IMG/VR virus record: IMGVR_UViG_3300015374_000866
Span: 1-32,868 of that record
Reading direction: 5' to 3' (one strand)
Length of the DNA stretch: 32,868 bases
Source: a virus
Every line of letters starts with the position of its first letter. Position 1 is the stretch's first letter. The notes beneath the pieces were generated by a model. The model did not search any database, was not told the origin of the DNA, and was given only the letters and a program-made list of their open reading frames with translations. Shown one piece after another: positions 1-32,868 of this stretch. The position numbers and the translations under genes were made by a program.

Positions 1-276
1 CACGGTGCCGCCGGTGTCGGCGACCACGCCACCGTTGACGAGCAGTTGCATGACCACCTGGGAGTTGTCGTTCACGCTTGGCGTGTTCATCAGGACGCTG
101 ACCGTGTAGTAGCCGGTCGTAGGGCACACCAGCGTGACGCCTGATCCCCAGTTGGATGAGTTGGTGGATGGACTCCAAGAAAAGTTCTGGAACGAGTTGT
201 TCAGGCTGAGCGAGGCCGCGCTGGCGATGTACTGGAGAGGTGCCGCGCCCGAGCCAGCGATCTGGATAAAGGTCAC
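1..276 (-). CDS. Fibre-type beta-sandwich protein, C-terminus beyond the window
   Basis: This open frame starts at a GTG at 276 that overlaps the TGA of the preceding gene (GTGA), and it runs off the left edge after about 92 codons. The visible product begins MTFIQIAGSGAAPLQ. It is rich in Ser, Asn and Thr and contains the segment TTGYYTVSVLMNTP followed by alternating hydrophobic strands. That pattern is typical of C1q/TNF-like or jelly-roll domains at the ends of phage fibres. The translational coupling to the fibre gene behind it suggests a tail-fibre accessory or receptor-binding protein. The domain assignment rests on pattern only, and the C-terminus is not visible. Confidence 0.6.
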   Translation of the reverse strand, partial: MTFIQIAGSGAAPLQYIASAASLSLNNSFQNFSWSPSTNSSNWGSGVTLVCPTTGYYTVSVLMNTPSVNDNSQVVMQLLVNGGVVADTGGTV

Positions 277-1262
277 AGCCCCCACCAGGTGGTGCCGTCG
301 CACCAGAACGTGACCGAGTCGCCGTTCTGCAGGACGAACGAAGTCGTCACCGCGCCCTGGGCGCCAGGTGCCGCCATCTGCGTGCCGCAGTTGATGGTGA
401 TGTTGCCGCCCCAGGCCTTGACCGCGCGGAAGACGCCCACGTAGGCAGCGCTGGCGTTCGGCAACGTCAGGGCGCCAGAGCCGACGAAGGCGTGGACGTA
501 GTTGGTCAGATCGTTGGCGTTCACCGCGAAGTTGCCCGACGGCCCGATGGCCTTCATGTTGATGACGGCCTTGTTGCTGAGCGTCTGAGTCATCGTGGCG
601 CCGACGATGCGGTCGCTGCTCGGGTACAGGTACGCGCCGGAGGCGTCGAAGGCGATGCCCTGGTTGGCCGGGGTGTTGAAGATGCCGGTGCCGATGGTGG
701 CATTGCGGTGCCAGTCAGTGGTGTTTGGGCCTTGACTAAAGGTGGCGCTGCCGCCGACCGTCCCGTTGATCGTCGGGTTGGCCAGCGTGGCGGCATTGAT
801 GCTGGCGCTGCTGTTGACGTTGAGCGTGCCGACCGTCAGGTTGCCGGCAATGTTCGAGTTCCGCCCGACCGTCAGGTCCAGCGTGACCCCGATAGAGCCG
901 CTGACCGTCAAGCTGGTGGCGCTCGCCGCAGCCAGCGTGGTGGCGCCCGCGACGTTCAGCGTGCTGCCCATTGTGACTGCGCCGTCCAGCGTGCTGAGGC
1001 CGATGACGTGCATGTTGCTCTGAGCCAGCAGCGGCCCCTGGAGCGTGGTCTGCCCGACCACGGTCAGGTCTTCGCCGACGGTCAGGTCCAGAAACTCCAG
1101 GGCGCCGCCCTGGTGTGAGCCGTTGTGGGCGTGGCCAGTGCTCGAATTGAACAGACCGTCGAGGACCGTCAGTGAATCCGACAGGTTGATGGTCAGGTAG
1201 TCGGCGGTGTCGTCGTCGTCCAGCGCCAGGTTGAGGTTCAGTTCGGGAGTCAGGTCGGGCAT
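273..1262 (-). CDS. Tail fibre-like protein, 329 aa
   Basis: The N-terminus contains an acidic patch (LALDDDDTADYL) and then a HAHNGSHQGG segment. N-termini of this kind are common in tail fibres that dock on a baseplate or tail hub. Residues 60-170 repeat a short beta-strand pattern of the type LTVGxxLxVxGxxTL, as expected for a trimeric beta-helical shaft. The C-terminal third (NGDSVTFWCDGTTWWGL) is a compact Trp/Cys-containing tip often seen in fibre heads. A good Shine-Dalgarno (TAGGAGAGCGT before the ATG) carries the TAG stop of the upstream gene. No catalytic motif is visible. Receptor binding is inferred. Confidence 0.75.
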   Translation of the reverse strand: MPDLTPELNLNLALDDDDTADYLTINLSDSLTVLDGLFNSSTGHAHNGSHQGGALEFLDLTVGEDLTVVGQTTLQGPLLAQSNMHVIGLSTLDGAVTMGSTLNVAGATTLAAASATSLTVSGSIGVTLDLTVGRNSNIAGNLTVGTLNVNSSASINAATLANPTINGTVGGSATFSQGPNTTDWHRNATIGTGIFNTPANQGIAFDASGAYLYPSSDRIVGATMTQTLSNKAVINMKAIGPSGNFAVNANDLTNYVHAFVGSGALTLPNASAAYVGVFRAVKAWGGNITINCGTQMAAPGAQGAVTTSFVLQNGDSVTFWCDGTTWWGL

Positions 1263-1270
1263 ACGCTCTC

Positions 1271-3319
1271 CTACAAGGCCTTCAGCGCGCTGATCTGGTA
1301 GCCGCGCAAGTCACCGATGCGCGTGCCTCTGAGGCGGCGGATGATGCCGTACACGGTCAGGATGCGGAACTGCGTCGCCTGGATATCCACGCCCCACGAT
1401 CGACCGCCGCCGGCTTGCATTGGCAGCAGGCGCTCCTGATAGCCGAACAGGGCGACCTCGTTGACCGTCTCGTCGGGTAGCTCGATCGCCAGCGAGCCCG
1501 GCGCCGCGGCGAAGTTCAGGAGCTGCTTGTGCATCGTGTCCGAGTCGAAGCGCAGCGCGGCGCCGTCCATCCTCGTTTGAAAGCCGCGCGCGTCGATCGT
1601 CATCTGCAGGTCGCGTTTGAAGGCCGGCACCACGCGCTCGTGGTAGGCAATGATTTCGAGCACCGGGGTGTCCAACTGGTTGGTGTTGAACAACTGCGCC
1701 TTGAGCGACAGCGCGTTGCCGACCATGTTCGCGGGCGTGTCGATGCGTTGCCCGTTGTGGATAAATTCGCCCAGGTACAGCCAGTCGCCGGTGGAGTCCG
1801 CTGGCGGCGCCCCGGCACTGGCCATGATGCGGTAGTAGAGCTGCACCTCGTCGCCTGGACGCATCACCGGACCGAAGACACTGAAGCCGAGCCAGTGCTT
1901 CAAATCCGCCTGGAACATCGCGTGGTGCAGCGGAAAAATGATCTCGCTCGGCCCGGTGATGAACTCAGCACCCGAGTCGGCAGCCAGCGGGCTACGCACC
2001 AGCTTGATCCAGTCCCATTTGCCGTCGTCGAAGCCGATGTACAGCCGGTCCTGGCCGCTGGCGCCGCTGACGGCCATCGCGGTGGCCTTGCGTCCTACCC
2101 AGTGCGCGAGCGCGCCGTCGAACTGGTCATCGAAGGCGAAGGTGGTGCCATCCTCGCTCTCGTGCGGCTCCCAGTTGCCGTAGGTCAGCAGGTGACTGGT
2201 GCTGGTTATCGGATTCCAGACCGTCAGGTACGCGCGATAACCGCCCCAGCCGACAAACGCCTGCACATCACCCCGAACGGGTGAGGCGTTATCCAGCATG
2301 CGCCCTGGCCCGGACGGCGTGAGTTGATTGCTCGGCACGTCCAGGCGGTAGAAGGCAGGACCGGCCCTGAACCAGATCGCCCCCAGCCAGGCGGCCGCAC
2401 GGTAGCCATTGTCTGAGTTGATTGGCACGCGCAGGCCGGGAAAAAGATCGTTGGTGCTGCCGTCGCTATTGAGCGTAAACAGGCTGCCGTTTTCTTTGAA
2501 GATGGTCAGCTGGTTGCCGCTCTGCCGCAGCGCCGAAATCTTGACGCTCGGCGAGCCGACGAAGATCGGACCGCTCCAGTTGGCCGCCACCTTGGGATCG
2601 GAGGTGACCTTGCGGACCACCGAGTTTGCCCAATCGGCGGCCCAGAGTTCGACGCCGACCACCTCTACGCGATGCGCCATAAATCCGCTTGGCAACGCAC
2701 ACTGCGTCCACGTCCCGTTCGACGCCCGCTCCCAGAGTTGCCCAGTGACACCAGCGCACACGTACAGCGAAGGCGTCGCGCCTGCGAAGCCGCCCTGGAA
2801 CACCACGCCGTCGAGGGTGCCGATGCCCGCGCCGAAGTCCTTATCAACCACCTGGCCCAGGTCGGTGTCGTCGGTGCGGCGGTACGCCTTCGTGCCGCTC
2901 AGGATGAACTGCTGTATCACGCCACTGGCGTTCGGCGCGTCGAGGAAGCGAGCTACCGATCCGGCTGCCGCCACGGCAGGCACTACTGGGTGAACCAGCG
3001 GTCCCTTGCCGAACAGGCCGCCGTCTACCTGAATGTCCTGGCCCCAGTAGTAGCGCTTGTCGCCGTAGCTGGACTGCACCCGCTCGCCGTAGCCACCCAC
3101 CGGGCGCAGCGGAAACGTCCTCTCTCTATAGACGGGCGCCGAGCCATATTCTTGCACCGACGGCACCACGCTATCGAGCATCTGCTGCTTGCGAGCGACC
3201 ATCAGCCCCTGGTCGTTGGGCACCAGCATGTAGCCAGTACGCTCCTGCGACGAGCCAAGGATGGAGCCTATCCGCGCATGGAAAGGCCACGGTCTGCGCC
3301 TTGACGACAGCAGACTCAT
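1271..3319 (-). CDS. Large tail/structural protein, 682 aa
   Basis: This is a beta-rich protein with many Trp/Tyr/Gly-containing strands across residues 100-450, suggestive of a propeller-like fold in a tail hub or spike-connecting protein. The family is not recognised. The ATG at 3319 is preceded on the minus strand by AGGGG at a 7-base spacing. Its first nine residues (MSLLSSRRR) are repeated in another gene start at 3873, on the far side of the HNH gene. This start therefore appears to have been rebuilt after the HNH insertion. It overlaps the TGA of an antisense frame (ATGA). Position between two fibre genes supports a tail function. Confidence 0.7.
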   Translation of the reverse strand: MSLLSSRRRPWPFHARIGSILGSSQERTGYMLVPNDQGLMVARKQQMLDSVVPSVQEYGSAPVYRERTFPLRPVGGYGERVQSSYGDKRYYWGQDIQVDGGLFGKGPLVHPVVPAVAAAGSVARFLDAPNASGVIQQFILSGTKAYRRTDDTDLGQVVDKDFGAGIGTLDGVVFQGGFAGATPSLYVCAGVTGQLWERASNGTWTQCALPSGFMAHRVEVVGVELWAADWANSVVRKVTSDPKVAANWSGPIFVGSPSVKISALRQSGNQLTIFKENGSLFTLNSDGSTNDLFPGLRVPINSDNGYRAAAWLGAIWFRAGPAFYRLDVPSNQLTPSGPGRMLDNASPVRGDVQAFVGWGGYRAYLTVWNPITSTSHLLTYGNWEPHESEDGTTFAFDDQFDGALAHWVGRKATAMAVSGASGQDRLYIGFDDGKWDWIKLVRSPLAADSGAEFITGPSEIIFPLHHAMFQADLKHWLGFSVFGPVMRPGDEVQLYYRIMASAGAPPADSTGDWLYLGEFIHNGQRIDTPANMVGNALSLKAQLFNTNQLDTPVLEIIAYHERVVPAFKRDLQMTIDARGFQTRMDGAALRFDSDTMHKQLLNFAAAPGSLAIELPDETVNEVALFGYQERLLPMQAGGGRSWGVDIQATQFRILTVYGIIRRLRGTRIGDLRGYQISALKAL
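3293..3319 (-). repeat. Rebuilt gene start, recoded copy of 3847-3873
   Basis: The first nine codons of the 682-aa tail gene (MSLLSSRRR) encode the same peptide as the GTG-initiated start at 3847-3873. The codons differ throughout: Ser is TCG/TCA here and AGT/AGC there, and Arg is AGG/CGC/AGA here and CGC/CGT/CGC there. The two copies flank the HNH gene. Confidence 0.75.
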
Positions 3320-3344
3320 CGCATGCCCCTATAACATGCCATTA

Positions 3345-3845
3345 ATGTCGAGACTCCCCGACCCCCCGCGTCGATGCAAGCAGTGCGGCGAACCTGTGCA
3401 GCGATACCGTTCAAAGAAAGGCCGACTCTTGATGCCAGTCGTGTGCCTTGCATGCCGCGAGCGCTGGCGTCATCCATCTGGGAAAGATCACTGGCACTGG
3501 AAAGGTGGCGAGCGATCATCGAAGGATGGCTACGTACGTGTCTGGGTTGCTCCGGGCCAGCGGACACTAGAACATCGGGCGATCTGGGAAGCTGCGTACG
3601 GCCCCATTCCGCCTGGCATGCACATCCATCACCGAAATGGCGATAAGACCGACAACCGTCTCGATAACCTTGTTCTTGCCAGCAACTCAGAACACCAGCA
3701 CCTTCACGTTGAGCGAAAGCTCGGAGATCGCTGGTCGCTGACGCACAAGCGATGTATTGCTTGCAGAACAACAGAACGCCCGCACCGCGCCCGTGGCTTA
3801 TGCGGGCAGTGCTACGGGCGACTGCACGAAGCCGGTCTGGTGTAA
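3345..3845 (+). CDS. HNH homing endonuclease with zinc motifs
   Basis: The product is about 166 aa from the ATG at 3345. It has an N-terminal CKQCGEPV...CLACRERW zinc ribbon and then the HNH core: EHRAIWEAAYGPIPPGMHIHH, followed by NGDKTDNRLDNLVLASNSEHQHLH. A second Cys cluster (CIACR...CGQCYGRLHEAG) closes the protein. This architecture is typical of free-standing phage HNH homing endonucleases that cut a specific DNA site. The gene lies on the plus strand inside a minus-strand tail operon. No Shine-Dalgarno is visible, but TAACAT lies 7 bases before the ATG, so the message may be leaderless. An in-frame ATG at 3336 is an alternative start. Base composition looks somewhat less GC-rich than its neighbours, consistent with transfer. 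Confidence 0.9.
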   Translation: MSRLPDPPRRCKQCGEPVQRYRSKKGRLLMPVVCLACRERWRHPSGKDHWHWKGGERSSKDGYVRVWVAPGQRTLEHRAIWEAAYGPIPPGMHIHHRNGDKTDNRLDNLVLASNSEHQHLHVERKLGDRWSLTHKRCIACRTTERPHRARGLCGQCYGRLHEAGLV

Positions 3846-3846
3846 G

Positions 3847-3873
3847 GCGACGGCGGCTACTGAGCAGGCTCAC
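3847..3873 (-). repeat. Vestigial original start of the tail gene
   Basis: A GTG at 3873 overlaps the TAG stop of the 94-aa gene (TAGTG), the coupling style used throughout this operon. It opens a frame reading MSLLSSRRR, the same nine residues that start the downstream 682-aa gene, and then runs into sequence antisense to the HNH gene. I read it as the original 5' end of the tail gene, cut off by the HNH insertion. Confidence 0.65.
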
Positions 3874-4157
3874 TAGATGCCGATGATCCTTGAGATGAAC
3901 GTCATGTCCACGGCGTCCAAAGCCACATCCAGATCGGCCAGGGCGCTCTTGAGCGTGGCCTCCTGCTCATCGCTGAAGTAATACGGCGCGGCTTTCAAAT
4001 CGGTCACCCCCAGCCAGGCGTGGTCCTGATTGATGGTCACCTTGTTGGCGGCGAAGCCTCTGAGGTGGGTGCCGAGCAGGCCGTTGACCTCGTCGGCGTT
4101 CCTGGGCTGCGTACCGATCGTTGCGGGCGGAGGCGGGGGTTCTTGAGGAATGGTCAT
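3873..4157 (-). CDS. Small tail-operon protein, 94 aa
   Basis: The product has a Pro-rich N-terminus (PPPPPATIG), then an amphipathic region, and ends in two helices (EQEATLKSALADLDVALDAV and a short hydrophobic end). The family is not recognised. The ATG at 4157 shares one base with the TGA of the collagen-like fibre gene (TGATG), and the stop overlaps the vestigial GTG at 3873. It lies between a long fibre and a large tail protein, so a fibre chaperone or connector is possible. This is inferred from context only. Confidence 0.65.
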   Translation of the reverse strand: MTIPQEPPPPPATIGTQPRNADEVNGLLGTHLRGFAANKVTINQDHAWLGVTDLKAAPYYFSDEQEATLKSALADLDVALDAVDMTFISRIIGI

Positions 4158-6460
4158 CAGTCGTTCAACTCCACCACGTAAAGCGTTGATTCAATGTTGG
4201 GGGTCATGGTCATGGTTCCTGCTCCTGTTTGCATGAAGACCTGAAACGTGTACGTGCCAGCAGCAAGAGTTCCTTTCGGGAGGTAGTAACTAACCGCTAT
4301 AGGGATCGTCTGATTGGCCACTGGGACATAGAGCAGCGTCAGGTTGTGCATGACCGCCCCACCCCACCCGATTCCGGTGTAGATGTAGGTGCCGGCAACG
4401 CTGCTGGTGACCGACAGTGTGTACGTAATGTGCAGCGTCTTATTGCCGAGAATCGTGGTAGCAGCGGAGATCGGGGTGCCCACGCTGGTGGTGACGGAAC
4501 TGCTAAAGGTAGTGCCTGCGGCGTACGAACCAACCAGACGTACCTGCAATGGTGCCGCCAGTGTCGCGGTCAGGACACCAGAGTTGTTCACCGAGAATCT
4601 GGGGGTGAACGTGGAAATCGGATTCGCGCCTGACGGAGCCGTCTGGAATTGAAGCCCACCACCGGCTCCGTCGATGACGAGCATTGCCGCAGCGCTAGCC
4701 ACGTCGAAGCGATTCCAGCTAGTGCCGTCCCAGTAGGCATTGGACGCAATCTGCGGGGCGAGCTTGCTGCTCAGGAATGCATAGCCGTCGCTGCTCTCGA
4801 CGCTCAGGTTGGCTGCCGCGTTGACCGGGTTGCGGATGCGCTCGTTGGCCGAGCCGACATACAGCGTGCGGCTCAGGTACAGATCGCGCGGCCTGGCCGT
4901 CCCGGAGCTACCGATGTCGTAGGTGTTGTCGGTCCCGAAGATGAGATTGGCGGTCGCGGTGACGTTCGGGTTGGCGTCAACTCTGAACCGTTCGGTCCCA
5001 CCAATGGTCACCGCCACCATGCTGGCAGTCGGAAAGTACAGGCCGGTGTTGGACGAGGAAGTGTTGCTGATTGCTGCTGAGGTCGCCAGGCCTAGCTGCG
5101 CTCTGATCCGGCTAGTGGATAGGTTCGTAAGAATGTGGCCGTCTACCCAGAGAGTGCCCGCGAAGTACCCGTCGCGCGGCCTGGTCGCCCCAGCGGCGCC
5201 GATGTCCGAAGCGTTGTCGGTCTGCCAGGTGAGTGAGCCGTTGAGCACTGTGGTGCCGGCGTTGAAAAGGCCGACGTTGGTGGTCGCCGCACCGGACTGC
5301 GCGTTGATGTAGATGCCGTACGCATTCGTGATCCCCGACTTCCCCTGGTTGGCGACATTCAGGCCGTACAGCGTCGAAATTGATGAACCTGCGCCCAGCG
5401 TCGGGACCAGTACCTGAAGGCCGTAGCCGGTGGTCATCGTGAATGTCGAAGCGGCGGTACTGAGCCAAGCAGTCACCACCGCTCCAGCAGTAGTGGACGC
5501 GCTACTGAACGTCGGGGAAGCGTAGATTCCAGCCTGACTGTTTCCGGTGAGGTTGTTGCTTGAGATGTAGAGGGAGATCCCAGTCTGCGAGCTACCGCCG
5601 CCGATAAGTTGCGTCCCAGCAACAGCCAAATTGCGCCCCAGGAACAGATCGCGCGGCCTGGTCGCGCCGCTAGCACCGATGTCGTAGGTGTTGTCGGCGC
5701 CCGCCACCAGATGTCCGGCCGCAACAACCTGCCAGCGCACCGTAGAGGCCGTCATCAAGCTGATGGCCTGCGTCTGACTGTTGAGTTGCAGATCGCTCTG
5801 GGTCGCCTCGACGCGGAAGTTCTGGGCGATCGCCGTGCCCTGGATGACGGAGTTGGTCGTCAGAGTCAGACTGCCGGCCACACTGGCGTTGCGTGACAGG
5901 AACAGGTCACGCGGGCGGTTCGTGGTGGCGGTGTTGCCGATGTCGTACGTGCCATCGGGGCTGAACGTCAGGTTCTGACTGAGTGGCAGCGTCAACCCGC
6001 CGCCACCACTCTGGACCACCCACTGGGTGTTGTAGTTAGTGGCGTCGATCTTGGCTAAGACCTGGCCGGCCGAGCCGCCAGCCGGCACGCCCTGACCGGG
6101 CGGCCCCTGGCTGCCGGTGTTGCCCTGCGGTCCCTGGATGCCCTGTGGCCCGGCTGGTCCCTGCGGCCCAGGCACGGTGGAAGCTGGCCCAGTTGGTCCG
6201 GCTGGACCCTGAATGCCCTGCGGCCCGGCTGGACCTGGCACCGTTGAATCTGCGCCTGTTGCTCCCGTTGGCCCCGCCGGTCCTGTTGGACCTGTTGCTC
6301 CCTGGATGCCTTGCGGACCCTGCGGACCAGTTGAGCCTGCCGGCCCGGCTGGCCCTGGCACCGTCGAGGCGGCACCCTGTGGCCCAGGTGGACCCTGGAT
6401 GCCCTGCGATCCAGCCACCCCAGCCGGCCCACGGATATTGCTGACCTGCGTCCAGGGCAT
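4157..6460 (-). CDS. Collagen-like tail fibre, 767 aa
   Basis: Residues 11-124 are mainly Gly-X-Y triplets ([15 protein letters not shown] and similar), as in phage collagen-like fibres that trimerise into a rigid stalk. Residues 150-540 carry four spaced copies of a DNTYDIG-x-RPRDLFL-type repeat with beta-rich spacers. The last 200 residues are Thr/Ser-rich beta structure, probably the distal tip. The protein should be a trimeric extracellular tail fibre that contacts the host. The ATG at 6460 lies ten bases past the stop of a second short collagen-like gene. High confidence for fibre; the receptor is unknown. Confidence 0.88.
4850..5956 (-). repeat. Four RPRD-type fibre repeats
   Basis: Four copies of a roughly 27-residue unit lie within the collagen-like fibre, at about residues 169-196, 256-282, 415-441 and 511-537. 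The key residues are D-x-x-Y/S-DIG, then RPRD, then an aromatic (F or Y) and a V-x-G end. The DNA is also similar between copies, around 5873-5956, 5615-5695, 5138-5218 and 4850-4930. Confidence 0.8.
6089..6430 (-). repeat. Collagen-like Gly-X-Y tract
   Basis: About 114 codons near the 5' end of the fibre gene consist largely of Gly-X-Y triplets, with embedded recurring units GIQGP and STVPGPAGP. Tracts of this kind are prone to length change by recombination between copies. Confidence 0.88.
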
Positions 6461-6469
6461 CAGCCAGCC

Positions 6470-6685
6470 TCACATGAACGCATACACATCTCCGGTCAGG
6501 TTGTCGAGGTACAGGTCCATCGAGTGCGCCGCGATATCCACCGTCGGCGGCCCGTTGCCCTGCCACCAGTACGAGCCGCGTGCGCCAGTCGGACCCGGCG
6601 GGCCAGGTGGCCCTACCGCCCAGGTCGGCGGCAGCGGCTCACCCCCGACCGGGTTCCAGTTGACCCGCTCGCTCGTGCGCGTCAC
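6470..6685 (-). CDS. Short collagen-like fibre protein, 71 aa
   Basis: This small protein has a central GPPGPPGPTGARG stretch and a C-terminal segment (HSMDLYLDNLTGDVYAF) resembling fibre N-terminal domains. It starts at a GTG at 6685 that overlaps the TGA of the preceding gene. It stops ten bases before the long collagen-like fibre. It could be a fibre adaptor or a separately encoded first part of the fibre. The function is inferred from composition and position. Confidence 0.75.
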   Translation of the reverse strand: MTRTSERVNWNPVGGEPLPPTWAVGPPGPPGPTGARGSYWWQGNGPPTVDIAAHSMDLYLDNLTGDVYAFM

Positions 6686-7590
6686 CGAGTAACGCTACCC
6701 ATCAGCGGCAGACTCACCACCTCGGAAAAGGCGATGCGGCGGGTGGGGGCCGGCCCCCAGATCAGCGACTGGCGGGTGAACTCGCGCGCGGCCATTTCCT
6801 GGGTGGCCTGCAGATTGCCGGCAGCTGCGGCAAACATGTGGCTGGGATACAGGTGCCAGGCCTCGATGTGGCCGGCTGCCGTGGCGTAGTCGAGGTCCAC
6901 GCTGAGCTCGTCGGTATCCACCAGCACGTGGTCGCTGGTCACGTCCACGCCATTGACCAGCGACCAGGCCGGCCGCAGCGCGGTGACCCATACGTTGGCC
7001 GGCGCGTACGGCCCGCTGGTGTTGCGCAGCAGCACGTGCCCCTGCTGCAGAGTCGCCTCAAAGGGCGCCTCGCCGAAGGGCTTGTACCAGCCGTACTGCA
7101 CCCGCGCGACCTGGCTCGGGTTGGTCAGCCACGGCTTCTGGTAGGTCAGGTCGATGTCGCCATAGGCGCTCGTCAGCTCGGCCGCGAACAGGTCTTCCAT
7201 GAAGCAGCGCCGCAGGCCCGCCAGCACGCTGGTGCGTAGCTCCTGATCGGGGTGCAGATGCGTGAACTCGGCCAGCTCGCTGGGCTGCATCGGGTAGCGC
7301 CAGTTGCGATCGACCACCACGCGCCCGGCGCCTGGGTCAAACGTCTGCACCATCCGAATGCGATCGCGGGGATCGGCCACCGCTGGCGGCAGTGGCGTGC
7401 CCGTGTCGGTGATGCCGCGGCGCAGCAACCACAGGTTCTCGGGGCCGCCCAGCAGCGCACTGGTCTTGAGCGTGGGCATGTACGCCGCGATCGTGGTGCT
7501 GCTGGTCGGGCTGCCCGAGTCCTGGGCCGCCTGGAAGAATGGGCCGGTTCTGCGCGCGACCTCTTGCTCCAGGCGGGCATAGGTGGTCAT
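6682..7590 (-). CDS. Putative neck/tail protein, 302 aa
   Basis: The product starts MTTYARLEQEVARRTGPFFQAA and has mixed alpha/beta composition with a Trp/Tyr-rich middle (RVQYGWYKPFG). I have seen similar N-termini on phage proteins that sit between capsid and fibre genes, but I cannot name a family. The ATG at 7590 overlaps the TGA of the gene before it. Position after capsid-associated proteins and before fibres suggests a head-tail connector or tail tubular protein. Confidence 0.65.
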   Translation of the reverse strand: MTTYARLEQEVARRTGPFFQAAQDSGSPTSSTTIAAYMPTLKTSALLGGPENLWLLRRGITDTGTPLPPAVADPRDRIRMVQTFDPGAGRVVVDRNWRYPMQPSELAEFTHLHPDQELRTSVLAGLRRCFMEDLFAAELTSAYGDIDLTYQKPWLTNPSQVARVQYGWYKPFGEAPFEATLQQGHVLLRNTSGPYAPANVWVTALRPAWSLVNGVDVTSDHVLVDTDELSVDLDYATAAGHIEAWHLYPSHMFAAAAGNLQATQEMAAREFTRQSLIWGPAPTRRIAFSEVVSLPLMGSVTR

Positions 7591-8000
7591 GCCGTGGTGA
7601 AGGTCCGGTCGGCCGTCAGCGTGGTGTACGTCCCGACGGTGACAGAGATGCGATAGTGGTACAGCGTGGCAGTCGTCAGACCCGTCAGCGATGCGGTGAT
7701 CTGGCCCACGCCGGAGGCGGGTGTCGCGGCCTGATTAGAGCCGTAGCTGGCGCTGGTGCCGTAGTTGACCACCATGCCCGTACACGGCTGATCCACCACC
7801 CAGTTGACCGTCGCCGTGGTGGCGGCGATCGGCGTCACGGAGATGCTGCGGATGGCGGCGCCCATCAACGCCGCCTTGCCGGAGGCGACCAGGCTGGCGA
7901 CAAAGGCCTCGTCGGCGATGTCGGCCTGGTGGCCTCTGCCGTAGTACGTGGTCGCGGTAACCGAGTCCTGCGACGGCGCGTTGAAGATGACCCTGGACAC
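7587..8000 (-). CDS. Small paralogue A with Ig/FN3-like C-terminus, 137 aa
   Basis: The first 47 residues (key part YYGRGHQADIADEAF...GKAALMG) match the domain found in the next two genes of the operon. The rest (TATVNWVVDQPCTGMV ... LTTATLYHYRISV) looks like a fibronectin type III or Ig-like module, common on phage surfaces as a decoration. The GTG start at 8000 abuts the TAG of the previous gene. Its stop overlaps the ATG of the next one. A capsid or neck decoration role is inferred. Confidence 0.7.
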   Translation of the reverse strand: MSRVIFNAPSQDSVTATTYYGRGHQADIADEAFVASLVASGKAALMGAAIRSISVTPIAATTATVNWVVDQPCTGMVVNYGTSASYGSNQAATPASGVGQITASLTGLTTATLYHYRISVTVGTYTTLTADRTFTTA

Positions 8001-8195
8001 CTACGTCTCCGTGGGCGCCGCGAACAGCGCCTCGGGCGGCCCGTCGAGCAGCTCAGCCTTGCCTTCGAGGATCAGCGACTTGATGTAGTCGTAGTCCTCC
8101 GCTACGTAGTCGGTTTCGTGGCCTGGGCCGTACGTGGTGCCCGGATGGTCGGGACGCGGATCGGTGGACACCGCCAGGAAGCGCATGCGCGGCAT
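8001..8195 (-). CDS. Small paralogue B, 64 aa
   Basis: The protein is essentially one copy of the shared domain: MPRMRFLAV at the start, YGPGHETDYVAEDY in the middle, GKAELLDG near the end. Small head-associated phage proteins of this type are often seen just after the major capsid gene. The ATG at 8195 shares a base with the TAA of the gene before it. The function is unknown. Confidence 0.68.
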   Translation of the reverse strand: MPRMRFLAVSTDPRPDHPGTTYGPGHETDYVAEDYDYIKSLILEGKAELLDGPPEALFAAPTET

Positions 8196-8446
8196 TACTT
8201 CTTCTCCCTGGTCGGCCTGGCCTCCTCGGCTTTGGCTTCGCCAGCATCTGCGCGCGAGGTTCTGGCCGAGTAGTTGCCTTCCTTCGCGGCCTCCTCAGCC
8301 TTCTTCTCTTCATCGATGGACGAGACTTTGCCGTCCGCGCGCCAGTCGCGGAAGACCTCCTCGTCCACATCAACCTCGGTGCCAGCCGCGAACACCTCGC
8401 CAGTTTTTGGATGGGTGAGCGGCACCAGTGCGCGGACCTTGGGCAT
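8195..8446 (-). CDS. Small paralogue C with Lys/Glu tail, 83 aa
   Basis: Residues 1-45 form the shared domain (MPKVRALVPLTHP ... AAGTEVDVDEEVF ... DGK). A charged Lys/Glu/Ala-rich tail of about 38 residues follows (EEKKAEEAAKEG). The ATG at 8446 directly follows the TAA of the gene before it. A structural accessory role is likely but not shown. Confidence 0.68.
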   Translation of the reverse strand: MPKVRALVPLTHPKTGEVFAAGTEVDVDEEVFRDWRADGKVSSIDEEKKAEEAAKEGNYSARTSRADAGEAKAEEARPTREKK

Positions 8447-8614
8447 TTACTTCTTGCCTTTCTTGCGCTCGGGCAGCTTGCTTTCCTTGACGCCCTTGAG
8501 CTTGTTGCGAGCCTCGGTGGCACTGAAGCCGGGCACGTCGCCCCCAGCCGCAGCGCCGAAGAAGCGGGCCTGCGCCTTCGAGACGGGCTTCTTGTAGGGA
8601 CGCCCGCCGGGCAT
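8447..8614 (-). CDS. Small basic protein, DUF3008-like, 55 aa
   Basis: This short gene reads MPGGRPYKKPVSKAQARFFG and ends in a Lys-rich tail (LPERKKGKK). The SKAQARFFG motif resembles a family of small basic proteins often annotated DUF3008 and frequent near phage structural genes. The match is from memory of the motif. The ATG at 8614 overlaps the TGA of the acidic micro-gene before it (TGATG), and its TAA precedes the next ATG without a gap. The tight packing supports a real gene. Confidence 0.65.
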   Translation of the reverse strand: MPGGRPYKKPVSKAQARFFGAAAGGDVPGFSATEARNKLKGVKESKLPERKKGKK

Positions 8615-8730
8615 CAGGCGCCTGGGGCTGGAGCCGGTGTCGGCTCCGGTTCAGGGCGCGGCGGCGCCTCGGGCTGGTCGTCGTCGTCAGGCTCGGACGG
8701 CGGGTCTGGTGGCCTGGGGTCTTCTCGCAT
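8614..8730 (-). CDS. Acidic Pro-rich micro-protein, 38 aa
   Basis: The product, MREDPRPPDPPSEPDDDDQP followed by more Pro/Glu/Ala, is almost entirely Asp, Glu and Pro. It starts five bases after the capsid stop codon and shares a base with the next start (TGATG). Similar disordered acidic peptides are sometimes encoded beside phage capsid genes. With only composition to judge by, the coding call rests on packing. Confidence 0.5.
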   Translation of the reverse strand: MREDPRPPDPPSEPDDDDQPEAPPRPEPEPTPAPAPGA

Positions 8731-8734
8731 GGCC

Positions 8735-9625
8735 CTAGCCTTCCCCGCCTGTTGCCGCCTTCTGCTGGACAACAGCAAAGGGATACCGATTCGCCTTGGT
8801 CGATTGCTGACGGTTGACCGGGTTGGGGATGGCCCAGGCGAAACGAGCGGTCACGCGCAGCGCAACCATGTCCTGCTGGAGCAGGTTGTACTGGATGACC
8901 GGCGGGCTGCCGTTATCGGTGATGACGCCGGTGTCGAACATCTCCATGCTGATGTCGTCACGGATAGCGAGCATCGACTGATCCCATTCGCCCATGATCA
9001 TCGAGTAGTTCGCCGCGCCTGTGACGAAGCCGCTCAGGCCTGCGTTGGAAAAGACGATCTTCTCGCCGTACAGGGTGCCGATATTCGCCTCGGCGTTCGG
9101 CGCCGTCTCGGGGTAATAGAGCAACCCCTTGGTCGTATCTCGGAGACCGCGCAACTTGGCCTTGACCTGGCGCCTGGCCCAGAAGCCCGTGATATCGAAG
9201 CCATCCGCCTCGACGGTGGCCATCGCGTTGTTGATGTCATCGAGGTAGTCCACGGTGGACGCACCCGCGAGGACGAGGTTGCCAGCGGCGTTCGCGCCAG
9301 AGACGATCGAGCTCGGGAAGGTGGTCGGCGCATTGACGCCAAAGAACACGGCTTCGTCGAGGGCGACGCCAAAGGCCTCGGTGACCTTGGGGCGTACCTG
9401 CTCCCAGAAGTCGTAGTCCATGTCATCGAGCAGGTTTTTGGCGATGGGCACGATGACCGCCATCTCTTCTGCGTTGAGATAGACGTTGTCCCACTGAAGA
9501 GTGGTGGTCTGCTTCATGCCGATGTCTCGAGCATCCAGGCTGGCGCCCGTTACCCAGTAGGCCACCGGCAACTGGCTCATCACCGGGATGCGCTGCTGGG
9601 CGCGCTTCATGCGCACATGCGGCAT
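8735..9625 (-). CDS. Major capsid protein, HK97 fold
   Basis: From the first ATG the product is 296 aa. The order of motifs fits the HK97-type capsid family: KRAQQRIPVMSQLPVAYWV at the N-arm, a PIAKNLLDD...DYDFWEQVRPKV spine helix, DEAVFFGVNAP, then the P- and A-domain segments (LRDTTKGLLYYPE, ANYSMIMGEWDQ, VALRVTARFAW). It forms the icosahedral shell. The ATG at 9625 is not convincing as the true start, because about 46 conserved residues lie in frame upstream (9626-9763). See that entry. The scaffold-like gene precedes it, as usual, but a plus-strand HNH gene intervenes. Confidence 0.92.
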   Translation of the reverse strand: MPHVRMKRAQQRIPVMSQLPVAYWVTGASLDARDIGMKQTTTLQWDNVYLNAEEMAVIVPIAKNLLDDMDYDFWEQVRPKVTEAFGVALDEAVFFGVNAPTTFPSSIVSGANAAGNLVLAGASTVDYLDDINNAMATVEADGFDITGFWARRQVKAKLRGLRDTTKGLLYYPETAPNAEANIGTLYGEKIVFSNAGLSGFVTGAANYSMIMGEWDQSMLAIRDDISMEMFDTGVITDNGSPPVIQYNLLQQDMVALRVTARFAWAIPNPVNRQQSTKANRYPFAVVQQKAATGGEG

Positions 9626-9763
9626 GAGTTGCAGCGCGGCTGATTTGACTTCGATCGACTGGACGATTTCCCGCTGGACTTCCTCTGGGATCAGCGGACC
9701 CGAACCAGGGGTCGCGCGGGTGGCGATGCTGTTATAGGGCGTAGGTGTACCCTCGCTTCTTGT
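9626..9763 (-). other. Conserved capsid N-terminal segment lacking a start codon
   Basis: The capsid frame stays open upstream of its first ATG to a TAG at 9824-9826. The segment reads SEGTPTPYNSIATRATPG, then SGPLIPEEVQREIVQ, then SIEVKSAALQL. The LIPEEV...IVQ...SAALQL pattern is typical of the N-arm of HK97-type capsid proteins. No ATG, GTG or TTG exists in this frame between 9626 and the stop. The HNH gene starts at 9786 on the other strand, just where the capsid start should lie. Either the 5' end was lost on insertion, or a non-standard start is used, or the sequence has an error. Confidence 0.75.
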
Positions 9764-9785
9764 TTCAGGCTTACAATGCCTTACT

Positions 9786-10265
9786 GTGGAACAATGGGCG
9801 CCGATCGCTGGCTGGGAAACCCTCTACGCCGTCTCCGACGCGGGCAACGTCTACAGCTTCCGTCGCAAGAAGAATCTGACTGGCTTCAGCGCAGGGGCGG
9901 GATACCTGCAAGTGACCCTCGCCGATCTGCCCAAGCGGAAGATGCGCGCGTATGTCCATCTGCTCGTCGCGGAGGCATTTCTGCCACCCAGACCCGGCCC
10001 GCGCTTCGAGGTTAACCATCTGAATCTCGACAAGCTCGACAACCGAGCCACGAACCTCAGATGGGTGGCGCATGCCCGCAACCAGCGACACGCGGCGGTC
10101 TACGGCCGTATGCAGAAGCATGGGCAACGCAAGCTCGACGCTGCGCAGGTTGACTGGGTACGTGCGAACCGCAATGGATCGGCGCACAAGATGGCCGCTC
10201 AACTCGGCGTCACGTCAATCGTGATCTACCAGATTTGGAACGACCTGACCTATCGAGATGTCTAG
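9786..10265 (+). CDS. HNH homing endonuclease, NUMOD4 type
   Basis: The 159-aa product begins with a NUMOD4-like segment (EQWAPIAGWETLYAVSDAGN). The HNH core follows (VNHLNLDKLDNRATNLRWVA), and a C-terminal helix-turn-helix-like region (HKMAAQLGVTSIVIYQIWN) probably provides DNA recognition. These proteins are site-specific homing endonucleases of phages. The start is a GTG with no Shine-Dalgarno. TACAAT, close to the -10 consensus, lies 8 bases upstream, so leaderless expression is plausible. It is transcribed against the late operon and separates the scaffold-like gene from the capsid gene. Confidence 0.9.
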   Translation: MEQWAPIAGWETLYAVSDAGNVYSFRRKKNLTGFSAGAGYLQVTLADLPKRKMRAYVHLLVAEAFLPPRPGPRFEVNHLNLDKLDNRATNLRWVAHARNQRHAAVYGRMQKHGQRKLDAAQVDWVRANRNGSAHKMAAQLGVTSIVIYQIWNDLTYRDV

Positions 10266-10274
10266 ACAATGGGA

Positions 10275-10297
10275 GTGGCCCTCTCTCAGCGGGCCAC
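10275..10297. terminator. GC hairpin between HNH and scaffold genes
   Basis: GTGGCCC (10275-10281) and GGGCCAC (10291-10297) form a perfect 7-bp stem with a 9-base loop. It lies ten bases past the HNH stop and eight bases past the scaffold stop. No T-run follows on either strand, so termination would be weak. An RNA-processing or translational-pausing role before the capsid gene is also possible. Confidence 0.5.
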
Positions 10298-10304
10298 CCT
10301 TCGG

Positions 10305-11063
10305 TCAGCCCGCGCTGTTGTGTTTCGGTCCTGGCAGCCCGTAATAGCCGCGCAGGATTTCGGAAACTTTGCGGTCGGTCGAGGAACCACTGAATGCGGG
10401 CAGCAACTCCGGTTCCTGGAAGTTGCCACGCTGCTCGGCCAGGATCTGCTTGCGGAACGCCTGGTTACGCCGCAGCTTCGACTCGGCCTCGCGCTCGCCT
10501 TCAGTTTTCCAGTGCTTTTCGAGGCTCTTGAGCGCTTCCTGAACGATCAGCTTGCGTCCGGCCAGTCCCTTGCCCGCACCTTCCATGTCCATGATCCGCT
10601 TGCGTTCAGCTTGCGGCAGCATCTCCATGAGCGGGTCAATGCTGTGGCGATCGTGCTCGAGGCCCACGTTGGCGAAGAAGCTGCTCAGGCCCATGTCCTG
10701 TTCGGCAGCCTTTTCGGCCTGACGCTCTTGCTCGGCGAACGCCCACGGGTCTTCGTCGCGGAGCTTGCGACGTTCTTCCTGACGCGCTCGAGCAGCACGC
10801 TGTGCCTCTCGCCGATCTGTTTCGGCCTGGACTCGGCGATCTAGCTCCTCCTGGGTCAGCGTCAGTGGCTTCGACGCGCTGCTGGCTTCCTCGGGCTCCC
10901 CGTCCGCGTCCGGCGTCTCCTGTGCTGGTCGGCGATTGAAGAGTCGCTGCCACCAGCCTGGCGAAGACCCTTCACGCGACTCGTCGGAAACCGGCTCGGC
11001 CGCTGCTGCATCGGGCGCCTGCGCACCCGCTGAAGGGGCATCTGGTTGTTCAGTTGGCTGCAT
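10305..11063 (-). CDS. Putative capsid scaffolding protein, 252 aa
   Basis: The N-terminal 60 residues are Pro/Ala/Glu-rich and disordered. They are followed by long charged helices (LTLTQEELDRRVQAETDRRE ... RARQEERRKLRDEDP) and a compact C-terminal region ending EILRGYYGLPGP. An acidic, coiled-coil, low-Cys protein directly upstream of the major capsid gene is the usual profile of a phage scaffold. No protease motif is visible. The start has GCGAGG eight bases before the ATG. The assignment rests on composition and position. Confidence 0.7.
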   Translation of the reverse strand: MQPTEQPDAPSAGAQAPDAAAAEPVSDESREGSSPGWWQRLFNRRPAQETPDADGEPEEASSASKPLTLTQEELDRRVQAETDRREAQRAARARQEERRKLRDEDPWAFAEQERQAEKAAEQDMGLSSFFANVGLEHDRHSIDPLMEMLPQAERKRIMDMEGAGKGLAGRKLIVQEALKSLEKHWKTEGEREAESKLRRNQAFRKQILAEQRGNFQEPELLPAFSGSSTDRKVSEILRGYYGLPGPKHNSAG

Positions 11064-11075
11064 GATACGACCTCG

Positions 11076-12944
11076 CTATCCGGCGTAGGCATAGTCCGGC
11101 GCGAAATTCCAGGGCGCGACGGGATACGAGTACGAGGACCCCCCTGGCGGGGTATAGCCACCCGGCGGCGGAACCGGCGCCGGAGGCGGGGGCGGCATTT
11201 GAATCTGGGCTTGCTGTTGCTGGAGCGCCGCGTCGGCGGCCTGCCGCTTCTGCCACTCGGCGAACCAGTCGTCAGTCGGCATGGCTTGCGGCGGAGGCGC
11301 GTTGCCGAATACGGGAGGTGGCGGGCCGCCCGGAGGGGCACCCGGCGGAGGTCCTTGCGGCATGTAGCGCGTGCGATCCAGCCAGTACGCGGGGTCGGTG
11401 TTCTGGACTGTTGGCGGCGGCGCACCGGCCGCGGCAGCTGCTCGAGGATCGATGTACTTCAGCGCCTGGTCGACCGCTTGCGGAGCGATGTCTGTCGGGT
11501 TCGGCGCACGGTACGACACCGCGGCCGCGATGTCGGCCGAGCTGAGCGGCTTGCCTCCAGGACGAATCTGCGCCGCGGCATCGGCAAAGCCGGCCCCCAC
11601 GCGGTTGGTCTTCTCGGCGTTGAAGGCATCGATGTAGTTCCTGCCGGCTCCGCTCGCGGCGGTATACGCCGACGTGCGCGCGGCCATCTCATCCTTCTGC
11701 CGCTGGAAGGCGGCGTCGTCCTGGGCCGCCTTGAGCGCGCCCAGCTCGGGGGCGACGTTCTTGTCGTACCAGCCGTTGAAGTCAGCCAGCGCGTTGTCGG
11801 CGGTGTAGTTGCCCTGGCCAACCTTGCCCTGGACCTCGACGCTCTTGGCCGCGGCGAGCTGATTGATCTGGGCAATACGCGCCTGGACCTGGGCCAGCGT
11901 CTTGGGCTGGTACGACGGATTCGGCTGGCTGACCAGCTTGCCGTCCGGCCCCATCGTGGTGACAAAGGGCTGGTCAACACCGGTGGTGACCTGTGTCGGC
12001 TTGGGCGGCACGTAGTTCGGGTTCGGCACCTGCGACATCGTGCCGTCGGGCTTCTGCTGGACGATAAACGGCGACTCGGAGCTGGTGGTGACCGTGGACG
12101 GCCTGGGCTGGTAGTTCGGATTCGGGACGTTTTCGATCGTGCCGTCCGGCTTCTGGCGCACGATGAACGGCTGATCCGTACTGGTGCTGACGCCCGTCGG
12201 CGACTTCGGCACGTAGTTCGGATTGGGCACCTGGGTGGTGCTGCCGTCCGGGTTCTGCTTGATGATGAACTGCTGGTCCGTACCGGTCGTGCCGCCCACC
12301 ACCGTCGGCGTCTTCGGCTGGTAGTTGGGGTTCTTGTTCGTCTGGATGGTGCCGTCCGGCATCGTCTGGACGATGAACTGGTCGGTGCTGTTGGCGCTGA
12401 CCTGCGTCGGCTTGGGCTGGTAGTTCGGATTCTTGACCGGGTTCAGCGTGCCGTCCGGGTTCTGCTGCACGATGAACGGGTCGCTGGTGTTGGCCGACAC
12501 CTGGCCGGGCTTGGGCGCGACGTAGTTCGGGTTCTTGACCGTGATCAGGTGCCCGTCGGTCTGGTCGACGCTCACCACGTACTGGTCGGTGGTGTTGGTG
12601 GTGATGTTGTTGCTGCCGAGCGCTTTGCCGCCTGGCCCCAGGACCTGCGTTGGCTTGCCCTGGGCGTCGATACGCCACACCGAGCCGTCGCCACGCGTGA
12701 CGTCGTTGATCGTGCCGGTCGCCGACGCCGCGGGCTTGAGCGCGATCAGGATCTGGCGGTAGTCGTCGTTCAGCTTCTCGAGCCGCTTGTTCGCCTGCAG
12801 CGCCGCTTCGCTCGCCGTGCCGTCCGGATCCTTCTGCTGCGACAGCGCGTTGAGCCGCTGGATTTCCGCATACAGACGCTGCCGCTCCTGCTCGAGCTCG
12901 CTGGGCTGCTGCGCGGGTGGCTGCTGTTGCTGATCTGGGTCCAC
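11076..12944 (-). CDS. Virion protein with seven NPNY repeats, 622 aa
   Basis: The N-terminus (residues 1-70) is a Gln-rich coiled coil. Residues 119-350 hold seven tandem repeats of about 33-35 aa with the pattern PFIVQQ-x-PDGT, then V-x-NPNYxPKPTQV. A helical domain follows (residues 350-500). The last 100 residues are Pro-rich and end in Tyr/Ala. The GTG start at 12944 has a strong GGGGAGG Shine-Dalgarno eight bases upstream. It lies between the giant virion protein and the scaffold, so it may be an ejected internal protein or a head-vertex protein. The family is not recognised. Confidence 0.72.
   Translation of the reverse strand: MDPDQQQQPPAQQPSELEQERQRLYAEIQRLNALSQQKDPDGTASEAALQANKRLEKLNDDYRQILIALKPAASATGTINDVTRGDGSVWRIDAQGKPTQVLGPGGKALGSNNITTNTTDQYVVSVDQTDGHLITVKNPNYVAPKPGQVSANTSDPFIVQQNPDGTLNPVKNPNYQPKPTQVSANSTDQFIVQTMPDGTIQTNKNPNYQPKTPTVVGGTTGTDQQFIIKQNPDGSTTQVPNPNYVPKSPTGVSTSTDQPFIVRQKPDGTIENVPNPNYQPRPSTVTTSSESPFIVQQKPDGTMSQVPNPNYVPPKPTQVTTGVDQPFVTTMGPDGKLVSQPNPSYQPKTLAQVQARIAQINQLAAAKSVEVQGKVGQGNYTADNALADFNGWYDKNVAPELGALKAAQDDAAFQRQKDEMAARTSAYTAASGAGRNYIDAFNAEKTNRVGAGFADAAAQIRPGGKPLSSADIAAAVSYRAPNPTDIAPQAVDQALKYIDPRAAAAAGAPPPTVQNTDPAYWLDRTRYMPQGPPPGAPPGGPPPPVFGNAPPPQAMPTDDWFAEWQKRQAADAALQQQQAQIQMPPPPPAPVPPPGGYTPPGGSSYSYPVAPWNFAPDYAYAG
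11895..12590 (-). repeat. Seven tandem PDGT-NPNY coding repeats
   Basis: Seven units of roughly 100 bases each encode PDG[TSK] followed by NPNY (NPSY in the last copy). Variable Thr/Ser linkers separate the units. On the plus strand the recurring cores are TAGTTCGGATT/GTAGTTCGGGTT and GCCGTCCGG. Confidence 0.85.
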
Positions 12945-12956
12945 GGCGTACCTCCC

Positions 12957-15900
12957 CTACGGCGCCTGCTGGGTGACGGTTTTGCGAATGGCTGCGTTGC
13001 GCTTGTCCATGGCCTCTTTCGCCAGGCGGTACTTCTCCGACACCTGGTCCTCGTACGTCAGCGCCAGCTTCACATCCGCGCTGGATGGCTTGGCGTTGTT
13101 CTTCGGGTCAGTGTCCCACGCGCGGTACTTTGCCAGTGCCTGGTCGATGTCCTGCTCTTTCTGCTTGTCCGTGACGCCCACGTATTTCGGCGGCAGGCCC
13201 ACGTCGGTCGTCGACTGGGGAATGCCGAGCAGGTCGGAAAAGTGTGACCTGAGCTGCTGCTGCGCGACCCTCAGCATGCTGTCCTGACGATCGCGCGTGG
13301 CCGTCGCGTACTCCGGCAGTTGGCGTATCGAGTCGGCGATCGGCTCCTGCGAATTGCCCATGCTCTGGTCGAGCTTGTCGTACTTGTCGGCAGCGAGCTG
13401 GCCGCCGTAGTTGCGCAGCACGCCCGAAGCCAGACCGCCGATGACGGGTGGTCCCTGAGACGGTTGCTTGTCCGACGGCGAGGTGCCGAGCCACTCCGAG
13501 AGCTGGTCGCCAGCCGCCAGCCCGGTACGGCCGAGCGTGCCCAGGTTCTCATTAATAAGGAAGTCGAGCTGCATGGGCGAGATGCCCAGCTCCTCGCCGA
13601 TCTTGCGGCTGAGCACGCTGGTGCGCTCGTTGGACTGCTGCGACGGCGGCAGGTCTTCTTTGTCGCGCGGCACGATCGGTAGGCCGGTGTAGAAGCGGCG
13701 ATTGGCCAGGATCTCGACTGGCGAGCGTAACGGCGCCGGCAGCAAGGTGGCCGCGGCCGAACCAGGATCGTTGCCCTGCAGCGGCAGCACGTTGCCGGCC
13801 TCGTCGGTGCCCAGGTTGCGCAAGGTACGTGGGTCGCGCGCGGCCGGGTTCGGGTCGAGCTGGCTGAGGCCGTAGTTGAGCGGGTCAGTGAAACTCGCCC
13901 ACTCGCGGAGTGGGATCGACAGCCGCGGGATGTTCTTGTAGCCGATGCCGTTGTCGTTCTTTTCCCCGTCGCCGAGCATGACGATCATGTTCGCCTTGCG
14001 CTCGTACTCGGGGATGTCCCAGTACTCGGGTCGCTGACGGTTGCGGTAGTCGTTGATGGCGTTAATGCCGGCCAGTCCAGCCAACCGCTTGCCAGTGCCG
14101 ATGGGGTTGTCGCGCAACGTACGCGCCATGTTCAGGCTGCCCTGGGCGCGCGCGTTCAGGAACAGCGACACCATGTTCGCCTCGCGCAGTACATCGCCCG
14201 CTCGCGAGAAGTCCACGGTGGCGCGCCGTCCGGCTGTAGCCGCCTGCGCCGGCGACTCGCCCCTGGCCAGGTGGCGCTCGAACGCGGCCAGGTGCGGTCC
14301 CTGCTCGATCACCTCGCCCGCTCGAGTGATGAACTTCAGCTTGAGCGCATCGCCGATCAGCCGCGTCAGGTCGCCGTGGTCCTTGACGACCAGGCCACCG
14401 GTGTCTTCGATGAGCTTGTCGATATCCTGCGGCGAGCGCTGGAAGAGCGACTCCATGCCGCCGCCGGCGCGCATATACCCCTTGTACAGGTCGTCCTGCT
14501 TGGCGGCTGACCACCAGCCTTTCGGGATACGTGCCGCGGTGCCGGCGCCCTCGCGCAGATACGTCGTCACCGCGTCGGCAATCGCATTCGTCACCAGAAA
14601 CGGCGGGCTGGCAGCTGTCGCGCCCCAGCGCAGCGGCGCGTTCAGCGCCTTGAAGACGTTGCCGATGACGCCCGGTGGTGCGCCGTCGAGGCCGAGCATC
14701 ACCTTGCGGAGCTCTTCGGGGGCCTTGTAGTACACCCGCTGGCCGTTTTCGTACAGGCTGACCAGGTCTTTCTGGTCGCCGAACTTGCGCTCGAGCACGC
14801 TGGCGACACCGGTGGGTCCACCCAGCAGTTTGCTCAGCGGCGCGCCGCCGGGGCCGCTGACTTCTGGTCCGGTGACGACGCGCATCGGATTGACGCGCTG
14901 CACGATGGACTTGCCCGTCTTGGGATCGAGCAGTTGCGGATCGTTCTGGGCGGCCTCGATGATCGACTTCGCCACGTCGTTGCGGTTGTTCAGCACGTCG
15001 TTCTGCACGAAGTGGCGCACCAGCGAGCGGATGGGCTGCTCGGTGTCGTCGACGGAGCCCTCTTCGCCCAGTCGGCGCAGCAGGTTATTGACGTTCACCA
15101 GGCGATCGCCGCCGCTGCTGATGCCGCCGTCGCCGGCGTCGAGGTGCTTCATGAACACCGTCGGGTTGTAGTGGGGCTGCTCGGCGATCAGTCGCGTGGC
15201 CAGGTCGGGGTCGACCATGCCGGCCTTGACGCGATCCAGCAGTAAGCCCTCGGTAGCCTTGTTGAGCATCTGGTCGGCCCGTTCGATGGCTCCGAAGCGA
15301 TCGGTTCCGACGAGCGCCTCGAGATCCTGCAGTCGCGCCTGCGCGTCGGCCGCGCTGGTCACGCCGCCCGAAGCCTGGCGCGTACCGCCGTACAGGTTGG
15401 CCACCTCCACGTCGCGCTGCAGCTTGCGGTACGTATTCAGGTGCTCGAGGTCAGCTTCGCCGCCCGGACCCTTGCGCACGATGTCCAGGGCAGGGGTGAC
15501 GTCATCCTTAATACGCTGCAGCGCGCGCGCTCCCTTGCCGGCGTAGGCCGCCACCAGCGCTTCGGCGTCCATCTCGGGTGTGAACGACGAGCCGAGCGCC
15601 TCCTTAGCTCGCCCGGTCATCTGGTTGATGTAGGCGAAGCGATCCGCCGCGGCCCTGTCGAGGACGCCGGTGCGCCCACCCAGACCGAAGAAGTCGGCCG
15701 CCTTATCGGCGACCTCGCTGACCGGCGACGGACGCGCGTCGATGGTGCGGTACATGTTGGTGATCTTGTCGAGCTCGGGGTACGCCGTTTTCGCCAGCTC
15801 GGCGCCGCGCGGCGTGACGGCCCAGCGCGCGCCGCGGAAGCCAGCCTCGCCAGCGGCTGCGCCGGCAGCAGTGCGCAGCAGCCGCTCCTGGGGCGAGGCG

Positions 15901-18542
15901 CCCTCGGGCGTGCTCTGCCAGCCAGCAGCGCCGCCCGCGACGTCCAACCCCAGCCGAGCCGCCAGCTCGGTGCCGGCACTGCCTGCTTGCGCCGCGCCGG
16001 CGACCGGCCGGGCGATAGCGCCCGCGCCGCGTATCGCAGTCCCGAGCGGATCGAGCGCCTGCGCACCCGCGCGCACCAATCCTGGCGCCGCCTCGGCAGT
16101 CTCGAGCCCGGCAACGGGCAGAGCTGCCAGGTTGCCCACAAGCTCGGCAGATTCTCGATCGGGTGATGCCAGGCCGCGGCGATACACAGACTCGAGGTCA
16201 GTGCCGCCGCCGCCCACGAAGACCTCGGCCTTGCGCTGATCGGCAGCCGCCTGCGTATCGCGCATCTCCTGACGGATCGCGTCCTGCTCGGCGCCGCTGC
16301 CCGCGGCGTAGAGCTGGCCCTGCAGGTCCTGCAGCCGCTGCAACTGGGCGTTGTACTCGGGGTCGCGGCGGATGTCGCCCGAGAGGCCCTCGTACAGGCG
16401 CGAAGCGTGGGTAAACGGCGACAGCTCGTTGACCACGTCCAGTGCAGTCTTGACGCCGGTGCCGACGATCGACGCGCCGGTGCCGAGCGCGTCCAGCGGC
16501 GTACCGGTGTCCGGCGACTGAATGCCCTGCAGGCGCTCCTGGGCGCTCTGACCGAAGGCAGTACCGACCTCCTGCGGGATACCGGTGGTGCCGGCCGCGA
16601 CGATGCCCGGCGCGCTCACGTCCGGCACCTGGCTGAGCGCGCTGGCGGCCTGATCCTTCGCGCCGCCGACCGAGTCGATGAAGTCGGAAAACGCGCTCTT
16701 GAGCCGATCCACCGGGCTCTGCGGCTGGGCTTCTTCGGCCGCAGCCGGCGCGGACGGGATATGCGCCTGGATCGTGTCGGGTACAGACTGCACCGCGTTG
16801 CCCAGAATGTCGCCGGCGCCACTGGCCAGGTCGGCCAGCCCCTGCACGCCGGGCAGCATCTGAGCCGTGCTTCTGGCCGGTACCTGCGGGTTGTCGGCGA
16901 ACAGCGCACCCTGGATGCGGCCCATGCGCGCTTCCATCTGTGCTGGCGTCATCCACTCGGAGCCGCCACGCAGATCGAGGCCTGACTGGCCGACGTGAAA
17001 CGCGCCCGTGTTCTGGTCGTAGTTATCGGCGAAGAAATAGTGGCCGGGCGTGCTGATGGTCACCGGGTTGCCGGTCGAGGCCTCGCGTGCCATAGCCTGC
17101 ACGTCGGCGCCCACCAGTTTTGTCGGGATGCCCAGCTTCTCCATGAGCTGCTGCTCGGAGCCGATGCCGGCCATGCCCTGAGCCGACGTCCAGCCGACGG
17201 AACTGGCCAGGTCGGTCGCCTCGCGCAAGGTGGGATTCCTGCCGAACGCCTGTGCAAAGCGCACTGCGGCGGCCGGGCCGCAGGCGGCATACGCCTCGTC
17301 AGCCGACAGTTGTGAGTCGCCGAACTGGGATACCTGTTTCGCGGGCGGGGCCCAGCCACCGGTGCGACTGAGCAGTTCTTGAGTCGACGCGCCCGCGGCG
17401 CTACCAGCTCCGCCAATCTCGCCGTACGCGGAAGCGTAATTACGCCGCGCGGCCGACTGCGGGTTGTCGTACTGGTAGGGACGCTCTGCCTGGGCCGCGA
17501 CCCAGGAAGCTTTCTCGGCGCCGCTCAACCCCTCGGGCGCGCTCTGGTACGCCCTGGCATACAGCGGCACGATCTGGGACGCCTGCAGTTGCGCGCCGCT
17601 TTCGCCGAGCAGTTGCTGCTCGTTGTCGGCGTACGGCTTACCCATGCCGCCCAGGTCGAACTGGAACAGGCCGCGCCCGCCACCACCTTTCTGCACCGCG
17701 TTCGGGTCCCAGCCGCTCTCGGCCTTGGCGCCGGCGGCCACGGTACGGATGAAGTCCGGATCGCTCGCGAGCTCGGGCGGGGCGTTGCTGCTGATCAGAT
17801 CGGATAGCCAACCGGGCACGCCGCCTACATTCGGCGTACCCGTTGGCCTGACACCGCTGGGGGAGGGTCCAGCAGCAGGTTCTGGTGGCGGAGTCGGATT
17901 GAACTGGTTGGCAAAGCTCTGCAGGTCCTGTACGCCAGCCTGGCTGGCAGCGGTCAGCCCCTGTGAAAACGCCTCGTTGGCGTCACCCGCGCTGCTCTTC
18001 AAGCTGTTCCACAGGTTGTCGGCGAAGCCCTGCACATCGCCGCCGGCAGCGGCGGCTGCAGCCACGCCCTGGCTCCAGACGTCGTCGCGCCAGGAGTCCA
18101 GGTTCGAAGACTGCGCTGGACTGGGGGCGGTCGCCTGGAAGCTCGAGGGCTCCGGTGTCGGAGCAGGAACAGGACTAACAGTTGGCGGCGCTGCCTCGGG
18201 CATCGGCTCCGGAGCTGCTGGTGGTGGTGGAGGTGCGGCTGGTGGAGTCGGCGCGGCCCAACCACCGATACGGCTCAGGTCCGGCGCTGCCGGCGGCTCC
18301 GGCGGCGGAGGCGGAGGCGGTGGCGGAAGTGGCTCCGGTTCTGGCGGCGGAGGTGGAGGAGCAGGCGGCGGAGGTGTTGCCTCAGGAGGAGCGCCACCCA
18401 GCAGTCCCTGGATGCCGCTGAGCTTCTCGCCGAGAGCCTGCTGCAGGCTGAAGCCGTCGATCTTCTGCTGGATGTTCTGCGACAGCTGCTGCCGCTGGTA
18501 CTCATCCCAGCTTTGCTCGTCGATATCCGGCAGCATCGTCAT
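12957..18542 (-). CDS. Giant multidomain virion protein, lysozyme and C39-like, 1861 aa
   Basis: This is the largest gene here. Residues 51-135 are a poly-Pro linker. Residues 244-378 form a lysozyme-like domain with candidate catalytic Glu275 (AKAESGWDP) and GRGLFQFD. Residues 395-545 resemble a papain-type C39 peptidase, with Cys421 in AACGPAAAVRFA and His501 in TPGHYFFADNYD. The middle is long and helical. Around residues 1290-1600, motifs such as NAPLRWGATAASPPFLVTNA and VDFSRAG...LFLNARAQGS recall the LPD38 domain of phage polyvalent proteins. The start has GGAGG at an 8-base spacing. It is probably carried in the virion and ejected, opening the peptidoglycan. The LPD38 call is from memory. 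Confidence 0.82.
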   Translation of the reverse strand: MTMLPDIDEQSWDEYQRQQLSQNIQQKIDGFSLQQALGEKLSGIQGLLGGAPPEATPPPPAPPPPPPEPEPLPPPPPPPPPEPPAAPDLSRIGGWAAPTPPAAPPPPPAAPEPMPEAAPPTVSPVPAPTPEPSSFQATAPSPAQSSNLDSWRDDVWSQGVAAAAAAGGDVQGFADNLWNSLKSSAGDANEAFSQGLTAASQAGVQDLQSFANQFNPTPPPEPAAGPSPSGVRPTGTPNVGGVPGWLSDLISSNAPPELASDPDFIRTVAAGAKAESGWDPNAVQKGGGGRGLFQFDLGGMGKPYADNEQQLLGESGAQLQASQIVPLYARAYQSAPEGLSGAEKASWVAAQAERPYQYDNPQSAARRNYASAYGEIGGAGSAAGASTQELLSRTGGWAPPAKQVSQFGDSQLSADEAYAACGPAAAVRFAQAFGRNPTLREATDLASSVGWTSAQGMAGIGSEQQLMEKLGIPTKLVGADVQAMAREASTGNPVTISTPGHYFFADNYDQNTGAFHVGQSGLDLRGGSEWMTPAQMEARMGRIQGALFADNPQVPARSTAQMLPGVQGLADLASGAGDILGNAVQSVPDTIQAHIPSAPAAAEEAQPQSPVDRLKSAFSDFIDSVGGAKDQAASALSQVPDVSAPGIVAAGTTGIPQEVGTAFGQSAQERLQGIQSPDTGTPLDALGTGASIVGTGVKTALDVVNELSPFTHASRLYEGLSGDIRRDPEYNAQLQRLQDLQGQLYAAGSGAEQDAIRQEMRDTQAAADQRKAEVFVGGGGTDLESVYRRGLASPDRESAELVGNLAALPVAGLETAEAAPGLVRAGAQALDPLGTAIRGAGAIARPVAGAAQAGSAGTELAARLGLDVAGGAAGWQSTPEGASPQERLLRTAAGAAAGEAGFRGARWAVTPRGAELAKTAYPELDKITNMYRTIDARPSPVSEVADKAADFFGLGGRTGVLDRAAADRFAYINQMTGRAKEALGSSFTPEMDAEALVAAYAGKGARALQRIKDDVTPALDIVRKGPGGEADLEHLNTYRKLQRDVEVANLYGGTRQASGGVTSAADAQARLQDLEALVGTDRFGAIERADQMLNKATEGLLLDRVKAGMVDPDLATRLIAEQPHYNPTVFMKHLDAGDGGISSGGDRLVNVNNLLRRLGEEGSVDDTEQPIRSLVRHFVQNDVLNNRNDVAKSIIEAAQNDPQLLDPKTGKSIVQRVNPMRVVTGPEVSGPGGAPLSKLLGGPTGVASVLERKFGDQKDLVSLYENGQRVYYKAPEELRKVMLGLDGAPPGVIGNVFKALNAPLRWGATAASPPFLVTNAIADAVTTYLREGAGTAARIPKGWWSAAKQDDLYKGYMRAGGGMESLFQRSPQDIDKLIEDTGGLVVKDHGDLTRLIGDALKLKFITRAGEVIEQGPHLAAFERHLARGESPAQAATAGRRATVDFSRAGDVLREANMVSLFLNARAQGSLNMARTLRDNPIGTGKRLAGLAGINAINDYRNRQRPEYWDIPEYERKANMIVMLGDGEKNDNGIGYKNIPRLSIPLREWASFTDPLNYGLSQLDPNPAARDPRTLRNLGTDEAGNVLPLQGNDPGSAAATLLPAPLRSPVEILANRRFYTGLPIVPRDKEDLPPSQQSNERTSVLSRKIGEELGISPMQLDFLINENLGTLGRTGLAAGDQLSEWLGTSPSDKQPSQGPPVIGGLASGVLRNYGGQLAADKYDKLDQSMGNSQEPIADSIRQLPEYATATRDRQDSMLRVAQQQLRSHFSDLLGIPQSTTDVGLPPKYVGVTDKQKEQDIDQALAKYRAWDTDPKNNAKPSSADVKLALTYEDQVSEKYRLAKEAMDKRNAAIRKTVTQQAP

Positions 18543-18664
18543 CGGCGCGCCCTCCGCTGGATGTCGTCACACGCGCAGTAGCCGCCGGCCACGCCGGCCA
18601 GAACGATGAACCAGTAGCGGAAACGTGAGTAGCGCAGGCTCGGGCGCCTTATTGCAAACGCCAC
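18539..18664 (-). CDS. Tiny membrane protein, 41 aa
   Basis: A GTG at 18664 opens a frame whose stop overlaps the ATG of the giant virion gene (ATGA). The product has a basic N-terminus (RRPSLRYSRFRY), one hydrophobic segment (WFIVLAGVAGGYCAC) and a basic tail. Its start lies inside the end of the Gln/Tyr-rich gene. It would be a single-span membrane peptide. The coupling supports translation, but the start is uncertain. Confidence 0.5.
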   Translation of the reverse strand: MAFAIRRPSLRYSRFRYWFIVLAGVAGGYCACDDIQRRARR

Positions 18665-19875
18665 GTTCCCGCACCCGGCGAGTTCTGGCCGTACTTGGGC
18701 AGGCTCTGGTTGTAGAGCGCCTGGACGTCGTTCTTGTCCCAACCATTGGCTTCGTACTGGCCAAGCAGCATCTGCTGCTGGCTTGGCGCCATGTTCTGCC
18801 AGCTCTGCGCCGCGATCTGGTTGGGAGCCGGCAGGTTGTACTGCTGCTGCTGGCCGCCGTACATGTTGGTGCCGTTGCCGGTGGCCTGTACCTGCTGGTC
18901 AGCGGTCGCGCCCTGCTGCCCGACGCCGATGCCGCTGCCCCAGGCCGGGCCACGCTGCGCCATAGCTGGATTGGCCACGAACTGGCCCTGGGCGTTGATC
19001 TCGCCGCTGGCGCCACGCTGCTCACCCTGACCGAAGCCCGGCTGGCTATACCACTGCGCGTTGCCAGGCTGCTGCTGCCCGTACTGGCCGGCGATCTGCT
19101 GCTGCATGGTGTTCAGGTTGGCCGCCTGAGGCTGGTAGCCGGTCGTCGCTCCGCCGCCGGGCGTGTACTGGCCCATAGCCGCGGCGTACAGGTCGCGCAT
19201 GCCCTGCGGCGTCGAGCCGAGTACCTGCTGGTACTTGGCCCAGTCGGCCGGGCCGCGCAACTGGCTGAGCTGGCCCAGGTACGCCAGTGCGTTCTGCTGC
19301 TGCAACTGCTGTTGCTGAGCAGCAAACTGCTGCTGCTGAAAGCCCTGGGTGTACTGCTGGTTCTGGCCGGCGAGCGTCTGCTGGCGCTGCCCGCTCGGGT
19401 CGGTGTACCAGCCCGTCAGCTCGCCCTGGTTCAGTCCGAGCGTGTTTGCCTGCGTCTGGGCTGCCAGCGTGGAGGCCCCTTGCGTGGGCGCGGTGCCCGG
19501 TGCGTAGTACTGGCCGAACATGCCGGACCACGCCTGTGCGTTGCCCTGAGCCTGCTGCTGGGCGGTGAGCGTCTGGTCGCCGACGTTCGGCGCGCCGCCG
19601 GGCCCGTACCACTGCCCGAACTGGCCCGTGTACCACTGCTCCTGGGGGTTGTTCCACTGGCCGTTCCACATGCCCGTCTGGTTCGCCTCGTCGAGCTTCT
19701 TCTGCCACTCGAACTTGGCCTGCGCCAGAGCCTTGTCGGCCGGCACGCCGGAAGCCAGGGCGTTGTAGTACGACGCCTGGGCCTGGTTCTGGTCCCAGCT
19801 GGATAAGGCGTTGCCCGCCTGGTAGTTGGCGTAGTAACCGGGATCGCTGGTGGGAGCGCCTGCGTAATAGGGCAT
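18649..19875 (-). CDS. Gln/Tyr/Gly-rich low-complexity virion protein, 408 aa
   Basis: The protein is dominated by Gln, Tyr, Gly, Ala and Asn, with Gln runs (GFQQQQFAAQQQQLQQQNAL) and repeated QWY/QYY units. The composition resembles prion-like or phase-separating sequences. No catalytic motif is visible. The ATG at 19875 has a GAGGTAA Shine-Dalgarno and the stop is TAA. It lies between the two lysozyme-domain genes, so it is likely an internal or ejected virion component, but this is inferred from position only. Confidence 0.72.
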   Translation of the reverse strand: MPYYAGAPTSDPGYYANYQAGNALSSWDQNQAQASYYNALASGVPADKALAQAKFEWQKKLDEANQTGMWNGQWNNPQEQWYTGQFGQWYGPGGAPNVGDQTLTAQQQAQGNAQAWSGMFGQYYAPGTAPTQGASTLAAQTQANTLGLNQGELTGWYTDPSGQRQQTLAGQNQQYTQGFQQQQFAAQQQQLQQQNALAYLGQLSQLRGPADWAKYQQVLGSTPQGMRDLYAAAMGQYTPGGGATTGYQPQAANLNTMQQQIAGQYGQQQPGNAQWYSQPGFGQGEQRGASGEINAQGQFVANPAMAQRGPAWGSGIGVGQQGATADQQVQATGNGTNMYGGQQQQYNLPAPNQIAAQSWQNMAPSQQQMLLGQYEANGWDKNDVQALYNQSLPKYGQNSPGAGTWRLQ

Positions 19876-19878
19876 CGC

Positions 19879-21003
19879 TTACCTCGCGTTTGGATCGAGT
19901 GAATTCCAGGCTCTGAGATAGTTCTGGTAGGCAGCCGTCTGAGGCGTAATCCAGCGACCGCCAACGGTACCGGCGGGACGCTCCGTGGCACCGTACACGC
20001 GCGCCGCAAGCTCCTGGTCGCTCAGGCCGGGCGCCTGCTGCTGCAGCCTTGCATAGTTCTGAGCGAACTGGGGCACGATCGTGCGGGCCTGGTAGTTGGG
20101 ATCAAACAGTTGCTCTTCTGGCACGCCGTGGCCCATGCCTTGCGGCCCGATATCGAACTGCCACAAGCCGCGCCCGCCGTAGGTGGTGTGCGTGCGAGGG
20201 TCATTCGGGTCGTAGCCGATCTGATACGCACGCGGGTCGTCGGTTGATTCGGCACGCGCCGCGGCCGCGGCGATGCGCAGAAAGCGCGGATCGCTGGCGT
20301 ACTCGCCAGCGTGCTGAGCGATCAGGTCGTTCCACGGCGAGACATTCGGCGGCAGCGCTGGAGGCGGCGGCTCCGGTCGCGCCTGGGCTTCCTGCGCGCT
20401 GCCCAGTGTCCAGTCGCCGGAGCCAGGTGGCTGGTAGTCGCTGAGTGGCACCACAGCTTCGGGCCCGGCCTCGCCGATAAGCGCAAGCGTCGGCTGGGTG
20501 ACCACGCCACCGCTGGCCATCGGGCGCACACCGGGTGGGATAGGACCGCCAGGTCCTATCATCGGTGGACGTGGCGGAACGGAGCCAGGGGGACGCGGCA
20601 ACATTGGTCCTGTACCGGGTGGGCCTGGCGGTAACCCGACTGGAGGACCTGGCGGCCCGCCTGGAGCGCCTGGAGGACCGGCTGGAGGCCACTCTGGGGG
20701 TACCTCGATCGGCGGCGGAGACGGCACGCGGAGCTCCGGCCAGCGATTGATGATCGCCTTGTAGACCTGAGAAAAGCCGCTGACGCCCAGTCGCTGGATC
20801 TCCGCCTCCCTGCCTTGCGGGTTAGGCGAGCCGTCGGGGTTGAACAGCCTGCTCCTGTAGTACTCGAGCTTCTGTTCCTCGGTCACCGACGCCGAAAACG
20901 GCGCCTTCGAGGCCGAAAACGCCACGGCGATCTCGGTGGAGATCTGGTCGATCCACAGCGCCAGGTCGTTGGCGACGTCGTCGAGCAGGTTTGTCCTGGG
21001 CAA
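19879..21003 (-). CDS. Lysozyme-domain virion protein with tape-measure motif, 374 aa
   Basis: Residues 1-95 are helical. Residues 96-160 are a Pro/Gly linker. Residues 163-187 (ASGGVVTQPTLALIGEAGPE) match a motif usually found near the C-terminus of siphophage tape-measure proteins. Residues 222-365 form a lysozyme-like domain with candidate Glu252 (AAARAESTDDP), GRGLWQFDIG and a C-terminal QNYLRAW. This domain is paralogous to residues 244-378 of the giant virion protein. The start is a TTG supported by GGAGG seven bases upstream. It follows the portal gene, so a portal-proximal peptidoglycan hydrolase is likely. Confidence 0.78.
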   Translation of the reverse strand: MPRTNLLDDVANDLALWIDQISTEIAVAFSASKAPFSASVTEEQKLEYYRSRLFNPDGSPNPQGREAEIQRLGVSGFSQVYKAIINRWPELRVPSPPPIEVPPEWPPAGPPGAPGGPPGPPVGLPPGPPGTGPMLPRPPGSVPPRPPMIGPGGPIPPGVRPMASGGVVTQPTLALIGEAGPEAVVPLSDYQPPGSGDWTLGSAQEAQARPEPPPPALPPNVSPWNDLIAQHAGEYASDPRFLRIAAAAARAESTDDPRAYQIGYDPNDPRTHTTYGGRGLWQFDIGPQGMGHGVPEEQLFDPNYQARTIVPQFAQNYARLQQQAPGLSDQELAARVYGATERPAGTVGGRWITPQTAAYQNYLRAWNSLDPNAR

Positions 21004-21006
21004 CGG

Positions 21007-23124
21007 TCAGCCTCCGGGCATTGGTAGCGCGCCGGGTGGCGGCCCAGGCACCACCGGCGTGCCGGGTGCGGCGCCCGGAGGCCCCATCGGCAACCCCTGT
21101 CCGGGCGACGGAACAGGATTGGGTGGCATGCCGCCGGGGCCGGGCATGGGTGGCGCACCGGGTGTGCCGCCGGGTACGCCGGCGGAGCCTGGGCCGGGCA
21201 TGCCGGGTGGAGGCGGCCCACCGGGTGGCGGCACGCCGGCCGCGGCCAGCTGGTTGGTTTCGATGGTGCCGATCTTCTGCAGGATCGACTGCTTGAGCTT
21301 GCCCTGAATCTCCTGGCTACTCTTCAGATCGTGCAGCAGCCAGGACTTCTCTACCTCGTCAGGATTCGCTCCCGCGCGCTCGACGGCGTCCTCGTAGGTG
21401 ATGAGCTTGAGCTGCATCTTCTCGCCGAGCGCCCGCGTCTCGATGATTTCGTTCGAGGGTGTGGAGGGTGCGAGCTTGCACTCGTAGCGGTGGACGCCCT
21501 TCAGGTCGTCGGGTCCGATGCCGAGCCAGGACGCCTTGCTCTGGCCACTGATGGTCTTGCGGCCTTTCTTGGCTTCGATCTCGCCCCAGGCGTACACCTT
21601 TTCGCCGATGCGGCGTTCGATGAGCCATGACTCGAAGCCGATGCGGTCGCCGAGCGCGACCTGGGCGTTGCCGACGATCGGGTCCCAGCCCAGCCTGGCC
21701 AGGTACGCCGCCTGGTTGAGCGCGTAGCCCGACTGATCGCTGGCGACCATGCCCTGCACCACGCTCGGCAGCGCCCACTCCAGCATGTCTTTGATCTGCC
21801 CGACGAGCTTGTCGGCGTCCGCACCGCTCTTGGGCTGGTCGATAGGCGAGACGTCGAACGGAAACAGCTTGCCCGGCTCGATGGTCTGCGCGTCGGTAGC
21901 GGCTTCGCGCGCGTCGGTGCCATACGGCATCGCCGGCAGGCCGGGGATGACGCCCGGTGGCGTGGTCTTCTTGAACGCCGGGTAGGCCGTCATAAACGCC
22001 GACTGGCCCTGCATCGTCAGCAGAGAATCCAGCAGCGGGAACAATCGCAGGAAGCCGAACAGGATGCTGAGCCCGGCGTGCTCCGGCAATCTCGACGCGG
22101 TGGTGATGCCCAGCGCGTGGAAATAGGGGCCTTTGAGCGTCTTCAGAATCGGGTCGCCGTAGGCGTGCTCGAGGACCTTGCACACGGTGCCCTCGCCCAG
22201 GCTGCCGTTTTGCCCCTTGTTGCGCTGGCCGGGGCCGCTCAGGCAGATAACCTGCTGCTGGTAGTCCCAGGCCTCGATGCAGCGGATCGTCTGTTCGCTC
22301 TTGCCGCGCATCATGTTGCTCCACTCGGCACGCGCCAGCTCGGCCGCCCGCGGATCGATGCCGCTCCACGTCCTGGGGCTGATGACGTTGCCGTTGGAGT
22401 CCAGTCCCGCGCCGAAGCGCTCGAGCGCCTCCAGGTACGGCAACTCCTTGACCTCGACGATGGAGGTGAAGCCGGACTCGTTCTTGGTGTAATAGAACGT
22501 CTCGGGCGGCACGTCGGTAGTACTGATCGGATACGGCAGCGCCAGCTTGTAGTTTTCGGTTTCGTGGTCGTACATCACGTCCCTGGCGTGCTGGTCGTAT
22601 TCCTTGAGCTGCTCCAGCTCTTTTTCGAGTTGCTGGCTCTTGTCGGAATACTCACTCCACGTCGTTCTGGAGCGCTCGACGGTTTTCAGGATCGCTTCGC
22701 CCTTGACCGCGAGACTCCACATGAACAGCCGCAGGAGCTGACGCTTGGCCTCCTGCTCCTGGCGCTTCCAGGAAGCCTCGAAAAACTGCTCGCGCAGGGT
22801 GCTGTTCTGCTGGTACACGTCGCCGAAACCGATCGGCTTGAACACCGTGGTCATCGGATTGACGCTGAGTGCCGCGGTGACCGTCGTGGCGATGTGCAGT
22901 GCCAGCGGACTGCGCACCTCGATAGCGGTCTTGCGGTACGCCTCGGGAATATCGATCGGCAGCTCGCCGAAAAGTACCGCGTCGATGTCGCGGTACAACT
23001 GGTCGCGATCCCTGAACTGGCGCCGCAAGTCTTCGGCGAGCTCGAGGGTCTGTCGCTCGACAGTGTCGTCCTCGCTGCGAGAAGACCTGAACCAGCCGAC
23101 GGGCGGCGAGGCGTACATGCTCAT
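21007..23124 (-). CDS. Portal protein, 705 aa
   Basis: The protein shows the portal pattern: an N-terminal stem with SPLALHIATTVTAALSVNP, a long helix-rich wing with RQEQEAKRQLLRLFMWSLAV, and a clip/crown region (GPYFHALGITTASRLPEHAG, RLFPLLDSLLTMQGQ). The last 75 residues are a Pro/Gly/Met-rich disordered tail. Twelve copies should form the vertex channel through which DNA is packaged and ejected. At 705 aa it is longer than a typical HK97 portal and closer to podovirus portals. The ATG at 23124 overlaps the stop of a 28-codon micro-gene. Confidence 0.85.
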   Translation of the reverse strand: MSMYASPPVGWFRSSRSEDDTVERQTLELAEDLRRQFRDRDQLYRDIDAVLFGELPIDIPEAYRKTAIEVRSPLALHIATTVTAALSVNPMTTVFKPIGFGDVYQQNSTLREQFFEASWKRQEQEAKRQLLRLFMWSLAVKGEAILKTVERSRTTWSEYSDKSQQLEKELEQLKEYDQHARDVMYDHETENYKLALPYPISTTDVPPETFYYTKNESGFTSIVEVKELPYLEALERFGAGLDSNGNVISPRTWSGIDPRAAELARAEWSNMMRGKSEQTIRCIEAWDYQQQVICLSGPGQRNKGQNGSLGEGTVCKVLEHAYGDPILKTLKGPYFHALGITTASRLPEHAGLSILFGFLRLFPLLDSLLTMQGQSAFMTAYPAFKKTTPPGVIPGLPAMPYGTDAREAATDAQTIEPGKLFPFDVSPIDQPKSGADADKLVGQIKDMLEWALPSVVQGMVASDQSGYALNQAAYLARLGWDPIVGNAQVALGDRIGFESWLIERRIGEKVYAWGEIEAKKGRKTISGQSKASWLGIGPDDLKGVHRYECKLAPSTPSNEIIETRALGEKMQLKLITYEDAVERAGANPDEVEKSWLLHDLKSSQEIQGKLKQSILQKIGTIETNQLAAAGVPPPGGPPPPGMPGPGSAGVPGGTPGAPPMPGPGGMPPNPVPSPGQGLPMGPPGAAPGTPVVPGPPPGALPMPGG

Positions 23125-23207
23125 GGGCAGTCACTCTTGTTTTCGGGGTAGGGCACGGTCGGCGGAATCTTCTTGATCGGCAGCGTGCCGGCTGGGCGAT
23201 CTCTCAT
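23121..23207 (-). CDS. Micro-gene between fibre-like and portal genes, 28 aa
   Basis: The peptide MRDRPAGTLPIKKIPPTVPY plus eight residues is encoded by a frame with ATGA overlaps at both ends. Its ATG overlaps the stop of the 237-aa gene, and its TGA overlaps the portal ATG. Precise double coupling makes it likely to be translated, if only to carry ribosomes to the portal start. It is Pro/Lys-rich with no recognised domain. Confidence 0.55.
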   Translation of the reverse strand: MRDRPAGTLPIKKIPPTVPYPENKSDCP

Positions 23208-23917
23208 GCGCGCTGCTCCGTGACGTTGATCAATTGGTAGCCGGCGGCCGAGAAGCCGGCTGCGCCAGTTGAGGGGGTGTACAGAAACACCGCGAAGCGG
23301 TGCGTGCCGCTGGTGGTGATCTGGCCGCCGACATACGCGGTAAATGACCACGGCACCATCGCGCCGTTCAAGGTGGGCTGGCACACCATGAGCGAGTCGT
23401 AGACGAGCGTGCCGTCCACGCCCATGCCCACGTAGACGGCAGCGGTTGCAACGGCATGGACGATCGTGCCGCACGCCTCGACACGTACCCAGTTGCCGAC
23501 CGTCGTCGCCAGATTGATCTGCAGCGGCGACTCGTACCACGTATTGATCGCCGGGATGTTCCACGTCTGGATGATGCGCGTGGTGGTCGTGGTCTGCGCT
23601 GTGCCTGCCGGCAGACTGACCTTGCCGCCCACCGCGACCAGATTGAGGTTCTTGGCGTTGATGTCCAGATCGGTGTACGCCGCAGCGTCACGGTCGTAGC
23701 TCTGGAGAAAGCCTCGTTTGGTGGGCTGGTCGTATTGAAGTTCCAGCCCCGCGCCGCTCTGCGGGGAGAGCGCCCCTTGCGCCCTGAAACTGTTGGCGTC
23801 GATGATGCCGCGATGCGTGACCAGCCCCGTGCCGAGCTGCTGGCGCCCGTTGCTGGAGTTGCCCTGGCCGGTGGCCAGTAGCGGCGGCAGGAACGTGGGC
23901 GGATTACTGAACGTCAT
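23204..23917 (-). CDS. Fibre/head-decoration-like beta protein, 237 aa
   Basis: The N-terminal half (GAGLELQYDQPTKRGFLQSY, then DLDINAKNLNLVAVGG) resembles segments of phage fibre proteins. The C-terminal half (WYESPLQINLATTVGNWVRV ... AVFLYTPSTGAAGF) looks like a jelly-roll or C1q-like domain. It starts by ATGA overlap with the large terminase stop. A fibre-type protein between terminase and portal is unusual. It may be a head fibre or decoration protein. No enzyme motif is visible. Confidence 0.65.
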   Translation of the reverse strand: MTFSNPPTFLPPLLATGQGNSSNGRQQLGTGLVTHRGIIDANSFRAQGALSPQSGAGLELQYDQPTKRGFLQSYDRDAAAYTDLDINAKNLNLVAVGGKVSLPAGTAQTTTTTRIIQTWNIPAINTWYESPLQINLATTVGNWVRVEACGTIVHAVATAAVYVGMGVDGTLVYDSLMVCQPTLNGAMVPWSFTAYVGGQITTSGTHRFAVFLYTPSTGAAGFSAAGYQLINVTEQRA

Positions 23918-25236
23918 CCGAACCTGAGCCTCGTGGGCGCCTCAGCCTGCGGCGGCTGTGCTTCGGCACACAGCCCGTACCGCAGCGCATCCACACTGTG
24001 GTCCTCGGTCTTCTGACCGCGAATGGAATCCGCCACATCCTCCGGATCGAGCGGGTCGACCACCATCGTGGGTAAGGTCCGCACCAGGTTCGGAGCGGCG
24101 CCCTCGAGCACCTGGAGTCGCGGTGCATCGGAGTCGTGCGCCAATGCTCTACGCACGATAGCCCAGCCCTGTTTTCTGGAGTTCATGCCCGGATACACCG
24201 GCTGGACTCCGTTGGACCAGTACACCGCGGCAATACTCGGCCGCTGCTGCTCCGTTCGCAAGTTGAACATGCTCGGATCCAGAATGCGGAGTGCAAGTTG
24301 TTCGTCGTTAGTGAGCTCCACTATTTTCTGTGCCTGCTGCTCGTCGCGGAGTCCAGCTGCGTAGAGCTCGCGGTAGACGAAGATCCGTCTTGTCTCCGGT
24401 TCTCGAGCAAACCACAAACAACAGAACGGCGCCGCAAAGCCGTAATCCACCGCAATCCAGCGCGGCCACTCCTGTGGAATATCGAACCTGCTACAGACGT
24501 GGAGTTGCGGATCCCACTCGGTGAAGTACATGCCCTCGGCGGCAACCCACAGCCCCAGTCGGAGTCGCTGGTACAGGTAGCCCTGCAGCGTATCCAGCGT
24601 GGCCATGTAATTCTGGCCGAACTCCGTCCACCCGGAGGTAGCGCGATCGTAGAGCATTGGATTGTCGACGTGCTGACTGTCCAGCAGCAGCGTATCGCCG
24701 CGATTGCAGCGCTGCTTCAACCAGTGCTCCGGTGGTCCGGGGTTGCAATCCGCAATCAGCTGCTGATAGCTCAGCACTCCGTTTCGGAGTCCGCGCAGGA
24801 GCATGCCCCAGTCGTCTTCCTCCAGCTCGGTGGCTTCCTGCACGTAGACGATGTCGAACTCCGTGCTTCCGATCTTGTCCGCATCATCCAGCCCAGCAAC
24901 CATGATCCGAGCTCCACTCGGGTATCGGTATTCCTGGTCGCCCTCGTGAAAGCGCACCTGATTCGGAGACGGCAGCACCTTCGTCTCGAACGTCGTCATC
25001 GCACTCTGCGTCAGAGACTTCCGCGTCTTGCGCACGATGGCACCGCGGATCGGCCGCTGCATGGCGATCAGGTTCAGCTTCTCGAGACACGCTCTCGACT
25101 TGCCCGTACCAGCCGGCCCGGCCAGCAGCACCTCCCTGGCCTTGCTGCCGAACAACTGCAGCGCTGCACCAAAGGGCTGGTACGGCTTCTCTTCGGGCTC
25201 GGCACTCTCACCGCGCTGGATGGTGGCAGTCGTCAC
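23914..25236 (-). CDS. terL: Terminase large subunit, 440 aa
   Basis: The packaging motor has Walker A at residues 37-47 (LLAGPAGTGKS) and a Walker B-like strand at 127-134 (FDIVYVQE) with Glu134 as catalytic carboxylate. The RNase H-like nuclease has candidate metal ligands Asp264 (IAVDYG), Asp320 (RILDP) and Asp416 (HSVDALRY). The length is normal for the family. It translocates DNA into the prohead through the portal and cuts the concatemer. The start is a GTG at 25236 overlapping the TGA of a 50-aa gene. Confidence 0.95.
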   Translation of the reverse strand: MTTATIQRGESAEPEEKPYQPFGAALQLFGSKAREVLLAGPAGTGKSRACLEKLNLIAMQRPIRGAIVRKTRKSLTQSAMTTFETKVLPSPNQVRFHEGDQEYRYPSGARIMVAGLDDADKIGSTEFDIVYVQEATELEEDDWGMLLRGLRNGVLSYQQLIADCNPGPPEHWLKQRCNRGDTLLLDSQHVDNPMLYDRATSGWTEFGQNYMATLDTLQGYLYQRLRLGLWVAAEGMYFTEWDPQLHVCSRFDIPQEWPRWIAVDYGFAAPFCCLWFAREPETRRIFVYRELYAAGLRDEQQAQKIVELTNDEQLALRILDPSMFNLRTEQQRPSIAAVYWSNGVQPVYPGMNSRKQGWAIVRRALAHDSDAPRLQVLEGAAPNLVRTLPTMVVDPLDPEDVADSIRGQKTEDHSVDALRYGLCAEAQPPQAEAPTRLRFG

Positions 25237-25385
25237 GCCGCAGTAGTCTCCGCGAGCGATTGCCAGCAGCTCGCACAGTCATCCTCGAGGAACGGCTCGT
25301 GCGGAACGTACTCGCCCGCCCAGTGCTCCGTGGCGTTGTGCAGCCAGCCGATCTGACAGTCGCACAGGTGGCAGTAACGCAGCAT
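25233..25385 (-). CDS. Small Cys-pair (zinc ribbon-like) protein, 50 aa
   Basis: From the ATG at 25385 the product has CHLCDC near the start and CASC near the end, spaced like a small zinc ribbon. The stop overlaps the terminase start (GTGA). A longer start at 25442 would cover the TGTTTCACG repeats, so I prefer 25385. There TATTCT lies exactly 6 bases before the ATG and no Shine-Dalgarno is visible, as in leaderless genes. It may assist the terminase or act as a regulator. Confidence 0.62.
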   Translation of the reverse strand: MLRYCHLCDCQIGWLHNATEHWAGEYVPHEPFLEDDCASCWQSLAETTAA

Positions 25386-25391
25386 GCCGGC

Positions 25392-25420
25392 AGAATACGG
25401 CCTAGATGAGACGTTGTCCC
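25392..25420 (-). promoter_or_regulatory. Candidate late promoter, leaderless type
   Basis: On the minus strand, GGGACA (25415-25420) and TATTCT (25392-25397) are 17 bases apart, each matching the sigma70 consensus at four of six positions. The -10 ends six bases before the ATG at 25385, so transcription would begin at the start codon. The -35 touches one of the TGTTTCACG sites. Confidence 0.45.
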
Positions 25421-25443
25421 GTGAAACATTGCCGTGAAACATT
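25419..25443. repeat. Two direct copies of parS-like half-site
   Basis: CCGTGAAACATT occurs at 25419-25430 and again at 25432-25443, a perfect 12-base repeat with a 13-base period. On the minus strand it reads AATGTTTCACGG. TGTTTCACG is the left half of the bacterial parS consensus. The repeats lie just upstream of the terminase transcription unit and are likely operator sites. Confidence 0.6.
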
Positions 25444-25489
25444 TAAGGATTCACACTTCAGGCTAGCCCTGCGCCCCGTAGCGACCCCT

Positions 25490-25645
25490 TCAAAGGTCGT
25501 GTAACTCGGAGGCGTCGGGCTTTTTCGTGCGACGGAAGCGGGCGACGTCCCGCGTGATGCGCCGTTCGTCCTTCGTATGGCAGCGGCGGCACACGGACGA
25601 CGTGTACCACGTGCGGCACGTCGGACACAGCTTCAGATCAGCCAT
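25490..25645 (-). CDS. Small zinc ribbon-like protein, 51 aa
   Basis: The product begins MADLKLCPTCRTWYTSSVCR and continues RCHTKDERR, giving CPTC and CRRC pairs in a classic short zinc-ribbon spacing. A basic C-terminus follows (RITRDVARFRRTKKP). It lies between the two terminase subunit genes. No Shine-Dalgarno is obvious. Small zinc-ribbon proteins at this place could bind DNA or the terminase. The function is unknown. Confidence 0.65.
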   Translation of the reverse strand: MADLKLCPTCRTWYTSSVCRRCHTKDERRITRDVARFRRTKKPDASELHDL

Positions 25646-25654
25646 TTTCGTTTC

Positions 25655-25672
25655 AGAAAATCCGGGATTTCT
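25655..25672. promoter_or_regulatory. Imperfect palindrome upstream of zinc-ribbon gene
   Basis: AGAAAATCCGGGATTTCT is a near-perfect inverted repeat ending 10 bases upstream of the ATG at 25645. It may be an operator. The rest of the 25646-25866 gap holds one TGTTTCACG site and a short inverted repeat (CGCTTG/CAAGCG at 25832-25845) but no convincing gene. Confidence 0.3.
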
Positions 25673-25802
25673 GGAATGTGCTGTAGAGCCTAATGGCGGC
25701 AGGAGAGCGGATCGGGGCTGGTGGTACCCGTACCCCTCGCGCGCGCGTTCCTTAGATCGCGCGTCCAGGTTTCGCTCTGACGTGCTCGCCTACCACTCCC
25801 CC

Positions 25803-25814
25803 GATGTTTCACGG
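25803..25814 (+). promoter_or_regulatory. Third TGTTTCACG site
   Basis: GATGTTTCACGG matches 11 of 12 bases of the repeated element at 25419-25443 but lies in the opposite orientation. It is in the non-coding gap between the small terminase stop and the zinc-ribbon gene. Confidence 0.5.
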
Positions 25815-25866
25815 AGGCTACGTTCTACGTTCGCTTGCACAAGCGTAGGTGGTACCAACATCTCTA

Positions 25867-26331
25867 CTAGAGGACGCTGCTAGGCTCCACACCGGCGATG
25901 GTCTTCACGACCTGATTGACCGCGACATCTACTTTCTCACGGTACAGGTCCGGTCGTCTCGCACGGAGTAACAACATCATCAGTTGGTCGGAGTACTCAA
26001 TCTTCCGATCGGTACCAACCGGTTCACCATGCCAGTAAGAGGTCCGCTCGTAGGGTGAACCTTCTACGGCACGTCTCCAGGCTTCGCGTTCGAGTCGTTC
26101 TGTAGCGGCTTGCTCGGCTTGCTGGAATGCCGCTGAAAACTCACTGTCATGCTCTTGCCAGTGGTAGATGTTGCGCCTAGCAACACCGGCGATGTTGCAA
26201 GCATGCTGAATATTCGCCCACTGAGCGTACGCTTCCAGGAACGCATGCTTGGCTCGTGCAGACTGCGCCTTGGTCGCTCGCGGCTGTCCCACTTTCGCCC
26301 GTCCGCTGACAGCTGTTCGTTCTGTAGACAC
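25867..26331 (-). CDS. terS: Putative terminase small subunit, 154 aa
   Basis: The N-terminal part (AQWANIQHACNIAGVARRNIYHW) is a helix-turn-helix. A long helical region follows (FSAAFQQAEQAATERLEREA), and the end (SDQLMMLLLRARRPDLYREK) is a signature I associate with phage small terminases and related terminase-like HTH proteins. It should recognise the packaging site and regulate the large subunit. The start is GTG with a weak AGAGAG upstream. It is separated from the large terminase by two small genes and a regulatory gap. It is divergent from the GP88-like gene. Confidence 0.8.
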   Translation of the reverse strand: MSTERTAVSGRAKVGQPRATKAQSARAKHAFLEAYAQWANIQHACNIAGVARRNIYHWQEHDSEFSAAFQQAEQAATERLEREAWRRAVEGSPYERTSYWHGEPVGTDRKIEYSDQLMMLLLRARRPDLYREKVDVAVNQVVKTIAGVEPSSVL

Positions 26332-26409
26332 GCTAGCGCTCTCTGAGCCAGCATTCTAGTCGACTGGCAGTTCGTTTCGTCTCAACCAGCGCTCAACCAT
26401 TCCAATACT

Positions 26410-26425
26410 TGTTTCACGTGTACCA
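26410..26425 (+). promoter_or_regulatory. parS-like site
   Basis: TGTTTCACGTGTACCA matches the bacterial parS consensus TGTTTCACGTGAAACA at 14 of 16 positions. It overlaps the -35 region of the plus operon. The nine-base core TGTTTCACG is shared with three other sites within 1 kb (25419-25443 and 25803-25814). Confidence 0.55.
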
Positions 26426-26434
26426 ACTTGGTAC
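26420..26434. promoter_or_regulatory. Perfect palindromic operator candidate
   Basis: GTACCAACTTGGTAC is a perfect inverted repeat with 7-base arms around a single C. It fills the promoter spacer and touches the -10 hexamer, the usual site for a dimeric repressor. Confidence 0.55.
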
Positions 26435-26443
26435 TATGTCGTC

Positions 26444-27295
26444 ATGGCACTCAAGCACACAGCGCTCAGCGCTGACGACCTGCGCATCGCGACCTTCGAT
26501 GCTGCACTGCTGCCGAACGACGAACGCGAGACGCATCGTCTGTTTGGCTTTCCTTCCGGGCTGTTCACGCCGGACGGCTACAACCCGAAGACGAAAAAAG
26601 GCCGCGCTCAAGGCTACTCAACAGCCATCCTGCACTTCGCTCCCGCTGAATTGAGCGGCTACAACGTCTGCCAATACGCGACGCTAGGCTGCAAGGCGGC
26701 TTGCCTGAATACGGCCGGTCACGGCGGCATCGCTCTTGACGCGAACGGCTTGAACGCGATTCAGCGTGCTCGCATCGCCCGAACACGGTTGCTCTTCCTG
26801 AATCGGTACGTGTTCAACATCTTGCTCGTACGAGCCATCGAGACGCACATTCGGCGTGCTCGGGCGAACGGATTGATCCCGGTCGTGCGGCTCAACGGCA
26901 CGTCAGACCTGCCGTGGGAGTCTATGCGACTCAACGATGGCCGTACCGTGCTCGAAACCTTCCCCGACATCATGTTCTACGACTACACGAAGCACGTCGC
27001 GCGTGCTCTGGCGAACGCCGCAGGTCGCCACCCGGCCAACTACTCGCTCACGTTCTCGCGAGCGGAATCGAACCACGCAGACGTTGCGGCCGTGCTCGCG
27101 GCCGGCGGGAATGTGGCGGCCGTGTTCAAGGCCAAGCCGCACGACCTGCCTGCAGCCTACGAAGGTCGCCCGGTGATCGATGGCGATATGGACGATCTGA
27201 GGTTTTTGGACCCGGCCGGCGTCATCGTTGGCTTGGCCGCCAAAGGCCGCGGCAAGAAAGATACGAGCGGCTTCGTTCTGGCTGTGGCCGCCTAG
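26444..27295 (+). CDS. GP88-like phage protein, 283 aa
   Basis: The sequence fits the phage family named gene product 88 (GP88). It has a Cys cluster with C76, C83 and C87 (in YNVCQYATLGCKAACLNT), VVRLNGTSDLPWES, IMFYDYTKHVARAL, SLTFSRAESNH, and a C-terminal VIDGDMDDLRFLDPAGVIVG. The biochemical role of this family is not known to me. The three Cys could bind metal or an iron-sulphur cluster. It is the first gene of the plus operon, appears leaderless, and is likely expressed early. The family match is from memory of motifs. Confidence 0.78.
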   Translation: MALKHTALSADDLRIATFDAALLPNDERETHRLFGFPSGLFTPDGYNPKTKKGRAQGYSTAILHFAPAELSGYNVCQYATLGCKAACLNTAGHGGIALDANGLNAIQRARIARTRLLFLNRYVFNILLVRAIETHIRRARANGLIPVVRLNGTSDLPWESMRLNDGRTVLETFPDIMFYDYTKHVARALANAAGRHPANYSLTFSRAESNHADVAAVLAAGGNVAAVFKAKPHDLPAAYEGRPVIDGDMDDLRFLDPAGVIVGLAAKGRGKKDTSGFVLAVAA

Positions 27296-27314
27296 GCGGC
27301 CCGGCGTTCACCTA

Positions 27315-27328
27315 GAAGGTTGGCACCC
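27315..27328 (+). promoter_or_regulatory. Start-associated element before the 125-aa gene
   Basis: GAAGGTTGGCACCC lies 5 bases before the ATG at 27334. The same GGTTGGCACCC core recurs before other starts in this operon. It combines a purine-rich Shine-Dalgarno-like part with a fixed TTGGCACCC extension. Confidence 0.6.
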
Positions 27329-27333
27329 GGATC

Positions 27334-27711
27334 ATGATCCATGCAGACGTTTACTGCGACCTGCGGCTGAAGTGCACGTCTATCAAGGCGCTTGAAGGCG
27401 AGCACAAGGGCAAGGTCATTTCGAAGCCCGCCTATAGCGTGGTCCGCGGCGTCACCTTCCGAGTGCAGCCCGGCACACTGCGCACCATCCGTGACAAGCA
27501 CGTCCGCTCAGTGTGCGCCTTCGCTCGCGGTCAAGCGTCGGAGTCGAGCGCGGCCGAAGTCGCAGACATCGCTTCCCGCGGACAGCGCGTTCACTTCAAC
27601 CCGTTCCGCGCCGACACCTTCACGCTCGACGACGGCACCCCGGTACTGAGCGCTGACGTACTCGCCATCGATCACAAGCAAGCCTACGTAGTGGCCCCGG
27701 TCACGGCGTAG
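27334..27711 (+). CDS. Unknown early protein, 125 aa
   Basis: The product begins MIHADVYCDLRLKCTSIKAL and ends SADVLAIDHKQAYVVAPVTA. It is mostly beta structure with no recognised domain. Two Cys near the N-terminus are not in a metal-binding spacing. It follows the GP88-like gene by 38 bases and has the repeated start-associated element before its ATG. The function is unknown. Confidence 0.72.
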   Translation: MIHADVYCDLRLKCTSIKALEGEHKGKVISKPAYSVVRGVTFRVQPGTLRTIRDKHVRSVCAFARGQASESSAAEVADIASRGQRVHFNPFRADTFTLDDGTPVLSADVLAIDHKQAYVVAPVTA

Positions 27712-27724
27712 AGCGTTCACAGAA

Positions 27725-27737
27725 GAGGTTGGCACCC
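27725..27737 (+). promoter_or_regulatory. Start-associated element before the 63-aa gene
   Basis: GAGGTTGGCACCC is followed by ATC and then the ATG at 27741. The stretch TTGGCACCCATCATG is identical to that before the gene at 28603. Confidence 0.62.
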
Positions 27738-27740
27738 ATC

Positions 27741-27932
27741 ATGACCGTCTCCGAAATGGCAGCACTCATCGGCAACACCGGCTCGTACCGGGTTGGCCGC
27801 GACCTGCAGTTTGAAATTCGTGTGGTAGACGTCCGCACGCGCTACGGCACCGTCGACGTCCAGATCATCCCGCTCGCCGGCAACGGCAGCCAGTGGGTGA
27901 GCCTCGATTCCGTCCGCGACCTGCAGCCATGA
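27741..27932 (+). CDS. Small early protein, 63 aa
   Basis: The product (MTVSEMAALIGNTGSYRVGR, then beta strands LQFEIRVVDVRTRYGTVDVQ) resembles a small beta-barrel fold but no family is recognised. I chose the ATG at 27741 because the start-associated element sits just before it. A TTG at 27729 lies within that element. The stop overlaps the next ATG (ATGA), giving translational coupling. Confidence 0.7.
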   Translation: MTVSEMAALIGNTGSYRVGRDLQFEIRVVDVRTRYGTVDVQIIPLAGNGSQWVSLDSVRDLQP

Positions 27933-28243
27933 ATTTGCCAGATCGCGCTCGCGACATCGTGGCCAACTACCCCGGTTGGTCGCACGCAGAGCGGCGCATC
28001 CTGCCCTCGATTCAGGATGACGTCATCCGCTACCTTGCCGATGGCGAGGGTAACGCCTTCATTGCCGAGTTCTGCGCCCGAGTGGTCATGCCGGCGTTAG
28101 CCGGCGCTGACCGCACGGACGTCTACGCACACTGCGACGACTGCGGCGCGCCGGTGGTCATGCAGCGCGACATCGCCGGGTTCATGATCGCTGTCGACGT
28201 CAGCGGCGAGTGGCACAACTGCCCGAATCAGGTAGCGCTGTGA
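27929..28243 (+). CDS. Small protein with Cys/His motif, 104 aa
   Basis: The N-terminal two thirds are helical (RARDIVANYPGWSHAERRIL). The C-terminus has HCDDCGAPVVMQRD and WHNCPNQ, a CxxC...HxC arrangement that could bind zinc. ATGA overlap at the start and GTGA overlap at the end place it firmly in the operon. The function is unknown. Confidence 0.7.
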   Translation: MNLPDRARDIVANYPGWSHAERRILPSIQDDVIRYLADGEGNAFIAEFCARVVMPALAGADRTDVYAHCDDCGAPVVMQRDIAGFMIAVDVSGEWHNCPNQVAL

Positions 28244-28584
28244 GCCAAGCCGCATGGTCGTTTGTCGACTACGGCTGTGGCCACAGCATCCCGGTGCGCG
28301 GCGGCGACCGCACTATCCCCGGCGCGTGCCTCGATTGCGCGTCCGTTCCAACCACTGAGGAAGGCACCCAGATGATCATCGCTACTGCCGGCCGCACGAT
28401 CTACGCGCTCGGCGCCCTCGACGGCGGCCTGTACGCCGCGGTCCAGACGTACGACGACGGCTCGACTGCCATCGTCAGCATGTCCACTCAGCGCGCGCTG
28501 CTCGACACGATCCACTTCAACACAACCGAACGCGGAACCGGGCTCGAGCGCGCTATCCAGTTTGCCCAAGACGCAATCCTCTAA
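28240..28584 (+). CDS. Small protein, possible two-start gene, 114 aa
   Basis: From the GTG at 28240 the first 40 residues contain YGCGHSIPV and GACLDCAS, a potential zinc-binding cluster. From residue 45 (ATG at 28372) a second domain begins, MIIATAGRTIYALGALDGGL, ending in a helix. GAGGAAGGCACCC just before that internal ATG resembles the operon's start-associated element. Both a full-length and a 70-aa product are therefore plausible. No family is recognised. Confidence 0.65.
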   Translation: MSQAAWSFVDYGCGHSIPVRGGDRTIPGACLDCASVPTTEEGTQMIIATAGRTIYALGALDGGLYAAVQTYDDGSTAIVSMSTQRALLDTIHFNTTERGTGLERAIQFAQDAIL

Positions 28585-28590
28585 GGAAAG

Positions 28591-28599
28591 TTGGCACCC
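28591..28599 (+). promoter_or_regulatory. Start-associated element before the 53-aa gene
   Basis: AAGGAAAG followed by TTGGCACCC, then ATC and the ATG at 28603. This is the third copy of the TTGGCACCC core at a gene start. Confidence 0.6.
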
Positions 28600-28602
28600 A
28601 TC

Positions 28603-28764
28603 ATGACTATCGGAACCCTGAGCACCGGTACAGTGCGCGAACTCGAGCGCGAGGTTCGTCGTCAGATACTGGCGATCGATAACGAGCCTGTCGAAGACGC
28701 ACTGTTCGGCATGCTCGCGCTCATCGTTGATCTGCGCCAGAAGCTAGAAGGCACCCAAGCATGA
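28603..28764 (+). CDS. Small helical protein, 53 aa
   Basis: The product MTIGTLSTGTVRELEREVRR continues as one long amphipathic helix (QILAIDNEPVEDALFGMLAL) and a short end. It has a Shine-Dalgarno-like AAGGAAAG plus the start-associated element. Its stop overlaps the next ATG (ATGA). It may be a small coiled-coil regulator or partner protein. The function is unknown. Confidence 0.6.
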   Translation: MTIGTLSTGTVRELEREVRRQILAIDNEPVEDALFGMLALIVDLRQKLEGTQA

Positions 28765-29129
28765 ACACCATCGAAATTCCTGCCTACATAGACCCGGCCG
28801 TACTGGTGCCGGGTCAGCACGTGACCTGCATCCTGGACGGCGCCGAGACGGTGCTCACCGTGCTCAAAGTCGAGCCGGCGCTGATCTGCAGCAAGCCGGA
28901 CGGCACGGGCGTCATGGTGCTCGCCCACACGGTCATCCCAGTCGAGGAGGGCGGCACCCACGACGACCTCGACGCGCTGGTTCGCGAGAGCACGTGCGCG
29001 ACCTGCAAGCACCCCTCCTACCAGCACCGCTCAACCTATCGCGACGCGGACGGCACCCTGCGCGGCTGGTCGTGCGTGATGTTCAACTGCCAGTGCGAGC
29101 ACTTCGCAGCCGGGGAGGGCGGCTCATGA
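28761..29129 (+). CDS. Small protein with C-terminal Cys/His cluster, 122 aa
   Basis: The N-terminal part (VLVPGQHVTCILDGAETVLT) is beta-rich. The C-terminal 50 residues contain CATCKHPSYQHRS and WSCVMFNCQCEHF, a likely zinc-binding module. AGAAGGCACCC precedes the ATG. ATGA overlaps link it to both neighbours. The next gene is an HTH regulator. The function is unknown. Confidence 0.7.
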   Translation: MNTIEIPAYIDPAVLVPGQHVTCILDGAETVLTVLKVEPALICSKPDGTGVMVLAHTVIPVEEGGTHDDLDALVRESTCATCKHPSYQHRSTYRDADGTLRGWSCVMFNCQCEHFAAGEGGS

Positions 29130-29347
29130 CCATGCTGCCCACCACGCCCGCGGAGACGCAGGCAGACCTGCGCACGTGGCGTCTGCTGCGAGGGCTCTCG
29201 CAGCGTCAGCTCGCCGAGTATCTGGGCGTCGAGCGTAAGGCCGTCAACCGTTGGGAGAGCGGCGTGAGCACCATCCCGCCGTACCTGTACCTCGCCCTGC
29301 GCCAGCTCGAAGCCGAGCTGGTACAGAGCGCGGAGGATGGCTCGTGA
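29126..29347 (+). CDS. HTH (XRE-family) regulator, 73 aa
   Basis: The product has a clear helix-turn-helix of the Cro/C1 type: LRTWRLLRGLSQRQLAEYLG, then VERKAVNRWESG and a C-terminal helix. At 73 aa it is a minimal DNA-binding domain, so it may act as a Cro-like repressor or antirepressor partner. It is coupled to its neighbours by ATGA and GTGA overlaps. It is a candidate ligand for the palindrome at 26420-26434. That is inference. Confidence 0.82.
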   Translation: MTMLPTTPAETQADLRTWRLLRGLSQRQLAEYLGVERKAVNRWESGVSTIPPYLYLALRQLEAELVQSAEDGS

Positions 29348-29457
29348 ACCTCGAGACAATGGGCCTCGGGCTGCTTGTACTGGTTGGCTGGTTCGCCCTG
29401 CTGCTGGTCTGGGACGTGGTCACCGATGGACTCATCCGAGCCGTACGCCGGCCATGA
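29344..29457 (+). CDS. Tiny single-span membrane protein, 37 aa
   Basis: From the GTG at 29344 the product has one hydrophobic span (GLGLLVLVGWFALLLVW) and a basic end (IRAVRRP). The start overlaps the HTH gene's stop (GTGA), and the stop overlaps the next ATG (ATGA). It pairs with the following two-span protein. A holin-like or membrane-adaptor role is possible. Confidence 0.6.
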   Translation: MNLETMGLGLLVLVGWFALLLVWDVVTDGLIRAVRRP

Positions 29458-29606
29458 GCCAGTACGACCTGCGCCTGCTGGCCGTCATCGGCATCGGCGT
29501 GACGTTCATCGGCGTGACGCTGCTGCTCGTCAAGCTCATCGGGCCGATCGGCTGGTTCTGGGCGCTGACCGTAGTGCCGCTCGCGTTGGGATGGTTGAAG
29601 CACTAG
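29454..29606 (+). CDS. Tiny two-span membrane protein, 50 aa
   Basis: The product has two hydrophobic helices (LLAVIGIGVTFIGVTLLLV and IGWFWALTVVPLALGWL) with a short turn and little else. It is the last gene of the plus operon. Two-span small proteins of this size can be holins, but no lysin gene is adjacent, so the assignment is open. Confidence 0.62.
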   Translation: MSQYDLRLLAVIGIGVTFIGVTLLLVKLIGPIGWFWALTVVPLALGWLKH

Positions 29607-29614
29607 ACTGAGGA

Positions 29615-29633
29615 TCGGGTTGTTCGGACCCGA
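29615..29633 (+). other. Small hairpin before the terminator
   Basis: TCGGGT (29615-29620) and ACCCGA (29628-29633) form a 6-bp stem with a 7-base loop. It starts nine bases past the stop of the last plus-operon gene. It may protect the 3' end of the message. Confidence 0.4.
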
Positions 29634-29642
29634 CAGGTGATC

Positions 29643-29680
29643 AAGCCCGTGCAGGTAGACCCTGGGCCACGGGCTTTTTC
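29643..29680 (+). terminator. Intrinsic terminator of the plus operon
   Basis: AAGCCCGTG (29643-29651) pairs with CACGGGCTT (29668-29676) in a 9-bp GC-rich stem, followed by a run of five T. It ends the plus operon and sits just past the stop of the converging minus operon. On the minus strand only two T follow the stem, so it acts mainly in the plus direction. Confidence 0.85.
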
Positions 29681-29686
29681 ATGTCC

Positions 29687-30220
29687 TCAGAAGGCGAGCT
29701 GCACCAGCCTGTCGCTGAACACGTCGCCGATGTCGCGCAGCACCAGCGTGCAGGCCCCCGACTGAGGGCTGCGCTCGAGCAGCACCAGGCCTTTCTTGCT
29801 GTAGCCGGCGTGCTGCCAGCCTGCCTCGAGGAAGCATTTACCAGCTGGTGCATGCCGGCTGCGGCGCCGCGCGGTCTTCTGCGCGTTCACGTACGTGAAG
29901 TGGCGCTCGTTCGGCCAGCGCTGATCGGCCAGCGCGTCAGCCTCACGGATCAGGTCCGACGACAGCAGGCTCGTCTCGTTACGAAAGATCGTGCAGCACA
30001 CGCCCACCTGGCCATCGAACCGACTGGTGTTGTTCTTGACCCACACGAACAGCGCGCGGTGGTCCTCGGTCATGAGCACCATGTTGAAGCCGGGCCCGAC
30101 GATGTTGAAGTTCCCCGGTCGCCGAAAGGCGAAGTTCTTTTCCGCCGAGTAGTGACGCTGATACAGCAGGAAGGCGCGCGGATCGGAACGATGCGTAGCT
30201 CGCCAGACCGAGACGCTCAC
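29687..30220 (-). CDS. Mom-like/GNAT-fold protein, 177 aa
   Basis: Key motifs are FRNETSLLSSDLIREADAL, then RWPNERHFTYVN, then GKCFLEAGWQHAGYSKKG and LVLLE. This pattern occurs in phage proteins that I associate with the acyltransferase-fold family that includes Mu Mom, which modifies adenine in phage DNA. The start is a GTG at 30220 that overlaps the TGA of the gene before it. It is the last gene of the right-hand operon. DNA modification is inferred. A different acyl-transfer substrate is possible. Confidence 0.6.
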   Translation of the reverse strand: MSVSVWRATHRSDPRAFLLYQRHYSAEKNFAFRRPGNFNIVGPGFNMVLMTEDHRALFVWVKNNTSRFDGQVGVCCTIFRNETSLLSSDLIREADALADQRWPNERHFTYVNAQKTARRRSRHAPAGKCFLEAGWQHAGYSKKGLVLLERSPQSGACTLVLRDIGDVFSDRLVQLAF

Positions 30221-30546
30221 TCGCGCCAGCCCAGAGCACGCGCCATCCTGTGGATGGCAACCTGCAGGCCGATCTCCTCGAGCTGCAGCCGACGCTGCGA
30301 CCACACACGTGCTCGAGACTGCAGACGGAAGACCTGCAGCGTGCCGCTCCAGTACAGCGGCAGGTCGTCCGCGGCGCGCTCGAGATCGGCAATCAGACAC
30401 GCCAGCGCGAGGCGATCCTGACGCCCGCCGCCACGGCCGCCGAGCGAGCCGGTACCGCCCTCGGCGGCCTCCTGCAGTTCGCGCCAGTGGCTCAGGTAGT
30501 ACTCGATCTTCTCGGGGCTGTAGTCCTCGTCGACGTCGACGGTCAT
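30217..30546 (-). CDS. Small helical protein, 109 aa
   Basis: The protein starts MTVDVDEDYSPEKIEYYLSH and has a Gly-rich loop (GTGSLGGRGGG) and two long helices (LALACLIADLERAADDLPLY; WSQRRLQLEEIGLQVAIHRM). No family is recognised. It is coupled to both neighbours by ATGA and GTGA overlaps. Confidence 0.68.
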   Translation of the reverse strand: MTVDVDEDYSPEKIEYYLSHWRELQEAAEGGTGSLGGRGGGRQDRLALACLIADLERAADDLPLYWSGTLQVFRLQSRARVWSQRRLQLEEIGLQVAIHRMARALGWRE

Positions 30547-30809
30547 TCGTACCTCAGCGTGCCGGCCAGGTGCTGCAGCCTCGCCCGCTGCTTCTCGCGC
30601 TGCTCATCCTGCTTCCTGGACTCGGAGTCCTCGAGCTTCCGAAGGACTACGTTGTAGCCGCCCATACGCTCGAGCAGCGCGCGCGCCTCCTCGACGGCAC
30701 CCTGCATGTACGAGGCCTCGCCATACGCAGCGTGCGGACACAGCCACAGCGTGTCCGTGATCTGCAGGAAACGGCACTTGTGTCGGCACTCTGGCTTGAC
30801 GTTAGGCAT
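30543..30809 (-). CDS. Small Cys/His protein, 88 aa
   Basis: From the ATG at 30809 the product reads MPNVKPECRHKCRFLQITDT and then LWLCPHAAYGEASYM, followed by a charged coiled coil (RKLEDSESRKQDEQREKQRA). The CxxxC...CPH cluster may bind a metal. The start overlaps the previous gene's stop by eight bases. The function is unknown. Confidence 0.66.
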   Translation of the reverse strand: MPNVKPECRHKCRFLQITDTLWLCPHAAYGEASYMQGAVEEARALLERMGGYNVVLRKLEDSESRKQDEQREKQRARLQHLAGTLRYE

Positions 30810-31014
30810 GCTGGGTCCACCACAACTCTCTGAGCAGCAGGCTGCGCCGCTCTCTGAGCTCCTCACGCTGCGTGTGCAGCTCGGCCACGCGGTAGAACTG
30901 TCGCCGCGCACACGCGACCTTGGCCCACGTGTCGATGCGCACCAGGTCGTGGGCCAGGGCGCGGCACTCCTGTCGCATGTCGACTTCGACATCATTCAGC
31001 GGTCTGAACAGCAT
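30802..31014 (-). CDS. Small helical protein, 70 aa
   Basis: From the ATG at 31014 the product is an all-helical, Arg/Glu-rich protein (ECRALAHDLVRIDTWAKVAC, then AELHTQREELRERRSLLLRE). The start is well supported by GAGGAGGG about ten bases upstream, inside the end of the nuclease gene. No family is recognised. Confidence 0.66.
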   Translation of the reverse strand: MLFRPLNDVEVDMRQECRALAHDLVRIDTWAKVACARRQFYRVAELHTQREELRERRSLLLRELWWTQHA

Positions 31015-31753
31015 GCGCGCGGACCCTCCTCGGATTCGGGTAGCAGACGTGGTCGTGACCCCAGCGGTCACCGCATTCGGGACAGTAGCCGTGCTTGCCG
31101 TGGCACTCGTACTGGTCGGCCTCGACAGACGCGGCGATGACCTGCATGCGCAGCATGGCCACGTTCCAGGCTGCCACCACCTCGTCGGTCGTCCACTCGC
31201 GCCTGAGGCGCTGCAGCGTGCCCGTGACGCGGTTCATGACGATGTACTCGAAGGCACCGGTGTAGCCCGGCTCCTCGAGCCAGCGCGCCCAGCTGTACAG
31301 GCTCGGCTGCCACGTCTCTTTCTGGGCACGCTCCTGGCTCCACAGACCACGTGTCGTCTTGAAGTCGTAGACGGTGCCGTCGGCGCCCCACAGATCGATG
31401 GCGCCCACCAGAGGCGCCTTCAATTCGACGCTGGTGTCGATGTTGAAGGCGCGCTCGGGATCGCCCTCGAGGCCCAGCTCCATGGCCTGATCCATCAGCT
31501 CGAGGCCCACGCCGGTCAGCGACGGATCGACGTCAAGGTTGTGCTCCTGAGCAAGCGCACGCCACGCCGCGCGGTACGCGCGCTGACCGTCCTCGCCGCG
31601 GTAGTGCGCCTCCAGCCCCTGGTGGACAGCCTGACCGAACGCCACGGCTTCGGTCATCTCGAATGGCTGCTCGTCGACGTAGCGCGCCTTGAAGGCACCG
31701 GGGCACTGGTCCCAGAGCATGAAGCGCGATGCCGACCAGTGCGGCACGATCAT
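30992..31753 (-). CDS. PD-(D/E)XK exonuclease, RecB/Cas4-like, 253 aa
   Basis: The protein has SASRFMLWDQCPGAFKARYV at the start, GQAVHQGLE at 41-48 (His44), LVGAIDLW with Asp120, VYDFKTTRG with Asp130 and Lys132, and the QxxxY motif QPSLY at 149-153. These form the nuclease core of the RecB/Cas4 family. Cys17 plus a C-terminal cluster (C217, C224, C227, C237) may bind an iron-sulphur centre, as in Cas4 and AddB. It probably trims DNA ends in phage recombination or replication. The start is an ATG overlapping the previous stop. Confidence 0.88.
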   Translation of the reverse strand: MIVPHWSASRFMLWDQCPGAFKARYVDEQPFEMTEAVAFGQAVHQGLEAHYRGEDGQRAYRAAWRALAQEHNLDVDPSLTGVGLELMDQAMELGLEGDPERAFNIDTSVELKAPLVGAIDLWGADGTVYDFKTTRGLWSQERAQKETWQPSLYSWARWLEEPGYTGAFEYIVMNRVTGTLQRLRREWTTDEVVAAWNVAMLRMQVIAASVEADQYECHGKHGYCPECGDRWGHDHVCYPNPRRVRAHAVQTAE

Positions 31754-32550
31754 GACGCCACCTCCCATCGAGTAGGGCAGTCCTGGCACAGCGGCAGCCA
31801 GGGCTGCAGCGTGCCCTGCTTCTCGTAGCCTGGCGTGCGGAACTGCCCCCAGTTCGGCCAGGCGCCGGCGTTAAAAACTTCCTGCTCGAGCGCGCGTATC
31901 TGCGCTCGGACCTCCGGATAGAAGAAACCGATCTGGCCCAACTCGCCCGACTCGGGCATGTTGGCGAAACAACCGCACAGGCACTCGCCACTCATGTGCA
32001 GGGCGTCGACGACAGGATTGCGCGGCAGTCCCGCCGACTCGATCAGGTCCTCTTTGTCGGCGTGACTGAAGTCAATGATCGGATTGACCCATACCTGCGA
32101 TTTGCGCCGCCGCATCACCTGGATGCTGCCCATACGGATACGGCTCTCCTGCCGACGTGCGCCGGCCACCAGCATGATGCGATCGAGGCGCTGCTGCTTG
32201 TGCATGCGCACCAGGTCCTCGACGCGCCGCTCTTTGAGTAAGCGATATACCACCGAGTGCTGCTGGGCGCCTGCGGGAAAGCCGTGCCGCAGCACCTGGC
32301 TGCGGTACACCTCGGGGTCGGTGCGCAGCTCGAGCAGCGGCCAGCCTAGCTCTTGGCACGTGCGTCTGACGTACTGGCGCGTCTGCTCGATGCCAATGCC
32401 CGTGTTGATGTGAACTGCAGCTGTGAAGTGCGGATCCTGGGCGGCGATATACGTCGAGCACAGCGAGTCGTGCCCGCCGCTGAACATGCCGAAGACGTGC
32501 GTCGGGTGATACTCGGCGATCGCCGACTCGAGGACCTCCCGCGGCGTCAC
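31750..32550 (-). CDS. PAPS reductase-like PP-loop protein 1, 266 aa
   Basis: The PP-loop motif SGGHDS lies at residues 24-29 (from the GTG at 32550), followed by HINTGIGIEQTRQYVRRTC and GARRQESRIRMGS, as in the phage PAPS reductase family. The C-terminal half has GECLCGC (C190, C192, C194) and CQDC (C255, C258), a possible iron-sulphur or zinc site. The family activates substrates with ATP, and some members take part in sulphur transfer to nucleic acids. The start overlaps the previous gene's TGA (GTGA). It is the second of two tandem paralogues. Confidence 0.82.
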   Translation of the reverse strand: MTPREVLESAIAEYHPTHVFGMFSGGHDSLCSTYIAAQDPHFTAAVHINTGIGIEQTRQYVRRTCQELGWPLLELRTDPEVYRSQVLRHGFPAGAQQHSVVYRLLKERRVEDLVRMHKQQRLDRIMLVAGARRQESRIRMGSIQVMRRRKSQVWVNPIIDFSHADKEDLIESAGLPRNPVVDALHMSGECLCGCFANMPESGELGQIGFFYPEVRAQIRALEQEVFNAGAWPNWGQFRTPGYEKQGTLQPWLPLCQDCPTRWEVAS

Positions 32551-32868
32551 GACTCGTCCCACAAACTGAGTTGGCACGAGGTACACAGCGGCTGCTTGGG
32601 GTTCAGGCGCGCGCTGTAGCGGCGCCGCTGTGTTGGGCCGCCGGCCCACTGCCAGTGCTCGAGGCCGAGTGAGAGTGCCGTGGTCTGCAGACGCGCGTAA
32701 CGCTCGCCCGCCTCCGGGTAGAAGAACGCGATCTCCTGCAGCTCAGCGTAGTTGGCCAGCGCACCGCACAGGCACTCGCCCGAACGGTGGCAATTGACCG
32801 ACACCGGATTTCGTCCCAGTCGATTCTCGAGAAGGAAATCGAGGCAATTTGCTTTGTCCCAGTCGCGA
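32547..32868 (-). CDS. PAPS reductase-like protein 2, C-terminal part only
   Basis: The visible C-terminus reads RDWDKANCLDFLLENRLGRN at the window edge, then PVSVNCHRSGECLCGALANY and a LNPKQPLCTSCQLS end. The GECLCG and CxxC elements line up with the C-terminus of the next gene, so the two are tandem paralogues. The PP-loop should lie beyond the right edge. The stop overlaps the next GTG start. Confidence 0.78.
   Translation of the reverse strand, partial: RDWDKANCLDFLLENRLGRNPVSVNCHRSGECLCGALANYAELQEIAFFYPEAGERYARLQTTALSLGLEHWQWAGGPTQRRRYSARLNPKQPLCTSCQLSLWDES

What the first reader, a model, noticed from the sequence alone, without database searches (positions are those of the whole stretch)
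3293..3873. HNH insertion with a duplicated, recoded gene start
The HNH gene (3345-3845) is flanked by two copies of the same nine-residue start, MSLLSSRRR. The copy at 3873 keeps the operon's TAGTG coupling and looks original. The copy at 3319 is used by the intact tail gene and has a new AGGGG ribosome site. The codons are changed at nearly every position while the peptide is kept. This suggests a homing cassette that replaces the 5' end of its target with a recoded version, restoring the gene while removing the cleavage site. I do not know this exact arrangement from the literature.
Basis: partly seen in the sequence, partly recalled or inferred. Interest (0 to 1): 0.8.

Follow-up and report, generated by a model that had tools for sequence, protein, structure and literature searches.

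The report
Phage homing cassette with built-in repair
A selfish HNH nuclease gene has cut into the start of an essential phage tail gene and carries a re-spelled copy of the lost start, so the protein is restored while the DNA differs; the same design recurs in unrelated soil phages and resembles a natural 'home-and-rescue' gene drive.

Summary
An HNH nuclease gene (3345-3845, +) lies between two starts encoding MSLLSSRRR: a 28-nt remnant (3846-3873, -) and the recoded start of the intact tail-nozzle gene (1271-3319, -). A 93%-identical relative (L002) is uninterrupted, and its codons match the remnant, not the active start. The same HNH family does the same in two further phage lineages, each with an uninterrupted twin (L040/L055; L164/L171). 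Left of the insertion point the active copy differs from the twin at 5-13 nt of 24-27, the remnant at 1-3; to the right those two further lineages are identical to the twin for eight codons. Three more loci keep only two codons of remnant. HNH and tail-gene relationships disagree strongly (tails 94% identical with HNHs 49%; HNHs 75% with tails 55%), so the HNH moves horizontally. Best reading: an HNH homing element that restores its target with a re-spelled 5' end. That the re-spelling blocks cleavage is inferred. New detail: from the remnant a frame stays open through the antisense of the HNH gene and stops on the active start, possibly keeping translational coupling. Closest precedent: fungal mitochondrial mobile ORFs that replace gene 3' ends. 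New variant of a known kind.

The parts
3345..3845 (+). HNH endonuclease gene (166 aa), antisense to the structural operon; zinc-ribbon-like CxxC pairs on both sides of an HNH_3 domain
   Evidence: Pfam HNH_3 E 7.7e-19 and DZR_2 just below cut-off; best fold match I-HmuI 1u3e, weak sequence match to the same entry
3846..3873 (-). remnant of the original tail-gene start, codons 1-9 plus one base, cut off at the insertion point
   Evidence: matches uninterrupted L002 at 24 of 27 nt; TAGTG coupling retained
3272..3319 (-). recoded codons 1-16 of the active tail gene
   Evidence: 10 of 14 synonymous-capable codons differ from L002 versus 163 of 589 in the rest of the gene
3326..3330 (-). AGGGG ribosome-binding site supplied with the cassette
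   Evidence: sequence
1271..3319 (-). target gene: podovirus-type tail nozzle/hub protein, 682 aa
   Evidence: predicted model's best matches are P22 gp10 and Sf6 gp8 complexes, E about 1e-10; model confidence is moderate (pLDDT 66.6)
3316..3873 (-). open frame from the remnant GTG through the antisense of the HNH gene, ending in TGA that overlaps the active ATG (ATGA); possible coupling frame
   Evidence: 185 codons open; equivalent frames in L040 and L164
3873..4157 (-). upstream 94-aa operon gene whose stop overlaps the remnant start
   Evidence: conserved upstream of the uninterrupted gene in L002

Best explanation
This is a mobile HNH homing cassette inserted in the 5' end of an essential tail-nozzle gene, just before the conserved Pro-Trp-Pro codons. 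The unit consists of the antisense HNH gene, a new ribosome site and a synonymously recoded copy of the gene's 5' end (codons 1-8 or 1-9, in the window to 16). Shown: insertion into a formerly continuous gene, displacement of the native start as a remnant, restoration of the reading frame by a recoded start, recurrence in several lineages, and horizontal movement of the HNH. Inferred: the HNH cuts the uninterrupted gene near the insertion point, repair copies the whole unit in, the gene still works because its start comes along, and the recoded left half-site protects the restored gene from being cut again. Also inferred: ribosomes starting at the remnant may read the antisense frame and re-initiate at the new start, preserving operon coupling.
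For: Uninterrupted twin L002 (93% identical) matches the remnant, not the active start. Second lineage: L040 (HNH 55-58% identical) with remnant MSLYAKRE|P and recoded active start; uninterrupted twin L055. Third lineage: L164/L163, found in two metagenomes, with twin L171. Pooled over the three, native versus remnant differ at 6 of 75 nt and native versus active at 27 of 75 (p 5e-5); the active copy differs from native at 27 of 75 nt left of the insertion versus 4 of 72 just to the right (p 4e-6). L073, L083/L084 and L196 carry relatives of the HNH at the same gene start with a two-codon remnant. Incongruence: L040-L073 tails 94% but HNHs 49% (L055 tail used as proxy for the truncated L040 tail); L073-L164 HNHs 75% but tails 55%; window-L040 HNHs 55% but tails 29%. 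HNH under purifying selection, dN/dS about 0.25.
Against: No cleavage or homing data. Per-lineage synonymous enrichment is modest (p 0.008, 0.07, 0.08; combined 0.003). Silent codons at this gene start also vary among uninterrupted relatives, so some of the difference could be ordinary divergence. Only three lineages keep a full remnant.
Confidence: 0.74

Rival explanations
1. One-sided recombination with a diverged phage: an ordinary intergenic HNH plus the donor's own 5' gene end was joined to the broken recipient end. The recoding is only the donor's natural divergence and the remnant is a scar.
For: In the window the diverged tract runs past the insertion point to codon 16, as a co-conversion tract would; uninterrupted relatives show varied codons at this start.
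Against: In L040 and L164 the changed tract stops exactly at the insertion point and the next 8 codons are identical to the native twin; the same layout recurs in separate lineages.
Confidence: 0.2
2. Homing cassette as proposed, but the recoding was selected to stop recombination between the two direct repeats (which would excise the HNH), not to block cleavage.
For: Remnant and active start would otherwise be 24-27 bp direct repeats; recoding breaks them up.
Against: Repeats of this size are expected to recombine rarely (general knowledge); recoding in the window also covers codons 10-16, which are not repeated.
Confidence: 0.25
3. Recoding tunes translation initiation after loss of the native TAGTG coupling.
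For: Active starts have lower third-position GC than native or remnant starts in the three full cases.
Against: Predicted folding around the start is not consistently weaker: window active -22.6 versus native -15.8 kcal/mol; a coupling frame appears to be kept.
Confidence: 0.12
4. Separate genes, chance peptide match or assembly artefact.
For: The window is a single metagenomic record.
Against: Uninterrupted twins show a single gene; L163/L164 and L083/L084 each come from two metagenomes with the same arrangement; screen of 83 loci.
Confidence: 0.02

Closest known systems
Fungal mitochondrial mobile ORFs forming gene hybrids (Allomyces macrogynus atp6; Glomus atp6, atp9, cox2, nad3; PMC3630166)
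   Same: Endonuclease ORF inserted in a gene; the native end is displaced and left as a duplicate, and a diverged copy of the gene end carried with the endonuclease restores the gene; the displaced copy matches close relatives better than the active copy.
   Different: There it is the 3' end, in organelles, with LAGLIDADG or GIY-YIG enzymes, and the carried end is read as horizontally acquired sequence. Here it is the 5' end of a phage structural gene, with an antisense HNH enzyme, a new ribosome site, a peptide kept almost exactly, and recoding that in two lineages ends at the insertion point.
Free-standing phage homing endonucleases (T4 mob and seg genes; PMC2988022)
   Same: HNH gene outside introns, at or near a conserved gene, horizontally mobile.
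   Different: T4 types sit in intergenic regions or split a gene; the passages read in that review describe no carried, recoded gene end.
ShiLan out-of-frame HNH insertion in phage methylase (PMC11855218)
   Same: Related HNH with flanking zinc-finger domains inserted in a phage gene, neither intron nor intein; the best phage matches of P0002 include this element.
   Different: ShiLan leaves the host frame open through the insertion; here the gene is restarted from a recoded copy.
I-HmuI (PDB 1u3e), HNH homing endonuclease
   Same: Best fold match of the HNH core.
   Different: I-HmuI is intron-borne (established knowledge); no group I intron was found here.
Synthetic cleave-and-rescue / home-and-rescue gene drives (for example PMC7951863)
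   Same: Nuclease linked to a recoded rescue of its target; an analogy of design only.
   Different: Synthetic, RNA-guided, eukaryotic.

Membership tests
HNH homing endonuclease element | HNH nuclease domain intact | tested here: met
   HNH_3 E 7.7e-19; conserved His/Asn positions in six homologues
HNH homing endonuclease element | present in some alleles, absent from a continuous allele at the same site | tested here: met
   L002, L055, L171 uninterrupted
HNH homing endonuclease element | moves independently of the host gene | tested here: met
   HNH and tail identities incongruent
HNH homing endonuclease element | cleaves the empty allele site-specifically | not testable with these tools
   needs purified protein
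Mobile ORF gene hybrid (fungal mitochondrial type) | duplicated gene end flanking the endonuclease, native copy displaced | tested here: met
   remnant versus active copies
Mobile ORF gene hybrid (fungal mitochondrial type) | replaced end is the carboxy-terminal (3') end | tested here: not met
   it is the 5' end here
Mobile ORF gene hybrid (fungal mitochondrial type) | hybrid gene expressed, displaced end not | not testable with these tools
   no RNA data
Group I/II intron | intron RNA structure | tested here: not met
   no intron family in 3000-4300; the only hit was one far below its gathering score
Intein | in-frame, same strand, splicing domains | tested here: not met
   HNH is antisense and the host gene is restarted downstream

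The most novel reading that the evidence does not exclude
A class of phage homing elements works as natural home-and-rescue drives: nuclease plus a synonymously recoded 5' end that restores an essential target and makes it uncleavable, with a decoy frame from the old start that keeps translational coupling; the strategy has arisen for more than one target gene (tail nozzle, and a DNA methyltransferase in L123/L129).
Probability: 0.45. Interest if true: 0.82.

Novelty: new variant of a known kind. Interest (0 to 1): 0.66.

Why it matters
Homing nucleases usually avoid killing their host gene by hiding in introns or inteins, or by sitting between genes. This is another solution in phages: break an essential gene but bring a re-spelled replacement. 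If confirmed, it is a natural counterpart of engineered recoded-rescue drives, gives a ready test of how silent changes confer immunity to a homing nuclease, and explains odd gene starts that annotation would pass over.

Tried and rejected
Tested whether the tail-gene start is a silent hot spot in uninterrupted relatives (an arms race at the target): not significant after correcting for amino acid (observed/expected 1.1-1.4, rank 90-153 of about 650 windows), although multi-base Ser/Leu/Arg codon switches are 2-3 times more frequent there; left open. Tested translation-structure relief: no consistent effect. Searched for an intron: none. Relatives of the tail gene in named phages: none. HNH relatives in bacterial genomes: only distant ones. 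A loose protein-similarity screen of flanks was too noisy to use and was replaced by stricter ones. The second HNH of the window was tested as another case: it shows no peptide duplication.

Full report
What is there. The window is a 32,868-base virus record. Its structural genes run on the minus strand. Between a 94-aa gene (3873-4157) and a 682-aa gene (1271-3319) lies an HNH gene on the opposite strand, 3345-3845. On the minus strand the HNH stop codon adjoins GTGAGCCTGCTCAGTAGCCGCCGTCGCC (3873-3846), and beyond the HNH start lies ATGAGTCTGCTGTCGTCAAGGCGCAGA (3319-3293). Both encode MSLLSSRRR, with 8 of 9 codons changed.

The gene was once continuous. The tail gene has 38 related loci in viral contigs. 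The closest, L002 (93% identical), is uninterrupted: its upstream gene ends ATCTAGTGAGCCTGCTCAGCAGTCGCCGCCGCCCCTGG, the same TAGTG coupling and almost the same codons as the remnant. Against L002 the remnant differs at 3 of 27 nt and the active start at 13 of 27. The changes continue to codon 16 and then fall: 10 of 14 synonymous-capable codons in 1-16 versus 163 of 589 in the rest.

The arrangement recurs. A homologue of the HNH in another phage, L040, sits between remnant MSLYAKRE|P and active start MSLYAKREPWPFH. Its neighbours include L055, uninterrupted, which differs from the remnant at 1 of 24 nt and from the active start at 5 of 24, while the next 8 codons are identical. A third lineage, L164/L163, in two metagenomes, has remnant MSLYAKREP and active MSLYARREPWPF; twin L171 differs from them at 2 and 9 of 24 nt, and the next 8 codons are identical. 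Pooled, native versus remnant is 6 of 75 nt and native versus active 27 of 75 (p 5e-5); active differences left of the insertion versus the next 8 codons are 27 of 75 versus 4 of 72 (p 4e-6). In all three the insertion point lies within the Pro codon of the conserved Pro-Trp-Pro motif. L073, L083/L084 and L196 have the same HNH family at the same gene start with only two codons of remnant; in them the HNH reading frame runs into the upstream gene, which looks like deletion of a once longer remnant or a second junction type.

The HNH is mobile and kept functional. L040 and L073 have tails 94% identical (L055 standing in for the truncated L040 tail) but HNHs 49% identical; L073 and L164 have HNHs 75% but tails 55% identical; the window and L040 have HNHs 55% but tails 29% identical. 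dN/dS between HNH pairs is about 0.25. The protein has an HNH_3 domain, and its best fold match is the homing endonuclease I-HmuI (E 0.009, probability 1.00). No intron was found and the HNH is antisense, so this is neither intron nor intein.

The target. A predicted model of the 682-aa protein matches P22 gp10 and Sf6 gp8, the tail hub/nozzle. Such a part is expected to be essential (established knowledge of podovirus tails), so the insertion must be compensated.

A new detail. From the remnant start, the frame stays open for 185 codons through the antisense of the HNH gene and ends in TGA overlapping the active ATG (ATGA). In L040 it is 184 codons ending GTGA, in L164 266 codons ending TAATG. 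With HNH codons randomised under phage codon usage the frame stays open in 21%, 4% and 5% of trials, combined p 0.017. Part of the stop overlap is automatic, since ATG-AGT contains TGA. I read this as suggestive of preserved translational coupling, not as proof.

Generality. In a screen of 83 HNH loci the same kind of duplication was found once more with another target: in L123 an HNH follows 36 codons of a DNA methyltransferase start (MTAYYNEIDPYCAQW...RSIE), and the intact gene behind it begins with a diverged version (MRAFYNEIDAYCCDW...KSIE); L129 has the same layout. The remnant resembles the start of the uninterrupted gene of Burkholderia phage BcepC6B better than the active copy does, 28 versus 19 of 35 residues. 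There the HNH is on the same strand and the new start is diverged in protein sequence too.

Mechanism. Most likely, the HNH cuts uninterrupted alleles near the Pro codon; repair from a donor uses the upstream gene plus remnant on one side and the rest of the tail gene on the other, and so copies in the HNH gene with the recoded start. The restored gene keeps its protein but not its left half-site. The cutting, the homing and the immunity are inferred. The main alternatives are that the recoding is divergence of a donor allele, or that it was selected to prevent loss by repeat recombination. Uninterrupted relatives do vary in silent codons here, so recoding alone is weaker evidence than the remnant/twin comparison and the sharp boundary.

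Known and new. The closest precedent is the fungal mitochondrial mobile ORF that displaces a gene's 3' end and supplies a diverged one (PMC3630166; it names Allomyces atp6 as the first reported case). A review of T4 elements (PMC2988022) describes intergenic and gene-splitting cases, and ShiLan (PMC11855218) is a related HNH that leaves the host frame open. Seven literature searches found no phage case of a carried, recoded 5' end; the library is open-access only, so this is not proof of absence.

Noticed in passing
window 9740-10267: A second HNH gene (9786-10265, +) sits exactly at the start of the major capsid gene: relative L046 is continuous there. In L046 and L048 the capsid gene appears to start with ATT; in the window the cassette side supplies a ribosome site and what looks like an ACG start, with no ATG, GTG or TTG in frame nearby.
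   Followed up: partly
L123 2171-3711 and L129: HNH inserted after codon 36 of a phage DNA methyltransferase gene, with the native 5' end left as a remnant and the intact gene starting with a diverged copy: the same strategy with another target gene and a same-strand HNH.
   Followed up: partly
L073 4010-4774, L164 2495-3241: These HNH proteins carry three zinc-ribbon-like repeats at the C terminus where the window's protein has one, and L083/L196 have none: modular change of the presumed DNA-binding part.
   Followed up: no
tail gene starts of L050-L079: Uninterrupted relatives that are nearly identical downstream can differ strongly in silent codons 2-8 (for example L057 and L059, 10 of 24 nt versus 3% downstream); they may be resistant or cured alleles. 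Not significant as a general hot spot after correction.
   Followed up: partly
window 12957-18542: Single 1861-aa ORF with a very proline-rich N-terminal part, possibly a large internal or injected virion protein.
   Followed up: no
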